64,000 bases of DNA. Origin: Cryptosporangium phraense. GTDB lineage: Bacteria; Actinomycetota; Actinomycetes; Mycobacteriales; Cryptosporangiaceae. The number at the start of each line of letters is the position of its first letter. The stretch's first letter is position 1. The notes beneath the pieces were generated by a model. That model searched no databases and was not told the origin of the DNA. It saw nothing but the letters and a program-made list of their open reading frames with translations. Shown here piece by piece: positions 1-64,000 of the stretch. The stretch covers positions 372,001 through 436,000 of the forward strand of contig NZ_VIRS01000002.1 of NCBI RefSeq assembly GCF_006912135.1, written 5' to 3'. Made by a program: the position numbers and the translations under genes.

Positions 1-149
1 CCGGGCACGACGATCGGCCACGAGCCGTTCACCAGCGGCCCGAAGAACAGCAGGTAGAGCATCGGCTGCAGCAGGCCGAAGAGCACGCCGACCTTGGTCC
101 GCAGCGTCTGCCGCATCGCCCGCTGAAAGATCAACCACGTTGCCGTCAT
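1..149 (-). CDS. ABC-2 type exporter permease, N-terminal part (runs off window)
   Basis: Only the first 49 codons are present. They read MTATWLIFQRAMRQTLRT, then a hydrophobic stretch (VGVLFGLLQPMLYLLFF) typical of the first membrane segment of DrrB-like ABC-2 permeases. The ATG at 149-147 overlaps the TGA of the upstream ATPase gene (ATGA), so the two are translationally coupled and probably form one exporter for a drug or lipid. Substrate cannot be read from the sequence. The frame is open to the window edge. Confidence 0.8.
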   Translation of the reverse strand, partial: MTATWLIFQRAMRQTLRTKVGVLFGLLQPMLYLLFFGPLVNGSWPIVVP

Positions 150-850
150 GCCGTCAACGCCAGGTAGACCTCGTCCAGCGTGGAGTTCCCGCCCAGGCTC
201 GCCTTCAGCGCGCCCGGGGAGTCGTCGGCGATCACCCGGCCGGCGTCGATGACGACGACGCGGTCGCACAGCGCGTCCGCCTCGTCGAGGTAGTGGGTGC
301 TGAGGACGACGGTCGCGCCGGCGTCCCGGGCCTCGCGGACGCAGGCCCAGAGCGTGGCCCGGCTACCCGGATCGAGGCCGGTGCTCGGCTCGTCGAGGAA
401 CAGCACGGCCGGCCGGTGGACGAGCCCGAGCGCCAGGTCGAGGCGACGGCGCTGACCGCCGGAGAGCTGGCCGGTGGGGCGGTCGGTGAGCTCGAAGGTT
501 TTCATCAGCTCCGCGGCCCGAGCTCCCGCGGCGGTCAACCCGTGCAGGCGGCCCTGCAGGATCAGCTCCTCCGACACCGTGCAGGTCGGATCGGTGCTGT
601 TGCCCTGGGCGACCGCGCCGATCCGTCGTCGCACTCCGGCCGGATCGGACACCAGATCGGCCCCGGCGATCGTCGCGGTGCCCGCGGTGGGGCGGAGCAG
701 CGTGGTGAGCATCCGCATCGTCGTGGTCTTGCCCGCGCCGTTGGGGCCGAGCAACCCGACGATCTGACCGGGCCCGACGTCCAGATCGAGCCCGGCCAGC
801 GCGACCACCGGCCCCGGAAACTCCTTGCGCAGTCCTCGAATCGTCAACAT
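146..850 (-). CDS. ABC exporter ATP-binding protein (DrrA-like)
   Basis: This is a 234-residue nucleotide-binding subunit of an ABC-2 type exporter. Walker A is GPNGAGKTT at residues 35-43, the signature is LSGGQRRR, and Walker B is VLFLDEPSTGLD, followed by the H-loop in VVLSTHYLDEA. The protein ends shortly after the ATPase core, as in DrrA-type efflux ATPases. I chose the ATG at 850 (MLTIRGLRK) because homologues begin there; the frame is open 15 codons further upstream, into the regulatory region. The TGA overlaps the permease ATG. Divergent transcription from the TetR gene suggests that regulator controls it. Confidence 0.93.
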   Translation of the reverse strand: MLTIRGLRKEFPGPVVALAGLDLDVGPGQIVGLLGPNGAGKTTTMRMLTTLLRPTAGTATIAGADLVSDPAGVRRRIGAVAQGNSTDPTCTVSEELILQGRLHGLTAAGARAAELMKTFELTDRPTGQLSGGQRRRLDLALGLVHRPAVLFLDEPSTGLDPGSRATLWACVREARDAGATVVLSTHYLDEADALCDRVVVIDAGRVIADDSPGALKASLGGNSTLDEVYLALTA

Positions 851-921
851 GGTGACCACAAAAACAGAGTCACACCAAAATTGCAACGGCACCAAATTTA
901 GGGTGAGTTAGGATCGCCGGC
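851..921. promoter_or_regulatory. Divergent promoter and likely TetR operator
   Basis: This 71-bp, AT-richer gap separates the exporter and TetR genes. It contains an imperfect inverted repeat with arms 870-882 and 894-906 (10 of 13 positions pair), overlapping two direct copies of CACCAAA. A TAGGAT box at 909-914 lies 7 nt before the TetR ATG, the pattern of a leaderless actinobacterial promoter. The repeat lies just upstream of that box, so binding there could repress both directions. Operator function is inferred from position and symmetry. Confidence 0.55.
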
Positions 922-1560
922 ATGTCGTTGCGGGAACGGAAGAAGGCCCAGACCAGGCTGCTGATCGCCGACATCGCGATGGGGCTGTTCGCCGAGCGCG
1001 GCTTCGACGGCGTCACGGTCGCCGAGGTCGCGCGGGCGGCCGACGTCTCGGTCAACACGGTCTTCAACTACTTCCCCACGAAGGAGGACCTGTTCTTCGA
1101 CCGGGAGGCCGAGGTCGAGGACTCGCTGGCCGCGGTCGTCCGGGCCCGGCGGCCGGGGGAGAGCGTGATCGGCGCGCTGCGCCGCTGGGTGGTCGAGGGC
1201 TTCGACACGGACCTGTGGGCGACCGGCCTCTGGCCCGAGGCCGCCGACTTCTTCCGGCTCGTCGACGACAGCCCGTCGCTCCGGGCCCGGACGCGGGAGC
1301 TGGGGGAGCGCACCGAGAACGCCCTCGCGCGCACGCTCGCCACCGAGACCGGTGCCGGTCCGGACGACCCGATGCCGAGCCTGGTGGCCGGCTTGGTGGC
1401 CGGCAGCAGGCACGCGGTGCTGGCCGAGGCCCGCCGACGGTTGCTCGCCGGCGAGCCGTTCGACGTCGTCAAGACCTGGGCCCGGGACGCCTACCAGCGC
1501 GCGTTCGACCTGCTGGAGAACGGTGTCCCTAGGAACTACGGGGTGACCGAGGTGCGCTGA
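922..1560 (+). CDS. TetR/AcrR family transcriptional regulator
   Basis: The 212-residue protein has an N-terminal TetR helix-turn-helix at about residues 10-55 (LIADIAMGLFAERGFDGV, then VAEVARAADVSVNTVFNYF and KEDLF). A variable helical ligand-binding domain follows. It is divergent from the drug-type ABC exporter, the usual arrangement for a local repressor relieved by the exporter substrate. The start is fixed by a TAGGAT box 7 nt upstream and no Shine-Dalgarno sequence, so the mRNA is probably leaderless. The 3' end overlaps the convergent histidine kinase gene by 32 nt. Confidence 0.93.
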   Translation: MSLRERKKAQTRLLIADIAMGLFAERGFDGVTVAEVARAADVSVNTVFNYFPTKEDLFFDREAEVEDSLAAVVRARRPGESVIGALRRWVVEGFDTDLWATGLWPEAADFFRLVDDSPSLRARTRELGERTENALARTLATETGAGPDDPMPSLVAGLVAGSRHAVLAEARRRLLAGEPFDVVKTWARDAYQRAFDLLENGVPRNYGVTEVR

Positions 1561-3136
1561 CCGAGCGCTGCGCACCGGTCACCTGGTCGACGTAGTGCTG
1601 CGGATAGGCCTCGCCGTGCGGGTGGTGCTCCAGCTTGCCGCCCTCGTCGACGACGCCGGGCATCCGGATCATCACCCGGGTGCCCGAGTTGACGTCGCTG
1701 CTCAGGCCGACGGCGCCGCCCTGGGCGGTGACCAGCGCGTGGACGATGGCCAGGCCCAGCCCGCTGCCGCCGGTGGCCCGGGTGCGGCCCGAGTCGGCCC
1801 GCCAGAACCGTTCGAACGCGTGGGCGGCCTGTTCCGGCGTCATGCCCGGGCCCTCGTCGGCGACCATCAGCAGGACCGAGTGACCGTCCGGCCGGGCGCC
1901 GAGCCGGATCGGGCGCGGCCCCGGCGTGTGGATCGCCGCGTTGCGCAGCAGGTTGCCGAGCACTTGGAGCAGCACCTCGCGGTCGCCCACCACGGCCAGC
2001 CCGGTGTTCGGGGTGTCGACGACGAACGGGCGGGCCGGGTGCGCGGCGCCGGCCCGGTCGGCGGCCTCGTCGAGCAGCTCGTCGACCGGAACCGGGCCGA
2101 GGTCGGGCGCGGCCGAGTCCTGGTCGGTGCGGGCGAGCAGCAGCAGGTCGTCGACGAGCCGAGCCATCCGGTCGCCCTCGGTCTCGATCCGGCGGAGCGC
2201 GTCCTGGGTCGCGGCCGGGTCCTCGGCGCCGATCGTGGTGGCGCGGAGGCGTTCGAGTTCGGCGTAGCCGCGGAGTGACGTGAGCGGGGTGCGGAGTTCG
2301 TGCGAGGCGTCGGCGAGGAAGCGGCGCATGCGTTCCTCGTTCTCCACGCGCTGGGCGTAGGCGACCTGGGCCGCGCCGAGCATCGTGTTGACGGCCTCGG
2401 TGAGCTGGCCGACCTCGGTGCGCGGGTCGCTCGGCGGGACGCGCCGTTCGAGGCCGCTGCCGTGCTGCGACAGGTTCTCGGCGATCTCGTGCGCGGTGCG
2501 ACTCACCCGGGTCAACGGCTGCAACCCAGCCCGAACCCCGTAAGCCCCGAGCCCGATGGCCGCCAGCACGGCCGCGCCCCCGACGGCCAACTCGAGCAGC
2601 AGCAGCCGGGTCAGGCTGCCGTCGGTCTCGTCGGTGGAGATCGCGGTGAGCAGGATGTATCCGTCGTCGAGCGGCTGAGCCATCGCCCGCATCTTGAGTC
2701 CGTCGGTGGTCGTGACGGTCCGGGTGTCGTCCTTGGTCCTGGCCGCGTCGACGACTTCGTTCTTGTCGTCGTCGGTCAGCGACAACAGGATGCTCTGCGT
2801 CGTACCCAGGGTGCTGCTGGTGACCGTGATCTTCGACCACACCGGCGTGCCGTTGGGCTGGACCAGCGAGAACAGGAACACCGACGTGTGCGGGCCGAAA
2901 CCGGGAATCGGGAATCCGGCGTCGTCGAGTTCGCCGCTGGGCAGGCCGGTAGCGATCTGCCGGTTCATCGCGTCGGCGAAACGGCCGCCGCTCATGCCGT
3001 GCAGCTGTTCGTCGAGCCGGTTGTACAGGTAGGCGCGGAGGGCCAGCCAGGTGGCGGCTCCTCCGGTGGCCAGGGCGAAGATCGTGACCGCGACGACGAC
3101 CGCCACCAGGCGGGTACGCAGCGAAAGACGAGTCAT
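1529..3136 (-). CDS. Sensor histidine kinase (OmpR-partner type)
   Basis: This 535-residue membrane kinase pairs with the response regulator just upstream. It has a transmembrane segment near residues 8-30, an extracytoplasmic sensor region of about 140 residues and a second membrane segment near 178-205. HAMP follows, then HisKA with the phospho-accepting His in ASHELRTPLTSLRGY. The HATPase_c domain has the N box (NLLRNAA), DEGPGM and GGSGLGLAIVHAL. The start lies 13 nt after the regulator stop. The last ~30 residues are basic and polar, and overlap the TetR gene tail. Confidence 0.94.
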   Translation of the reverse strand: MTRLSLRTRLVAVVVAVTIFALATGGAATWLALRAYLYNRLDEQLHGMSGGRFADAMNRQIATGLPSGELDDAGFPIPGFGPHTSVFLFSLVQPNGTPVWSKITVTSSTLGTTQSILLSLTDDDKNEVVDAARTKDDTRTVTTTDGLKMRAMAQPLDDGYILLTAISTDETDGSLTRLLLLELAVGGAAVLAAIGLGAYGVRAGLQPLTRVSRTAHEIAENLSQHGSGLERRVPPSDPRTEVGQLTEAVNTMLGAAQVAYAQRVENEERMRRFLADASHELRTPLTSLRGYAELERLRATTIGAEDPAATQDALRRIETEGDRMARLVDDLLLLARTDQDSAAPDLGPVPVDELLDEAADRAGAAHPARPFVVDTPNTGLAVVGDREVLLQVLGNLLRNAAIHTPGPRPIRLGARPDGHSVLLMVADEGPGMTPEQAAHAFERFWRADSGRTRATGGSGLGLAIVHALVTAQGGAVGLSSDVNSGTRVMIRMPGVVDEGGKLEHHPHGEAYPQHYVDQVTGAQRSVSAPRSPRSS

Positions 3137-3149
3137 CTCCGCTCGAGCC

Positions 3150-3857
3150 TCATCGCGGAGCTTTCAGCACGTAGCCGGCGCCACGGACCGTGTGGATCAA
3201 CCGCGGTTCCACGTTGTCGATCTTCTTGCGCAGGTAGCCGATGTACAGCTCGACGATGTTCGACTGACCGCCGAAGTCGTACCGCCACACCCGCTCGAGA
3301 ATCTGCGCCTTGCTCACGACGACCCGCTCGTTGCGCATCAGGTACCGCAGCAACTCGAACTCGGTCGCGGTCAGGTGCACCTCCTGCCCGGCCCGGTGCA
3401 CCTCCCGGCTCTCCTCGTCCAGCTCCAGGTCGGCGACCTGGAGCGTCGCCGCCCGGGCCGGATCCGGGACCGCCCGGCGCATCACCGCGTGCACCCGGGC
3501 CAGCAGCTCCTCGACCCGGAACGGCTTGACGACGTAGTCGTCCGCTCCGGCCCGCAGACCCGCGACGACGTCCCCGCTGGCGTCCCGCGCGGTCAGGAAG
3601 ATCACCGGCACCTCGGCCCCGGCCTCCCGAAGCCGGCGCAGCACACCGACCCCGTCCATCCCCCCGGCGTCCCCGAGCATGATGTCGAGCACCACCAGGT
3701 CCGGGTCGTGTTCGGCCACGGCGGCGAGCGCACCGGGAGCGGTGTCGGCCACCACCGTGGTGAACCCGTCCAGGCGGAGGGCTGTCGACACGAGGTGCGA
3801 GACGTTCTCCTCGTCGTCCACGACGAGGACTCGGCGCTGTCCGGCACGGTCGTTCAT
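3150..3857 (-). CDS. OmpR-family response regulator
   Basis: This is a 235-residue DNA-binding regulator. The receiver domain has acidic residues D14-D15, the phospho-accepting D58 (VVLDIM) and the conserved Lys in VVKPFR. A C-terminal winged helix follows (TATEFELLRYL, then IVELYIGYLRKKID and VRGAGYVL). I used the ATG at 3857 (MNDRAGQRRVLVVDDEE); the frame extends 21 codons further without recognisable conservation. It is the first gene of a two-gene operon with the kinase at 1529-3136. The signal sensed is unknown. Confidence 0.94.
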   Translation of the reverse strand: MNDRAGQRRVLVVDDEENVSHLVSTALRLDGFTTVVADTAPGALAAVAEHDPDLVVLDIMLGDAGGMDGVGVLRRLREAGAEVPVIFLTARDASGDVVAGLRAGADDYVVKPFRVEELLARVHAVMRRAVPDPARAATLQVADLELDEESREVHRAGQEVHLTATEFELLRYLMRNERVVVSKAQILERVWRYDFGGQSNIVELYIGYLRKKIDNVEPRLIHTVRGAGYVLKAPR

Positions 3858-3965
3858 GCTGTCCAGCCTGACACGCGGGAGGAGCGATTCGTCGTCATGC
3901 CACCCACGATGATCAGGCACCCTGAGCGGAAACTGTGTCGATCCTGTGCCCGAGCTGTGAAGCCC

Positions 3966-4160
3966 TCACTCGGGCGTGGCGCGGGCGGCCTCCAGCCGGG
4001 CCCGAGCGCCGTCCAGCCACTCCTGGCATACGGTCGCGAGCTGCTCACCGCGCTCCCAGAGCGCCAGCGCCTCCTCGAGCGTCGTGCCGCCGGCCTCCAG
4101 GCGCGCGACGACCTCCACCAGCTGCGCGCGGGCGTCCTCGTAGCTCAGCCGTTCCGCCAT
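3966..4160 (-). CDS. xseB: Exodeoxyribonuclease VII small subunit
   Basis: The 64-residue product matches the small subunit of exonuclease VII, which binds the large subunit XseA and degrades single-stranded DNA. SYEDARAQLVEVVARLE and TTLEEALALWERGEQL are the conserved coiled-coil helices. The ATG is preceded by TAGGCT at 4173-4168 (minus strand) with a 7-nt spacer and no Shine-Dalgarno, so it is probably leaderless. Unlike the usual xseA-xseB operon, the two genes here are separated by about 730 bp that carry an oppositely oriented secreted-protein gene. Confidence 0.95.
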   Translation of the reverse strand: MAERLSYEDARAQLVEVVARLEAGGTTLEEALALWERGEQLATVCQEWLDGARARLEAARATPE

Positions 4161-4316
4161 GGCGGCCAGCCTACGGCCTTCCCGCGCCGGGTGGCCGAGG
4201 CCTCGACCCTGGGGTCAGTTTCCGACATTACTCCCGTAAAGGGTGATTGCCCGTCTTCCCGTCGGAAAGGTCCGGAGGAGTCCGGCGCCGAGGCCGGACC
4301 CGGGGAAGGAGTTCTC

Positions 4317-4904
4317 ATGCGTAATCGACAGCGGATCTGCTCGGGCCTGGCGGTGGCCACAGCCGCAGCCTCAGCCACAGCCACGGTCGCGGTCGCGGTG
4401 CCCGCTCAGGCGGCCGCGCCCGAGCGCGGCGCCCAGACCGAGGTCACGTTCGACCGGACCGTCGTCGCTCAGCTCGCGCGGTGGGGCGTCTCCGTCCGTG
4501 CGGTGGACGCCGACCAGCGCGGCGGACGGGGCGACGACCTGCGGGTCACGTTCCGGGTCGACCGGATGGCCCGGCCGGGCGTGATCGAGCACCGCGGCAG
4601 CCTGGTGCTCGACAGCCCGCGCCGGCCGGACGTCGTGCTCACCCGGCCGACCGTCGACCTCGATCGGCACACGGTCAGCTTCGGGCTCGGCCGCGACCGG
4701 GTGACGCTGCTCTCGGTCACCGACCGCACGCAGGAGCGCGACCGCCGCGGCCCGGACCGCGACCGTGCCGACCGCACCGACCGGGACGTCAGCCTGCGCC
4801 TGACCCGCGAGGGCGAGCAGACGCTCGACCGTGCCTTCGGCACGACCTGGTTCTGGACCGGCCAGCCGATCGGCACCGCCGAGGTGCACCTCAGCTCTCG
4901 GTGA
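4317..4904 (+). CDS. Secreted protein of unknown function
   Basis: The 195-residue product begins with a classic Sec signal peptide: MRNRQR, a hydrophobic Ala/Val/Thr-rich core, then AVPAQA just before the likely cleavage near residue 31. The mature part looks beta-rich ([48 protein letters not shown]) and includes a charged Arg/Asp linker near residues 135-155. I recognise no catalytic motif. The ATG is chosen for its signal peptide and a strong AAGGAG 7 nt upstream. It sits between xseB and xseA on the opposite strand and overlaps the xseA 3' end by 14 nt. Confidence 0.8.
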
Positions 4905-6120
4905 CCGTCGCCGTCACTTCTCCGGACGCCAGACGGACGCGCAACGCGTCGCCGGTGGACGCGTCGGACGCGTCGCGCAGGACCGAGCCGTCCGACGTCT
5001 GGACGACCGCATAGCCGCGGTCGAGCGTCGCCTGCGGGGACAGCGCGCGCACCCGGGCCCGGACCTGCGCCAGCTCCCCGCCGGCGGCGTCGAGGCGGTG
5101 CCCGAGCGTGCGCCGGGCGCGCTCGCGCAGGCCGTCGACGTCGGCCTCGCGCTGGTCGATCAGAACGGTGGGCTGCGCGAACGCCGGCCGCGACCGGACG
5201 CCGTCGAGCCACTGCTGCCCGGCCTCGAGCCGGGAGACGATGCAGCGCAGCATCCGCTGCCGGGCCGCGTCGATGCGCTGGCGTTCCTCGCTCAGGTCGG
5301 GCACCACGCGCTTGGCCGCGTCGGTCGGGGTCGAGCACCGGACGTCGGCCACGTAGTCGACGAGCGGCGTGTCGGTCTCGTGCCCGATCGCGCTGACGAT
5401 CGGGGTCCGGCAGCTGAACACCGCCCGGCAGAGCGTCTCGTCGCTGAACGGCAGGAGGTCCTCGACCGAGCCGCCGCCGCGGGCCAGGATGATCACGTCG
5501 ACGTCGGGGTCCTTGTCGAGCTCGCGGAGCGCGTCGAGGATCTGCGGCACCGCCTGCGTGCCCTGCACCGCGACCGGGCGCACCTCGAACCGCACCGCCG
5601 GCCAGCGGCGCTTGGCGTTCTCCAGGACGTCCCGCTCGGCCGCGCTGGCCCGGCCGGTGACCAGGCCGATCGTTCCGGGCAGGAACGGCAGCTTGCGCTT
5701 GCGCTCGACGGCGAACAGGCCCTCGGCGGCCAGCAGCTCCTTCAGGCGCGCCAGCCGGGCGAGCAGCTCGCCGATGCCGACCGCGCGCAGCTCGGTGGCG
5801 CGGAGCGAGAGCGTCCCGCGCTGGAGGTAGTAGTCGGGCTTCGCGTGGACCAGCACCCGGGCGCCCTCGGTCAGCGGCGGCTGCACCGCGTCGTACACGA
5901 TTCGCGCGCAGGTGACCGAGACGCTGATGTCGGCGGCGGGATCACGCAGGGTGAGGAAGACCGTCGGGGCGCCGGGCCGGCGCGACACCTGTGCGACCTG
6001 CCCCTCGACCCAGACCTCGCCCAGCCGGGCGACCCACTGACCGATCTTCATGCTGACGACGCGGACCGGCCAGGGCGCGTCGGCGGTGCTCTGCGGGCGC
6101 GAGGTGGCGGCTTCGGTCAC
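4891..6120 (-). CDS. xseA: Exodeoxyribonuclease VII large subunit
   Basis: The 409-residue product has the N-terminal OB-fold ([16 protein letters not shown] to the [15 protein letters not shown] region). The catalytic domain contains [36 protein letters not shown] and [20 protein letters not shown], all hallmarks of XseA. The long helical C-terminal region binds XseB. The GTG start has TAGGCT at 6132-6127 and a 6-nt spacer, again a leaderless pattern, nearly identical to the xseB promoter box. Length is normal for actinobacterial XseA. Confidence 0.96.
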
Positions 6121-6322
6121 GCCGTGAGCCTACGTGGGGGCTACCTTCGTCCGCTTGCACTATTTGGTGCTAAACGGGCGTATTAGGTCGTTATCAACCG
6201 AACGGCTAACGAGTCTTCCTCCGCAAAGCCGGAAAGCTTTCACGGCCGGGAAATAGCTCCCTGAAAACACCTTTTGTCTGATTAGCTCCGTTCTGCCGCA
6301 AGATCCAAGGGAGGCAGAAATC
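6121..6322. promoter_or_regulatory. AT-richer divergent intergenic region and 5' UTR
   Basis: This 202-bp gap is clearly less GC-rich than its surroundings. It separates leaderless xseA from the secreted Trp-rich protein gene. It ends in a strong Shine-Dalgarno (GGGAGG, 6310-6315) 7 nt before the ATG at 6323. The long untranslated region suggests the downstream gene is regulated, but I recognise no riboswitch class in it. Confidence 0.4.
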
Positions 6323-6712
6323 ATGAACACCACGATCCGACGGACTTCGGTTCTACTGGCCGGCCTGACCCTGGCCGCCGGTGGCGTCCTCGGTCTGGCG
6401 AACCCGGCCTCGGCGGACAACGCCAAGGCTGCGACCACCCAGAACCAGACTGCTCGGGGCGCCCACGGGCACAACTGGAACGGCTGGGACGACGACGACT
6501 GGGACTTCCGCGGGCTGTACAACAGCCGCTGGGCCTGCGAGCGGGCCGGCCAGTGGCAGACCCGGGGCTGGCGCGGTGACGACTACGTCTGCGTCCGCAG
6601 CAACCAGTGGCGTCGCGGCTGGGACCGTCGCAACACCTACGGCAACTGGGGCGGCGAGTGGGACCGCTGGGGTCACCGCTACGGCGTCTGGGCGCTGTAC
6701 GTCGAGGACTGA
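6323..6712 (+). CDS. Small secreted Trp/Asp/Arg-rich protein
   Basis: The 129-residue product has a Sec signal peptide (MNTTIRRTSVLLAGLTLAAG, then a cut after PASA at about residue 31). The mature region is unusual in composition: many Trp, Gly, Asp and Arg residues (HNWNGWDDDDWDF, GWRGDDYVCVRSNQW, NWGGEWDRWGHRYG) and only two Cys (WACERAG and YVCVR), which could form one disulfide outside the cell. I recognise no enzyme motif. A strong GGGAGG ribosome site supports the start, and a hairpin terminator follows at once. Confidence 0.85.
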   Translation: MNTTIRRTSVLLAGLTLAAGGVLGLANPASADNAKAATTQNQTARGAHGHNWNGWDDDDWDFRGLYNSRWACERAGQWQTRGWRGDDYVCVRSNQWRRGWDRRNTYGNWGGEWDRWGHRYGVWALYVED

Positions 6713-6745
6713 CGCGCTCCGTCAGGTGGCGGCCTGACTGCGCAT

Positions 6746-6777
6746 GGCCCCGGTCACCTCATCAGGTGGCCGGGGCC
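6746..6777 (+). terminator. GC-rich hairpin terminator
   Basis: Arms 6746-6759 and 6764-6777 pair at 13 of 14 positions around a 4-nt loop (CATC), followed by TTCGTCT. It lies 33 nt after the secreted-protein stop and 22 nt before ispH, so it should insulate ispH. Confidence 0.8.
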
Positions 6778-6799
6778 TTCGTCTGCCTACGATGGGGAC

Positions 6800-7762
6800 A
6801 TGACTTCCGCGAAGCGCGTCCTGCTCGCCAAGCCCCGGGGCTATTGCGCCGGCGTCGACCGCGCGGTCGTCACGGTCGAGAAAGCGCTGGAACTGTACGG
6901 CGCCCCGGTTTACGTGCGGAAGCAGATCGTGCACAACCGGCACGTCGTCTCCGAACTCGAGAAGCGCGGTGCGATCTTCGTCGAGGAGACCGACGAGGTG
7001 CCCGAGGGCGCGACCGTCATCTTCTCCGCGCACGGGGTCGCGCCGGTCGTGCACCAGGAGGCCGCCGCGCGAAACCTGAGGTCGATCGACGCGACCTGCC
7101 CGCTGGTCACCAAGGTCCACCACGAGGCCCGCCGGTTCGCCGCCGCCGACTACGACATCCTGCTCATCGGCCACGAAGGCCACGAGGAGGTCATCGGCAC
7201 CAGCGGCGAGGCGCCCGACCACGTCCACCTGGTCGACGGGCCGGACGACGTCGCCAACGTCACCGTGCGTGACGAGTCGAAGGTCGTCTGGCTCTCCCAG
7301 ACGACGCTGTCGGTGGACGAGACCAACGCCACCGTCGACCGGCTCAAGACCCGGTTCCCGCTGCTGGAGTCGCCGCCCAGCGACGACATCTGCTACGCGA
7401 CGACGAACCGGCAGCAGGCTGTGAAGGACATCGCCGCCCGGTGCGAGCTCGTGCTGGTCGTCGGGTCGCGGAACTCGTCGAACTCGGTGCGGCTGGTCGA
7501 GGTGGCCAAGCAGGCCGGCGCGAACGACGCCCGTCTGGTCGACTTCGCCCACCAGATCGACGAGGCCTGGCTCGAGGGCGTGACGACCGTCGGCCTGACG
7601 TCCGGGGCGTCGGTGCCGGAGGAGCTCGTCGAGCAGGTGCTGGCGTTCCTGGCCGAGCGCGGCTACGGCGAGGTCGAGGAGATCCTGTCGGCGCAGGAGA
7701 AGCTCGCGTTCTCGCTGCCCCAGGAGCTGCGCCGCGACCTGAAGGCCGCCGCGAAGGCTTAA
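6800..7762 (+). CDS. ispH: 4-hydroxy-3-methylbut-2-enyl diphosphate reductase
   Basis: This [4Fe-4S] enzyme makes isopentenyl and dimethylallyl diphosphate in the last step of the MEP isoprenoid pathway. The 320-residue protein has the three cluster cysteines in [12 protein letters not shown] (C16), [14 protein letters not shown] and [14 protein letters not shown]. Substrate-binding motifs [16 protein letters not shown] and TSGASVPE are also present. TACGAT at 6788-6793 with a 6-nt spacer before the ATG indicates a leaderless transcript. It appears monocistronic. Confidence 0.97.
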
Positions 7763-7825
7763 CTGCGTCGGTCTCCCGCCGATGGTGGAGTGCCCGAACT
7801 CTGGTTTGTTGTCGGGAGACTCCGC

Positions 7826-9412
7826 ATGTCTTTCCTAGGCGACCGGTCGGTTGGTCAGAAGCTGTCGGCTTTCGCGGTCCTCGCGGTGATAGGTGCGCTC
7901 GGTGTCGGTGCCGTCGGCGTGCACGGCTTGTCCGTCGCCCACGACTCGGCCGAGCGCGTCCTCGTCGCCGGTGACCTGACCCGCGCCACGCTCCAGGCCG
8001 ACATGGATCACGACGCGATCCGCGGCGACGTGCTGCTCGCGCTGGTCGGAGGCGTGAGCCTCAGCGACGTCCGTAGTGAGTTCGAAGCGCACGCGGCCGA
8101 GCTCGGTGCGCTGGTCGTCCGCGTCCGCGACGCGGGGGTCTCCTCCGCGGTCACCGCGGCCGCGACCCGGTCGCTGACCGCGATCGACAACTACCGGACC
8201 CGGGCGGACGCCGTCCTGCGCGCCGCCGCGACCGACCGGAACCGCGCCCGCGCGCTGCTCCCGGCGTTCAACGCCGCGTTCACCGCGGTCGAGGAGGCGC
8301 TGCCCGAGGTGGCCGACGGCGTCCAGGCCCAGGCCGACCGCGAGGCGGCCCGGGTCGACGACGCCCGCCGGTCGGCGCTGATCTGGATCGTCGGCACCGG
8401 GGTGCTGCTCGCGCTGGTCGTGAGCGTCGCCGCGGCCGCACTGATCCGGTCGCTGGTGTCCCGGCTCCGGGCCGTCGAGCACGTCGTCGTCGGAATGGCC
8501 GGCGGGGACCTGAGCCGGCGGTCGAACGTCACCGGCCACGACGAGATCGGACGGCTCGGGCGCGAGCTCGACACCGCGGTCGGCAGCGTCGCCGGGATCG
8601 TGAGGTCGATCGGGTCGTCGGCGCAGCGGCTCTCGTCGTCGTCGGCCGAGTTGGTCAGCGTGGGGGAGCGGATCAGCGCGTCGGCGACCGGTGCGGCGTC
8701 CTCGGCCGGAACCGTCGCCACGACGGCGGAAGAGGTCTCCGCGCACGTGCAGGCCGTCTCGGCGGGGTCGGAGGAGATGGGCGTCTCGATCCAGGAGATC
8801 GCGCAGAACGCGGCCCGGGCCGCGGACGTCGCGACCTCGGCCGTGCGGGGCGCCGCCGGGGCCCGGGACACGGTCGAGCGGCTCGGCGCGTCGTCGGCCC
8901 AGGTCGGCGAGGTCGTGCAGGTCATCACGTCGATCGCCGAGCAGACGAACCTGCTGGCGCTGAACGCGACGATCGAGGCGGCCCGGGCCGGCGACCTCGG
9001 CAAGGGGTTCGCGGTCGTGGCCGGTGAGGTCAAGGACCTGGCCCAGGAGACCGCGCGGGCCACCGAGGACATCGCCCAGCGGGTCAGCGCGATCCAGGCC
9101 GACACCCAGGGTGCGGTCGTCGCGATCGCCGAGATCGCCGAGGTGATCGGTCAGATCAGCGAGTACCAGACGACGATCGCGGCCGCGGTCGAGGAGCAGA
9201 GCGCGACCGTGATCGAGATGAACCGGAGCGTCGCCGAGGCCGCGTCCGGAGCGATGGGCATCGCGACGACGATCCGGGGAGTGGCGGACGGGGCCGTGGC
9301 GATCAGCTCGCAGGCCGACGGCTCCCGCGGCTCGGCGGCCGAGGTGGCCGGCATGGCCGGCGAACTGGAACGCCTGGTGGCGGGATTTCAGTCCACCAGC
9401 TCGGGGGCCTGA
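7826..9412 (+). CDS. Methyl-accepting chemotaxis protein
   Basis: This 528-residue chemoreceptor has a membrane segment near residues 10-30, a helical ligand-binding region (4HB-like) to about 185, and a second membrane segment ([20 protein letters not shown]). HAMP follows ([17 protein letters not shown]), then the cytoplasmic signalling coiled coil. The highly conserved hairpin tip reads [20 protein letters not shown] followed by [22 protein letters not shown]. No che genes are in this window, so the kinase must be encoded elsewhere. The ATG at 7826 is preferred; the frame extends 12 codons upstream without a signal. Confidence 0.95.
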
Positions 9413-10545
9413 AGCGCTCTCGGAACCGCCTCCACCTGACGCGGCGGGGTGATGTCGCTGGTGGCGACCTGCAGGTCGGTGAAGCGGCGGGCGGTGACCA
9501 GCACCCGGGCCTCCAGCGACCCGACCGCGTCGTTGTAGCGGGCCACCGCGGCGCTCAATGCGGTGCCGAGCTTGTCGACGTGGCCGCCCATCGTCGAGAG
9601 CCGCTGGTACAGGTCGCGACCGAGCGCGTGCACGGCGGCCGCGTTCTCGGCCAGCGCCTCCTGCCGCCAGGTGTAGGCGATCGTCCGCAGCAGCGCGACC
9701 AGCGTCGACGGCGTGGCCACGACGATGTTCCGGGCGAACGCGTGCTCGAGCAGGTTCGGCTCGCGCTGCAGGGCCGCGTCCAGGAACGTGTCGGCCGGGA
9801 CGAACAGCACGACGAACTCCGGCGTCGGCTCGAACCGCTGCCAGTACGCCTTCGCCGAGAGCTGGTCGACGTGGGTGCGCAGGTGCCGGGCGTGCGCCTC
9901 CATCCGGGTGTTGCGGGCCTGCTCGTCGCGGGCCTCCATCGCCTCCAGGTACGCGGCGAACGGCACCTTCGCGTCCACGACGACGCTCTTCCCGCCGGCC
10001 AGCGTCACGACCAGGTCGGGCCGCAGGACGCCGTCCTCGGTGCTGGAGATGGCCTGCTCGACGAAGTCGCAGTGCTCGACCATGCCGGCGACCTCGACGA
10101 TGCGCCGGAGCTGGTGCTCGCCCCAGCGTCCGCGGACCTGCGGGGCCTTGAGCGCCGACACGAGCTGACCGGTCTCGACCCGCAGCTTCTCGCCGGTCTG
10201 CTGCATCGCGTTGACCTGCTCGCGGAGGGCCGCGTGCGCGACCGCGCGATCCTTCTCGAGCTCGACGACCGTGTGCTCGACGTTCGCGATGCTCTCCCGG
10301 ATCGGGCCGACGAGCTGGGTGAACGCGGCATTGTTGCGGTCGATGGCCTCGGTGGACACCGTCCGCAGGGCCTGCTCGAGCCTCGCTTCGTTCTTGTTGG
10401 TGGCCTCCACTGTGGCTTTCAGGGCGGCCGTTTCGGTGGCGTGCTTGGCCAGCGCGGCGAACCAGCCCACTGTGACTCCAGCGGCCAGACACACCAGCGC
10501 GACGACGATCAAGCCGATGGTGGTCATGAGCGAATCGTGACTCAT
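9388..10545 (-). CDS. rmuC: RmuC-family DNA recombination protein
   Basis: The 385-residue product has an N-terminal membrane anchor (residues 7-30), a coiled coil of about 100 residues and the conserved RmuC nuclease-like domain. The core includes [42 protein letters not shown], and a region ending in [16 protein letters not shown]. RmuC limits inversions at short repeats in E. coli. It is convergent with the chemoreceptor gene and overlaps it by 25 nt. An alternative start is the Met at codon 7. Confidence 0.93.
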
Positions 10546-10679
10546 CGGGCCGGTGGTTCCACGTCGGCACGCCCTCGATCACGACAGATTCTCGGTCAAA
10601 CGTCCGATAAATGCTGTTAAGAAGGCTTCGTCCGTCAGGTAGTGCACAAGGGGGCGGCGCATCACGGGGAGGAACAGAC

Positions 10680-11486
10680 GTGGGGGGAATCGTGGCGGAG
10701 GGAACGCTGGCGGAGGTGATCCGGCAGCGGTTGGGGGACTGCAGTCCGGCCGAGCGGAAGGTCGCGCGGGTGCTGCTCGCCGACTACCCGGCGGCGGGCT
10801 TCGAGACCGTCGCGCGGCTGGCCGCGCGGGCCGGGGTGAGCGGGCCGACCGTGGTGCGGTTCGCGACCCGCCTCGGCTTCCAGGGGTTTCCGGATTTCCA
10901 GCGTGGCCTGCGCAGTGAAACGAGCGGCACCGACCCGGCCCCGGCGGCCCGGGACACCCCGCTGCTGGCGCCGATCGACGCGGCCGCCGGGGCGATGCGG
11001 CGCACGGTGCAGGGCTTACCGCCCTACGACGTCGAGGAGGCGGTCGAGTTGCTGGCCGATCGGCGTCGGCAGGTCTACGTGGCCGGGGGGTCGCTGCTGG
11101 CCGGATACCTGTACGAACTGCTGGCCACCGTGCGGCCGGGGGTGCAGGTCGTCGGCGGGTTGTCGGCGACGACGATCGCCGACCTGACCGGGCGGGACGT
11201 CCTGGTGGCCTTCGATCTGCCACCGTACGAGCCGGCCGTGACGGCGCTGGCCCGGTACGCCTCCCGGCAGCACGCCAAGGTCGTGCTGTTCACCGCGGCC
11301 GGGCTGTCTCCGGCCGCGGCGCACGCCGAAGTCGTGCTGCCGAGCGAGTCGGCGCCCCGGGCCCTGACCCCGGCCGTCGCGTTACTGGAGGCGGTGGCCG
11401 GGCGGGTGCTGGACCGCCTGGGCGTAGACGGCACCCAACGCCTGACCCAGGCCGAGGCACTGGCCGCCGAGCTGGACGGCCCGTGA
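10680..11486 (+). CDS. MurR/RpiR family transcriptional regulator
   Basis: This 268-residue regulator has an N-terminal HTH of the RpiR type (CSPAERKVARVLLADYPAAG, then ARAGVSGPTVVRFATRLG and FPDFQRGLR). A C-terminal SIS sugar-phosphate domain follows (DRRRQVYVAGGSLLAGYLYE and DVLVAFDLPPYEP). I chose the GTG at 10680 because GGAGGAA lies 6 nt upstream; another GTG at 10692 is possible. No sugar catabolic gene is adjacent, so its target is unknown. Confidence 0.9.
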   Translation: MGGIVAEGTLAEVIRQRLGDCSPAERKVARVLLADYPAAGFETVARLAARAGVSGPTVVRFATRLGFQGFPDFQRGLRSETSGTDPAPAARDTPLLAPIDAAAGAMRRTVQGLPPYDVEEAVELLADRRRQVYVAGGSLLAGYLYELLATVRPGVQVVGGLSATTIADLTGRDVLVAFDLPPYEPAVTALARYASRQHAKVVLFTAAGLSPAAAHAEVVLPSESAPRALTPAVALLEAVAGRVLDRLGVDGTQRLTQAEALAAELDGP

Positions 11487-11525
11487 AGCGCTGTGCGTTC
11501 GGTCGCCGAGACGCACAGCCGCTTC
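11485..11525. terminator. Bidirectional hairpin terminator
   Basis: Arms 11485-11498 and 11511-11525 pair with a single bulge around a 12-nt loop. The structure overlaps the stop codons of the RpiR gene (plus) and the ABC exporter gene (minus), so it can end transcription from both sides. Confidence 0.65.
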
Positions 11526-13338
11526 AGCGGCTCGCCAGCTCTTGGAGTTCGGCGTAGCGGCCGCCGACCGACAACAGGTCGGCCGGATGGCCGTCTTCCA
11601 CGATCACGCCGTTCTCCATGACCAGCACCCGGTCGGCGATCTCCACTGTCGACAGCCGGTGCGCGATGATCACCGCGGTCCGGTCGGCCAGCAGCGTCTC
11701 CAGCGCCCGCTGCACGGCCCGCTCGCTCGGGATGTCCAGCGACGACGTGGCCTCGTCGAGGATCAGCACGTCCGGGTCGGCCAGCACCGCCCGGGCGAAC
11801 GCCACCAGCTGGCGCTGCCCGGCCGAGAGTCGCGACCCGCGCTGCCCCACCGGCGTGTCGAAGCCCAGCGGCAGGGCCCGGATCATCGGCTCGGCCCCGA
11901 TGTGCGCGGCCGCGTCGATCACCTCCGATCGGCTCGCTCCCGGACGTCCGAATGAGATGTTGTCGGCGACGGTGCCCCCGAACAGGAAGTTCTCCTGCGT
12001 GACGGTCACGACGCTCGCGCGCAGCGCGTCGTCGTCGACCTCGCGGAGGTCAACGCCGTCCAACCGGACCGATCCCGCGGTCGGGTCGTAGAACCGGGCC
12101 AGCAGGCGGGCGACGGTCGTCTTGCCGGCACCGGTCGCGCCGAGCAGCGCGACCGTCTGACCGGCCGGGATCGTCAGGTCGAGGCTCGGCAGCACGGTCC
12201 GCTCGTCGGCGTACCCGAATCGGACGCCCCTCAGTTCGAGGGACCGGCCCCGCCCGGCTCGGGCGGGCAACGGGGTCGGCGTCGTCGGCGGAGCGACGTC
12301 GGACTGCTCCTCGAGCACGCCGGAGATCTTCTCCAGCGCGGCCGTCGCCGCCTGCAGGCTGTTGTAGAACACCGACAGCTGCTGCATCGGATCGAAGAAC
12401 CGGCGGACGTACAGCAAAATCGCGGCCAGCACCCCGACCTGCAGGTCCCCCTGCACCGCGAGCCAGCCGCCGGCGGCCAGCACCACCGCGGTGGTGGCGG
12501 TCCCGACGCCGAAGATGCCCGGCGCGAAGACCGCCATCAACCGCATCACCCGCCGGTCGGCCGCAGCGAGGTCGGACGCGAGGCCGTCGAAGATCTCGTC
12601 GTTGCGCGGCTCCCGCCGGAAGGCCTGCACCGCTCGGACTCCGCCGAGCGTCTCCACCAGGTGGACGATGACCAGCGCGACGGTTTCCCGGGTGCGCCGG
12701 TAGGCCGGGCCCGAACGGCGCCGGAACCAGGCGATCAGCAGCCCGAGCAGCGGGAACGAGAGCATCGTCAGCAGACCGAGCCGCCAGTCCAGGACGAGCA
12801 GGAGCCCGCCGATCACGACGAGGTTCAGCGTCTGCATGATCAGGTCGTCGAGGCTGCCGTCGAGCATGTCCGAGAGCGCGTCGACGTCGGACGTCAGCCG
12901 GGAGATGACCCGTCCGGACGTGTAGCGCTCGTGGAACGCGGGCGAGAGGCGTTGCAGGTGCGCGAAAGCGCGCCGGCGGAGGTCGAACAGGACGCCGTTC
13001 GTGACCCGGGCGCTGATCGCCAGGTAGACGCGGCGGCTGGCGTACTCGATCGCGGTGCTGGCGACCAGGGCCACGACGACCGCGATCAGCACGCTCGCGT
13101 TCCGGTCGTCGACCAGCGGCGGGATGCCCGCGTCGATGCCGACGCTGACCAGGTACGGACCGGCCAGCCCGCTGACGTTCTGCACGATCAGCAGGGCGGA
13201 CGCGAGCACGATCCGGTTGCGGTAGGGCCGCAGCAGGCTGCCCAGCAGCGCGCGGCTGCGCCGGCGCAGCCGGACGCCGGCCTCATCCGGGACCTCGTCG
13301 ACGTCCTCGGCCGCGACGCCGTGCCATTCCGTAGTCAT
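11524..13338 (-). CDS. ABC exporter half-transporter, canonical ATP site subunit
   Basis: The 604-residue protein has an N-terminal six-helix ABC exporter domain (about residues 30-330) and a C-terminal ATPase. Walker A is LGATGAGKTT, the signature is the variant LSAGQRQL, and Walker B is VLILDEATSSLD with the catalytic Glu present. The start ATG overlaps the stop of the upstream ABC gene (ATGA). Together they look like one heterodimeric exporter of the LmrCD/TM287-288 class, in which one ATP site is degenerate. The substrate is unknown. Confidence 0.94.
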   Translation of the reverse strand: MTTEWHGVAAEDVDEVPDEAGVRLRRRSRALLGSLLRPYRNRIVLASALLIVQNVSGLAGPYLVSVGIDAGIPPLVDDRNASVLIAVVVALVASTAIEYASRRVYLAISARVTNGVLFDLRRRAFAHLQRLSPAFHERYTSGRVISRLTSDVDALSDMLDGSLDDLIMQTLNLVVIGGLLLVLDWRLGLLTMLSFPLLGLLIAWFRRRSGPAYRRTRETVALVIVHLVETLGGVRAVQAFRREPRNDEIFDGLASDLAAADRRVMRLMAVFAPGIFGVGTATTAVVLAAGGWLAVQGDLQVGVLAAILLYVRRFFDPMQQLSVFYNSLQAATAALEKISGVLEEQSDVAPPTTPTPLPARAGRGRSLELRGVRFGYADERTVLPSLDLTIPAGQTVALLGATGAGKTTVARLLARFYDPTAGSVRLDGVDLREVDDDALRASVVTVTQENFLFGGTVADNISFGRPGASRSEVIDAAAHIGAEPMIRALPLGFDTPVGQRGSRLSAGQRQLVAFARAVLADPDVLILDEATSSLDIPSERAVQRALETLLADRTAVIIAHRLSTVEIADRVLVMENGVIVEDGHPADLLSVGGRYAELQELASR

Positions 13339-15071
13339 TTCTGGGCCAGTACCTCGCGGTAGGCGGGAGTCCGCAGCAGTTCGTGGTGGGTGCCGACGGC
13401 GGCGATCGTGCCGCCGTCGATCAGCGCGACCCGGTCGGCCAGGGCCACGGTCGACGGCCGGTGGACGACGAGCAACGCGGTCGTGTCGGTGAGGACGCTC
13501 TTCAGCGCCTGCTCGACGAGTGATTCGGTGTGGACGTCGAGGGCGCTCAGCGGGTCGTCGAGGACGAGGACGCGCGGCCGGCCGATGACCGCGCGAGCCA
13601 GCGCGAGCCGCTGGCGCTGACCGCCGGAGAGCGAGAGTCCTTTCTCGCCGATCCGGGTGTTCAGGCCCCAGGGCAGGTCGTGGGCGAACTCGGCCTGGGC
13701 GATCTCGAGCGCGGTGCGGACCTCGTCGTCGGTCGCGTCCGGCCGGCCCAGCGTCAGGTTCTCGCGGACGCTGGCCGAGAACAGCGTCGGCTCCTCGAAC
13801 GCGGCGCCGATGACCGTGCGCAGGTTCGCCAGCTCCAGGTCACGGATGTCGACGCCGTCCAGCGTGATGCGTCCCGCGGTGACGTCGTGCAGCCGGTTGA
13901 CCAGCAGCGTGAGCGTCGACTTGCCCGAGCCGCTGGCGCCGACCAGGGCCATCGTCTCGCCGGGCTCGACGCTCAGCGTGACGTCGTGGAGGACGTCGGC
14001 GGTCTCGCCCGGGTACCGGAACGCGACCTGATGGAACTGCAGGTGGCCGCGGCTCTTCATCGTCCGCGGGCCGCTGCGGATGGTGGGTTCGGTGTCGAGG
14101 ATCTCGTAGACGCGCTGGGCCGCGGTTGCGGCCTGCTGGGCCTCGCCGAGCAGCCAGCCGAGCGAGTCGAGCGGCCAGATCGCGAACATCATCAGGCCGA
14201 TGAACGCGACCAGTTCGCCGATCGTCATCGCGCCGTTGGCGACCGCGTAGGCACCGCCGCACAGGATCGCGGCCAGCATCAGCCCGGGGACGATCTCGAT
14301 CGCCGGCCAGAACCGGGCGATGATCCGTCCCTTCTCCAGGCCGGTGTCGTAGACGACCTTGGCGGCCTTGCTGAACAGCTGGTTGACGTACCGGTGCCGT
14401 CCGAACGCCCGGATCGTCCGGAAGCCCAGTACTGATTCTTCGACCAGGCTGGTCAGGTCGCCGAGCTCGTCCTGCAGGCGTCGGGAGACCGGCAGGAAGC
14501 TCCGGCTGAGCTGGTACGTCAGCCAGAGCACGGGGATGACGCCGGCCGAGACCAGCAGGCCGAGCGGCCAGTAGATCGTGATCAGCAGGATCGAGACCCC
14601 GAGGTACGTCGAGGCCTGCAGGACGATGAAGACCGATCCGAACCCGAGGAAGCCGCCGACGACCCGGAGGTCGGTCGTGGCCCGGGAGAGGAGCTGGCCG
14701 CTCGGCCACCGCTCGTGGAACGACAGCGGGAGCCGCTGCAGGTGGGAGTAGAGGTCGGTGCGCAGCGACTTCTCGATGCCGACGGTGCCGGCCGCGTGCG
14801 CGAGGCGTCCCAGGTGGTCGGTGACCATCACGCCGATGCTGACGAGCAGGGCCAGGCCGGCCAGGACCGCGATGCCGTCGGTGGTGCGGTGCCGGACCGG
14901 TCCGTCGATCAGGCGCTGGGTGAGGAGGGGGCTGATGATCTCCAGGCCGGTGCCGACGGCGTGGAAGAAGAGCATGGCGGCGAGGGAGGCGGAGTGGGGC
15001 CTGGCGTAGGTGCGGAGTCTGAACAGAGTGGAGAGGGCACCGGGCTCCGCCGCCCCCGTTTCGACGCCCAT
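13335..15071 (-). CDS. ABC exporter half-transporter, degenerate ATP site subunit
   Basis: The 578-residue protein has six membrane helices and an ATPase domain with Walker A (GASGSGKST) and signature LSGGQRQR. Its Walker B reads VLVLDDPLSALD, so the catalytic Glu is replaced by Asp. This is the expected asymmetry of heterodimeric exporters, with the partner at 11524-13338 supplying the normal Glu. I set the start at ATG 15071 (MGVETGAAEPGAL). The frame is open 112 codons further, but that stretch is only the antisense of micropeptide gene A and its leader. Confidence 0.92.
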   Translation of the reverse strand: MGVETGAAEPGALSTLFRLRTYARPHSASLAAMLFFHAVGTGLEIISPLLTQRLIDGPVRHRTTDGIAVLAGLALLVSIGVMVTDHLGRLAHAAGTVGIEKSLRTDLYSHLQRLPLSFHERWPSGQLLSRATTDLRVVGGFLGFGSVFIVLQASTYLGVSILLITIYWPLGLLVSAGVIPVLWLTYQLSRSFLPVSRRLQDELGDLTSLVEESVLGFRTIRAFGRHRYVNQLFSKAAKVVYDTGLEKGRIIARFWPAIEIVPGLMLAAILCGGAYAVANGAMTIGELVAFIGLMMFAIWPLDSLGWLLGEAQQAATAAQRVYEILDTEPTIRSGPRTMKSRGHLQFHQVAFRYPGETADVLHDVTLSVEPGETMALVGASGSGKSTLTLLVNRLHDVTAGRITLDGVDIRDLELANLRTVIGAAFEEPTLFSASVRENLTLGRPDATDDEVRTALEIAQAEFAHDLPWGLNTRIGEKGLSLSGGQRQRLALARAVIGRPRVLVLDDPLSALDVHTESLVEQALKSVLTDTTALLVVHRPSTVALADRVALIDGGTIAAVGTHHELLRTPAYREVLAQK

Positions 15072-15141
15072 GGTTCGACGATAAGTGGGGTTTGCTCGGC
15101 GGCGTGCATGGTTTTTCGGGGGAGTGGTGAGTAGGCGGCTG

Positions 15142-15263
15142 GGCCGGCAGTGTTGGCAAGCGAACGCTTCGGCCGTCGTGCGTCTGATCGAGCGGGGCGG
15201 GGATTCCCCGCAAGCTGAAGGCACACGGGGAACGGCCCCGAAGACTTCAGGAGGCTGGACGAT
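15142..15263 (+). promoter_or_regulatory. Micropeptide leader, copy A
   Basis: This is the conserved leader of gene A. It shares GGCCGGCAGTGTTGG, AAGCGAACG, AAGCTGAAGGCACACGGGGA and GGAGGCTGGACGAT with the other copies. The GAACGTTC palindrome of other copies is degenerate here (GAACGCTTC). A perfect 15-nt hairpin GCGGGGATTCCCCGC (15197-15211) replaces part of the usual structure. Homology to the copy D leader begins earlier, at 15121. Confidence 0.7.
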
Positions 15264-15398
15264 ATGAGCGGCTGCTACGACAACTCGTACGACTACTGCA
15301 ACGACAACTACTCGTACGACTACGACTGCCGGCCGCGTCGTCGCCACCACAAGCGTCGTCACCACAACGACTGCTGGGACTACAGCTACTGCAGCTGA
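15264..15398 (+). CDS. Cys/Tyr/Arg/His-rich micropeptide, copy A
   Basis: This 44-codon gene is one of six near-identical copies. The peptide starts MSGCYDNSYDYCNDNYSYDY, has a basic centre CRPRRRHHKRRHHNDC, and ends WDYSYCS. Cysteines are at 4, 12, 22, 37 and 43. There is no signal peptide or membrane segment. GGAGG lies 9 nt before the ATG. Codons are high-GC and strongly biased (TAC, GAC, CAC, CGT/CGC), suggesting strong translation. The same peptide, residue for residue, is encoded by copy E 16 kb away. Function unknown; metal binding, nucleic-acid binding or a structural/coat role are possibilities only. Confidence 0.85.
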   Translation: MSGCYDNSYDYCNDNYSYDYDCRPRRRHHKRRHHNDCWDYSYCS

Positions 15399-15411
15399 AT
15401 TCCTCACCGCG

Positions 15412-15441
15412 AAGGGCCCGGAGCGGAATGCTCCGGGCCTT
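15412..15441 (+). terminator. Micropeptide terminator, copy A
   Basis: The stem AAGGGCCCGGAGC / GCTCCGGGCCTT pairs with one bulged base around loop GGAAT, 13 nt after the stop codon. The same hairpin follows every copy. Confidence 0.8.
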
Positions 15442-15697
15442 CGTCGTGTAGTGGAGGCGGGTTGGTTTCACGCCGGGCGGGCTTCGTTCGGGTCGGTAGT
15501 GATCGGCCAGGAGAGGTGGCCGAGCCGTCTGCGCTGGACGGTGTGGCGCTGCTTGGAGGTCCCGGAGCGCGCCTCGATCCCCGTCCCTGGCAGCCCGGAT
15601 CATCGCCGAGTTGACGGACACGTTTCAGCGATCAGAGCCGTGCGTTCGTTCGAACCCGCGAGCCGATCCTCTTGAGGACCTGCCGCCGCCGGGCCGC

Positions 15698-15825
15698 GGC
15701 CGGCCGAGTGTCGCCAAGCGAACGTTCCCGCCGTCGCCCGGGCGAACGAGCGCACGCCTGATCCCCGCGAAGCTGAAGGCACACGGGGAACACACCCTGG
15801 GACAACTTCTCGGAGGCTGGACGAT
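15698..15825 (+). promoter_or_regulatory. Micropeptide leader, copy B
   Basis: The leader has palindrome GAACGTTC at 15720-15727 and a second CGAACG about 20 nt later. Stem TCCCCG (15762-15767) / CGGGGA (15784-15789) encloses the conserved 16-nt loop CGAAGCTGAAGGCACA. GGAGG lies 9 nt before the ATG. The palindrome-to-ATG distance is 98 nt, the same as in copy F. Confidence 0.7.
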
Positions 15826-15957
15826 ATGAGCGGCTGCTACGACGACTCGTACGACTACTGCAACGACTACTCGTACGACTACGACTGCCGCCCGCGTCGT
15901 CGCCACCACAAGCGTCGTCACCACAACGACTGCTGGGACTACAGCTACTGCAGCTGA
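15826..15957 (+). CDS. Cys/Tyr/Arg/His-rich micropeptide, copy B
   Basis: This 43-codon member of the family begins MSGCYDDSYDYCNDYSYDYD, and its C-terminal 23 residues are identical to copy A. Relative to A it lacks one Asn in the CND(N)YSY segment and has D for N at residue 7. Cysteine order and the Arg/His centre are unchanged. An Arg codon differs from A only synonymously (CGC for CGG after Cys21). It carries its own leader and terminator, so it is an independent unit rather than part of an operon with A. Confidence 0.85.
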   Translation: MSGCYDDSYDYCNDYSYDYDCRPRRRHHKRRHHNDCWDYSYCS

Positions 15958-15967
15958 ATTCCTCACC

Positions 15968-16004
15968 GCGAAGGGCCCGGAGCGGAATGCTCCGGGCCCT
16001 TCGC
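15968..16004 (+). terminator. Micropeptide terminator, copy B
   Basis: A perfect 16-bp stem (15968-15983 with 15989-16004) surrounds the 5-nt loop GGAAT. It lies 10 nt after the stop and shares its core with all other copies. Confidence 0.85.
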
Positions 16005-16191
16005 CGCGTCGGGATGTTAGTGGTGCAGGATCCGTGGGCCTTATCGGCCAGCGCCCGCCCCGGCCGGCAGTACGGACTCCGCGGTGTGTTCGGCGGTGAT
16101 CAGCAGCGCCTGTGGCCGCCGCGACGACTGCAACTGAAGCCCCCACGAAGGGCCCGAAGCGAAACCGCTCCGGGCCCTTTGTCGTGGCCGA
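16005..16191 (+). pseudogene. Duplicated spacer with 3' remnant of a seventh micropeptide unit
   Basis: From about 16006 to 16125 the sequence repeats the DNA downstream of copy E (31651-31769) with only a few changes. It then ends in GACTGCAACTGAAGCCCCCA and a hairpin (16144-16186), matching the stop codon, 3' flank and terminator of copy F. Only the last few codons of the gene (reading D-C-N-stop) remain. The hairpin has point changes (CCCGAAGCG, TTTGTCG). This is best read as a deletion that removed most of an F-type gene downstream of B. Confidence 0.65.
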
Positions 16192-16260
16192 CTACCACGC
16201 CACCCTCGACAAAGGTCCGTCGACCCAATTCTGTCGGTGCCCCGCCCTAGCATCCAGGCC

Positions 16261-16980
16261 ATGAAACGGTACGTCGACGAGGATCTGAACGGTGCCGAGT
16301 TCCGCGAGTGCGACCTGACCGGTGCGCGCCTCATCGGCGTCGTCATGCAGAACGCCGTCATTGACGGGCTCGTGTCGAACCTCGTGGTGAACGGCGTCGA
16401 GGTCAGCGAGTACGTCGAGGCCGAGCTCGACCGGCGCTATCCGGTTCGGAGCCTGATCCGTTCCGAGCAGCCGGCCGATCTCCGCGAGGCCTTCCGGCAA
16501 CTCCAGGCCGAGTGGGGCGCCACGATCGAACGAATCCGCCGGACGCCCGGCATCGAGCGCCGCAGCGTCAACGACGAGTGGTCGGCCGCACAGACCATGC
16601 GCCACCTCGTCTTCGTTCACGACTCGTGGTTCCGCCGCTGTTGTCTGGGCTCGACCGCCCTCTTCACTCCCATGGGCATCGGCCCGGAGATCGAGCCCTA
16701 CCGCGGAACGCACGGGCTCGACCTCACGGCCGATCCGAGCTTCGACGACATCGTCAGCGTTCGCACCGCCCAGAACGCCGAGCTCGAGGCCTGGCTCGCC
16801 GAAGTCACGACGGCCCAGTTCGCCGCGGTCGCCCCGGTGCCCGACGACGACGTCTGGCCGCCGTACGCCCGGGGCCGCTCGGTGCGCCAGTGCCTCGGCA
16901 CCGTGCTCAACGAGACCTTCGAGCACCACGGTTTCTGCGTCCGCGACCTCGACCTCATCGAGGCCCAAGATGCCGACTAG
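16261..16980 (+). CDS. DinB-like protein with N-terminal pentapeptide-like segment
   Basis: The 239-residue protein begins with a short pentapeptide-repeat-like stretch (DLNGAEFRECDLTGARLIGV, then VVMQNAVIDG). A DinB/YfiT-like four-helix domain follows, with His residues in positions typical of metal ligands (MRHLVFVHDSWF and ETFEHHGFCVRDLDL). Such proteins often act as metal- or thiol-dependent transferases, but activity here is unproven. TAGCAT (16248-16253), 7 nt before the ATG, points to a leaderless start. The TAG stop lies inside the left end of the palindromic element that follows. Confidence 0.85.
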   Translation: MKRYVDEDLNGAEFRECDLTGARLIGVVMQNAVIDGLVSNLVVNGVEVSEYVEAELDRRYPVRSLIRSEQPADLREAFRQLQAEWGATIERIRRTPGIERRSVNDEWSAAQTMRHLVFVHDSWFRRCCLGSTALFTPMGIGPEIEPYRGTHGLDLTADPSFDDIVSVRTAQNAELEAWLAEVTTAQFAAVAPVPDDDVWPPYARGRSVRQCLGTVLNETFEHHGFCVRDLDLIEAQDAD

Positions 16981-17146
16981 GGCCTGTCCTGCGAATCTCG
17001 CTCGCAGCGAGGCGCCGCTCAGCCGTCGTCAGGCAAGGCGGAAGGATGTCCGGATACCGCTGTTGTATCCGGACATCCCGACAACGCGGCCTGGCGGCGG
17101 CTGAGCGGAGCCGCAGCCGAGCATGGATTCGCAGGACAGGGCCTAG
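16977..17146. mobile_element. 170-bp palindromic MITE-like element
   Basis: The 21-bp terminal inverted repeats (16977-16997 and 17126-17146) match at 20 of 21 positions and both end in CTAG. The centre is a perfect 14-bp inverted repeat (17044-17057 / 17065-17078) around a 7-nt loop. Further imperfect pairing lies between (e.g. CCGCTCAGCCG / CGGCTGAGCGG). The centre of the inner hairpin coincides with the centre of the whole element. It encodes nothing. Flanking CTAG could be the target duplication, as seen with some IS5-family transposases; that link is inferred. Confidence 0.75.
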
Positions 17147-17398
17147 ACCCGGCCCGTTCCGCGTAGGACGAATGGCGCCCTCCGGTGATTCGTCTCTGCC
17201 GCCGCCTACCCCGACTTTCCTACCGTCGAACGCATGAGGAACACAGCACCCGCGGCCCAGGAACTGACCCAGTCCTTCGGCTCCGATCGGTGCGCGCCGC
17301 GGCCGCGCCGGTCGCTGGGCCCGACGCTCCATCCAGGACCACTGCCGGCCCGAACGAAGCCGCCCGGCGTGCCACCGACCCGCTTCCTCTACACGACG
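17147..17398. other. Intergenic region between MITE and micropeptide copy C
   Basis: No convincing gene is seen. A plus-strand ORF from 17234 has a TACCGT box 7 nt before its ATG, but after about 50 codons it only reads the antisense of the copy C terminator and gene. It may be the truncated start of a gene whose remainder was displaced by the micropeptide unit. Confidence 0.4.
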
Positions 17399-17426
17399 AA
17401 GGCCCGGAGCGATCAGCTCCGGGCCT
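17399..17426 (-). terminator. Micropeptide terminator, copy C
   Basis: The stem AGGCCCGGAGC / GCTCCGGGCCT (read on the minus strand) has a 5-nt loop and is followed by the TTCGTCGTGTAG trailer also found after copies A and D. Confidence 0.8.
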
Positions 17427-17441
17427 CAGCGAAGGTGAGGA

Positions 17442-17570
17442 TCAGCTGCAGTAGCTGTAGTCCCAGCAGTCGTTGTGGTGACGACGCTTGTGGTGGCGAC
17501 GACGCGGGCGGCAGTCGTAGTCGTACGAGTAGTCATTGCAGTCGTACTGGTAGTCGTAGCAGCCGCTCAT
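17442..17570 (-). CDS. Cys/Tyr/Arg/His-rich micropeptide, copy C
   Basis: This is the 42-codon form. It begins MSGCYDYQYDCNDYSYDYDC and then matches the common basic centre and WDYSYCS end. It is the second gene of the D-C doublet on the minus strand and equals copy F except for the last residue (S instead of N). Differences from F elsewhere are synonymous (AAT/AAC Asn, CGC/CGG Arg). It has its own leader and terminator. Confidence 0.85.
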   Translation of the reverse strand: MSGCYDYQYDCNDYSYDYDCRPRRRHHKRRHHNDCWDYSYCS

Positions 17571-17697
17571 ATCGTCCAGCCTCCGTGAGGTTTGCGGGGC
17601 CGTTCCCCGTGTGCCTCTAGCTTCGCGGGGATCAGGCGTGCGCTCGTTCGGCCGCGCGACGGCGGGAACGTTCGCTTCCCAACACGGTGGGCCGGCC
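17571..17697 (-). promoter_or_regulatory. Micropeptide leader, copy C
   Basis: The conserved leader has GAACGTTC at 17666-17673, 95 nt before the ATG, the ATCCCCGCGAAGCT...GGCACACGGGGAAC element and ACGGAGGCTGGACGAT before the start. Distal similarity to the copy F leader (GGCCGGCCCACCGTGTT / GACCGGCCCACCGTGTT) is stronger than to the others. Confidence 0.7.
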
Positions 17698-17918
17698 GCG
17701 GCAGCGCGGCTCGATCCACGCCGGCGCGGGCCGCCGGCCAGGACCCGACCTGTATCTGAGCCGACGTGAGATCTGCGCGACCATCCCGGCCCAGACCAAC
17801 TGCCGTGCTCGAGCGTTCACCGCTTTACTGGGCGGTCGGCGTTGATCCGAACAGGGCCGCCGCCAGCCCACTCTTTAGGCACTGCGGGAAACTCGATGAT
17901 CGTCGCTCCTACACGACG
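17698..17918. other. Spacer between micropeptide copies D and C
   Basis: I find no gene I would support here. On the minus strand the spacer shares scattered similarity with the corresponding E-F spacer upstream of copy F, consistent with the two doublets descending from one ancestral pair. Confidence 0.45.
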
Positions 17919-17946
17919 AAGGCCCGGAGCAATCCGCTCCGGGCCC
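17919..17946 (-). terminator. Micropeptide terminator, copy D
   Basis: The hairpin GGGCCCGGAGC / GCTCCGGGCC has loop GGATT and is followed by TTCGTCGTGTAG on the minus strand. It is the same element as downstream of copy A. Confidence 0.8.
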
Positions 17947-17962
17947 GCATCATCAAGCAAAC

Positions 17963-18097
17963 TCAGCTGCAGTAGCTGTAGTCCCAGCAGTCGTTGTGGT
18001 GACGACGCTTGTGGTGACGACGACGCGGCCGGCAGTCGTAGTCGTACGAGTAGTTGTCGTTGCAGTAGTCGTACGAGTCGTCGTAGCAGCCGCTCAT
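17963..18097 (-). CDS. Cys/Tyr/Arg/His-rich micropeptide, copy D
   Basis: This 44-codon copy begins MSGCYDDSYDYCNDNYSYDY, with D at residue 7 where copies A and E have N. The remaining residues equal A. The third Arg of the RPRRR run uses CGT instead of CGC, a synonymous change. It is the first gene of the minus-strand D-C doublet and lies directly downstream of a small unannotated gene (18233-18412) and a VOC gene, all on the same strand. Confidence 0.85.
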   Translation of the reverse strand: MSGCYDDSYDYCNDNYSYDYDCRPRRRHHKRRHHNDCWDYSYCS

Positions 18098-18220
18098 ATC
18101 GTCCAGCCTCCGTGAGGTTTGCGGGGCCGTTCCCCGTGTGCCTCCAGCTTCGCCGGAATCACGCCCAGGCTCGTTCGCCCTCCCGACGACAGGAACGTTC
18201 GCTTCCCAACACTGCCGGCC
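18098..18220 (-). promoter_or_regulatory. Micropeptide leader, copy D
   Basis: GAACGTTC lies at 18193-18200, 95 nt before the ATG. The GAAGCTGGAGGCACACGGGG element and the following GGCCCCG can form a short CGGGG/CCCCG hairpin. The copy A upstream DNA matches this region and a further ~20 bp, as far as the stop codon of the small gene at 18233. Confidence 0.7.
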
Positions 18221-18232
18221 CAGCCGCCTACC

Positions 18233-18412
18233 TCACCACTCCATGTCCAGCGGCCACTCATCCCCACCCCTCAGCCGCTCCAACTTCGCTCTATTCCTCG
18301 CGTTCATCCCATGCCGCCGCCGGGCAGCCCGGAACCCCCGCTCCACTGCCCTCCGCTCGACCCTGGTCCTACGCTCGGCCGCCAGCTGATCGAGCCACGT
18401 TTCCGACTGCAC
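18233..18412 (-). CDS. Small basic protein, 59 residues, unknown function
   Basis: The frame begins GTG (MQSETWLDQLAAERRTRVER) and ends RGGDEWPLDMEW. It is preceded by TACGGT (18424-18419) with a 6-nt spacer, a leaderless signature like that of many genes here. The product is helical and Arg-rich (RRTRVERRAVERGFRAARRR), with no signal peptide. The same frame is open back to the VOC stop codon at 18455, so a longer product or readthrough cannot be excluded. The last codons are duplicated upstream of micropeptide A. Confidence 0.55.
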   Translation of the reverse strand: MQSETWLDQLAAERRTRVERRAVERGFRAARRRHGMNARNRAKLERLRGGDEWPLDMEW

Positions 18413-18454
18413 CCACCGACCGTAGCCACCCCAACCGACAAAAACGGCAGCCCC

Positions 18455-19152
18455 TCAGCGCGCCGAGAGCACGCAGAACTCGTTCCCCTCCGGGTCGGCC
18501 AAGACCCGCCACGACACGTCGTCACCCTGGCCGACGTCGACAGACTCCGCGCCCAACGAGAGCAGGCGGTCCACCTCCGCCGAGTGGTCGTCGCCGACGT
18601 ACGGCGCCACCTCCAGATGCAAACGGTTCCACCACACCCGTTCCCCCGGCTTACGCAAAAACTCCAGGTACGGACCGCTCCCGGCGTGCAGCGACGCGAA
18701 GTCGTCGGTCACCTCGACCACGTCCCAGTCCGTGGCCGCACCCCAGAACCCGGCCATCGCCCTTGGGTCGTCGCAGTCGACCACCAGCGCGGCGATCGGT
18801 CCGGTATCCCGATAGATCTCGCGGAACTCCAGGACGCAGAACACGTTCCCCTCGGGGTCGGCCAGGACCGTCCAGGGGACGTCTCCCTGGCCGACGTCCA
18901 CCGGCGTCGCCCCCAGCGACAGACACCGCTCGACCAGGCCCGGCCGGTAGGCCAGGTCGAGGTGCACCCGGTACCGCACCGTCGACGGATCCGGCACGGT
19001 CACCACGTCGACCCCGAACGCGCCCGGGCCCTCGACGTTCATCACGCCCGGCGCCTCGGTGACGAGCTCCCACCCGAGCACCGCGGCCCAGAAGCGGCCC
19101 AGCGCCGACGCGTCCGCGGCCTTGATGTTGGCCTGCACCAGGCGCAGCGCCA

Positions 19153-19153
<1 letters not shown>
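18455..19153 (-). CDS. Two-domain VOC (glyoxalase/bleomycin-resistance-like) protein
   Basis: The 232-residue protein contains two VOC modules of about 115 residues. Both end in the same signature: VLADPEGNVFCVLEF and VLADPEGNEFCVLSAR. Each also has a WxAxxxDW-type segment and the SLGA-VDVGQGD repeat. Such tandem VOC proteins usually bind metal and a small substrate; the reaction is unknown. The ATG overlaps the ychF stop by 1 nt (TGATG), so it is co-transcribed with ychF. Confidence 0.88.
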
Positions 19154-20232
<1,079 letters not shown>

Positions 20233-20243
20233 GCCGACCAAGG

Positions 20244-20828
20244 TTACGCGGCGCCCGCCTCGTACGGTCGCACCGCCCGGGCCTCGGCAAGCGCGCGGCT
20301 CCACCACGCCAGCTCGTCCAGCAGAACCTTCGCCGCGGCGTTCGGCCCAGCGGCGTCCACCAGAGGCCCGTCGGAGAACCGCTCCCAGTGGCGGTCGAAG
20401 CTGACCGTGTCGCGGATGGTCGCCGCATGAAGCTCGGCGAAGACCAACCGCAACTGTTCGACGGCGCGCAACCCACCGCCGTGGCCGCCGTAGGAGACGA
20501 AGCCGATCGGCTTGGCCTGCCACTCGGTGAAATGCCAGTCGATCAGGTGTTTGAGCGACGCCGGGAAGCTGTGGTTGTACTCCGGGGTCACCACGACGAA
20601 CGCGTCGGCGGCGGCCAGCCGGGCGGCCAGGGCCTGCATCTCCGGCGCACGCCCGGCCACGTCCCGGAGAGCCATCCCGTTCGGCGGCAGCGCGTCCGGC
20701 AGCGAGACGTCGGCCAGATCCAGCACGTCGACCTCGAACTGCCCGTCGACCTGCGACGCGAACCACGACGCCACCCGCGGCCCGAACCGGCCCTCACGAA
20801 CACTGCCCACGATGATCAGAAGTTTCAT
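20244..20828 (-). CDS. NADPH-dependent FMN reductase-like flavoprotein
   Basis: The 194-residue product starts MKLLIIVGSVREGRFGPRVA, a flavodoxin-like FMN-binding loop. It contains VVVTPEYNHSFPASLKHLID and GFVSYGGHGGGLRAVEQL, the signatures of the NADPH-dependent FMN reductase (chromate/azo reductase-like) family. The Met at codon 14 of the open frame is the start used, on family alignment. It is upstream of ychF on the same strand with a 12-bp gap, but ychF has its own promoter-like box. Confidence 0.92.
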   Translation of the reverse strand: MKLLIIVGSVREGRFGPRVASWFASQVDGQFEVDVLDLADVSLPDALPPNGMALRDVAGRAPEMQALAARLAAADAFVVVTPEYNHSFPASLKHLIDWHFTEWQAKPIGFVSYGGHGGGLRAVEQLRLVFAELHAATIRDTVSFDRHWERFSDGPLVDAAGPNAAAKVLLDELAWWSRALAEARAVRPYEAGAA

Positions 20829-20930
20829 GCCGGTCAGCCTGCGAGGCGGCCGAAGAAACAGGAACACCGCGCGATGACTAGCCCTCGGAGGGCGACGCTA
20901 AAGACCGGCCCCACTACTAGCCTCGAACCC

Positions 20931-21791
20931 ATGAGCAGCGACCTGGGCGAATTCCTCCGCCGGCGGCGCGAGGCCCTCCCGCCGGAAGCGGTCGGCCTGC
21001 CGACCGGGTCGCGCCGTCGCACTCCCGGGCTGCGGCGCGGTGAGCTGGCCACGCTGGCCGGCGTCAGCGTGGAGTACCTCGCCCGCCTGGAGCAGGGCCG
21101 CGATCGGCACCCGTCGGCGCAGGTCCTCGACGCGCTGGCCAACGCGCTGCGGCTCTCGACGGCCGAGCGGCTGGATCTGCGGGCGATCGTCAAGGCCGCC
21201 GACGGCGTCGGCTGTCTGGTCGTCGAGCCGCCCGAGACCGTGGTGCGGCCCAGCGTCCGCCTGCTGCTCGAGCGGCTGGAACCCACGCCGGCCGTCGTCG
21301 TCAACCGGCTCACCGACGTGCTCGCCTACACCGCGGCCTTCCGCCTGGTGATGGAGCCGCTCGGGTTGTTCGACCACCGCAACATCGCGCGGTTCGTGCT
21401 GGGTGACCCGCGGGCCCGCGAGACCTACCGGAACTGGCCCGGTGCGGTGGTCGGCGACCTGCGGTCGACCGACCCCTACGTCGCCCGCCTGCTGGCCGAG
21501 CTGGGTGCCCCGCCCGCCGGTCCGTGCCCTCCCGACCGCGACGAACTGCACCATCCGGACGTCGGTGAGCTGCGGTTGACCCGTGAGGCGCTGGCCGTGG
21601 CCGACACGGCCGACCTGCGGATCATCGTCTACCTGCCGCACGACGAGGAGACGTCGTCGCGGCTCGACCGGCTGGTGAGGACCGGTCCGCGGGCGGTCGG
21701 CACCTCCCGCCTCGACACGACCGCGAGCGGGACCAGCCTCTCCGCGCCCACCCGGAACCGCCGGGCCAGCCAGCGCACGACCAGCCCGTAG
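20931..21791 (+). CDS. XRE-family regulator with MmyB-like ligand domain
   Basis: The 286-residue regulator has an N-terminal HTH (RRRTPGLRRGELATLAGVS, then VEYLARLEQGRDRHPSAQVL) followed by the MmyB-like PAS-type domain (VVVNRLTDVLAYTAAFRLVM). It lies divergent from the FMN reductase gene, which it may control, a common pairing in actinobacteria. TAGCCT (20918-20923) is 7 nt before the ATG. The family usually ends near residue 245. The last ~45 residues here (GTSRLDTTASGTSLSAPT...) are read antisense to the CPBP gene and look like an extension caused by loss of the original stop. Confidence 0.88.
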   Translation: MSSDLGEFLRRRREALPPEAVGLPTGSRRRTPGLRRGELATLAGVSVEYLARLEQGRDRHPSAQVLDALANALRLSTAERLDLRAIVKAADGVGCLVVEPPETVVRPSVRLLLERLEPTPAVVVNRLTDVLAYTAAFRLVMEPLGLFDHRNIARFVLGDPRARETYRNWPGAVVGDLRSTDPYVARLLAELGAPPAGPCPPDRDELHHPDVGELRLTREALAVADTADLRIIVYLPHDEETSSRLDRLVRTGPRAVGTSRLDTTASGTSLSAPTRNRRASQRTTSP

Positions 21792-22588
21792 GCCACCACG
21801 ACCGCGATGTCGACGACGGCCACCGCCCACCCGGCGTCGGCCGCCGTCGTGTCGTCGGTCAGGCCGCCGGCCGCGCTGGCCGTCAGCGTGAACGCGAGCA
21901 GGTTGTTGATCGCGTGCAACGCGATCCCGGCCTCCAGGCCGCCGGTCCGGACGGCCAGCCAGCCGGCGACCGCGGCGAACACGACGAGGTCGGCGAACCC
22001 CCACGGGGTGCCGATGCCGTGCAGCAGCGCGAACACCACCGCCTGGACGCCGACCGCGAGCCACGGCGAGCGCGTGAACGCCCCGATCGACTGCAGGATC
22101 CAGCCCCGGCAGAGGTACTCCTCGGCCGCCGCCTGCAGCGGAACCAGCACGACGATGACCATCAGAGCCGGGACGAACGTGGCCCAGCCGGCCCACTCGT
22201 AGGGGGTCCCGGAGCCGGGGAGCAGCGCCAGCACGACGAACGAGACGATCGTGAACGCGAGCGCCACCGCCGCGCAGCCGAGCATCCAGCGCACGCGCAG
22301 CTGGCCGCGGACCGACGAGAGCGTGCCCGGACGGCGTCCCTGCGTCCACCACGCGGTCAGCAGCACCACTGGCAGGAACAGGACGATCGAACCCAGCGTG
22401 AGCGCGAGCTCGGTGACCGGGCTGACGTCGGAGATGCCGAACAGGGTGGCCGCCGCCACCGCGACCAGCACGACCAGGAAGTAGAGCGCAGGGGCCAGCA
22501 GGAAGCCGAGGGCCGTCTTCCACCAGCGGTTGGTCGCGGTGCGCGCGAGGTGGTGGTACGGCGTTGACGGAGCGCGATAGATCATCAT
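21629..22588 (-). CDS. CPBP family intramembrane metalloprotease
   Basis: The 319-residue, multi-pass protein (about eight membrane segments) has the CPBP/Abi signature: EEYLCRGWILQ (EExxxR), FALLHGIG (FxxxH) and HAINNLLAF (HxxxN). In bacteria such proteins are linked to peptide processing or immunity, but the substrate here is unknown. The start is one of two adjacent ATGs (22588/22585). The C-terminus overlaps the convergent XRE gene by 163 nt, unusually long for convergent genes. Confidence 0.9.
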   Translation of the reverse strand: MMIYRAPSTPYHHLARTATNRWWKTALGFLLAPALYFLVVLVAVAAATLFGISDVSPVTELALTLGSIVLFLPVVLLTAWWTQGRRPGTLSSVRGQLRVRWMLGCAAVALAFTIVSFVVLALLPGSGTPYEWAGWATFVPALMVIVVLVPLQAAAEEYLCRGWILQSIGAFTRSPWLAVGVQAVVFALLHGIGTPWGFADLVVFAAVAGWLAVRTGGLEAGIALHAINNLLAFTLTASAAGGLTDDTTAADAGWAVAVVDIAVVVAYGLVVRWLARRFRVGAERLVPLAVVSRREVPTARGPVLTSRSSRDDVSSSCGR

Positions 22589-22706
22589 GGGCTCAGCGTC
22601 CGGCCGGGCCTGGCCGATCTCGTCGGCTGCGGGCAGGAAACCGCTCTCTACCGAGCGATAGAGACTTAATGACCCGATAAGGTCGGAGCCTTTATCGTGT
22701 GTGCCG

Positions 22707-24629
22707 ATGAACGCCGTCCGCAACTGGCTGTTACCGGTAACGCTGGCCGTCGCCCAGGTGGCGTACTGGCCGCGTGACCTGACCCCGCAGCCCAGCCAGT
22801 ACCCCGCTCTGCTCGGGATCCTGATCATCACGGTCGCGCTCGGGTGGCGCCGTCGTCGTCCGCTGATCGCGCTGGCCGGTGCGGCCGCCGGCCTCACGCT
22901 CGGGGTGCTGACCGCCCCGGAGGACGCGGTCGTGCTGATGGAGATCACCGACATGATCGCGCTCTACTCGGTGGCCGCCCGCGAGCCCCGGCGGACGTGG
23001 CTGGCCGCGCTCGGCGCGCTGGCCGTCTGGCAGCTCGTGTGTGGCGCGTTCGAGTACGGGTTCGGGTCGGAGTACGTGGCCGAGAGCGGGATGACCCTGC
23101 TCTGCTACGTGCTCATCGCGGGCTGCGGGGTCGCCCGGAAGCAGTGGCTGGCCGGGCGGGAGCAGGCGGCCGAGGCGCTGCGCCGGGCCGAGAGCGCCCG
23201 GCAGGAGGCCGGCGACGGCGAGCGTCGCCGCCTCTCCACCGAGCTGCACGACGTCAGCGCTCACCACCTGACCTCGATCGTCGTCACGATGAACGCCGCT
23301 CGCCGCCTCGCCCGCCCGGAGCTGGTCGACGACAGCCTGCGGCTGGCCGCCGACACCGGCCGGGCCGCCCAGGCCGAGCTGCGCCGGCTGCTGACCGACA
23401 GTGCGCTGCCGGCCGAGACCCCGCTGGCCGAGCGGTTGAACGAGCTCGCCGACGCGTTCACCCGGCTCGGGCAGCGCGTCCGCGTGGAGGGTGCCGGCTC
23501 GGTCGGCGTCCTCCCTCCCGCGGTGGCCGAACTCGCGCACGCGCTCGTCCGCGAGGCGCTGACCAACACCGTCCGCTACGCGCCCGGTGCCGACGTCGGC
23601 GTCCGGCTCTCCCTCAGTACCACCGATGCGGACGCCGGTCAGCTGCGCGTCGTCGTCGAGAACGGACCGGGTACCGGCGCTCCGGCGGACGCCGGACGAC
23701 TCGGATCGGGCCGGGGCCTGGCCGGGCTGCGCCGCCGGACGCAGCTGCTGGGCGGAACCTGGTCGGCCGGCCCGGCCGACGGGGGTCGCTGGCAGGTGGA
23801 GGCGACGATGCTGACCACCGCCCGGGGCAGCAGCCGGTGGCGGCACGGCTTCATCGACCTCGGCGTCGTCGCGTTGATGCTCGGCCTGCCGGTCGGCGCC
23901 GCGCTCCTGCCCGACCCGTCGCCGCCGCTGGATCTGCGGTCGTGGCTGCTGCTGGCCGTGGTCGTCCCGGTGCACGCGGTGCCGCTGCTCTACCGTCGCC
24001 GGGCGCCCTGGGTGGCCTGGGCCGCGGTGTTCGTCACGGTCGCGCTGTGGCCGACCTGGCTGCTCGGCGATTGGCTGCCGCCGTCCGAGCGGATGCAGTA
24101 CGTGGCGATGTTCGGGGCCTGCGCCGACGTGGTGGCGGTCTACGCGGTCGGCGCGCACGCCCGGCGCAAGTGGCCGAGCCTGCTGGTCGTCCCGGCGTCG
24201 AGTGTGGCCCTGGGCACGACGTTCGCGGTCGGCACGGCGGTGTACGGCTGGCAGGACTCCGGTGGCTGGCTGTTCCTCCCGCTGCTGGTCGGGTTGTTCG
24301 CGGCCTGCTGGCTGGTGCCGGTCGCGGTCGTGTGGGCGGTGGGCTTCGCGGTGCGGATCCGGCGCGACCGGATCGTCGGCCGGGAAGACGGGGCGGTCGG
24401 CGCGGCGGTGGCCGCGGCCGAGGCGGAGGCTCGGGCCGAGCGGGCGCGGCTGGTCGCCGGCCTGCGTGACCAGGTCCTGCAGCAGACCGACCGGGTCGTG
24501 ACCGCGGCCGAGCAGGGCGACCCGGACCAGGTGCTGGCCGCGGCCCGGGCCGCGCTGGCCGCGATGCGGGACCTGCTCACGGCCCTCGACCCGCCTGCTT
24601 CCGCGCCGGCGCTGGCGGCGTCCGCATGA
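22707..24629 (+). CDS. Fused two-core NarL-type sensor kinase
   Basis: The 640-residue protein looks like two sensor kinases in one chain. Residues 1-150 carry about five membrane segments. HisKA_3 (GERRRLSTELHDVSAHHLTS) and HATPase_c (LVREALTNTVRYAPG and GSGRGLAGLRRRTQLLGG) follow to about 370. A second membrane sensor spans about 385-560. The end is a partial HisKA_3-like helix pair (ARAERARLVAGLRDQVLQQT) whose phospho-acceptor His is replaced and which lacks an ATPase domain. TATCGT lies 8 nt before the ATG. The TGA overlaps the response regulator ATG. Confidence 0.9.
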   Translation: MNAVRNWLLPVTLAVAQVAYWPRDLTPQPSQYPALLGILIITVALGWRRRRPLIALAGAAAGLTLGVLTAPEDAVVLMEITDMIALYSVAAREPRRTWLAALGALAVWQLVCGAFEYGFGSEYVAESGMTLLCYVLIAGCGVARKQWLAGREQAAEALRRAESARQEAGDGERRRLSTELHDVSAHHLTSIVVTMNAARRLARPELVDDSLRLAADTGRAAQAELRRLLTDSALPAETPLAERLNELADAFTRLGQRVRVEGAGSVGVLPPAVAELAHALVREALTNTVRYAPGADVGVRLSLSTTDADAGQLRVVVENGPGTGAPADAGRLGSGRGLAGLRRRTQLLGGTWSAGPADGGRWQVEATMLTTARGSSRWRHGFIDLGVVALMLGLPVGAALLPDPSPPLDLRSWLLLAVVVPVHAVPLLYRRRAPWVAWAAVFVTVALWPTWLLGDWLPPSERMQYVAMFGACADVVAVYAVGAHARRKWPSLLVVPASSVALGTTFAVGTAVYGWQDSGGWLFLPLLVGLFAACWLVPVAVVWAVGFAVRIRRDRIVGREDGAVGAAVAAAEAEARAERARLVAGLRDQVLQQTDRVVTAAEQGDPDQVLAAARAALAAMRDLLTALDPPASAPALAASA

Positions 24630-25312
24630 TCCGGGTCCTGGTCGTCGAGGATCAGCCGGTGCTCCGCGCGGGTTTCGCGGCGATCGTGGACGCGGAGCCG
24701 GACCTGGAGGTCGTCGGCGTAGCCGGCGACGGCGCCGCGGGGGTGGCGCAGGCCGAGGCGCTCGCGCCGGACGTCGTGCTGATGGACATCCGGATGCCGG
24801 GCATGGACGGCTTGACGGCCACCCGGCTGCTGACCGGCCGGCCGTCGCCGCCGGCCGTCGTCGTGCTGACGACGTTCGATCTGGACGCCTACGTGTACGA
24901 GGCGCTGCGGGCCGGCGCGTCCGGCTATCTGCTCAAGGACGCCGAGCCGGACGAGCTGCTGGCGGCGATCCGGGTGGTCGCCGGCGGTGAGGCGATGCTG
25001 GCGCCGCCGATCACCCGCCGGATGATCGCGACGTTCGCGGCCGGCGGCCCGCCGCCGGGCCCGGAGGCGTCGGAAGCGCTGGCGATGCTGACGTCCCGGG
25101 AGCGCGAGGTGTTCGTGCTGCTGGCGTCCGGAATGTCGAACGCCGAGCTGGCGGACCAGCTCGGCGTCGGCGTCGGGACCGTGAAGACGCACGTGAACGC
25201 GTTGCTGACGAAGCTCGGGGTGCGTGACCGGGTGCAGGCGACGATCCTCGCCTACGACCTCGGGGTGGTGCGCCCCAACTCCTCGTCGTCGAGGCGCGGC
25301 GGCGGGTCGTAG
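24626..25312 (+). CDS. NarL/LuxR-family response regulator
   Basis: The 228-residue regulator has a receiver domain (VLVVEDQPVLRAGF, phospho-Asp in VVLMDIRMPGMDGL, Lys in YLLKDAEPDE) and a LuxR-type HTH (LTSREREVFVLLASGMSNAE, then LGVGVGTVKTHVNALLTKLG). ATGA overlap with the kinase gene shows they form an operon. The last residues overlap a small minus-strand gene. Confidence 0.95.
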   Translation: MIRVLVVEDQPVLRAGFAAIVDAEPDLEVVGVAGDGAAGVAQAEALAPDVVLMDIRMPGMDGLTATRLLTGRPSPPAVVVLTTFDLDAYVYEALRAGASGYLLKDAEPDELLAAIRVVAGGEAMLAPPITRRMIATFAAGGPPPGPEASEALAMLTSREREVFVLLASGMSNAELADQLGVGVGTVKTHVNALLTKLGVRDRVQATILAYDLGVVRPNSSSSRRGGGS

Positions 25313-25437
25313 CGGCGGAGGCGACGCTTGACCGCGGCGACGTAGCGACGGCGGCGGCGCTCCTTGGCCCAGCCGGCCGCGCGGGCCAGGAACTGAGGGG
25401 CGGAAACCGTGACGGGCCGTTCGTTGGCGAGCGTCAT
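25252..25437 (-). CDS. Small basic protein, 61 residues, unknown function
   Basis: The product begins MTLANERPVTVSAPQFLARA and has a strongly basic middle (WAKERRRRRYVAAVKRRLRRYD), so it may bind nucleic acid or membrane lipids. GGGGAGG is very close upstream of the ATG. It overlaps the response regulator 3' end by 61 nt, which lowers confidence. No family is recognised. Confidence 0.5.
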   Translation of the reverse strand: MTLANERPVTVSAPQFLARAAGWAKERRRRRYVAAVKRRLRRYDPPPRLDDEELGRTTPRS

Positions 25438-25525
25438 GACCCTCCCCTCGTGAGTACTTTCCCTCCGCTTATTGTGCCGTCGATGACAACAGAATGCTGT
25501 CAGCTATCTGGCGGACAAAGGGCTC

Positions 25526-26425
25526 TCACATACTGGACATAAGGAACTCTACGGTACGTTCGACTGCAGGTTCGACGTATTTAGGGCCGTCGTACAGGTC
25601 GATGTGGTTCGTGGTGTCGAGCCAGAGGATCTGGGCCGGGCCTTTCGCCCGCTCGAAGACGGTCTGGGCGCCCTCGGGCGAACAGTAGGCGTCGGTCGTC
25701 CCGTGGACGACGAGCAGTGGGGTCGGGCCCAGGAAGTCGGCGCCGATGGCCAGGTCGACGGTGATCAGCTCGCGGACGGTGAGCGCGGTGAGGCGGTTGA
25801 CCCAGGTGTCGGCCTTCGAGCGCTCGGTGCCGTAGTAGGCGAACGGCTCGGGGCCCGCCATCACGGCGGGGACGTCCTCGTCGTCGGAGACCGCGGCGAG
25901 GTAGTCGATCCGGCCGGTGCTGTACTGCTCGGCGGCCGTCCCGGCCGCCTGGAGCAGTTGGGCGCGGTAGGCGTCGGCGCCCATCGCCGCGCGCATGGCG
26001 GCGGGGTCGTTGTAGCCGCCGGCGATGCAGGCGACGGCCTTGATGCGCGGGTCGAACGCGGCGAACCGGAGCGCGTAGCCACCGCCGAGGCAGATGCCGA
26101 CCGCGCCGATCCGGTTCTCGTCGACCGCGGGGTGGATCGCCAGCGCGCTGACCGCGTCGCGGAGGTCGGCGAGCTTGCCCGCGGAGTTCTCGTGCTGGCG
26201 GGGCTCGCCCTCGCTGGCGCCGAAGTTGCGGTGGTCGAACGCGAGCGTGGCGAACCCGGCCGCGGTGAGTTTCTCGGCGTACAGGCCGACGACCTGTTCC
26301 TTGACGCCGGAGAGCGGGCCGGTGAGCACGACCGTGGGCCAGCCGGTCTCCTGGGCCGGTCCGTCGGGGACCCGAAGGGTGCCCTCGAGGGCCAGGCCAT
26401 CGCTGTGGAACGTGAACGGCGTCAT
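25526..26425 (-). CDS. Alpha/beta hydrolase (dienelactone hydrolase/DLH-like)
   Basis: The 299-residue enzyme has the alpha/beta hydrolase fold. The nucleophile elbow is VGICLGGGYALR (nucleophile Cys rather than Ser), an acid is likely in VVHGTTDAYCSPE, and His lies in TTNHIDLYDGPKY. A Cys nucleophile is typical of dienelactone-hydrolase relatives. The substrate is unknown. The ATG at 26425 (MTPFTFHSDGLALEG) is chosen because the family begins there. Confidence 0.87.
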   Translation of the reverse strand: MTPFTFHSDGLALEGTLRVPDGPAQETGWPTVVLTGPLSGVKEQVVGLYAEKLTAAGFATLAFDHRNFGASEGEPRQHENSAGKLADLRDAVSALAIHPAVDENRIGAVGICLGGGYALRFAAFDPRIKAVACIAGGYNDPAAMRAAMGADAYRAQLLQAAGTAAEQYSTGRIDYLAAVSDDEDVPAVMAGPEPFAYYGTERSKADTWVNRLTALTVRELITVDLAIGADFLGPTPLLVVHGTTDAYCSPEGAQTVFERAKGPAQILWLDTTNHIDLYDGPKYVEPAVERTVEFLMSSM

Positions 26426-26507
26426 GGCCGACAGTGTGTCAGGGCGGTTGTGCACAGGTCCGATTCCCGCCAGCGTCGGTGGTCTACCGGGGTGCAGGAT
26501 CGTTCTC

Positions 26508-27950
26508 GTGACCGCGCTACTCGACCCTGATTTCTGCTACCGCGTCGCGCGTAGCCGCGACGCGCGGTTCGACGGGCAGTTCGTGCTGGCGGTGACGTCC
26601 ACCGGCATCTACTGCCGGCCGAGCTGCCCGGCGATGACGCCGAAGCGGGCGAACGTCCGCTTCTACACGACGCCGGCCACCGCTCAGGCGGCCGGTTTCC
26701 GCGCCTGTCTGCGCTGCCTGCCCGACGCGGCGCCCGGCTCTCCCGACTGGAACCTCCGGGCCGATCTGGTCGGCCGGGCGATGCGGCTGGTCAGCGACGG
26801 CGTCGTCGAGCGTGACGGCGTCACCGGGCTGGCCGAGCGGCTCGGCTACTCGGCCCGGCACCTCAACCGGCAGCTGATCGCCGAGCTCGGCGTCGGCCCG
26901 CTGGCGCTGGCCAGGGCGCGCCGGGCCCAGATCGCCCGCACGTTGATCGAGACCACCGGCTTGTCGTTCGCCGAGGTGGCGTTCGCGGCCGGGTTCAGCA
27001 GCATCCGGCAGTTCAACGACACGATCCGCGAGGTGTTCGCGGCGACGCCCACGGAGCTGCGTTCGAAGCGCGGGCGAGTGGAGTCTTCCGGCCCGGGCGT
27101 GATCAGTCTGCGCCTGGCTCATCGGTCGCCGTTCGACGCGGGGGCGCTGTGGGCGTTCCTGGCGCTGCGGGCGGTGCCGGGCGTCGAGGAGATCGACGGC
27201 GACACGTATCGGCGAACAGTGCGGCTGCCGCACGGCGTCGGGGTGGTCGCGCTGACGCCGGCCGCCGGGCACGTGCGGGCCGAGCTGGCGCTGGCCGACC
27301 TGCGCGATCTCGGCACCGCCGTGCAGCGGTGCCGTCGCCTGCTCGATCTGGACGCCGACCCGGTCGCGATCGACACCGCGCTGGGCAGTGATCCCGTGCT
27401 GGGGCCGCTGGTCGCCGCGCACCCGGGGCTGCGCGTCCCGGGGGCGGTCGACGGCGCCGAGATGGCGATCCGGGCCGTGCTCGGGCAGCAGGTCTCGGTG
27501 GCCGCCGCGCGCACGGTGGCCGGTCGGCTGGCCGCGGCGTACGGCGAGCCGGTGGAGCCGGACGGCGCCCGGGTCTTCCCGACCGCGGAGGCGCTCGCGG
27601 AGCTCGATCCGTCCACGCTGCCGATGCCGGCGAGCCGGGCGCGCTCGCTGGTCGCGCTGTGCAGCGCGCTCGCGTCGGGCGAGCTGGTGCTCGATGCGGG
27701 CACCGACCCGGCGGAAGCCGTGTCGGCGCTGGAAGCACTACCCGGAATCGGTCCGTGGACCGCGGGCTACCTCGCCCTGCGCGTCACCGGGGCGCCCGAC
27801 GTGTTCCTGGCCAGCGACCTGGGCGTCCGCCGGGCCGCCGCGGCGCTCGGGCTGCCCGAGTCCGCGCCGGCGCTCGACGAGTGGGCGCGGCGCTGGCGCC
27901 CGTGGCGGTCGTACGCCGTCCTTCATCTCTGGAACTCCCTCTCATCGTGA
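26508..27950 (+). CDS. alkA: Ada-type sensor fused to AlkA DNA-3-methyladenine glycosylase II
   Basis: The 480-residue protein joins several repair modules. Residues 1-80 are the Ada zinc domain with its four Cys (GIYCRPSCPAMTPKRANVRF and CLRCLPDA). Residues 85-180 are an AraC-type HTH (LTGLAERLGYSARHLNRQ). AlkA_N follows, and then the HhH-GPD glycosylase (ALPGIGPWTAGYLALR with the catalytic Asp in VFLASDLGVRRA). It can sense methyl phosphotriesters, regulate, and excise alkylated bases. GTG start at 26508. It is 11 nt upstream of the methyltransferase gene, forming an adaptive-response operon. Confidence 0.93.
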   Translation: MTALLDPDFCYRVARSRDARFDGQFVLAVTSTGIYCRPSCPAMTPKRANVRFYTTPATAQAAGFRACLRCLPDAAPGSPDWNLRADLVGRAMRLVSDGVVERDGVTGLAERLGYSARHLNRQLIAELGVGPLALARARRAQIARTLIETTGLSFAEVAFAAGFSSIRQFNDTIREVFAATPTELRSKRGRVESSGPGVISLRLAHRSPFDAGALWAFLALRAVPGVEEIDGDTYRRTVRLPHGVGVVALTPAAGHVRAELALADLRDLGTAVQRCRRLLDLDADPVAIDTALGSDPVLGPLVAAHPGLRVPGAVDGAEMAIRAVLGQQVSVAAARTVAGRLAAAYGEPVEPDGARVFPTAEALAELDPSTLPMPASRARSLVALCSALASGELVLDAGTDPAEAVSALEALPGIGPWTAGYLALRVTGAPDVFLASDLGVRRAAAALGLPESAPALDEWARRWRPWRSYAVLHLWNSLSS

Positions 27951-27961
27951 AAGGCCAAGAA

Positions 27962-28462
27962 ATGTCCGCCTACTACTCCACTGTCGACACCCCGGCCGGC
28001 GCGTTCACCGCGATCGAGGCCGACGGAACCGTCCTGGCCAGCGGCTGGACGAGCACGATCGACGATCTCGTCGGGCTGATCCACCCCCGGCTGCGGCCCG
28101 CCCAGCTGACGCCGCGCGCCGAGCTGGGCGACGTCACGAAGGCCGTGATCACGTACCACGAGGGCGACGTCAACGCGATCGACGCGGTGCCGGTCCGTCA
28201 GGAATCCGGGCCGTTCATGATGGCGGCCTGGGACGCGCTGCGCACGGTTCCGGCCGGCGACCCGGTGACCTACACCGAGTACGCGGCGCTGGCCGGAAAC
28301 GCGACGGCGGTGCGGGCCGCGGCGATGGCGTGCGCCCGCAACGCGGCCGCGCTGTTCGTCCCCTGCCACCGGGTGCTCCGCCTCGACGGGACGCTCGGCG
28401 GCTTCCGGTGGGGCGTCCAGACCAAGCGCTGGCTGCTCGACCACGAAGCCGGTGTCGAGTAG
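27962..28462 (+). CDS. ogt: Methylated-DNA-protein cysteine methyltransferase
   Basis: The 166-residue suicide repair protein removes O6-methyl groups from guanine onto its own Cys. The active site is LFVPCHRVLRLDG, and the DNA-binding helix precedes it (VTYTEYAALAGNATAVRAAA). The N-terminal domain reads YYSTVDTPAGAFTAIEADG. It is the second gene of the operon with the Ada-AlkA fusion, so alkylation damage probably induces both. Confidence 0.95.
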   Translation: MSAYYSTVDTPAGAFTAIEADGTVLASGWTSTIDDLVGLIHPRLRPAQLTPRAELGDVTKAVITYHEGDVNAIDAVPVRQESGPFMMAAWDALRTVPAGDPVTYTEYAALAGNATAVRAAAMACARNAAALFVPCHRVLRLDGTLGGFRWGVQTKRWLLDHEAGVE

Positions 28463-28557
28463 CGGAGTGTCGCTGTCCGGTTTCGTGAGTGGTGCGTGCT
28501 TCACTGTGCGGGTTTCGCCTTTGGACTTTGGTTGTGCACAGTGGAGAGTGAGCGCGC

Positions 28558-29385
28558 ATGGTCATGGGGCCTACCCATGCCATCTCCGGAGCCGCCGCCT
28601 GGCTGGTCGGCTCCGCGGTGGCGGCCCAACTCGGGGGCTACATGCAGTCCCCGATCGAGCTGACGACCTACACGGTCGCCTGCGCGGGGGCGGCGCTGCT
28701 TCCCGATCTCGACACGTCCGGCCGGGTCACCGCCAACAAGGGCGGGGCCACGGTCGCGCGGACGTTCGGCATCGTGTCGCTCTTCCTGGCCGAGTGCGTC
28801 GAGAAGGTGTCGCTCGGCGTCTACACGGTGACGCGGTCTCGTCGGGACGCGAAGCGGCGGAACGGGCACCGGACGTTCACCCATACCTGGCTGTTCGCGG
28901 CCGGACTGGGGTTCGGCGTCGGGTATCTGGCCGAGCGCTACGGGCGCACCGCAGTGGTGATCGCGCTGTTCCTGCTGTTCGGGCTGGGTATCCGGGGACT
29001 GATGGCCGACGCCGCCAAGTCGTCGGGCTGGATCATCGTCACCGCGTTGTCGGCCCTGGCGGCGTACGTGGCGATCGACACGCTGCCGGCCGACCGGGGG
29101 TATCCGCTGCTCGGGCTCTCGGTCGGCATCGGCTGCGTGGTGCACACGTTCGGCGACATGATCACGAAGGCCGGGTGTCCGGTGCTGTGGCCGTTGCCGA
29201 TCCGGGGTAGGCGGTGGCACGAGGTCGGTATGCCCGATCGCATCGCGGTCCGGGCCGGCGGCACGGTCGAGCGCACGGTGCTGGTGCCGGCGTTCACGGT
29301 GCTGGCGGTGCTGGGCGTGATCATCGCGGTGCCGGGCGTCGCGGCGCTGCTGAGCCGTGCGCTGTCGCGGCTATCGTCTACATAA
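28558..29385 (+). CDS. YdjM/DUF457-type membrane-bound metal-dependent hydrolase
   Basis: The 275-residue integral membrane protein has the family motifs THAISGAAAWL near the N-terminus, LLPDLDTSGR, HRTFTHTWLFA and VVHTFGDMITKAGCPVLWPL. The conserved His/Asp set suggests a metal site facing the membrane. E. coli YdjM is a LexA-regulated relative; no LexA box was found here by eye. At least five membrane segments are predicted. The start is the first ATG (MVMGPTHAIS). Confidence 0.9.
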   Translation: MVMGPTHAISGAAAWLVGSAVAAQLGGYMQSPIELTTYTVACAGAALLPDLDTSGRVTANKGGATVARTFGIVSLFLAECVEKVSLGVYTVTRSRRDAKRRNGHRTFTHTWLFAAGLGFGVGYLAERYGRTAVVIALFLLFGLGIRGLMADAAKSSGWIIVTALSALAAYVAIDTLPADRGYPLLGLSVGIGCVVHTFGDMITKAGCPVLWPLPIRGRRWHEVGMPDRIAVRAGGTVERTVLVPAFTVLAVLGVIIAVPGVAALLSRALSRLSST

Positions 29386-29432
29386 TGGGACGAGTTTCCT
29401 GAATGATGGGACAGCGAGTAGGGTCGGGGGCC

Positions 29433-30170
29433 ATGCAGACTTGGGAAGCCTCGATGTCCGACCGTGGTTCGGAGGCTTCGTACGGGCGGGACCTGCTCGA
29501 ACTGCTCGCCGCGTTACCCGGCGAGCGGGTGCTCGACCTGGGCTGCGGAACCGGCGATCACGTGGCGCTGCTGCGGTCGCGCCGGGTGGCCGCGGACGGC
29601 GTCGACCAGAGCCCGTCGCGGATCGCCAGGGCCGAGGAGAAGTATCCCGACTACCCGTACTTCTCGGTGGCCGACGCCCGGGCGCTGAACGTCGAGGCGT
29701 ACTACGACGCGGTGTTCTCGAACGCGGTCCTGCACTGGATTCCGGAGCCGGCCGCCGTGGTGGCGTCGGTCGCGTCGGCGCTGCGGCCCGGCGGGCGGTT
29801 CGTGGCCGAGTTCGGCGGCGCGGGCAACGTGCGGACGATCGTCGACGCGGCTCAGGACGTCCGGGAGGAGTTCGGGCTGCCGCGGGCGCCGGTGCCGTGG
29901 TTCTACCCGACGGTCGGCGAGTACGCGACGGTGGTGGAGGGGGCCGAGCTGGAGGTGCGGTCGGCGTGGCTGTTCGACCGTCCGACGGTGCTCGACGGCA
30001 CGGAGGGCCTGGCGAACTGGCTGCGGATGCACGCGGAGTTCCTGCTCGAGGGCGTGGACGCGGAGAAGTTCGTCGGTGAGCTGGAGGACCGGGTGCGGGA
30101 CCGGCTGTGGCGGAACGGGGCTTGGTGGGCGGATTATCGTCGGATCCGCGTAGTGGCGGTGAAGGGCTGA
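29433..30170 (+). CDS. SAM-dependent methyltransferase (trans-aconitate methyltransferase-like)
   Basis: The 245-residue class I methyltransferase has motif I VLDLGCGTGDHVALL, motif II DAVFSNAVLHWI and post-motif ALRPGGRFVAEFGG. The pattern SNAVLHWIPEP and the Trp-rich C-terminus are typical of the Tam group. TAGGGT (29419-29424) lies 8 nt before the chosen ATG. An ATG 30 nt upstream is possible but would cover that promoter box. Confidence 0.9.
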   Translation: MQTWEASMSDRGSEASYGRDLLELLAALPGERVLDLGCGTGDHVALLRSRRVAADGVDQSPSRIARAEEKYPDYPYFSVADARALNVEAYYDAVFSNAVLHWIPEPAAVVASVASALRPGGRFVAEFGGAGNVRTIVDAAQDVREEFGLPRAPVPWFYPTVGEYATVVEGAELEVRSAWLFDRPTVLDGTEGLANWLRMHAEFLLEGVDAEKFVGELEDRVRDRLWRNGAWWADYRRIRVVAVKG

Positions 30171-30302
30171 ATGGGGATGCCGTCGGAGGGGCGCTGAACG
30201 GGGAGTTCGACTTGGCGCCACGCGGTCAGCGTATTTCGGGCGGCTGACGTACACCCGGCCTGGTTACCGTCGAACTCCGTTCGCGGTGCGTGGGGAGGCG
30301 CG

Positions 30303-30983
30303 ATGTCCCAGCCGTTGATTTCGGCTCATCGAGGTGGTCCCGAAGGGATCCACCGCCCGAACAGCCTGGAGGCGATCCAGGCTGCCGTGGAACTCGGTGT
30401 CGACCTGGTCGAGTTCGACGTCCGCAGAGCGCCGGACGGATCCCTGGCCATCGCCCACGATTCTCTCCTACCGCGCCCCGGAGCCGAGCAGGCGCCGAGC
30501 CTACGGTCAGCCCTGGAAGCGATCCAGGGAAGCCGAACGATCGCGCACGTGGACATCAAGGAGACCGGCGACGAAGTCGCCATCGCCGGCCTCTGCGAGC
30601 AGTACCTGGGAACCGACGGCTTCTTCGTCACGACGACCGAAGACGAGAGCGTGCGGGTGCTGCGGACTTCGATGCCGCACCTCTCGGTGGCCCTGTCGCT
30701 GGGCAAGCTCCCGGCGATCCCCGCGCTGCTGGCCGAGCTCTTCCCGGCCGGCCGAATCGCCCGCTGCTCGCCGACCATGCTGGCCGTCAATCACCGCCTG
30801 GCCCGAGCCGGCCTGCTCCGCTGGGCGCACGACCGAGGGCTGCGCGTTCTGGCCTGGACCGTGAACAGTCCGGGGCTGATCCAGTGGGCGAGCGAAGAGC
30901 GCCGTTTGTGGGCCTTCACGACCGACCGTCCGCGGTATGCACTGGCTCTACGGGGACAGCAGAACCTACCGCTACCGAGCTGA
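30303..30983 (+). CDS. Glycerophosphodiester phosphodiesterase
   Basis: The 226-residue TIM-barrel enzyme has the GDPD motifs ISAHRGGPEGIHRPNSLEAI (catalytic His, metal ligands), VEFDVRRAPDGSLAIAHD, HVDIKE and LRVLAWTVNS. It hydrolyses glycerophosphodiesters to glycerol-3-phosphate. No signal peptide, so it acts in the cytoplasm. GGGGAGG lies 5 nt before the ATG. The C-terminus is short and its last residues reach the accessory micropeptide region. Confidence 0.9.
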   Translation: MSQPLISAHRGGPEGIHRPNSLEAIQAAVELGVDLVEFDVRRAPDGSLAIAHDSLLPRPGAEQAPSLRSALEAIQGSRTIAHVDIKETGDEVAIAGLCEQYLGTDGFFVTTTEDESVRVLRTSMPHLSVALSLGKLPAIPALLAELFPAGRIARCSPTMLAVNHRLARAGLLRWAHDRGLRVLAWTVNSPGLIQWASEERRLWAFTTDRPRYALALRGQQNLPLPS

Positions 30984-31340
30984 CGCCGTCCGGCGCCGAT
31001 CGAGCCTTCGTCCGATCCGTCGGCACCTGTGGCGGGCCGCGAGTGTTGCAAAGCAAATGGTCCTGGGCCGACCGCAAGTCAGGCCGACGACGATCCGCGG
31101 TTGCTGCCACCGCCGTGTGAGGTGCTGGTCTCTGTCAGAGGGCTCAGCCGACCGCAGAAGCGACCGGACCGGGTCGTGGCCGAAACGAGACGCGCTCGCG
31201 TCGTGCGTACCCGAGCCGCAGCGGGATCTCGGCGGCTACCACGGAGCACTCGGACCGGGCCGGTGGCCGCCCGTCTTGAACCCGGTCACCGCGATCGCGA
31301 CCGGTACGCCGGACGCGCCGTTTTCATCTGGCCGGATCCG
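30984..31340. other. Intergenic DNA upstream of micropeptide copy E
   Basis: About 360 nt with no supported gene. Reading frames on both strands lack a start with ribosome site or leaderless box, and show no family motif. Confidence 0.5.
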
Positions 31341-31465
31341 GCCGGCCCCCTCTGTTCGCAAGCGAACGTTCCTGTCGTCGGGAGGGCGAACGAGCCTGGG
31401 TGTGATTCCGGCGAAGCTGGAGGCACACGGGGAACGGCCCCGAGGACTTCAGGAGGCTGGACGAT
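31341..31465 (+). promoter_or_regulatory. Micropeptide leader, copy E
   Basis: GAACGTTC at 31364-31371 is 94 nt before the ATG. The GAAGCTGGAGGCACACGGGG element is followed by CCCCG, giving a CGGGG-aacgg-CCCCG hairpin (31428-31442). CAGGAGGCTGGACGAT precedes the ATG. Over 100 nt it is nearly identical to the copy D leader. Confidence 0.7.
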
Positions 31466-31600
31466 ATGAGCGGCTGCTACGACAACTCGTACGACTACTG
31501 CAACGACAACTACTCGTACGACTACGACTGCCGGCCGCGTCGTCGCCACCACAAGCGCCGTCACCACAACGACTGCTGGGACTACAGCTACTGCAGCTGA
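31466..31600 (+). CDS. Cys/Tyr/Arg/His-rich micropeptide, copy E
   Basis: This 44-codon copy encodes exactly the same peptide as copy A although it lies 16 kb away. One Arg codon is changed synonymously (AAG CGC CGT instead of AAG CGT CGT). It is the first gene of the E-F doublet, with its own leader and terminator. Identical product with silent divergence argues that the peptide is under selection. Confidence 0.87.
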   Translation: MSGCYDNSYDYCNDNYSYDYDCRPRRRHHKRRHHNDCWDYSYCS

Positions 31601-31611
31601 AATTCCTCACC

Positions 31612-31649
31612 GCGAAGGGCCCGGAGCGAAACCGCTCCGGGCCCTTCGC
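31612..31649 (+). terminator. Micropeptide terminator, copy E
   Basis: A perfect 17-bp stem (31612-31628 / 31633-31649) around loop AAAC starts 11 nt after the stop codon. Confidence 0.85.
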
Positions 31650-31984
31650 CGCGTCGGGATGCTAGTGGTGCAGGATCCGTGGGCCTTATCGGCCAGCGCT
31701 CGCCCCGGCCGGCAGTACAAACTCCGCGGTGTGTTCGGCAGTGATCAGCAGCGCCAGTCGCCGCCGCGACGACTGCCCCGAGCCGTGGTCGCTGGGCCAT
31801 TGAGCTGCCCCTCCTGGCGGATGTCTCTGATCCGACCCCCTGCCTGGCGTGCCGGTGAGCCCGATTCGAGGACAGGTGATCAACGCACGTGCTTGCAGAC
31901 CGGACAGGAACTGCGCCGCCAGTCCCGATCTCGAAGATCCGGACCCCGCCATCCAATCTCGTCACAAACCCGCTCCCGGCCACG
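31650..31984. other. Spacer between micropeptide copies E and F
   Basis: The first ~120 nt (to about 31769) repeat the DNA downstream of copy B. They keep an open frame (MLVVQDPWALSASARPGRQY) in both places, containing rare TTA codons, but with several non-silent changes. The rest shows no gene. I do not call a CDS. Confidence 0.4.
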
Positions 31985-32113
31985 ACCGGCCCACCGTGTT
32001 CGCAAGGGAACGTTCCCGCCGTTACGCGGCCGAACGAACCCACACCCGATCCCCGCGAAGCTAATGACACACGGGGAACACGCCCCAACAGAACATCACG
32101 GAGGCTGGACGAC
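31985..32113 (+). promoter_or_regulatory. Micropeptide leader, copy F
   Basis: It carries the longest palindrome of the set, GGGAACGTTCCC (32006-32017), with the core 98 nt before the ATG. It keeps the GATCCCCGCGAAGCT...ACACGGGGAAC stem and ACGGAGGCTGGACGAC before the ATG. Confidence 0.7.
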
Positions 32114-32242
32114 ATGAGCGGCTGCTACGACTACCAGTACGACTGCAACGACTACTCGTACGACTACGACTGCCGGCCGCGTCGTCGCCACCACAAGCGT
32201 CGTCACCACAACGACTGCTGGGACTACAGCTACTGCAACTGA
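32114..32242 (+). CDS. Cys/Tyr/Arg/His-rich micropeptide, copy F
   Basis: This 42-codon copy begins MSGCYDYQYDCNDYSYDYDC, has the common Arg/His centre, and ends WDYSYCN. It equals copy C on the other strand except for the final residue. Cysteines are at 4, 11, 20, 35 and 41. It is the second gene of the E-F doublet. The start, ribosome site and codon bias are as in the other copies. Confidence 0.86.
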   Translation: MSGCYDYQYDCNDYSYDYDCRPRRRHHKRRHHNDCWDYSYCN

Positions 32243-32248
32243 AGCCCC

Positions 32249-32290
32249 CACGAAAAGGCCCGGAGCGAAACCGCTCCGGGCCTTTTCGTG
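32249..32290 (+). terminator. Micropeptide terminator, copy F
   Basis: A perfect 19-bp stem (32249-32267 / 32272-32290) with loop AAAC. The stem contains AAAAGG/CCTTTT at its base and is the strongest hairpin of the set. Confidence 0.88.
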
Positions 32291-32376
32291 TGCGAAACGT
32301 CGAACAGTCCACGCGAGCTCCGACCCCCTCCTGCAAGCTGTGCCGACGAGGCACGGCGTCAACTCGGAGGTCGGAC

Positions 32377-32772
32377 ATGGCACGAGCAGTGGTGCACTTC
32401 GAAATCATCGGCAAGAACCCGGCAGCGCTACGGACCTTCTACGCCGAACTGTTCGGCTGGGAGTACAACGTCGGCGACGCCTCCAGCGACCTCGTCTCGG
32501 ACCCGGGCCAGTACGGCTTCATCGACGGCGCCTCCACCGAGAACCCCAGCCCGATCAACGGCGGCATCGGCGGCGGCCCCGGGCACTCTCCGCACGTGAT
32601 CTTCTACGTCGGCGTACCAGACGTCGAACAAACGTTGCGGGACGCCGAGCGGCTCGGTGGGAAGCGTTTGCTGGAGTCCACGGCGAACGGCCCGATCGCG
32701 GTCGGGCACTTCTCCGACCCGGAGGGCAACGTGGTCGGAATCGCCGGCCCGATCCGGCCGGAGGCCCGATGA
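32377..32772 (+). CDS. VOC-family (glyoxalase-like) protein
   Basis: The 131-residue single-domain VOC protein starts MARAVVHFEIIGKNPAALRT, with FYAELFGWEYN, HVIFYVGVPDVEQTL and FSDPEGNVVGIAG. The CGGAGG site 6 nt before the ATG fixes the start. The TGA overlaps the ATG of the YCII-like gene (ATGA). The pairing of VOC and YCII/DGPF proteins is common in actinobacteria, and their roles are poorly known. Confidence 0.9.
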   Translation: MARAVVHFEIIGKNPAALRTFYAELFGWEYNVGDASSDLVSDPGQYGFIDGASTENPSPINGGIGGGPGHSPHVIFYVGVPDVEQTLRDAERLGGKRLLESTANGPIAVGHFSDPEGNVVGIAGPIRPEAR

Positions 32773-33143
32773 AGTACCTGGTCCTGATCTACGGCAACCC
32801 ACTCACCTGGGCACACCCGATCTACCTCAACGACCCGGCCTTCCTCGCCCTGCCGCCGGCCGAGCGCGCCGCGATCCACGACCGAGCCGAAAAACTCCGG
32901 GACGCGATCACCGAGTCCGGCGAGCTCCTCGGCGGCGAGATGCTCGATGCACCCACGACAGCCCGTACCGTTCGCGTCCGAGCTCGCCAGAAGATCGTGA
33001 CCGACGGTCCCTACGCCGAGACGAAAGAACAACTCGCGGGCTTCGTGATCCTCGACTGCGCGACTCCCGAGCGCGCCGCCGAGATCGCCGCCGCGATTCC
33101 CGACGCCCGCTTCACCGGAATCGAGCTCCGCCCGATGATCTGA
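32769..33143 (+). CDS. YCII/DGPF-domain protein
   Basis: The 124-residue protein has the family marks MKYLVLIYGN at the start and TDGPYAETKEQLAGFVILDC, the DGPF-type segment. These small ferredoxin-fold proteins are often next to ECF sigma factors or VOC proteins; no sigma factor is present here. It is translationally coupled to the VOC gene. Confidence 0.9.
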   Translation: MKYLVLIYGNPLTWAHPIYLNDPAFLALPPAERAAIHDRAEKLRDAITESGELLGGEMLDAPTTARTVRVRARQKIVTDGPYAETKEQLAGFVILDCATPERAAEIAAAIPDARFTGIELRPMI

Positions 33144-33280
33144 CGCCGAAGCTCAATGAGAATCGATCTGACGCCGAAACTCCATGCGAATCGTTTCGCA
33201 CCCGGAGCCCCCTGTCACCCCCTCGGTCCACAATCCGTCCGCGCACCCTTCACCCCCGTACCCCTCCGTAATCTCCAACC

Positions 33281-33628
33281 GTGCCCACCCCCCAGGAGCT
33301 CTTCGAGCGCTACATCTACGCCGGCCTGACCAGGAACGCCGAGCTCCAGGCCGGCCTCTTCGCCGTCGACGGTGTCTACGAAGCCCCCCTCACCCCGAGC
33401 CGCGCCCAGGGCCGCTCCGCGATCCAGGCCCACCTTGCCGCACTCCACGCGACCCTCACGACCACCCCGCCGCCGACCGACATCCGGTACGTCCCGCACC
33501 AGACCATCGACCCCGCGATTTTCATCGCCGAGACCGACGCCATGATCGGCGACGTACCGATGTCTCTCGTCCACATCGTCCGGACCGCGAACGGCGAAAT
33601 CACCCACCTCCGCGACTACTTCCAGTGA
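33281..33628 (+). CDS. SnoaL-like polyketide-cyclase-fold protein
   Basis: The 115-residue NTF2-fold protein contains TPQELFERYIYAGL, LFAVDGVYEAPLTP, GRSAIQAHLAAL and ITHLRDYFQ, as in SnoaL-like proteins. GTG start with TAATCT (33269-33274) and a 6-nt spacer, a leaderless pattern. The TGA overlaps the GTG of the acetyltransferase gene (GTGA). Substrate unknown. Confidence 0.87.
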   Translation: MPTPQELFERYIYAGLTRNAELQAGLFAVDGVYEAPLTPSRAQGRSAIQAHLAALHATLTTTPPPTDIRYVPHQTIDPAIFIAETDAMIGDVPMSLVHIVRTANGEITHLRDYFQ

Positions 33629-34128
33629 CCGAGCTCGCCGGGGCGCGGCTGCTCCTCCGCCCGTTCCGGCCCACCGACGAGGCGGCCGTCCACCGCTACG
33701 CGTCGGACCCCGAGGTCACCCGCTACACCGACTGGGGCCCCAACACCCCCGAGGAGACCGCCGAGTTCGTCCGGTCCGTCGTGGACCCGCTGCCGTCGAT
33801 CCATCCGTTCGCCGTCGTCGTCCGGGCGGAGGACGAGTTGATCGGCGCGGCCGAGGTCCGCGTCCTCGCCGACCGCGGCGAGCTCGGCTACACGCTGGCC
33901 CGCCCCTGGTGGGGCCGCGGCTACGCGACCGAGGCGACGACGCTGCTCGTCGACCACGCCTTCGGCACCCTCGGCCTGCACCGGATCGACGCGACCTGCG
34001 ACCCGGACAACCTCGCCTCCGCGCGGGTCCTCACCAAGGCCGGGTTCCGGCCGGTCGGCCGGCTCCCCGACCACCTCCTCGTGCGCGGACGGTGGCGCGA
34101 CTCGTTGCTGTTCCGCCTCGAACCTTGA
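33625..34128 (+). CDS. GNAT acetyltransferase (RimJ/RimL-like)
   Basis: The 167-residue enzyme starts with TELAGARLLLRPFRPTDEAA. It has the acetyl-CoA loop in GYTLARPWWGRGYATEAT and the C-terminal motif DNLASARVLTKAGFRPVGRL. It likely acetylates an amino group of a protein or small molecule. It is coupled to the SnoaL gene and ends directly against the convergent LtrA gene with no gap. Confidence 0.92.
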   Translation: MTELAGARLLLRPFRPTDEAAVHRYASDPEVTRYTDWGPNTPEETAEFVRSVVDPLPSIHPFAVVVRAEDELIGAAEVRVLADRGELGYTLARPWWGRGYATEATTLLVDHAFGTLGLHRIDATCDPDNLASARVLTKAGFRPVGRLPDHLLVRGRWRDSLLFRLEP

Positions 34129-35304
34129 TCACCGTTCGACGTCGATCAGATCGACGACGATGAGCGCGCACACGACGGCCGCGATCAGCAGCGCGGCGAC
34201 GGCCAGCGGAACACCGGCCCACGTGCTGGCCGCCGCCACCAACGCCAGCACCCCGGCGACGCCGAACCGGAGCAGATACGACCGCGACGAGTCCAGCCCG
34301 CTCTGCAGCGCCCCCACCGTGACCAGCGCGACCGCCACCGGCACGGCCAGCGCGAACGCCGCACCCGCGGCCGGCAGCTCGCTGTGGTGCGTCGCGGTCT
34401 CGGCCACGACCTCGATCCCGGCCCCGACCGCGGCCAGCGCCGCGAACACCGCGTAGTGCGCGTACCCCCAGACGAACGACACCCGGGACGTTCCCCGCAG
34501 GCCCTCCTCGGCCGGACGCGTGAAGTACGACCACCACAACCCGAAGATCACCAGCAACCCGGCCAGCGCGACGCCGAGCAGGCTCCACGACACACCCTCG
34601 CTGATCGCGGCCTGGATCGTCACGGTCGCGCCCAGCACCCCCTCGCCCAGGACGAGCAGCGTGAACAGACCGTAGCGCTCGGCGATGTGGCCGGGGTGCC
34701 AGGTCGTGACGCCGGTCCGTTCGGCCCAGATCGGCACCGCGATCTCGGCCGCCGCCAGCACGAAGAAGCCGACGAAGCCCCACGGGTCGGGCAGCAGCAG
34801 ACGCAACACCCAGCAGACCTGGACGAGCGCGAGCCCGCCGGCGTACCGGAGGGCGGTCGTCCGATCGCCCGGGCAGCTGACCGCGACCCGCAGCCAGAGC
34901 CCGATCTGCGGCAGCCGCATGATCAGGTAGCCGACCGTCACGATGCCGAAGTCCTCGTGCTCGAACGCCTGCGGGATGCCGGCCGCCAGCACCAGCACGC
35001 CGGCGATCTCGACCAGCGTGAGCAGCCGGTGCGGGACGTCGTCCGGGTCGTACGCGGACGCGAACCAGGTGAAGTTCATCCACGCCCACCAGATGGAGAA
35101 GAACACCATCAGGTAGTTCAGCAGCTGGGGATAGAGGTGCTCCTCGATCAGCGCGTGGTGCAGCTCGGACGCGGCCGACGCGATCGCGACCACGAAGCAG
35201 AGGTCGAAGAGCAACTCGAGCGGTGTGGAGGCGCGGTGGGCCTCGTTCGGGTCGCGGGCGACGATCGGCGACCGCCAGGGCCTGCTCACACGTGCTGTAG
35301 TCAT
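34129..35304 (-). CDS. ltrA: Low temperature requirement protein A family
   Basis: The 391-residue integral membrane protein matches LtrA. The N-terminal STPLELLFDLCFVVAIASAA is followed by about eleven membrane segments, including IWWAWMNFTWFASAYDPDDV and LLVLGEGVLGATV. Listeria LtrA is needed for growth in the cold; the biochemical role is unknown. A long 5' gap separates it from the DUF1059 gene. Confidence 0.9.
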   Translation of the reverse strand: MTTARVSRPWRSPIVARDPNEAHRASTPLELLFDLCFVVAIASAASELHHALIEEHLYPQLLNYLMVFFSIWWAWMNFTWFASAYDPDDVPHRLLTLVEIAGVLVLAAGIPQAFEHEDFGIVTVGYLIMRLPQIGLWLRVAVSCPGDRTTALRYAGGLALVQVCWVLRLLLPDPWGFVGFFVLAAAEIAVPIWAERTGVTTWHPGHIAERYGLFTLLVLGEGVLGATVTIQAAISEGVSWSLLGVALAGLLVIFGLWWSYFTRPAEEGLRGTSRVSFVWGYAHYAVFAALAAVGAGIEVVAETATHHSELPAAGAAFALAVPVAVALVTVGALQSGLDSSRSYLLRFGVAGVLALVAAASTWAGVPLAVAALLIAAVVCALIVVDLIDVER

Positions 35305-35364
35305 CGATCTCCCCGGTCGGACGTGGTTCGGCAGCTTATCCGTACCGACCGGGGAGATCGCTGC

Positions 35365-35544
35365 CTACGCCGCCTTGGTGACGATCGCGGCCCGCACGGC
35401 GGAAACGAGATCGCCGGGTACGTCGACGAGGCCGTGGTCCTGGCGGGCGTGCTGCGCCACGAGCGCGAGGATCTCGTCGTCGCTGTCGCCGACAAAGACG
35501 GCCGTGCAACCGCTGACGACGTCACCGCAGGCGAAGTGCTTCAT
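35365..35544 (-). CDS. DUF1059 small Cys protein
   Basis: The 59-residue product begins MKHFACGDVVSGCTAVFVGD and contains the DUF1059 pattern DDEILALVAQHARQDHGLVD. Two Cys and several His residues could bind metal. GGAGG is 6 nt before the ATG. It lies downstream of the EAL gene on the same strand with a 56-bp gap. Confidence 0.85.
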   Translation of the reverse strand: MKHFACGDVVSGCTAVFVGDSDDEILALVAQHARQDHGLVDVPGDLVSAVRAAIVTKAA

Positions 35545-35600
35545 TCCGTACCTCCAAGGGGGAGCAGACCCCCTGGAGATCGACCGCCCGACGAACCGGT

Positions 35601-36872
35601 TTAGTGGTCCTCGGCCCGGGCTTTCACGACGTGCCTGGTCAGCTCGTCGACCAGCGCGATCCCGATCACCTGACCCCAGGAGTCGGTGCACACGACCGGG
35701 TCGAACCGGTGCTCGGCCGAGCGGGTCAACGCGCGCAGCAGCACGTCGTCGGCCGCGTCGGAGGCCAGCACGCGCAGGCTCACCGGCAGCTTCCGCATGA
35801 CGCCGTCCCGCGGGTCCGGCGCGACCATCTCGACCGGCGACCCCGACCGGTCGACGATCACCAGCGGCTCCGGCTCCGGCTGGGGATCGGGCGAGTCGCA
35901 CCGATCGGCGGTGGTCACCGTCACTTTGCTGATCATCACGCTGGCGATCGCGTCGGTCACCGCGACCCGGCTGGTCTCGGCCAGCACCCGCGCCCGCACC
36001 TCGTCGGCCAGCGGGAGCATCTCGTCGGCCGGGCGACCGAGCAGCCAGCCCTGCCCGAGCGGAACGCCCATCCGGCAGAACGTGGCCAGCTCGCCGACGG
36101 TCTCGATGCCCTCGGCCAGCAGCCACGCGTCCAGGCGGCCGGCGAACTGCCCGAGCAGCTCGGCCAGCGCGGCCCGCGCCGGGTCCCGGTCGGCTCCGGC
36201 CACGAGCGCCCGGTCGAGCTTCACCAGCTGCGGCCGGAGCTCCAGGATCTGCTGCAGGCCCGCGTAACCGCTGCCCGCGTCGTCCACCGCGATCAGGGCG
36301 CCGGCCGACCGCAGGCGGCGGGTTTCGGTCGTGATCGACTCCAGGTCGCCGAAGGCGACGTGCTCGGTCAGTTCGACGACGACGCGCGAGAGCTCGGACA
36401 CGCTGGCGAACGCCTCGTCGAGCTCCGGCGTACCCAGCAGGTGCGGGCTGACGTTGACGGTCAGGAACGCGTTCGGCGGCAGATCGTCCAGGCGGGTGAG
36501 GGCCCGGGCGATGACGACGCCCTCGAGCGCGGGTCCGAGCCCGTTCTCCTCAGCGGCGCCGAACCACTGATCGGGGGAGAGGCGGTCGCCGATGCCCGGC
36601 ACCGGGGCGTCGATGCGCGCGAGGGTCTCGTAGCCGGCAACCGTGCCGCGGGCCAGGTCGGCGATCGGCTGGAACACCACCCGGATCTGCTCCGGCTCGG
36701 CCAGCACACCGGTGATCGCCCGCCGCCAGGCCAGCTGACGCCGGATCGCCGCCGGGTCCGGCGGCATCGTCGGCCGGGACCGGTTCTTCTGGCCGCCCCA
36801 CCAGGACGACGCGTCGTCCAGCGGGTCGTAGTCGGACCCGGTCGTGAGACCGGTGACCAGCTCAGTGCTCAT
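35601..36872 (-). CDS. EAL-domain c-di-GMP phosphodiesterase with C-terminal CBS-like region
   Basis: The 423-residue protein has an EAL domain at about residues 60-290. The motif reads YETLAR in place of EALxR, with NVSP, ELTEH, DDAGSGYAGL, KLDRAL, EGIET and GQGWLLGRP, so all metal and catalytic positions appear kept. It probably hydrolyses c-di-GMP. The C-terminal ~120 residues resemble CBS/GGDEF-associated regulatory repeats (FDPVVCTDSWGQVIGIALVD). The start is the Met before STELVTG. No membrane segments. Confidence 0.9.
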   Translation of the reverse strand: MSTELVTGLTTGSDYDPLDDASSWWGGQKNRSRPTMPPDPAAIRRQLAWRRAITGVLAEPEQIRVVFQPIADLARGTVAGYETLARIDAPVPGIGDRLSPDQWFGAAEENGLGPALEGVVIARALTRLDDLPPNAFLTVNVSPHLLGTPELDEAFASVSELSRVVVELTEHVAFGDLESITTETRRLRSAGALIAVDDAGSGYAGLQQILELRPQLVKLDRALVAGADRDPARAALAELLGQFAGRLDAWLLAEGIETVGELATFCRMGVPLGQGWLLGRPADEMLPLADEVRARVLAETSRVAVTDAIASVMISKVTVTTADRCDSPDPQPEPEPLVIVDRSGSPVEMVAPDPRDGVMRKLPVSLRVLASDAADDVLLRALTRSAEHRFDPVVCTDSWGQVIGIALVDELTRHVVKARAEDH

Positions 36873-36936
36873 CCGGCCGGCTTCCCACCTCAGCGCGCAT
36901 GCTGACACCCCGGGTGGCTCATCGGCAGAAAAGACA

Positions 36937-36981
36937 AAACCTGAGAGATGCGGACTTTTGGGTCCGTGCTCTCTCAGGTTT
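36937..36981 (-). terminator. Long hairpin terminator
   Basis: AAACCTGAGAG...GCGGAC pairs with GTCCG...CTCTCAGGTTT with a small internal loop and a 6-nt loop (TTTTGG). It follows the thioredoxin gene on the minus strand by about 45 nt. Confidence 0.75.
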
Positions 36982-37028
36982 CGTGGGTTTCAGCCCAGGG
37001 CCGATGCGGGCGGCCTGAGCTCAGGCGA

Positions 37029-37403
37029 TCAGGCCTCGGCCGTCTCCTCGGACTCGGCGGCCTGCTTGCGCACCTCGTCCATGTCCACCGCGCGGGCCTG
37101 GCCGATCAGGTCGTCCAGCGCGTCGCCCGGCAGCGCGCCCGGCTGCGCGAACAGCACCACGCGGTCCCGGACGATCATCAGCGTCGGAATCGACCGGACG
37201 TCGAACGCCGCCGCGAGCTCCTGCTGGGCCTCCGTGTCGACCTTGCCGAACACGATGTCGTCGTGCTGCTCGGACGCCTTCTCGAAGACCGGGGCGAACT
37301 GCCGGCACGGCCCGCACCAGGACGCCCAGAAATCGACCAACGTGATGCCGTCGCGGGACAGCGTCTCGTTGAAGTTGTCGGTGGTGAGTTCCACCGTGGC
37401 CAT
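37029..37403 (-). CDS. trxA: Thioredoxin
   Basis: The 124-residue protein has VDFWASWCGPCRQFAPVFEK with the redox pair WCGPC near residue 30, the cis-Pro loop VRSIPTLMIVRDRVVL, and a charged C-terminal tail (EVRKQAAESEETAEA) longer than in E. coli TrxA. It reduces protein disulfides. GGGAG is 6 nt before the ATG; the long upstream frame is not conserved. Confidence 0.93.
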   Translation of the reverse strand: MATVELTTDNFNETLSRDGITLVDFWASWCGPCRQFAPVFEKASEQHDDIVFGKVDTEAQQELAAAFDVRSIPTLMIVRDRVVLFAQPGALPGDALDDLIGQARAVDMDEVRKQAAESEETAEA

Positions 37404-37511
37404 CAAAATCTCCCTCGGTTGTTCCGCCCGTCCATCGTGACAACGCAGGCGTCGGTCAGAACCTTCCTGGCTCTTGGGTGCCCGATTCCGCGCGGATGGA
37501 ACACTGTTGAC

Positions 37512-37904
37512 GTGTCTCTTACCGTCGTGGGCGCTGCGATCATCAACGACCGCGGGCAGGTTCTGGCTGCCCAGCGGGCCGAGCCCGATCGGCTGGCCGG
37601 AGGCTGGGAATTCCCCGGCGGCAAGGTCGAGCCGGGCGAGCGCGACGAGGCCGCCCTGGTCCGGGAGTGCCGCGAGGAGCTCGGCGTCGAGGTCGAGGTC
37701 GGCGAGCGCCTCGGTCCGGACATCCCGCTCGCCCTCGGCCGCGGGGTCCTCCGCGTGTGGCTGGCTCGCGCGCTCGGTGAGCCTGCGGCTCTCGAGCACG
37801 CCGCCCTTCGGTGGTTGGACGCCGACTCGCTGGACGACGTGCCGTGGCTGCCTGCCGACGCGCCGTTGATCGAGGAGCTGCGCACGCGTCTGCAGGCCGT
37901 GTGA
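37512..37904 (+). CDS. MutT-like Nudix hydrolase
   Basis: The 130-residue enzyme starts (GTG) SLTVVGAAIINDRGQVL and has a complete Nudix box, GGKVEPGERDEAALVREC followed by REELGV. ALRWLDADSLDDVPWLPAD is typical of MutT/8-oxo-dGTP diphosphatases, which clean oxidised nucleotides. It is divergent from thioredoxin, fitting an oxidative-damage theme. Confidence 0.93.
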   Translation: MSLTVVGAAIINDRGQVLAAQRAEPDRLAGGWEFPGGKVEPGERDEAALVRECREELGVEVEVGERLGPDIPLALGRGVLRVWLARALGEPAALEHAALRWLDADSLDDVPWLPADAPLIEELRTRLQAV

Positions 37905-37905
37905 C

Positions 37906-38379
37906 GTGCCGGTCCTCATGACGACGACGCTCGTCCACGCGCCGGTCGAGCTGGTGTTCGACCTGGCCCGGGACGTGCGGGAGCACACGTCGGCGATGGC
38001 GCACACGGGGGAGCGGGTCGTGGCGCCGGGGCGGCTCTCGGGGTTGCTGGACGCCGGGGACCTGGTGTGTTTCCGGGCTCGGCACTTCGGGCTGTGGCTC
38101 GGGCTGGACGCGCGGGTGGTCTCGATGGAGGCGCCGACGACGTTCTCGGACGAGCAGGTGCGCGGGCCGTTCGCATCGCTGCGTCACGACCACTTCTTCG
38201 CGCCGACCGGGGCCGGGACGCTGGTGACCGACCGGATCGGGTGGCGGTCGCCGCTGGGGCCCGTGGGCCGGTTGGCCGACGAGGTCGCGGTCCGGCGTCA
38301 GCTGTTGGGGATCCTGACGGCGCGGAACACGCACCTGAAGCGTCGGGCGGAGATCCTGGCCGCGGGATCGGCCGCGTAG
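37906..38379 (+). CDS. SRPBCC (polyketide cyclase/START-like) protein
   Basis: The 157-residue protein shows the START-like pattern TTTLVHAPVELVFDLARDVR, LGLDARVVSMEAPTTFSDEQ and HDHFFAPTGAGTLVTDRIGW. These proteins bind hydrophobic ligands. GTG start 1 nt after the Nudix stop, so co-transcribed; an ATG 12 nt later is possible. Confidence 0.88.
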   Translation: MPVLMTTTLVHAPVELVFDLARDVREHTSAMAHTGERVVAPGRLSGLLDAGDLVCFRARHFGLWLGLDARVVSMEAPTTFSDEQVRGPFASLRHDHFFAPTGAGTLVTDRIGWRSPLGPVGRLADEVAVRRQLLGILTARNTHLKRRAEILAAGSAA

Positions 38380-38387
38380 CGGGCCGT

Positions 38388-38411
38388 GGGCCGCAGCCGC
38401 GGTTGCGGCCC
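38388..38411. terminator. Hairpin between convergent genes
   Basis: GGGCCGCA and TGCGGCCC pair around an 8-nt loop, between the stops of the SRPBCC and MinD-like genes. Confidence 0.55.
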
Positions 38412-38416
38412 GGCGG

Positions 38417-39994
38417 TCAGGGGAGGGCTCGGGACTTGGCCAGGGCGGCGGCGGCCAGTTGCACCGCGGAGTTGCGGGTGCGCTCGCCGAGGCGCCACGG
38501 TTCGATCGTCGAGCCGGTGGCGAGGTGGCGGTCGTAGGGCAGCAGCGCGGGCACCACGCCGAACGGGGCGAACGCCTCCGCGGTGCGGTTCAGGTCGATG
38601 GCGGCCGCCTGCGGCGACATCGCGGTCAGCGCGACCAGCGTCTGGGGCAGCCGGTGCGGGCCCCACTCGCGGATCCACTCCAGCGCGCGCCGGGCCGACA
38701 CGACGCCGTCGACGCTGGCCGGGGTGGCCAGCACGATCGAGTGGGCGTCGGCCAGCACGGACTGGTTCAGCGGCGTCACCATGCCGGCACCGGCGTCGAT
38801 GACCGTCACCGCGAAGTAACGGCTGATGCCGTGCACGACGCCGAGGTACGCGTTCGGCGGGACCACCTCGGGCGCGGCCGAGCCGCGCTCGCCGGAGAGC
38901 ACCCAGGCGCCGGACTGGCTCCGACCGAGGCAGCGCTCGGCCTCGTCGAGGGTCGACCAGACGCGCGGGACCTTGCCGAGGCCCGACAACGACGTCGGCG
39001 ACGACGCCCCGAGGCGCAGGCCCAGCGAGCCGAGGTCGGGGTCGGCGTCGACGGCCAGCACGCGGTCGCCGCGGTGGGTCGCGTAGGCGCTGACCAGGAG
39101 TGCGGCGACCGTGCTCTTGCCCGATCCGCCGCGGATGCCGAGGACGGCGATGCGCCGGGTGACGGTGATCGGCTGGCTCAGCTCGTGCGCGACGCCGGCG
39201 GACTCGCGGGCCGCGCGGCCGGAGTTGAGGCTGGTCTTGAGGCGCTGGAGGCGGTTGTCGGCGTGCTCGGGCATCGGGAGCAGGCCGTCGGGGGTCCAGG
39301 TGGCCTGGACCGGGGTCGCGTCGGGGCCGAAGACCTTGGAGGGCTGGGGGGCGTAGTTGGCCGGCTGGGCCGGGACGGCTGGGAGCCCCGCCTGCGGCGC
39401 GTACTGCGGCGGCGGAAAGGCCGGACCCGCCTGGGGCCCGCCCGGTTGCGCGGAAAAGCCCGGTTGCGCGGGAAAGCCCGGTTGGGCGGGAGGCCCGGAC
39501 TGCGGATACCCCGGCTGCGGAGGCCCCGACTGCGGGACCGGCGCCGGCGGGAACGCCGGCTGCGGAAACGCCGACTGCGGGGGCGCCGGGGGGAAGCCGG
39601 GCGCCTCGGGCTGCGCAGGCGGGTAGCCGGGCGGCGGGAACGCCGGGGGAGCCCCCTCCGATTGCGGAAAGACCGGCTGGGTCGCGTCCGACTGCGGGGG
39701 GCCGGACTGCGGGAACGCCGACGGCGGGTAGCTCGGCGCATACTCCGGAGCCGGCGGACCAGCCTGCGGAGGAACCGGATAGTTCGGGTCGGCCGGCGGC
39801 GCCGGATACCCCGCGCTGTCGAGCACCGGCCCAGAACCACCGCTCAGCGCCACCCCGAGCTCAGCCGGGTTGACCACCACCGTCTCGGACGCGCCAGCAC
39901 CTGACTCGGCAGCGCCTGACTCGGCAGCGTCGTCAGGCGGGACGCCTAATACCGTCCCCGGCCAGTCCTGGCGCGCGTCGTGGGAACTCGTCAC
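38417..39994 (-). CDS. MinD/ParA-like ATPase with long Pro/Gln-rich N-terminus
   Basis: Of 525 residues, the first ~240 are low-complexity, rich in Pro, Gly, Gln and Ala with short repeats such as FPQSGPPQ and AQPGF. The ATPase domain follows: deviant Walker A GIRGGSGKSTVAALLVSAYA (Arg in place of the usual first Lys), AVDADPDLGSLGLRLG and VIDAGAGM. The layout recalls ESX/type VII-associated MinD-like proteins (EspI-type), but no ESX gene is in the window. It is monocistronic here. Confidence 0.88.
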   Translation of the reverse strand: MTSSHDARQDWPGTVLGVPPDDAAESGAAESGAGASETVVVNPAELGVALSGGSGPVLDSAGYPAPPADPNYPVPPQAGPPAPEYAPSYPPSAFPQSGPPQSDATQPVFPQSEGAPPAFPPPGYPPAQPEAPGFPPAPPQSAFPQPAFPPAPVPQSGPPQPGYPQSGPPAQPGFPAQPGFSAQPGGPQAGPAFPPPQYAPQAGLPAVPAQPANYAPQPSKVFGPDATPVQATWTPDGLLPMPEHADNRLQRLKTSLNSGRAARESAGVAHELSQPITVTRRIAVLGIRGGSGKSTVAALLVSAYATHRGDRVLAVDADPDLGSLGLRLGASSPTSLSGLGKVPRVWSTLDEAERCLGRSQSGAWVLSGERGSAAPEVVPPNAYLGVVHGISRYFAVTVIDAGAGMVTPLNQSVLADAHSIVLATPASVDGVVSARRALEWIREWGPHRLPQTLVALTAMSPQAAAIDLNRTAEAFAPFGVVPALLPYDRHLATGSTIEPWRLGERTRNSAVQLAAAALAKSRALP

Positions 39995-40095
39995 GGCTCG
40001 GGCCTCTCCGTCCTCTACGGTACGGAATCAGACTAACCAGGAGATCCAGCCTCATGGCCAATTCCCTGGTCACTGCACCCGAGCCAACGGGGCCC

Positions 40096-40113
40096 CGGGG
40101 CGGTACCGCCCCG
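40096..40113 (-). terminator. Palindromic hairpin after the sdh operon
   Basis: CGGGGCGGTACCGCCCCG is a perfect 18-bp palindrome 16 nt after the sdhB stop and can fold as a tight hairpin. It is the only terminator candidate for the operon. Confidence 0.55.
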
Positions 40114-40128
40114 AGACCCCGACGCCGA

Positions 40129-40914
40129 TCAGCTCTTGCGGCGGCCGATCTTCGAGCCCAGCCACGTGATCGGGTCGTACTTCCGATCCACCACGCGTTC
40201 CTTCATCGGGATGATCGCGTTGTCGGTGATGTGGATGTGCTCCGGGCACACCTCACTGCAGCACTTCGTGATGTTGCAGTACCCGATGCCCTGCTCCGCC
40301 TGCGCGAATTCCTTCCGGTCGGCCCGGTCGTCCAGCGGGTGCATGTCGAGCTCGGCCGCCCGGATGAACAACCGGGGCCCGGAGAACTCCGGCTTGTTCT
40401 CCTCGTGATCCCGCACCACGTGACACGTGTTCTGGCACAGGAAGCACTCGATGCACTTCCGGAACTCCTGCGACCGCTCGACGTCGACCTGCTGCATCCG
40501 GTACTCGCCCGGCTCGACGCCCGGCGGCGGCGCGAACGCCGGCATCTCGCGGGCCTTCTCGTAGTTGTACGAGACGTCCGTGACCAGATCCCGGATCAGC
40601 GGGAACGTCCGGATCGGCGTCACCGTGACGGTCTCGGCCTCGTCGAACGTCGACATCCGGGTCATGCACATCAGCCGCGGCTTGCCGTTGACCTCGGCCG
40701 AACACGACCCGCACTTGCCGGCCTTGCAGTTCCACCGGACGGCCAGGTCCGGCGTCTGGGTCTGCTGCAGCCGGTGGATGACGTCGAGCACGACCTCACC
40801 CTCGTTGACCTCGACCTCGTAGTCGTGCAGTGCGCCGTCGGCCTCGGTCGCGGTGATCGTCTCGTCGGGACGGCCGGCGCCGCGCCAGACCCGGAACTTC
40901 GCCTGGTACCCCAT
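40129..40914 (-). CDS. sdhB: Succinate dehydrogenase iron-sulfur subunit
   Basis: The 261-residue electron-transfer subunit has three clusters visible: [2Fe-2S] in CKAGKCGSCSAEVNGKPRLM followed by Cys, [4Fe-4S] in CIECFLCQNTCHVV, and the third in CCSEVCPEHIHI. His replaces the usual Pro after the fourth Cys of the second site. It accepts electrons from SdhA and passes them to quinone through the membrane subunit. The ATG overlaps the sdhA stop (TGATG). Confidence 0.95.
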   Translation of the reverse strand: MGYQAKFRVWRGAGRPDETITATEADGALHDYEVEVNEGEVVLDVIHRLQQTQTPDLAVRWNCKAGKCGSCSAEVNGKPRLMCMTRMSTFDEAETVTVTPIRTFPLIRDLVTDVSYNYEKAREMPAFAPPPGVEPGEYRMQQVDVERSQEFRKCIECFLCQNTCHVVRDHEENKPEFSGPRLFIRAAELDMHPLDDRADRKEFAQAEQGIGYCNITKCCSEVCPEHIHITDNAIIPMKERVVDRKYDPITWLGSKIGRRKS

Positions 40915-42953
40915 CAGCCCCTGCTCCCCTCGGAGTGACTCCTGCCGACCGCGTCCCCGGTCGCACTGCGCTCGTCCGCGACCGTCTCCGGCGACGTCTC
41001 GGTGCGCGACGAATCGTCGGCCGGTTGACGCGCGGCCGCGACGACCGGGGCCGGTGCATCCGGTTCCGAGGCCAGCACGGTCAGCTCGTCCTCGGTGAGG
41101 TACTTCGAGAGCTCCGAACGCTCGAACAGGCTGAGCAGCTCGACCGGCATCGTCGGCAGCGGCTGCTCACGCACGGCCACCTCGGACTGCTCCTTCACCA
41201 GCGAGCAGATCAGGTTGCGCTTGCGCCACTCGGCCGACATCTCCGGGAAGTCGTCGCGGGTGTGGCCGCCGCGGCTCTCCTCGCGGATCAGCGCGGCCCG
41301 GGCCACGCACTCGGCGACGACCAGCAGGTTCCGCAGGTCGAGGGCCACGTGCCAGCCCGGGTTGTAGGTGCGCCCACCGGCGGCCGCGACCGACTGCGCC
41401 CGCTCACGAAGCTCGACGAGCGTGGTCAGCGCCTGCTCGATCTCTCCGGCCCGCCGGATGATGCCGACCAGCTCGTGCATCGTCTTCTGCAGGTCGAGCT
41501 GCACCGTGTAGGGGTTCTCGCCCCCCTCCCGGGACAGCGGCGCCAGCGCGAAGGCCACCGCGTCGTCGACGTCGGTGTCGAGCACCGCCGGGCGACCGTC
41601 GAGCCCGAGAACGTAGGCCGCCGCTCCCGCGCCGGCCCGGCGTCCGAATACCAGCAGGTCGGAGAGGGAGTTCCCACCGAGGCGGTTGGATCCGTGCATG
41701 CCGCCGGCCACCTCGCCGGCCGCGAAGAGGCCGGCTACGCCGACCGCGGCCGCGGTGTCGGGTTCGACCTCGACCCCGCCCATCACGTAGTGACAGGTCG
41801 GCCCGACCTCCATCGGCTCCGCCGTGATGTCGACGTCGGCCAGCTCCTTGAACTGGTGATACATCGACGGGAGCCGACGCCGGATCTCGTCGGCCGGCAG
41901 CCGTTTGGAGACGTCCAGGTAGACGCCACCGTGCGGGGAGCCGCGCCCGGCCTTGACCTCGGAGTTGATCGCCCGGGCGACCTCGTCGCGGGGGAGCAGC
42001 TCGGGGGGACGCCGGTTGTTGTCGGCGTCGGTGTACCAGCGGTCGGCTTCTTCCTCGGTGGTCGCGTACTTGTCTTTGAACACGTCCGGGATGTAGTCGA
42101 ACATGAAGCGCTTGCCCTCGGAGTTCGTGAGGACACCGCCGTCGCCGCGCACCGACTCGGTCACCAGGATGCCTTTGACCGACGGCGGCCAGACCATCCC
42201 GGTCGGGTGGAACTGGACGAATTCCATGTTGACGAGCGTCCCGCCGGCCCGCAGGGCCAGCGCGTGCCCGTCGCCGGTGTACTCCCAGGAGTTGGACGTC
42301 ACCTGGAACGACTTGCCGATCCCGCCGGTGGCCAGCACCACCGCGGGGGCGTCGAACCGCAGGAACCGGCCGTCGTCTCGGGCATAGCCGAAGGCCCCGG
42401 CGATCCGGTCGCCGTCCTTGAGCAGCGTCGTGACCGTGACCTCGTGGAACACCCGCAGGTAGGCCTCGTAGTCACCGTGCTCGCGCTGGTCGTCCTGCTG
42501 CAGGCTGACGATCTTCTGCTGCAGCGTCCGGATCAGCTCCAGGCCGGTGCGGTCACCGACGTGCGCGAGCCGCGGGTACTCGTGGCCACCGAAGTTGCGC
42601 TGGCTGATCTTGCCGTCCTTGGTGCGGTCGAACAGCGCACCGTAGGTCTCCAGCTCCCAGATCCGCTGGGGTGCCTCGCGAGCGTGCAGCTCGGCCATCC
42701 GCCAGTGGTTGAGGAACTTGCCCCCGCGCATCGTGTCGCGGAAGTGGACCTGCCAGTTGTCGCGGCTGTTGACGTTGCCCATCGCGGCCGCGGCGCCGCC
42801 CTCGGCCATGACCGTGTGGGCCTTGCCGAACAGCGACTTGCAGATGATCGCCGTCCGCAGGCCCTGCTGGCGGGCCTCGATCGCGGCCCGCAGCCCGGCC
42901 CCGCCGGCCCCGATCACCACGACGTCGTACTCGTACTTCTCAATTTCAGTCAT
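40914..42953 (-). CDS. sdhA: Succinate dehydrogenase/fumarate reductase flavoprotein subunit
   Basis: The 679-residue FAD protein has VVVIGAGGAGLRAAIEARQQ, the FAD-linking His region GKAHTVMAEGGAAAAMG, the substrate-site segment HPTGMVWPPSVKGILVTESV, HYVMGGVEVEPDT and SNRLGGNSLSDLLVFG. The C-terminal ~50 residues are an unconserved acidic/Ser tail. Third gene of the operon, 6 nt after the membrane subunit gene. It oxidises succinate to fumarate at the inner membrane face. Confidence 0.96.
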   Translation of the reverse strand: MTEIEKYEYDVVVIGAGGAGLRAAIEARQQGLRTAIICKSLFGKAHTVMAEGGAAAAMGNVNSRDNWQVHFRDTMRGGKFLNHWRMAELHAREAPQRIWELETYGALFDRTKDGKISQRNFGGHEYPRLAHVGDRTGLELIRTLQQKIVSLQQDDQREHGDYEAYLRVFHEVTVTTLLKDGDRIAGAFGYARDDGRFLRFDAPAVVLATGGIGKSFQVTSNSWEYTGDGHALALRAGGTLVNMEFVQFHPTGMVWPPSVKGILVTESVRGDGGVLTNSEGKRFMFDYIPDVFKDKYATTEEEADRWYTDADNNRRPPELLPRDEVARAINSEVKAGRGSPHGGVYLDVSKRLPADEIRRRLPSMYHQFKELADVDITAEPMEVGPTCHYVMGGVEVEPDTAAAVGVAGLFAAGEVAGGMHGSNRLGGNSLSDLLVFGRRAGAGAAAYVLGLDGRPAVLDTDVDDAVAFALAPLSREGGENPYTVQLDLQKTMHELVGIIRRAGEIEQALTTLVELRERAQSVAAAGGRTYNPGWHVALDLRNLLVVAECVARAALIREESRGGHTRDDFPEMSAEWRKRNLICSLVKEQSEVAVREQPLPTMPVELLSLFERSELSKYLTEDELTVLASEPDAPAPVVAAARQPADDSSRTETSPETVADERSATGDAVGRSHSEGSRG

Positions 42954-42959
42954 CGAAGA

Positions 42960-43784
42960 TCACCCGACGAATCGCAGATCGGAGAACCAGCCGGCCGAGA
43001 CCGCCATCACGTAGAAGTCCGTGACCGCGAGCGTCGCCAGCGTCGTCCAGGCCAGGCCCATGTGGTGGCCGTTGAGCTTGGACACGAACGTCCAGGCGCG
43101 ATACCGGACCGGGTGCTTGGAGAAGTGCTTGAGCTTCCCGCCGACGATGTGCCGGCAGGAGTGGCAGGACAGCGTGTAGGCCCAGAGCGCCACGACGTTG
43201 CCGACCAGGATCAGGTTGCCCAGCCCGAAGCCGAAGCCGCCGGGCGAGTGGAACGACTGGATCGCGTCCCAGGTGTTGATCAGCGAGATCAGGAACGCGG
43301 CGTAGAACGCGTACCGGTGGGCGTTCTGGCCGAGCAGCGGGAACCGGGTCTCACCGGTGTACTTCGTGTGCGGCTCGGAGACCGCGCAGGCCGGCGGCGA
43401 CAGCCAGAACGACCGGTAGTACGCCTTCCGGTAGTAATAGCAGGTCAGCCGGAACAGCAGCAGGAACGGCAGGCTGAACGCGGCGAACGGAATGAACCAG
43501 ACGTCCGGCAGCACCCGCCCGAAGTGTGCGCTCTCCGGCACGCAGCCATTGGAGACGCAGGGCGAATAGAACGGCGTCAGGTAGTGGTAGTCGTCGACCC
43601 AGTACCACTTCTGCATGAATGCCCGCACGGTCGCATAGGCGACCCAGGCCACGAGGCCCAGCACGGTCAGCAGGGGGGCCAGCCACCATCTGTCGGTGCG
43701 CAGCGTCCGGACGCGTATCTTGGCGCGTTCTCGGGGCTGGGAACTGGCGGGGGAGACTGCCGGGGGAATAGGGGGTGCACTCAT
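42960..43784 (-). CDS. Succinate dehydrogenase membrane anchor, SdhC-like
   Basis: The 274-residue protein has about five membrane segments (WLAPLLTVLGLVAWVAYATV, FIPFAAFSLPFLLLFRLTCY and others) and conserved His residues in GQNAHRYAFYAAFLI, YTLSCHSCRHIVGG and LNGHHMGLAWTTLA that could bind heme. This anchor type is typical of the actinobacterial Sdh with a large SdhA. The ATG at 43784 (MSAPPIPPAV) is preferred; the frame is open 23 codons further. Confidence 0.88.
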   Translation of the reverse strand: MSAPPIPPAVSPASSQPRERAKIRVRTLRTDRWWLAPLLTVLGLVAWVAYATVRAFMQKWYWVDDYHYLTPFYSPCVSNGCVPESAHFGRVLPDVWFIPFAAFSLPFLLLFRLTCYYYRKAYYRSFWLSPPACAVSEPHTKYTGETRFPLLGQNAHRYAFYAAFLISLINTWDAIQSFHSPGGFGFGLGNLILVGNVVALWAYTLSCHSCRHIVGGKLKHFSKHPVRYRAWTFVSKLNGHHMGLAWTTLATLAVTDFYVMAVSAGWFSDLRFVG

Positions 43785-43819
43785 GCCTGGGGTGGCTCCT
43801 GTGAAGTTTTCGTCGTGAC

Positions 43820-44131
43820 CTACCGGTGACCGCCGAGGCCTTCGTCGTCGCAATCGCGCCAGAGATCCGGTGGATATGGCGTATCGGACACGTAGTGCAG
43901 CCGGGTCTCGGCTGTTGCTCCGGCGGGGGCGGGTGGCAGGTCGCCGAGTTCGTCGAGGTCTTCGACGAGCCGGCGGACGTCACTCACCAGGCGCCGGACG
44001 CCGAGCGTCTCGGCGTGATGGGCCTGTAGCCGGCTCACTGCGCGTTCCAGCTCGACCAGCGCGCGCCGGACCTGCGGGAGGTCCGGATCGAGCTGGGTCG
44101 AGGTTGTGGCTCCGCTTTCACGCACCGACAT
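43820..44131 (-). CDS. Small helical protein preceding the sdh operon, unknown function
   Basis: The 103-residue product starts MSVRESGATTSTQLDPDLPQ and forms a long charged helix or coiled coil (VRRALVELERAVSRLQAHHA, then VRRLVSDVRRLVEDLDELG), ending in a Pro/Asp-rich tail. GGAGG lies 8 nt before the chosen ATG. It is 35 nt upstream of the membrane anchor gene, so likely in the same transcript. No family recognised. Confidence 0.75.
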   Translation of the reverse strand: MSVRESGATTSTQLDPDLPQVRRALVELERAVSRLQAHHAETLGVRRLVSDVRRLVEDLDELGDLPPAPAGATAETRLHYVSDTPYPPDLWRDCDDEGLGGHR

Positions 44132-44422
44132 CGTGACCACCTCCGTGGCGCCCCAACGCGCCTACGGGACGCCGGGCAAGTCAGCCCGCCGGCGCCCCAT
44201 TGCGCGTCGACCCTACGTATCGGCAGTCTGCCGTGATCCATCCCACACGGGAAGCGTTTACGCGTATCCGGCGTGCCGCCGATCGGACTTGATCGTGCAA
44301 AGTCCGGTTCCGTCATGAACGACGCTGCCGGTCGGGCTCGACCGGCGTGCAACGTAGAATAGGTATTGCCCGGTGTCGAGAATGTCGCGGGCGCAACCCG
44401 AAAACCTCAGGAGCGTCCTCGC

Positions 44423-46315
<1,893 letters not shown>

Positions 46316-46328
46316 TCGTTGAACAATG

Positions 46329-46360
46329 AACGGCCCGGTCGCGATGCGACCGGGCCGTTT
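46329..46360 (+). terminator. Strong intrinsic hairpin terminator after typA
   Basis: A perfect 14-bp stem (46329-46342 / 46346-46359) with loop GAT is followed by TTTCTGTT, 13 nt after the typA stop. Confidence 0.88.
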
Positions 46361-46631
46361 CTGTTAGCTGATTGATACCTCGGGTAAATCCGTAGACGTC
46401 CTGCTACCCGCTGTCGCGTCGCCGCTGCGCTCGTGATTGAGCTGTTACACGATTGTGGGCACTTGCCGCCTCGCCGTTATGAACATTCGCGTAGCTTTTC
46501 GGCGGGGCGGCGCAGAACGGCATGTGCACGTCACAACAGGGACGACCCTCGCGGGTCGTCCGCGCAGCCGCGTCTTCACTCCGCTTCACGCCCAGTGTGG
46601 GCCGCTTCGGCAAGGAAGGAGAACGCCAACG
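46361..46631 (+). promoter_or_regulatory. AT-richer upstream region of the oligopeptide transporter operon
   Basis: The 270-nt gap is visibly richer in A+T than its flanks. It ends with AAGGAAGGAG 10 nt before the first operon ATG. I see no clear -35/-10 pair or operator. An open frame through it (from 46437) has no ribosome site and is not called. Confidence 0.4.
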
Positions 46632-47708
46632 ATGAGCTCTGTCGGCGGCGATCGGTCCGCGACGGAGGCCGCGGGCAACCTCAGTGGCCCAGGTCCCGTC
46701 CTGCCGCTCGACACGGAGGCCGTGCTCGCACCGGCGTCCGGCGACGAGCCCGGTGAGGCCGGCGGTGACGCGCCCAAGATCCAGGGCCGCTCACCCGGAC
46801 AACTCGCCTGGGCCCGCCTGCGACGGGACAAGGTCGCGGTCGCCAGTGCCGTTGTACTGGTGTTCTTCGTCCTGGTGGCGATCTTCGCAGACCTGATCGT
46901 GTCTGCCTACGGAATTAACAAGGACCAGCTCTTCCAGAACCAGCTCGACTCGCTGGGCTACCCGCTCGGCTACCTGGGCGGCGTCAGCGGGGATCACTGG
47001 TTCGGGCTGGAACCGCAGCTGGGCCGGGACATCTTCGTCCAACTCGTCTTCGGGGCCCGTACGTCGCTCGGGATCGCGCTCGCGGCCGCTCTGCTGAGCA
47101 CGGTCGTCGGCGTCATCCTCGGGCTCGTCTCGGGATTTCTCGGCGGCTGGGTCGACTCGGTGATCAGCTGGATCACCGACCTCCTTCTGGCGTTCCCGTT
47201 CATCATCTTCTCGCTCGCCGCGATTCCGATCATCAACACGTTGATCACCGGTTCCGTGCAGAAACAACCGAGCGTGGAATCACGGATCTACGTCGTCGTC
47301 GGAGTGCTGGTGACGTTCGGGTGGATGAGCACTTCGCGTCTCGTCCGCGGTCAGGTTCTCTCGCTGCGCGAACGCGAGTTCGTGGACGCCGCCCGGGCGG
47401 CCGGCGCCGGAACCCGGCACATCATTTTCCGTCAGCTGTTGCCGAACCTGTGGGCGCCGATCCTGGTGACGTTCTCGTTGGCGGTGCCGCAGTACGTCAC
47501 CACCGAGGCGGCATTGTCGTTCCTCGGAATCGGCGTCACCGAGCCGGTGCCGGACTGGGGACGGATGATCTTCCGCTCGACCAGCTTCGTGTCCGCCGAC
47601 CCGGCGTACGCGTTCTTCCCCGGCATTGCTCTGTTCTTGCTCGTGCTCGCGTTCAACCTCTTCGGTGATTCGCTGCGCGATGCACTTGATCCCCGGTCTG
47701 CGCGATGA
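46632..47708 (+). CDS. Oligopeptide/dipeptide ABC transporter permease (OppC-like)
   Basis: The 358-residue inner-membrane subunit has an N-terminal cytosolic region of about 70 residues and membrane segment KVAVASAVVLVFFVLVAIFA. The OppC core follows, with the EAA-loop (REREFVDAARAAGAGTRHII, then FRQLLPNLWAPILV) that contacts the ATPases. First gene of a five-gene operon ordered C-A-B-D-F. Its TGA overlaps an upstream ATG of the binding-protein gene. Confidence 0.93.
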   Translation: MSSVGGDRSATEAAGNLSGPGPVLPLDTEAVLAPASGDEPGEAGGDAPKIQGRSPGQLAWARLRRDKVAVASAVVLVFFVLVAIFADLIVSAYGINKDQLFQNQLDSLGYPLGYLGGVSGDHWFGLEPQLGRDIFVQLVFGARTSLGIALAAALLSTVVGVILGLVSGFLGGWVDSVISWITDLLLAFPFIIFSLAAIPIINTLITGSVQKQPSVESRIYVVVGVLVTFGWMSTSRLVRGQVLSLREREFVDAARAAGAGTRHIIFRQLLPNLWAPILVTFSLAVPQYVTTEAALSFLGIGVTEPVPDWGRMIFRSTSFVSADPAYAFFPGIALFLLVLAFNLFGDSLRDALDPRSAR

Positions 47709-47761
47709 CCGGTCAGTACGGGCTGAACCCCACCGGGTGCCCGAAGGAAAGAGAGGTCCTC

Positions 47762-49504
47762 GTGCGACGACCAGTACGGACGCTGAGCGTCGGCATCCTC
47801 GCGGTGGTGCTCGCCGCTGCAGGATGCAGCAAGAACACCGGTGACGACAACGCCACTGGGAGCGATCAGAAGGCGACCACGCAGACCGCCACGCTGGCTG
47901 ACAACTCCGACGGACCCGCTCCCGAGGTGCCCGGTGCCAAGAAGGGCGGCACCGTCACGATCTACACGAGCGGCGACTTCGAGCACATCGACCCGCAGCA
48001 GAACTACGTCGTGCCGGCCCAGACGACCGGTACGAACCTGCTGTACCGCTCGCTCACCACCTACCGGGAGAACGGCGACGGCAAGCTGGAGGTCGTGGGC
48101 GACCTGGCCACGAACACCGGCGAGGAGTCCAACGGCGGTAAGACCTGGAAGTTCACGCTGAAGGACGGCCTGAAGTACGAGGACGGCACGGCGATCACGG
48201 CCAAGGACGTCGCGTACGGCATCGCGCGTTCGTTCAGCCCGGACCTGCCCAACGGCCCGCACTGGTGGGCGCAGTGGCTCTCGGGTGACGCGGACTACAA
48301 CAAGACGTACAAGGGTCCGTACAACGGTGGCGCGCTGGTCCCGCCGAACACCCAGGTGCCGGACGACAAGACGATCATCTTCAACTTCCCGGAGCCGCAC
48401 GCGGACACCCCGTTCGCGGCCGCGCTCTCGACCACGGCCCCGGTGCCGCAGGCGCGGGACACGAAGATCCAGTACGACAACCGGCCGTTCTCGTCCGGCC
48501 CGTACAAGATCCAGACGTACCAGCGCACCCAGAAGATGGTGCTGGTCCGGAACCAGTACTGGGACCCGAAGACGGACCCGGCGCGTCACGACTACCCGGA
48601 CTCGTACGTCGTCGACTTCACCCGGACCGCGGAGCAGGCCAGCCAGCTGCTGATCTCCGACGCTGGTGCGGCTGCGTCGTCGCTGACGTTCCAGGACATG
48701 ACGATCCCGGCGAGCGTCTACCCGAAGGCCGTCCAGTCGGCCAAGGACCGGATCCTCACCGGGCCGGACCAGTTCGTCTGGCAGATCAACTTCAACACCC
48801 AGCGGGTGACCGACCTCAAGGTTCGGCAGGCGTTGAACTACGCGATCGACCGCCAGGGTCTGCTGAAGGTCTGGGGCTCGTACGCGGGTGACCCGGGTAC
48901 GACGCTGCTGTCGCCGACGACGTCGGGCTACCAGAAGTACAACGCGTACGACGGTGGCGTGACCGGCAACGTCGAGAAGGCCAAGGAGCTGCTGGGTGGC
49001 AAGAAGGTCACGCTGACCTACGGCTACCGGAACACCGAGCGCAACCAGGCGATCGCCGCGTTCCTGAAGAGCAGCTTCGCGCCGATCGGCGTCAACCTGA
49101 ACATCCAGCCCATCGACGAGGACCAGTACTACACGGTCATCGGCAAGAAGAACAACCAGTTCGACATGTACATGTACGGCTGGGGTTCGGACTGGCCGGG
49201 CGCCGGCACGGTCATCCCGCCGCTGTGGGACGGCACCCGGATCACGCCGGAAGGTAACAACAACACCGCGTACCTGAACGACCCGAAGACCAACGCGGAG
49301 GTTGCCCGAATCCTGAAGCTGTCCGACCTGACCGAGCAGGACAAGGCCTGGGCCGCGCTGGACAAGGACATCATGACCCGTCTCGCGCCGACCATCCCGG
49401 TCATCTACGACAAGCAGACGACCCTGTACGGCTCGAAGATCGGTGGCATCTACCTGAGCGCGCCGTACGGCAACTCGGGTCTGAACAACCTGTACGTCAA
49501 GTAG
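47762..49504 (+). CDS. Oligopeptide-binding lipoprotein (family 5 SBP)
   Basis: The 580-residue extracytoplasmic receptor starts (GTG) with RRPVRTLSVGILAVVLAAAG and a lipobox LAAAGC at about residue 21, so it is a lipoprotein. The SBP_bac_5 pattern includes KDGLKYEDGTAITAKDVAYG and TDLKVRQALNYAIDRQGLLK. AGAGAGG lies 5 nt before GTG 47762. An ATG at 47705 overlaps the preceding stop but would add 19 residues before the signal peptide. Confidence 0.93.
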   Translation: MRRPVRTLSVGILAVVLAAAGCSKNTGDDNATGSDQKATTQTATLADNSDGPAPEVPGAKKGGTVTIYTSGDFEHIDPQQNYVVPAQTTGTNLLYRSLTTYRENGDGKLEVVGDLATNTGEESNGGKTWKFTLKDGLKYEDGTAITAKDVAYGIARSFSPDLPNGPHWWAQWLSGDADYNKTYKGPYNGGALVPPNTQVPDDKTIIFNFPEPHADTPFAAALSTTAPVPQARDTKIQYDNRPFSSGPYKIQTYQRTQKMVLVRNQYWDPKTDPARHDYPDSYVVDFTRTAEQASQLLISDAGAAASSLTFQDMTIPASVYPKAVQSAKDRILTGPDQFVWQINFNTQRVTDLKVRQALNYAIDRQGLLKVWGSYAGDPGTTLLSPTTSGYQKYNAYDGGVTGNVEKAKELLGGKKVTLTYGYRNTERNQAIAAFLKSSFAPIGVNLNIQPIDEDQYYTVIGKKNNQFDMYMYGWGSDWPGAGTVIPPLWDGTRITPEGNNNTAYLNDPKTNAEVARILKLSDLTEQDKAWAALDKDIMTRLAPTIPVIYDKQTTLYGSKIGGIYLSAPYGNSGLNNLYVK

Positions 49505-49573
49505 CAGTATCTCCGCTGATCCGGCCGGCCGTCCGACGGCGGCCGGCCGGATCCGCTCCCTTGGGAGAGGCAC

Positions 49574-50563
49574 GTGGCCCGGTTCATCCTCCGGCGAGGC
49601 TCGCTCGCGCTGCTGACGTTGTTCGGCGTGAGCGTCCTGACGTTCGCAATGTTCTTCGCGGTTCCGACCAGTCCGGCCGAACTGCAGTGCGGTCGAGATT
49701 GCCGTCCCGCGCAGGTAGCGAACATCGAGAAGCAGCTCGGTCTCGATCGTCCGATCTACGTGCAGTACGGCGAGTACATGAAAGGCATCGTCGCCGGCCG
49801 GACCATCGGCTCCGGCGACACCGCGATCGACTGCCCGGCGCCCTGCCTGGGCTGGTCGTTCCGCAGCAGTGAGGCCGTGACCAGCATCGTCGGGCGTGCG
49901 CTGCCGGTGACGGTGTCGATCGTGGTCGGTGGTGCGGTGCTGTGGGCTTTGCTGGGCGTCACGCTCGGCTTCATCTCCGCGTTGCGCCGGGGCACCTGGA
50001 TCGACCGTTCGGCGATCGGGTTCTCGCTGGCCGGTGCCTCGCTGCAGATCTACTTCGTCGGCCTGCTGCTGCAGGTGTTCTTCGTCTACACGTTGAAATG
50101 GCTACCGACGCCGTCCTATACGAGCCCGTTCGACAACGTCGGTGACTGGTTCGTCGGGATGATCCTGCCCTGGACGACGCTGGCGTTCCTGAACTCGGCG
50201 ATCTACGCCCGGCTCACCCGCGCCCAGATGCTCGAGACGCTGTCCGAGGACTTCGTCCGGACGGCCCGGGCCAAGGGGCTCCCGTCCCGGCAGGTGTACC
50301 TGCGTCACGCGCTGCGGGCCGGCATCACGCCGATCGTCACGATCTTCGGTCTCGACCTGGGCGTCTCGCTCGGTGGCGCGGTGATCACCGAGAACGTGTT
50401 CGGTATGCCGGGGCTCGGGTTCGTCGCCGCCGACGCGGCCCGCCAATTGAACTTGCCCGTCGTCATGGCCACGGTGTTGCTGGCCGCGTTCTTCATCATC
50501 CTGACGAACGTCATCGTCGACTGGCTCTACGCGTACATCGACCCGCGGGTGAGGCTCGGATGA
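49574..50563 (+). CDS. Oligopeptide/dipeptide ABC transporter permease (OppB-like)
   Basis: The 329-residue permease has the typical first segment (FILRRGSLALLTLFGVSVLT), a large external loop with three Cys (LQCGRDCRPAQV, and IDCPAPCLGW nearby), and the EAA-loop LSEDFVRTARAKGLPSRQVY followed by LRHALRAGITPIV. GTG start after GGGAGAGG. The stop overlaps the next ATG by 4 nt. Confidence 0.94.
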   Translation: MARFILRRGSLALLTLFGVSVLTFAMFFAVPTSPAELQCGRDCRPAQVANIEKQLGLDRPIYVQYGEYMKGIVAGRTIGSGDTAIDCPAPCLGWSFRSSEAVTSIVGRALPVTVSIVVGGAVLWALLGVTLGFISALRRGTWIDRSAIGFSLAGASLQIYFVGLLLQVFFVYTLKWLPTPSYTSPFDNVGDWFVGMILPWTTLAFLNSAIYARLTRAQMLETLSEDFVRTARAKGLPSRQVYLRHALRAGITPIVTIFGLDLGVSLGGAVITENVFGMPGLGFVAADAARQLNLPVVMATVLLAAFFIILTNVIVDWLYAYIDPRVRLG

Positions 50564-51618
50564 CCAACCCAGAACTCGACGCCGAGGACTTCCTGAAGGT
50601 CGAAGACCTGAAGGTCTCCTTCAAGACGATGGACGGCGTGGTGCAGGCCGTCGACGGCATCTCGTTCGGCGTCCGGCGCGGACAGACGCTCGGCATCGTG
50701 GGCGAGTCCGGGTCCGGCAAGTCGGTCAGCAGCATGGCGATCATGGGCCTGCACGACGCCAAGCGCGCCGACATCACCGGGCACATCAACGTCGGTGGCT
50801 CCGAGATCGTCGGGTGCCCCGAGGAGAAGGTGCGCAAGCTCCGCGGCCAGACGATGGCGATGATCTTCCAGGATCCGCTCTCGGCGCTGCACCCGTACTA
50901 CACGGTGGGCCGGCAGATCGTCGAGGCGTACCGGATCCACCACCCGGACGCGTCCAAGAAGGTCGCCCGCACCCGGGCGATCGAGATGCTCGACTGGGTC
51001 GGCATCCCGCGCCCGGACAAGCGCGTCGACAGCTACCCGCACGAGTTCTCCGGCGGTATGCGCCAGCGCGCGATGATCGCGATGGCGCTGGTCAACGACC
51101 CCGACCTGCTGATCGCCGACGAGCCGACGACCGCGCTCGACGTCACCGTGCAGGCGCAGATCCTCGACCTGCTCGAGGACCTGCAGCGCGAGTTCCACTC
51201 GGCGATCATCATCATCACGCACGACCTCGGCGTGATCAGCCAGATCGCCGACGACGTGCTGGTGATGTACGCCGGGCGGGCCGTCGAGAAGGGCACCGTC
51301 GAACAGGTGCTCCGGCGTCCGCAGCACCCGTACACCTGGGGTCTGCTGAACTCGGTACCGTCGCTGCACGGGGACGCGGAAGCGGACCTGGTGCCGATCA
51401 AGGGCAGCCCGCCCAGCCTGCTGAACCGGCCGTCCGGGTGCGCGTTCCACCCGCGCTGTCCGTACGCCGGGCAGAACGGGAACCGTTCGTTCACCGACGT
51501 GCCGGAGTTGTTGCCGGTGCTGGACGACGCCGGACACTCGGTGGCGTGTCACCTGCCGGCGGACCGCCGGCGTGAGATCTACCAGCGGGACATCGCGGAA
51601 GCCGGAGTGGCGCTGTGA
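50560..51618 (+). CDS. Oligopeptide ABC transporter ATP-binding protein (OppD-like)
   Basis: The 352-residue ATPase has Walker [17 protein letters not shown], Walker [21 protein letters not shown], signature [16 protein letters not shown], and the C-terminal oligo_HPY extension with Cys ([11 protein letters not shown] and [10 protein letters not shown]), which binds an Fe-S cluster in related transporters. Overlaps OppB and OppF genes by 4 nt each. Confidence 0.95.
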
Positions 51619-52643
51619 CCGACGTGAAACTGGAAGAGGAAGCCCGCGTCCCGGGCGGTGCGGCTCCTCGCCGGGACGCGCTGCTGTCGGTCCGGGGGCT
51701 CGCGAAGCACTACCCGGTCAGCGGCGGGGTGTTCGGCGAGAAGGCCGTCGTGCGTGCGGTCGACGGCATCGACTTCGACGTGTCGCCGGGCGAGACGCTC
51801 GGGCTGGTCGGCGAGTCGGGCTGCGGGAAGACGACGACCGGGCGGATGGTGATCCGGCTGCTCGAGGCGTCGGCCGGCACGATCACGTTCGAGGGCAAGG
51901 ACGTGACGAAGGCGCGCGGGCGGTCGCTCACCCAGCTGCGCCAGGACATGCAGATCATCTTCCAGGACCCGTACTCGTCGCTGAACCCGCGGCACACGGT
52001 CGGGCGGATCATCGAGATGCCGCTGAACGTCAACGGGATCAACCCGCCGGGCGGGCGGAAGAAGCGCGTTCAGGAGATGCTCGAGCTGGTCGGGCTTAAC
52101 CCGGAGCACTACAACCGGTACCCGCACGAGTTCTCGGGTGGGCAGCGGCAGCGGATCGGGATCGCCCGGGCGCTGGTCGTGCAGCCGCGGTTCATCGTCG
52201 CCGACGAGCCCGTGTCGGCGCTCGACGTGTCGATCCAGGCGCAGATCATCAACCTGCTGCGCAAGCTGCAGAGCGAGCTCGATCTGGCGTTCCTGTTCAT
52301 CGCCCACGACCTCGCGGTGGTGCGTCACTTCTCGCAGCGGATCGCGGTGATGTACCTCGGGAAGATCGTCGAGGTCGGTGACCGGGAGGCGATCTACGAG
52401 CGGCCGTCGCACCCGTACACGCGGGCGCTGCTGTCGGCGGTGCCGGACGTGACGCGGCTCGGGAACGCGGACTCCAAGCGGATCCGGCTGGCCGGCGACG
52501 TGCCGACGCCGCTGGACCCGCCGTCGGGCTGCCGCTTCCGCACCCGCTGCTGGAAGGCCCAGGAAAAGTGCGCCACCGAGGCGCCGCCGCTCACGATCAA
52601 GAACGGCGGATCACTAGCCGCCTGCCACTACCCAGAGACCTGA
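51615..52643 (+). CDS. Oligopeptide ABC transporter ATP-binding protein (OppF-like)
   Basis: The 342-residue second ATPase has [37 protein letters not shown] and [20 protein letters not shown]. The oligo_HPY extension reads [20 protein letters not shown]. It forms the ATPase heterodimer with the OppD-like subunit. GTG start in a GTGA overlap. Last gene of the operon. Confidence 0.95.
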
Positions 52644-52650
52644 GTGGGCG

Positions 52651-52748
52651 GCCCGCCCAGAACGACGCTGACAGCCGCGCCACCCGACTTGAGTATCACT
52701 TATACGCGGCGTCGAGTGGCGCGGATGTCAGCGCCGCCCTGGGCGGGC
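52651..52748. repeat. 98-bp imperfect palindrome between convergent genes
   Basis: Arms 52651-52683 and 52716-52748 are 33 nt each and pair at 29 positions. A small GTAT/ATAC hairpin sits near the centre. It follows the OppF stop by 7 nt and precedes the S9 peptidase stop by about 37 nt, so it may end transcription both ways. Its length and outer similarity (GACCTG) also fit a small palindromic repeat element. Confidence 0.65.
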
Positions 52749-52785
52749 TCCAGGTCAGAACAAGAACAAGAGCGCCTGGCGGCGC

Positions 52786-54867
52786 TCAGGAGCTGAGCGA
52801 CCTGCGGAGGAAGTCGAGTTGCAGGAGAAGTAGGTTCTCCTTGACGGTCTCGTCCGTGGCCATGTGGGTGATGCCGGTCAGGGGGAGCACCTCGTGGGGG
52901 CGGCCGGCGGCCAGTAGTGCGGACGACAGCTGCAGCGTGTGCGCCGCCACGACGTTGTCGTCGGCCAGCCCGTGCACGATCATCAGCGGCCGGGACAACT
53001 TGTCGGCGTCGGGGATCAGCGACGACCGGCGGTACGCGTCCGGCTGCTCGGACGGCAACCCCAGGTACCGCTCGGTGTAAAACGTGTCGTACAGCACCCA
53101 ATCGGTCACCGGCGCTCCGGCGATCCCGGCGTGGAAGACGTCCGGCCGGCGCAGCACGGCCAGCGCGGCCAGGTACCCGCCGAACGACCAGCCCCGGATC
53201 CCGACCCGCCCCAGATCCAGGTCCGGGTGCTCCTTGGCCACCGCCAGCAACCCGTCGACCTGGTCGTCCAGCACCGGACCGGCGAAATCGAGCCGGATCG
53301 CCTCCTCGAACGACGGCGAGACGCCCGGCGTCCCCCGCCCGTCGACGACCACCACCGCGAACCCCTGATCGGCCCACCACTGCGGCTCGAGCCACATCGT
53401 CCCGGCCGCCATCACCTCCTGGTGGTGCGGACCGCCGTACGGGTCCATCAGCACCGGCAGCCGGGTGCCGGGCGTGTGGTCCCGCGGGTACAGGACGGCG
53501 GCAGGCAACCGCCGGTCGGTGACCCGCGTCAGCACCGGCGACGCGACGAACGGCGGCGCGGCCGCCGAGGACTCGAGCACGTGGTCCCCGACCGCGTAAC
53601 GCACCCCGATCGTGTCCAGCGTCCGACGGATCTCGACGGTCGTCGCGCCGCCGGACACCGCACTGAACCAGCCGACGCCCTCGGTGACTCGTCGCGCGGT
53701 GCCGTCCGGCCCGACCCGGTACACGTGGTTCTGCTCCGGGGCGTCCTCGGTGCCCTCGACGAGGAAGTCGGCTCCGTCCTGGCCGACGTACCGGCGCACG
53801 TACAGGCCGGTCGGCGTCACGGTCACCCCGCCGACGCTCAGCTGCCTGGCGTCCGCAGTGGAAGAACCCAGCACCAGACGACCGTCGCCGAGCAGCACCG
53901 GGGTTCCGGGCAGAACCTCCAGCCAGGGTGCACCGGACAGCGTCGAGTGCGTGGTGAGCTCGCCGGTGTCGGGGTCGGCGCCGAGGACCAGCGCGGCCGA
54001 CTGACGGCGGTCCATCACCGTGAACAGTGGGCAACCGCTGTCGTCCCAGCCGCCGGTGACCAGGTAGGGGTACTCGGCCGAGTCCCAGGAGAGGTCGAGC
54101 CGGCCGCCGGCCAGCGCGAACACGTGCAGGCTCACGACCGCGTTCGGGCTGCCCGCCTGCGGGTAGCGGATCTCCGACGGCGGGCGACCGGGCTGGGCCG
54201 GGTCGGCGATGTACCAGGTCTGCACGGGCGACTCGTCGACCCGCGCGGCCAGGATCCGCGACGAGTCCGGCGACCACCAGTAACCCCGGAACCGGTTCAT
54301 CTCCTCGGCCGCGGCGAACTCCGCGACGCCCCAGGAGACGCCGTCCTCGGCCACGACGACCCGGTCGGTCCACACCTCGTCGGTTCGGGACAGTACGTGC
54401 AGCGCACCGCCGGTCACGTACGCGACGTGCTCACCGGACGGCGACGGACGCGGATCCAGCACCGGCCCGGCCACCGGGAGCTCCACCGGAGTGGGCTCGT
54501 CGCCGGGCAGCAGCCCGATCCGGAACAGCTTGCCGCCGAGCGTGAACACCGCGGTGCGGGTCTCCTCGTCGGTGGCGTACGAGACGATGCCGCCACCGGC
54601 CTCGCGGCGACGCTCGCGCAGCGCCTTCTCCTCCGGGGGGAGGTCCTCGTCGTCGGAATCCCGGAACGCCCGCGGATCGGCGACCACCCGCTCGGTGCCG
54701 GGCCCGACGTCGAACACCCAGAGCGCGTGCACGGGGTCGGTCGGGCCCGCGGAGCGGAGGAACACCACCCGCTCGCCGTCGCCGGACACGGCGACGGTGC
54801 GGGGCGCGCCGAGCGTGAACGTGCGGGTCCGCGCGGCCAGACGAGGGAACGACGTCTCCGGATTCAC
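52786..54867 (-). CDS. Prolyl oligopeptidase family (S9B, DPP IV-like) serine peptidase
   Basis: The 693-residue protein has an N-terminal beta-propeller (about residues 1-430), with the [20 protein letters not shown] segment typical of DPP IV. The catalytic alpha/beta hydrolase domain has nucleophile Ser in [14 protein letters not shown], Asp in [10 protein letters not shown] and His in [10 protein letters not shown]. The double Glu (EEMNR) binds the substrate N-terminus. No signal peptide, so it probably trims peptides in the cytosol, fitting the neighbouring peptide importer. GTG start. Confidence 0.93.
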
Positions 54868-54897
54868 GCTCCCATCCTGTCAAATACGCTTACGCCC

Positions 54898-55737
54898 ATG
54901 ATCGCCCGCCGCCTCCTCCTCGTTCACGCCCATCCCGACGACGAGACGATCACCTGCGGCGCGACGATGGCCAAGTACGCGGCCGAGGGTGCCCACGTCA
55001 CGCTCGTCACCTGCACGCTGGGCGAAGAGGGCGAGATCCTGGTGCCGTCGCTGGCCGGGCTGGCCGCCGATCAGGCCGACCAGCTGGGCGGCTACCGCAT
55101 CAGCGAGCTGCACCGGGCGCTCGAGGCCCTGGGCGTCACCGACCAGCGGTTTCTCGGCGGCACCGGTCGCTACCGCGACAGCGGGATGATGGGCACCCCG
55201 CAGAACGACCACCCGCGCGCGTTCTGGCGGGCCTCCGTCGACGTGGCGGCGGCCGAGCTCGCGTCGATTCTGGTCGAGGTCCGGCCGCAGGTCGTCATCA
55301 CCTACGACCCGGACGGCCTGTACGGCCATCCCGACCACATCCAGGCGCACCGCGTGACGATGAGGGCCATCGAACTCGCGGCCGACGTCTGGCGGGTCGA
55401 GAAGGTCTACTTCCCGTCCGAGCCCCGCTCACTGCTCGCCCGGGGCATCGAGCAGTTCGCGACGTCGAAGGAGAACCCGTTCGAGGGCGTCCGGGACGTC
55501 GACGCGCTGCCGTTCGTCACGCCGGACGAGAAGCTCGGCGCCCGGATCGACGCGTCCGCGTACGCGCTGGCCAAGCAGGCCGCGATGCGGGCGCACGCGA
55601 CCCAGGTCGACCCGGGGACCTGGCTGCACGTGCTGGCCGAGAACCTCGGGGTCGAGCCGGTCGGCGTCGAGTACTTCATCCGGGCCGTCGGCGAGGGCGG
55701 CAACGGAACCGCGTGGGAAGACGATCTGTTCGCATGA
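54898..55737 (+). CDS. mshB: N-acetyl-glucosaminyl-inositol deacetylase MshB (mycothiol biosynthesis)
   Basis: The 279-residue zinc deacetylase of the PIG-L/LmbE family has [20 protein letters not shown] (His, Asp-Asp), a [11 protein letters not shown] segment, and [16 protein letters not shown] with the remaining zinc His. Length and the C-terminal [10 protein letters not shown] region match MshB rather than Mca. TACGCT (54885-54890) is 7 nt before the ATG. The TGA overlaps the next gene's ATG. Confidence 0.93.
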
Positions 55738-56111
55738 ATCCCGAGTGGGTGTTGAGGGCGTCGGCGGTGCTGGTCGGCACCGTCCTGCTGGTGGTCACCG
55801 CGACGATCGCGGCCTTTCTCTCGGCGTTCCGGGTCGGGGCGACGCTGGTGCCGATCAGCTGGGTGGTCGCGGTGGCCGGAATCGTGATCGGGCTGTGGGT
55901 CACCTGGTACGGCTCGCAGGTGAACGGCCTGACCGGAATCCCGGCGCTGGCCTGGTTCGGCGCGATGCTCTGGCTGTCGTCGAAGCGGGCCGAGGGCGAC
56001 CTCGCGGTGCAGGGCAACTGGGTCGGTTACGGGCTGCTGCTGCTCGGCATGGTCGCGATCATCGTCACGATTGCCGCGTTCGTCATGCGTCCGCAGCGCA
56101 GAATTTCTTAA
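55734..56111 (+). CDS. Small integral membrane protein downstream of mshB
   Basis: The 125-residue protein has four membrane segments ([55 protein letters not shown] and [19 protein letters not shown]). No catalytic motif. ATGA overlap with mshB shows co-translation, an arrangement I know from other actinobacteria; function unknown. Confidence 0.85.
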
Positions 56112-56152
56112 GCACGTCACCCGGCGTGGCGGCCATGTCCTAAGTTCCGAGC

Positions 56153-56644
56153 ATGCAGAACAGGTGGGCCCGCGTCGGCGTCGTCGTCGCGGTGCTGGTG
56201 GCGGTCAACTTCGGGGCCCGGATCGTGTTGCGGATCGCGAGCGGAGCGAGCGAGGACGCCGAGCTCCGCACCGGCATCGTGACGCTGGCCGCGATGGGCG
56301 TGGTGATCGCGGTCGCGTCGTTCCTGACCGCCCGCCGCTACCTGCCCGCGATCACCTCCGGTGACCTGTTCTTCGACGTCGTCGTCACCTCGCTGCTGGT
56401 GACGCTGGTCGGCCCGTTCGTCTCGGGCGGGACGCCGTTCGTCGACGGGCCGGGGCAGTGGCTGATCCAAATCCTGGTGTGCGTCGGCGTGCTGCTGGTC
56501 GGGGCCGCGCTCGGGGCGTTCCTGGCCATCGCGCTCGGTCTCGACCCGAAGAGCCGGGCCTGGGGCGCCTACGCCAACCAGGTGAAACTCCCGGCCAACG
56601 CCAAGCGCCCTGGCAAGGCCCGCACCAAGCCGGTCAAACGCTAG
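56153..56644 (+). CDS. Membrane protein of unknown function
   Basis: The 163-residue protein has about four membrane segments (VGVVVAVLVAVNFGARIVLR, IVTLAAMGVVIAVASFLTA and two more) and a basic C-terminal tail (KRPGKARTKPVKR). TAAGTT (56141-56146) with a 6-nt spacer before the ATG indicates a leaderless transcript separate from the mshB unit. Its last 11 nt overlap the convergent GNAT gene. Confidence 0.82.
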   Translation: MQNRWARVGVVVAVLVAVNFGARIVLRIASGASEDAELRTGIVTLAAMGVVIAVASFLTARRYLPAITSGDLFFDVVVTSLLVTLVGPFVSGGTPFVDGPGQWLIQILVCVGVLLVGAALGAFLAIALGLDPKSRAWGAYANQVKLPANAKRPGKARTKPVKR

Positions 56645-57584
56645 GGCGGTAGTACCGGTAGATGTGGTGCCGGCGGAAGCCGGCCTTGCGGTAGAGGGCC
56701 ACGGCCGCGGTGTTCTCCGGGTCGACCTGCAGGTAGACGTTCTCCGCCGCGGTCTGCTCGACCACGCCGGCCAGCAGGTGCGTGGCCAGACCGCGGCGAC
56801 GGTGGGCCGGGTCGACCTCGACCGCGGTGATGCCGAGCCAGCCCTCGTCCACCGACGTCCGGCAGATCGCCAGCGTGGCGCCGTTCTCCCGAATGGACGC
56901 GAACCCCGGTGCGGCGCCCTCCACCAGGACTTGTCGCGCGATCGGCGGGAGGGGATTTCCCCGGTACTGATAGGCGGCCAGCCAGGCGTCGTCCGGCTCG
57001 TCGTCGACGGTCACCGGGGGCAGCCCGGGGACGCCCGAGCGCCGGAGCGGGGCCGCGCTCGAGACCAGCACCAGCGCACCCCACTGGTCGGCCCAGCCGC
57101 GGGCCTCCAGCTCCCGCCGCAGATCGTCGCGGGCCGGGAGCGGCAGCTGGATCGTGGGTGGCAGTTCGCGGGCCGCGTACCACTCGCGAACGGCATCCAG
57201 CGCGGCCTCGAGCGGGATGCCGGGATCGCCCAGCGGGAGCACCGAGTTCGCGCGGCCGGTCCAACCCCCGGCCGCCCGCAGCTGCCAGCCGCCCAGCGTC
57301 CCGGTGTCGAGCCCGCGCCAGCCCAGCGCGGCGATCCGTTCGAGCTCCAGCGCGTCGACCCGGGCCGGTACCCGCTTGGCCGCCACCACCTCGGCGACCG
57401 GCACCGCGACGTCGCCGGCCGCCGTTCTCACCACCACCCGCTGGCGATCCGCGTCCAGCTCGATAAGCTCCCCGAGAAGGTCGCCGAACTGCGGACGACC
57501 GTCGTTCTGCTCGCCGGGACCCGGCTCACCGAGAACGCGGCGAACGACGACACGGTGACCGACGTCCGCTGGGCGGAGCGACAT
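56634..57584 (-). CDS. GNAT acetyltransferase with N-terminal extension
   Basis: The 316-residue protein has a C-terminal GNAT domain (ISVDEGW-like segment TSVDEGWLGITAVEVDPAHR, then RRGLATHLLAG and ENTAAVALYRKAGFRRHHIY). The ~170-residue N-terminal region (LGWRGLDTGTLGGWQLRAAG and so on) resembles a second, degenerate GNAT fold. It includes an SH3-like start (RVVVRTAAGDVAVPVAEVV). The Met at 57584 (SLRPADVGHRVVVRRVLG) is chosen on alignment; the frame is open further. Confidence 0.85.
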   Translation of the reverse strand: MSLRPADVGHRVVVRRVLGEPGPGEQNDGRPQFGDLLGELIELDADRQRVVVRTAAGDVAVPVAEVVAAKRVPARVDALELERIAALGWRGLDTGTLGGWQLRAAGGWTGRANSVLPLGDPGIPLEAALDAVREWYAARELPPTIQLPLPARDDLRRELEARGWADQWGALVLVSSAAPLRRSGVPGLPPVTVDDEPDDAWLAAYQYRGNPLPPIARQVLVEGAAPGFASIRENGATLAICRTSVDEGWLGITAVEVDPAHRRRGLATHLLAGVVEQTAAENVYLQVDPENTAAVALYRKAGFRRHHIYRYYRPSV

Positions 57585-57704
57585 CTGAAGACCCACCTCT
57601 GCATCAGGTTCCGCAGCCAGCGATACTAGATCCGCTACGGCGGCACTGCTCTGCAGCAATGATCCGAAAGCACAGCCGCCACCGCGCCTGGAAGGACTAC
57701 CTAC

Positions 57705-58031
57705 GTGACGTACGTCATCGCCGAGCCCTGTGTCGATGTCAAGGACAAGGCGTGCATCGAGGAGTGCCCCGTCGACTGCATCTACGAGGGGGAGCGGATG
57801 CTGTACATCCACCCCGACGAGTGCGTCGACTGCGGTGCCTGCGAGCCGGTGTGCCCGGTCGAGGCGATCTTCTACGAGGACGACGTGAAGGAAGAGTGGC
57901 GCGAGTACTACAACGCCAACGTCGTCTTCTTCGACGAGATCGGTTCGCCGGGTGGCGCGTCCAAGCTCGGGCTGATCAAGCACGACGCTCCGCTGGTGGC
58001 CGCGCTCCCGCCGCAGGAGGGTGAGCACTGA
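57705..58031 (+). CDS. fdxA: 7Fe ferredoxin FdxA
   Basis: The 108-residue electron carrier has a [3Fe-4S] region (CVDVKDKACIEECPVDCIYE) and a [4Fe-4S] motif CVDCGACEPVCPVEAI. GTG start. It carries electrons for monooxygenases or other redox enzymes. The dapC coding frame begins inside its stop codon, so the two are coupled. Confidence 0.95.
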   Translation: MTYVIAEPCVDVKDKACIEECPVDCIYEGERMLYIHPDECVDCGACEPVCPVEAIFYEDDVKEEWREYYNANVVFFDEIGSPGGASKLGLIKHDAPLVAALPPQEGEH

Positions 58032-59113
58032 GCATCCAGCTGCCGGACTTCCCGTGGGACACGTTGGCGCCCTACGGGAAGCGGGCGAAGGAACACCCGG
58101 ACGGCGTCGTCGACCTCTCGATCGGGACGCCGGTCGACCCGACCCCGCCGGTGGTGCGCGACGCGCTGATCGCGGCGGCGGACGCCCCGGGCTACCCGCT
58201 CACCGCGGGCACTCCGGCGCTGCGGGACGCGATGACGTCCTGGGTGGCTCAGCGGCTGGCCGCGTCCGCGGACGTCGGGGTGCTGCCGACGATCGGATCG
58301 AAAGAGGCCGTGGCCTGGCTGCCGACGCAGCTCGGGCTGGGTCCGTCCGACACCGTGATCTTCCCCGAGCTGGCCTACCCGACGTACGACGTGGGTATCC
58401 GGCTGGCCGGGGCCATCGGCGTGCGCTCCGACGCGACCGTGGCCGCCGGGCCGGGTAAGACCGCCGCGATCTGGGTGAACTCGCCGTCGAACCCCACCGG
58501 GCGGGTGCTCGGCGTTGCCCACCTGCGCAAGGTGGTGGCCTGGGCGCGCGAGCGGGGCGCGATCGTCATCTCCGACGAGTGCTACGTCGAGCTCGGCTGG
58601 GACGTCGAGCCGGTCTCCGTACTGGCCGACGAGGTGTGCGACGGCGACGTCACCGGGCTGCTCGCGGTGCACTCGCTCTCGAAGCGCTCGAATCTGGCCG
58701 GATACCGGGCCGGTTTCGTCGCCGGCGACCCGGCGATCGTCGAGCGGTTGCTGGCCGTGCGCAAGCACGGTGGGCTGATCGTGCCGGCACCGGTGCAGGC
58801 CGCGATGGTGGCGGCTCTGAGCGACACCGCCCACGTGGCCGAGCAGCGCGAGCGGTACGCCTCGCGACGGGAAGCGCTGCGCGAAGCGCTGGTGACCGCG
58901 GGCTTCCGGATCGACCACTCCGAGGCCGGCCTCTACCTCTGGGCCACTCGCGACGAGCCCTGCTGGGACACCGTGTCCTGGCTGGCCGACCGCGGGATCC
59001 TGGTCGCCCCGGGCGCGTTCTACGGCCCGGGGGGCTCCCACCACGTGCGGGTGGCGCTCACCGCGACCGACGAGCGCGTCGCGGCCGCGGCGAAGCGCCT
59101 AGTTGGCGTGTAG
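58028..59113 (+). CDS. dapC: N-succinyldiaminopimelate aminotransferase DapC, likely CTG start
   Basis: The 361-residue PLP aminotransferase of the succinylase lysine/DAP pathway has [45 protein letters not shown] and the PLP Lys in [16 protein letters not shown]. The conserved N-terminus ([20 protein letters not shown]) has no ATG, GTG or TTG before it in frame. The only fitting initiator is CTG 58028, in a CTGA overlap with fdxA and 7 nt after AGGAGG (58015-58020). A TTG at 58064 would delete conserved residues. Confidence 0.92.
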
Positions 59114-60073
59114 CGCCTCGTTCAGGCCGCCCCAGGAGCGGCCGGCGCGGGGCACGGCCTCCAGGGCTCCGGTCAGCGAGTTACGGCGGAGCAAGATCCC
59201 GTCGGCGCCGGACAGCGAGGCCGCCTTCACCACGGACCCGTCCGGGAGCGTCACCTTCGAGCCGGCCGTGACGTAGGTACCGGCCTCGACGACCGAGTCG
59301 TTGCCGAGCGGGATGCCCAGGCCCGAGTTCGCCCCGAGCAGGCACCGCTCGCCGATCGAGATCACGGTCGTGCCGCCGCCGGAGAGCGTCCCCATGATCG
59401 ACGCGCCACCACCGACGTCGGACCCGTCGCCGACGACGACGCCGGCCGAGATCCGGCCCTCGACCATCGACGAGCCGAGCGTGCCCGCGTTGTAGTTGAC
59501 GAAGCCCTCGTGCATGACCGTGGTGCCGGACGCGAGGTGCGCGCCGAGCCGCACCCGGTCGGCGTCGGCGATCCGGACGCCGGACGGGACCACGTAGTCG
59601 GTCATCCGCGGGAACTTGTCGACGCCGTAGACCTCGAAGTGGGTCTTTGCGGCTCGGGCCCGGGCCCGCACGTCTTCGACGGCGGCCACCGCGACCGGCC
59701 CGGCCGAGGTCCAGGCCACGTTGGCCAGTACTCCGAAGATGCCGGTCAGGTTCGCCCCGTGCGGCTTGACCAGCCGGTGCGAGAGCAGGTGCAGGCGCAG
59801 GTAGGCGTCCGCCGCGTCGACCGGGGCGTCGTCCAGGTCGGTGACCACCGAGATCGCGAAGACCTCGACGCCGCGCACTGGGTCAGGCCCAACCGCACCC
59901 GCTAGCTCGGAGCCGAGTACAGCCTCTCCCTGAGCCTTGTCCAGCCGCGCGACGCCGGGGCTTGTCCCTGATACCCCGGGTTCGCCCAGCCCCAACTTCC
60001 CGGCCGGGAACCACACGTCGAGAATCTGACCGTCGAACTCGGTCGCCAGGCCTACACCCCAGATGCTGCTCAC
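59099..60073 (-). CDS. dapD: 2,3,4,5-tetrahydropyridine-2,6-dicarboxylate N-succinyltransferase DapD
   Basis: The 324-residue enzyme of the actinobacterial DapD type succinylates tetrahydrodipicolinate in DAP/lysine synthesis. The left-handed beta-helix is visible ([80 protein letters not shown]). GTG start with TAACGT (60085-60080) and a 6-nt spacer. The 3' end overlaps convergent dapC by 15 nt. Confidence 0.95.
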
Positions 60074-60095
60074 GGGCCCACGTTAGCGTGGACCC
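60074..60095. promoter_or_regulatory. Overlapping divergent leaderless promoters of dapD and dapE
   Basis: Only 22 bp separate the two start codons. The plus-strand TAGCGT (60084-60089) is 6 nt before the dapE ATG. The minus-strand TAACGT (60085-60080) is 6 nt before the dapD GTG. The boxes share two base pairs, and the sequence GGGCCCACGTTAGCGTGGAC is nearly palindromic. Confidence 0.7.
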
Positions 60096-61157
60096 ATGAC
60101 GCTGGACCTCGCCGGTGACCCGGTCGCCCTCACGACGACGCTGGTCGACTTCCGGTCGGAATCCGGTACCGAGCAACCGCTCGCCGACGAGGTCGAACGC
60201 GCGCTGGGCGCGCTGAACAGCCTGACCGTGGCCCGCGACGGCGACACGGTCGTGGCCCGCACCGACCTCGGCCGGTCCCACCGGATCATCCTGGCCGGCC
60301 ACCTCGACACGGTGCCGATCGCCGGCAACGTCCCGTCCCGCCGCGACGGCGACCTGCTCTACGGCTGCGGCACGTCGGACATGAAGAGCGGACTCGCGGT
60401 CGCGCTGCACCTCGCCGCCACCGTGCCGGACCCGGCCTTCGACCTCACGGTCGTCGCGTACGACAACGAGGAGGTCGAGGCGTCCAAGAACGGGCTCGGA
60501 CGGGTCAGCCGCAACCACCCGGAGTGGCTCGCGGCCGACTTCGCGGTGCTGCTCGAGCCCACCGACGGCACGGTCGAGGGCGGCTGCCAGGGCACGCTCA
60601 GGGCGCAGGTCACCACCCATGGCAAACGGGCGCACTCGGCCCGGAGCTGGCACGGGGTGAACGCCATCCACGGCGCCGCCGAGATCCTGAACCGCCTCAC
60701 GGCGTACACCGCGCGGGAGATCGACATCGACGGCTGTCTCTACCGCGAGGGCCTCAACGCGGTCGGAATCTCCGGCGGGGTCGCCGGCAACGTCATCCCC
60801 GACCGCTGCGACGTCACGGTCAACTTCCGGTTCGCTCCCGACCGCACCGAGAAGGACGCCGAGGAGCACGTCCGGGAGGTGTTCGAGGGCTTCGAGGTGA
60901 CGGTCACCGACTCGGCGCCGGGCGCGCTGCCGGGGTTGAGCTCGCCGGCCGCGGTGAGCTTCGTCGAGGCGCTGGATGTGCCGGTCCAGGCCAAACTGGG
61001 CTGGACCGACGTCGCCCGGTTCGCCACGCTCGGCGTCCCGGCGGTCAACTTCGGGCCCGGTGACCCGAACCTGGCCCACCAGGCCGGCGAGTACGTCGAC
61101 GTCCGGAAGATCACGGACGCCGCAGCGGCACTTCGTCGCTACCTGACTGCCGGTTAG
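60096..61157 (+). CDS. dapE: Succinyl-diaminopimelate desuccinylase DapE
   Basis: The 353-residue M20 metalloenzyme removes succinate to give LL-diaminopimelate for peptidoglycan and lysine. Metal-site motifs are [32 protein letters not shown] and [16 protein letters not shown], with later ligands in [17 protein letters not shown] and [14 protein letters not shown]. Leaderless start. With dapC and dapD it completes the succinylase branch here. Confidence 0.95.
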
Positions 61158-61188
61158 CAGTTCCCCCGACCGGGATACCGTGGCCAGC

Positions 61189-61965
61189 ATGAGTAGTCCC
61201 GAGCACCAGCGAGGACCGGTCACGCTCCGCCGCAAGCAGGTGCCGTCGAGCACGACCGATCAGCGCCTGCTCGACAACAAGAGCGGCCGGGCCGACTTCA
61301 TCCACAGCGACACCTGGCGGGTGCTCCGCATCCAGAGCGAGTTCGTCGAGGGCTTCGGCGCGCTGGCCGAGCTGGGTCCGGCGGTCAGCGTGTTCGGCTC
61401 GGCCCGGACGCCGGTCGACCACCCCGACTACGCGCTCGCCGAGCAGCTGGCCCGGGCGCTGGTCGAGGCCGGTTTCGCGGTGATCACCGGCGGCGGCCCG
61501 GGCACGATGGAGGCCGCCAACAAGGGCGCCAGCGAGGCCGGTGGGGTCAGCGTCGGGCTGGGCATCGAGCTGCCGTTCGAGCAGTCGATGAACAAGTGGG
61601 TCGACATCGGCGTCAACTTCCGGTACTTCTTCGCCCGCAAGACGATGTTCGTCAAATACGCCCAGGCGTTCTGCGTCCTGCCCGGCGGGTTCGGCACGCT
61701 CGACGAGCTGTTCGAGGCCCTCACGCTGGTGCAGACCCGCAAGGTCACCCGCTTCCCGGTCGTCCTGATCGGCACCCGGTACTGGGGCGGGCTCGTCGAC
61801 TGGCTGCGCGAGACGATGCTCGCCGACGGCAAGATCTCCGAGCACGACCTCGACCTCATCCAGCTCACCGACGACATCGACGAGGCGGTCGCGGCCGTCC
61901 AGTCGGCCGAGAGCCTCGCCGCCGACCAGGCCACCGGCATCGACGAGGCCCCGGTGGAGGCCTGA
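61189..61965 (+). CDS. LOG-family protein (TIGR00730, long form)
   Basis: The 258-residue Rossmann-fold protein has VITGGGPGTMEAANKGASEA and the LOG motif PGGFGTLDELFEALTLVQT, with AVSVFGSARTP earlier. LOG proteins release cytokinin bases from nucleotide monophosphates or hydrolyse other nucleotides. TACCGT (61176-61181) is 7 nt before the ATG used; a GTG at 61180 would overlap that box. The next gene starts directly after its stop. Confidence 0.92.
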   Translation: MSSPEHQRGPVTLRRKQVPSSTTDQRLLDNKSGRADFIHSDTWRVLRIQSEFVEGFGALAELGPAVSVFGSARTPVDHPDYALAEQLARALVEAGFAVITGGGPGTMEAANKGASEAGGVSVGLGIELPFEQSMNKWVDIGVNFRYFFARKTMFVKYAQAFCVLPGGFGTLDELFEALTLVQTRKVTRFPVVLIGTRYWGGLVDWLRETMLADGKISEHDLDLIQLTDDIDEAVAAVQSAESLAADQATGIDEAPVEA

Positions 61966-62565
61966 GTGGCCGCGATCTGCGTCTACTGCGCGTCCTCGAC
62001 GTCGATCCAGGCGTCGTACGTCGACCTGGCGTACGCGGCCGGCACCGAGCTGGCGGCGCGGGGCCACTCACTCGTCTCCGGCGGCGGACGCGTCTCGATG
62101 ATGGGCGCGGTGGGGGTCGCGGCCCGGGCCGGGGGAGCACGCACGATCGGCGTCATCCCGGAGGCGCTGAGCAGCCGGGAGATTGCCGACTTCGACTCCG
62201 ACGAGCTGATCGTCACGACCGGCATGCGCGAGCGCAAGGCCGCGATGGACGACCGCGCCGACGCGTTCCTCGGCCTCCCCGGCGGCATCGGCACGCTCGA
62301 AGAGGTGTTCGAGATCTGGACGTCCCGGTCGCTCGGCATGCACGCCAAACCCGTCGTGCTGCTCAACGTCGGCGGGTTCTACGACGGGCTGCTGAACTGG
62401 TTGCGCGAGCTCGCCGGCAGCGCGTTCGTGCGCCCGGAGGCCCTGGCCCTGCTGACCGTCGTCGATTCGGTGCCGGCCGCGTTCGACGCGATCGAGGACG
62501 GCCTCCGCCACGCGTCCGTGGTCGAGGCCGGGCCGTCCGCTCCGGTGCGTATCAAACCTGAATAA
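61966..62565 (+). CDS. LOG-family protein (short form)
   Basis: The 199-residue second LOG protein has ICVYCASSTSIQASYVDLAY, LVSGGGRVSMMGAVGVAARA and PGGIGTLEEVFEIWTSRSLG with the catalytic Arg/Glu pattern. It is closer in length to plant-type cytokinin riboside 5'-monophosphate phosphoribohydrolases. GTG start immediately after the TGA of the long form, so the two are coupled and may be paralogues with different substrates. Confidence 0.92.
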   Translation: MAAICVYCASSTSIQASYVDLAYAAGTELAARGHSLVSGGGRVSMMGAVGVAARAGGARTIGVIPEALSSREIADFDSDELIVTTGMRERKAAMDDRADAFLGLPGGIGTLEEVFEIWTSRSLGMHAKPVVLLNVGGFYDGLLNWLRELAGSAFVRPEALALLTVVDSVPAAFDAIEDGLRHASVVEAGPSAPVRIKPE

Positions 62566-62606
62566 ACGCGGACTTGCGGTAACTGGCTCCGACGCAACCG
62601 CCCGTT

Positions 62607-64000
62607 GTGGACGATGTCCCAGTGGGGTTACCGAACTCCGTTGCGCTGCGCCTGCTCGGCGCGGTGAGTCTGCGTACCCCGGAGTCCGAGCACCGGCTCG
62701 GGGGCCGGAAAATTCGGATCGTCCTGGCCGCGCTCGGTCTGCGGTTGAATCAGACCGTCCCGGTGTCCCAGCTCATTGCCGACGTCTGGGGTGAGGAGCA
62801 TCCGGCGACCGCCCGGAACACGGCTCAGGTCTACCTCTCGGGGATTCGGCGGGCGCTGGAGACGACCGGTCACCCGTTCCGCCTCGACCGGCTGCCGGGC
62901 GGATACCGGCTGTCCGGGCGTCCCGAGCAGGTCGACTGGCTCCGGTTCGAACTGCTGGTCGGCCGGGCGCGCGCAACCGGCCGGAACGGTGACCACGAGG
63001 CCGCGCTCAGCGCGTTGACCGAGGCGCTCGCGCTCTGGGAGGGCGCGCCGCTCGCCGACATCAGCGAGACACCGCTGCACGCCGCCTTCGCGGCCGGAAT
63101 GGACGGGGCGCACGTCGGGGCGCTCAGCGACCGGTTCGTGGCCGACCTGGCCCTCGGTACCCCCGGCCTCGTCGCGGAGCTCACCGAGCTGGTGCGCGCC
63201 CGTCCGCTCGACGAGCAGTTCACCCGGCATCTGATGCACGCCCTGCAGAACGACGGCCGGCGCGCCGAAGCGCTGACGGTCTATGCCGACTTCCGCGAGC
63301 GCCTGCTGCGCGAGCAGGGCGTCGAGCCCAGCGTCCGGCTGACCCGCCGCTACCAGGCGATCATCGCCGACGGTGCACCGGAACCGACCGCGGTCCGGTC
63401 GCCCGGTCCGGCTGTCGGCCGGTCCGCCGGTGGTGACTTCGTTGGACGTGACGCCGAGCTCGCACGCGTACTCGAGCTGCTCGCGGAGCCCGGCTTGGTG
63501 ACGCTGACCGGGCCCCCGGGCGTCGGCAAGTCGCGCCTCGCCGCAGAAATCGCAGCGCGAGCCGGAGAAATGGGGCGTTTGCAGCCGCTGATGGTGCGGT
63601 TGGACGCGGTTTCGGACGCGGCCGACGTTCTCGCGGCGGTCGCCGATGCCTGCGGGCCGCAGCCGACCGCCGTAGGCCGCCGCTCCGCGCTCGAACGCAT
63701 CCGGTATTCGCTGGTCGGGACCACTGCCCTGGTGGTGCTGGACAACTGTGAACACGTCGCGGCGGCCTGTGTCGAGCTGTGGGACGAGATCCTCTCCGAC
63801 GGCACGGTCCGGGTGCTGGCGACGAGCACGCGGCCGTTGCACGCCCACGGCGAGGCGACGGTCCGGCTCGCCCCGCTTGCCGTCCCGCCGCCGGAGGCTG
63901 TGAAGGCCGCGCAGATCGCCGGTATCGAATCGGTGGAGTTGTTCTGCGCGCGGGCCCGCGCCCTTCGGCCGGCGTTCGTGCTCACGGACGATCTCGCGCC
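62607..64000 (+). CDS. BTAD/AfsR-like (SARP-type) regulator with NB-ARC domain, partial
   Basis: The frame runs 464 codons to the window end without a stop. Residues ~12-100 are an OmpR-type DNA-binding domain (VALRLLGAVSLRTPESEHRL, NTAQVYLSGIRRALETTG). The BTAD follows (EALALWEGAPLADISE, LDEQFTRHLMHALQNDGRRA). A P-loop ATPase then reads VTLTGPPGVGKSRLAAEIAA and ALVVLDNCEHVAAA. GTG 62607 or 62622 could start it. Either places a rare TTA leucine codon (62628-62630) at the N-terminus, a possible bldA-type control point. Confidence 0.88.
   Translation, partial: MDDVPVGLPNSVALRLLGAVSLRTPESEHRLGGRKIRIVLAALGLRLNQTVPVSQLIADVWGEEHPATARNTAQVYLSGIRRALETTGHPFRLDRLPGGYRLSGRPEQVDWLRFELLVGRARATGRNGDHEAALSALTEALALWEGAPLADISETPLHAAFAAGMDGAHVGALSDRFVADLALGTPGLVAELTELVRARPLDEQFTRHLMHALQNDGRRAEALTVYADFRERLLREQGVEPSVRLTRRYQAIIADGAPEPTAVRSPGPAVGRSAGGDFVGRDAELARVLELLAEPGLVTLTGPPGVGKSRLAAEIAARAGEMGRLQPLMVRLDAVSDAADVLAAVADACGPQPTAVGRRSALERIRYSLVGTTALVVLDNCEHVAAACVELWDEILSDGTVRVLATSTRPLHAHGEATVRLAPLAVPPPEAVKAAQIAGIESVELFCARARALRPAFVLTDDLA

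Follow-up and report, generated by a model that had tools for sequence, protein, structure and literature searches.

The long leader that precedes each micropeptide gene in this 64,000-nucleotide stretch of Cryptosporangium phraense DNA (hereafter the window) is, on our reading of the sequence, likely to be a promoter module followed by a short, ordinary 5′ UTR. The conservation of the leader is real and significant, and we interpret it as a shared promoter, probably activator dependent, that would define a genus-specific regulon. Its blocks have fixed spacing and invariant bases and are shared with unrelated genes, and no relative was found beyond the genus in the searches described below; from the sequence we infer a start site, a type of sigma factor, the existence and identity of an activator and a role for a hairpin at the 5′ end of the transcript. 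The original prediction had described the leader as a series of conserved blocks and had suggested both an operator and a regulatory RNA; its description is confirmed in part, and its interpretation is likewise partly supported.

The window holds six micropeptide genes of 42–44 amino acids, with ATG codons at 15264, 15826, 31466 and 32114 on the forward strand and at 18097 and 17570 on the reverse strand, and all six have the common leader of ∼120 nt that had been described. The index gene (31466–31600, +) encodes 44 amino acids and has no Pfam, NCBIfam or PHROGs match. The other forward copies comprise promoters at 15149–15226, 15707–15784 and 31995–32072 with genes at 15264–15398, 15826–15957 and 32114–32242, respectively, and the reverse-strand copies comprise promoters at 17609–17686 and 18136–18213 with genes at 17442–17570 and 17963–18097. 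A GGAGG ribosome-binding site (31452–31456, +, in the index copy) lies 9 nt before the ATG in all six copies, the constant distance originally noted, and a GC-rich terminator-like hairpin follows each gene; that of the index copy resembles an intrinsic terminator and belongs to repeat family D6 (31615–31646, +). By eye, the downstream flanks at 15958–16130 and 31600–31760 look near identical, a sign of segmental duplication carrying flanking DNA.

Most of the individual blocks seen in these six leaders could be verified. The word GAACGTTC ends 94–98 nt before the ATG in every copy, one of which (15264) carries the degenerate form GAACGCTT; the exact word occurs five times in the 64 kb window, all within these leaders, with 0.47 occurrences expected from base composition. 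The near-invariance of the GAAGCT..GGCACACGGGGAAC block also holds in the six copies. A second CGAACG, claimed for all copies, is found in five, and copy 15264 instead has GATCGA, which is the commoner form across the genus.

The similarity between leaders is not a matter of chance, because the unit has 25 DNA matches in its own genome and the peptide has 58 matches in the genus. We extracted 43 leaders, after removal of one false open reading frame (ORF) from 44; divergent copies and copies cut by contig ends among the 58 peptide matches are not part of this set. A gap-free alignment took in 42 of the 43 leaders, a 133-column alignment took in 40, and 41 were folded. The 133-column alignment stays free of gaps through column 83; gaps first appear at column 84, and only beyond that point does the spacing to the ATG differ between copies. 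Upstream, the conserved blocks are TGTY (columns 3–6), CGAACGTT (13–20), CGT (26–28) and GATCGA (38–43). A variable stretch follows, then CGCGAANCT (60–68) and a conserved A at column 75; the start-codon context, GGAGGCTGGACGAC, is conserved as well. In the index copy, the upstream block (columns 1–46) occupies 31351–31396 (+), a region over which the 42 leaders align without gaps and which recurs before unrelated genes. It contains TGT (31353–31355), GAACGTT (31364–31370), CGT (31376–31378) and GAACG (31388–31392), which we read as putative activator sites plus the −35 region. The block spacing is shifted or lost in L021 and L022, both of which have a damaged gene, and in L160, for which no gene was found. 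The micropeptide of L021 is shortened to 30 amino acids with internal deletions, and the gene of L022 is disrupted after its first codons. For the comparison of blocks between promoters, 59 of 69 rows were used; those left out were decayed or shifted (L021, L022, L152, L157 and L166), near-duplicates or relatives (L075:9064, L080, L155 and L020) or, in one case, a repeated row.

Within this alignment, two positions define a predicted −10 element. A64 and T68 are present in 100% of the 41 family leaders and C67 in 90%, which places the element at GAAGCT in the index copy (31413–31418, +), with A at −11 and T at −7. Column 75, 7 bp past this element, is a purine (A in 92% and G in 7% of the 41 leaders), and gaps set in only from column 84; we therefore predict that transcription of the index gene starts at A31425, giving a 41-nt 5′ UTR (31425–31465, +). 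In the other window copies, column 75 places the predicted start at 15223, 15781, 32069, 18139 and 17612. The predicted UTR measures 36–50 nt in 40 of 41 leaders and 25 nt in the remaining one. As described in parts of two reports on S. coelicolor, promoters there have a TANNNT −10 with starts 7–8 bp downstream, and UTR lengths peak at 30–39 nt (PMC7157823, PMC4895711). Two further candidates were considered and dropped. The extended −10 G (column 61) was not retained as a core position, being present in 95% of family promoters versus 46% of the others, and an ECF promoter of the form GAACGTT-N16-CGATCGA was set aside because the start implied by A64/T68 and by the column at which indels begin lies further downstream.

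Upstream of the predicted −10, invariant GT, AC, GT and GA steps occur at columns 4–5, 16–17, 27–28 and 38–39, and are thus 12, 11 and 11 bp apart. This spacing of approximately one helical turn is what would be expected if one protein contacted a single face of the DNA. The elements GTT..GAAC (columns 4–17) and GTY..GATC (27–41) may be two sites of the same protein, centered near −64 and −41. The suggestion that the palindrome is an operator is thus supported once it is broadened: GAACGTT belongs to a set of blocks with constant spacing that resemble activator sites and also stand before unrelated genes.

The original prediction had further proposed that conserved CCCCG…CGGGG…CCCCG segments form mutually exclusive hairpins, as in a regulatory RNA, and here the sequences do not bear it out. 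By eye, CGGGG is present in all six window leaders, the upstream CCCCG in four and the downstream CCCCG in four, and copies 15264 and 17570 are the only ones with all three arms. Among the 42 leaders of the larger set, just 5 have the upstream arm, and both this arm and the conserved block as a whole precede the predicted start at column 75. A pairing of CGTTC with GAACG in copy 15264, which by eye had seemed compensatory, was rejected, since GATCGAGC aligns with GAACGAGC and the partner is out of register.

There is, nonetheless, a structured element at the predicted 5′ end of the mRNA, and it speaks for a cis-regulatory RNA (a riboswitch, an attenuator or a protein-binding leader) whose switching hairpins would control the micropeptide. 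In the window copies, the predicted UTR begins with ACACGGGGAAC and forms a hairpin, which in the index copy is CGGGG-AACGG-CCCCG by folding (31428–31442, +). A GC hairpin at this position occurs in 25 of 41 leaders, against ∼3.8 expected from shuffled sequences, L016 and L098 retain it with altered arms, and the conservation of the start-codon context could be taken in the same sense. However, its distribution is uneven: a hairpin of at least 4 bp is present in 14 of 16 leaders of G000, the genome of the window, in 4 of 4 of G001 and in 4 of 5 of G003, but in only 3 of 16 of G002, where the other 13 leaders lack it although gene and promoter persist. Folding of the 74 nt that precede the predicted start is no more stable than that of shuffles (mean z +0.39 over 41 leaders), and the mean z of the UTR is −0.71. 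Covariation analysis of 40 leaders (RNAalifold plus mutual information) gave weak, scattered structure and no covarying helix; among the 40 top-scoring column pairs, only four are complementary in at least 70% of rows, and they fail to line up as a stacked helix. Comparison of the 64 kb window with Rfam returned no match at gathering score. At E values up to 10, eight loci gave 15 sub-threshold matches, none of them in the leader: 14 cover the end of the gene or the terminator, and the other, to Xoo5 at L007, lies in flanking DNA. Finally, unrelated genes with the module have the promoter columns in common and a different UTR. We conclude that the leader is unlikely to be a regulatory RNA, and we give switching hairpins very little weight. 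The 5′-end hairpin may protect the mRNA or tune its translation; it does not appear to be needed in every species or to switch with a conserved upstream arm.

The promoter module is carried by a family that appears confined to one genus. The micropeptide unit has its 25 DNA matches within a genome of 8.46 Mb (87 contigs), and the 58 peptide matches fall in four genomes (21, 17, 10 and 10 per genome), numbers that are lower bounds because several contigs end inside a copy (C47, C60 and C75 of G000; C11, C21, C31 and C32 of G001; C52 of G003). Draft assemblies break at this family, which is therefore under-counted. A DNA search with the unit across 61 genomes matched the four genomes of the genus and none of the other 57, and the micropeptide has no match in the fifth genome of the bacterial family. 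When the micropeptide alignment was run against 296 genomes of the class, its own genome was matched and the other 295 were not. Scanning contigs of other genomes for the micropeptide, or for an exact pattern with 23 fixed bases, likewise gave no match beyond the genus; near genomes may be missing from that set. None of the micropeptides tried has a match in Pfam, NCBIfam or PHROGs, and literature searches turned up nothing on the micropeptide or the leader motif. One variant, the second copy of L016, is His rich.

Such a distribution raises the question of whether the unit is simply a mobile or repeat element, with leaders conserved because the copies are recent duplicates. Copies up to 96–98% identical, contigs that end inside them and the downstream flanks that by eye look alike at 15.96 kb and 31.6 kb would all fit. 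However, the leaders are conserved in blocks between spacers that diverge freely, which argues for selection and not only for recency, and unrelated orthologous genes carry the module in the same place in four of four genomes. No transposase or terminal repeat was noticed at the copies. We consider recent duplication, if anything, even less probable an explanation of the leader than switching hairpins.

The presence of the module, at the same spacing, before genes unrelated to the micropeptide favors the promoter reading, and at these genes the promoter columns are shared and the UTR is not. One case is the locus of a probably secreted protein, which has the module in all four genomes (L163, L164, L171 and L172). 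There, a Cys-containing ORF of 46–52 amino acids precedes a single-copy gene; by eye, the N terminus of the encoded protein resembles a signal peptide. In the genome of the window, the small ORF of this locus (L172, G000:C2:69285–69354) ends early at a stop, and the promoter and the secreted-protein gene remain. The module also precedes five of five DUF3558-like lipoprotein genes in the four genomes, the DUF3558 match lying under the Pfam cut-off (28.4 versus 34.1 bits). At the G000 lipoprotein gene, the model match covers columns 2–54 only, and GAACCT is seen by eye at columns 63–68. Further instances are a Tyr-rich peptide of 36–37 amino acids in two genomes (L158 and L173) and divergent relatives of the micropeptide (L169, L094, L099 and L100–L102).

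All 13 non-family promoters have A64, C67, T68 and G69, and at column 75 ten of them have A and two have G; nine of the set had been retrieved with R3, a model that itself covers the −10. Five partial R3 matches among 14 second-round sites were left out (L181–L184 and the second site of L083), of which L183 has both −10 bases. Searched against eight control genomes, R3 gave chance matches in all of them, mostly partial and with a best E value of 3.7e-5; the control sites L210 and L212 have no −10. The noise floor of R3 is thus not low, so single sites with E values from 1e-5 to 1e-3 stand on orthology and full-length fit and not on the E value. With another model, R2, 88 of 150 genomes of the order were matched at E values up to 0.1, four of these being the genus, and nothing beyond the genus fell below 2.7e-4.

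Some module copies stand apart from an intact gene. L155 (G003:C78:18786–18862) lacks the ORF between two CGATG words and consists of promoter, leader and terminator, and at L166 (G000:C1:467540–467604) and L167 (G000:C30:65708–65776) the promoter runs directly into a terminator-like hairpin with no gene; all three were judged by eye.

A partly independent test of the −10 is provided by a model, R1, built from columns 1–46 only. Its test set comprised 14 sites in the genus with E values up to 1e-3 and without the standard peptide. A64 and T68 are found together at the exact distance in nine of the 14, where base composition predicts 2.2% (binomial P = 2e-12), a test that is not fully independent because the nine include several decayed family relatives, such as L153–L155. 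Among weaker R1 sites (E values from 1e-3 to 0.05; all 24 ungapped, non-peptide sites), both bases occur in six (Fisher P = 0.02 versus 9 of 14). Four of these six (L164, L172, L168 and L173) are already module sites by fuller models, and a fifth, L214, resembles one. A smaller control, with 2 of 20 positive (P = 0.0014), is biased, as recognized module sites had been set aside from it. Of the five test sites without the −10, L160 keeps CAACCT shifted by a 2-base deletion, and the others look, by eye, decayed or coding. Three additional R1 sites lie outside the 14, being clear family copies that are disrupted or truncated by the end of a contig; the −10 is present in L014 and L020 and shifted by one base in L022. 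With these added, the count becomes 11 of 17 (P = 0.013).

The composition of the −10 and −35 regions bears on which sigma factor would read the module. The −12 position is G or C, never T, in all 54 promoters (41 of the family and 13 others), and 90–100% have C at −8. The −35 region does not contain NTGACC; columns 38–45 are mostly GATCGAGC in the family and GATCGTCC in several other promoters. Because T at −12 is missing and the −35 differs from NTGACC, a special sigma factor keeps some claim to the module: a dedicated alternative sigma, and not an activator, could recognize GATCG (near −37 to −33) and SANNCT (−12 to −7) as its −35 and −10, with the upstream blocks helping. These positions are indeed unlike TANNNT, and sigma-70 genes are plentiful in the genus, with 5, 10, 9 and 6 genes per genome related to a single query. 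In G002, moreover, a module copy (L165, G002:C1:3790795–3790870) precedes a sigma-70 (region 2) gene, at a distance of ∼115 nt from the predicted start. However, the models listed that copy in one genome of the four, and an alternative sigma leaves unexplained why TGT, GAAC and CGT, between −72 and −47, are so strongly conserved. We regard a dedicated sigma factor as unlikely, with clearly more in its favor than either the regulatory-RNA or the recent-duplicate explanation.

Our preferred reading, a promoter with an activator, can be set out as follows. Columns 1–46 (about −74 to −29) would bind an activator, probably in two units, of which one is centered near −64 and the other, overlapping the −35 region, near −41. 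RNA polymerase with a factor of the sigma70 family would then use a weak, GC-rich −10, SANNCT, and start at the conserved A of column 75. The predicted transcript would carry a UTR of 36–50 nt, often with a small 5′-end hairpin, followed by GGAGG, the micropeptide and the terminator. The same module would drive other genes in the genus that encode small or probably secreted proteins and so define a regulon, of which the many micropeptide copies would be the amplified part.

A broader proposal, to which we give a little less than an even chance, is that a genus-specific regulator, either a tandem-site activator or a sigma factor with the SANNCT −10, controls an undescribed regulon that includes the amplified micropeptide, the secreted protein, the lipoproteins and the other micropeptides. 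As part of the same tentative proposal, the micropeptide, rich in Tyr, Asp, Cys and Arg, would have been amplified to 10–21 or more copies per genome, each with a full promoter. If true, a large-genome actinobacterium would have a micropeptide response driven by dosage.

The analysis recasts a long leader as a testable promoter signature, which outlines a candidate regulon across four species and offers bait DNA for its regulator. For a micropeptide family with dozens of copies and no relatives found beyond the genus, the putative regulon partners are a first clue to function. A more general caution is that, as long as the transcription start is unmapped, conserved blocks upstream of micropeptide genes present in many copies can pass for riboswitches.

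The proposed arrangement can be compared with several known systems. At class II CRP sites, which are activator-dependent promoters, the activator adjoins or overlies the −35; like the module, such promoters have a degenerate −35, additional conserved bases further upstream and an intact −10. The actinobacterial LexA/SOS box is CGAAC-N4-GTTCG; it shares GAAC and GTTC half-words with the module, but their order and spacing differ, and a LexA-type dyad is not kept, as GTT precedes GAAC in the module and columns 7–9 are variable. In ECF promoters, the distance from AAC to TC is 16–17 nt, and no TC is conserved in the corresponding, variable stretch of the module (columns 33–37, beyond the AAC at columns 15–17). 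The invariant AAC is nevertheless shared with S. coelicolor sigma-E promoters, which have AAC in the −35 and TC in the −10 in the part of PMC6767563 that describes them. Promoters of the WblC/WhiB7 type, also activator dependent, combine, so far as PMC7157823 describes them, a degenerate −35 with extra conserved upstream bases and a retained −10, as the module does. Their motif, given there as GAAAWY placed 3 bp before the −35, differs from the TGTY...CGAAC...CGT...GATCG that the module spreads over 40 bp, and no GAAAWY-type motif is conserved in module columns 30–40. The ECF sigma-E, WblC and LexA motifs do not match the module. In contrast to promoters of the HrdB/SigA type (TANNNT / NTGACC, as given in a section of PMC4895711), the module has G or C at −12, no NTGACC and a long conserved upstream block; with them it shares A at −11, T at −7, a +1 purine 7 bp downstream and the usual UTR length.
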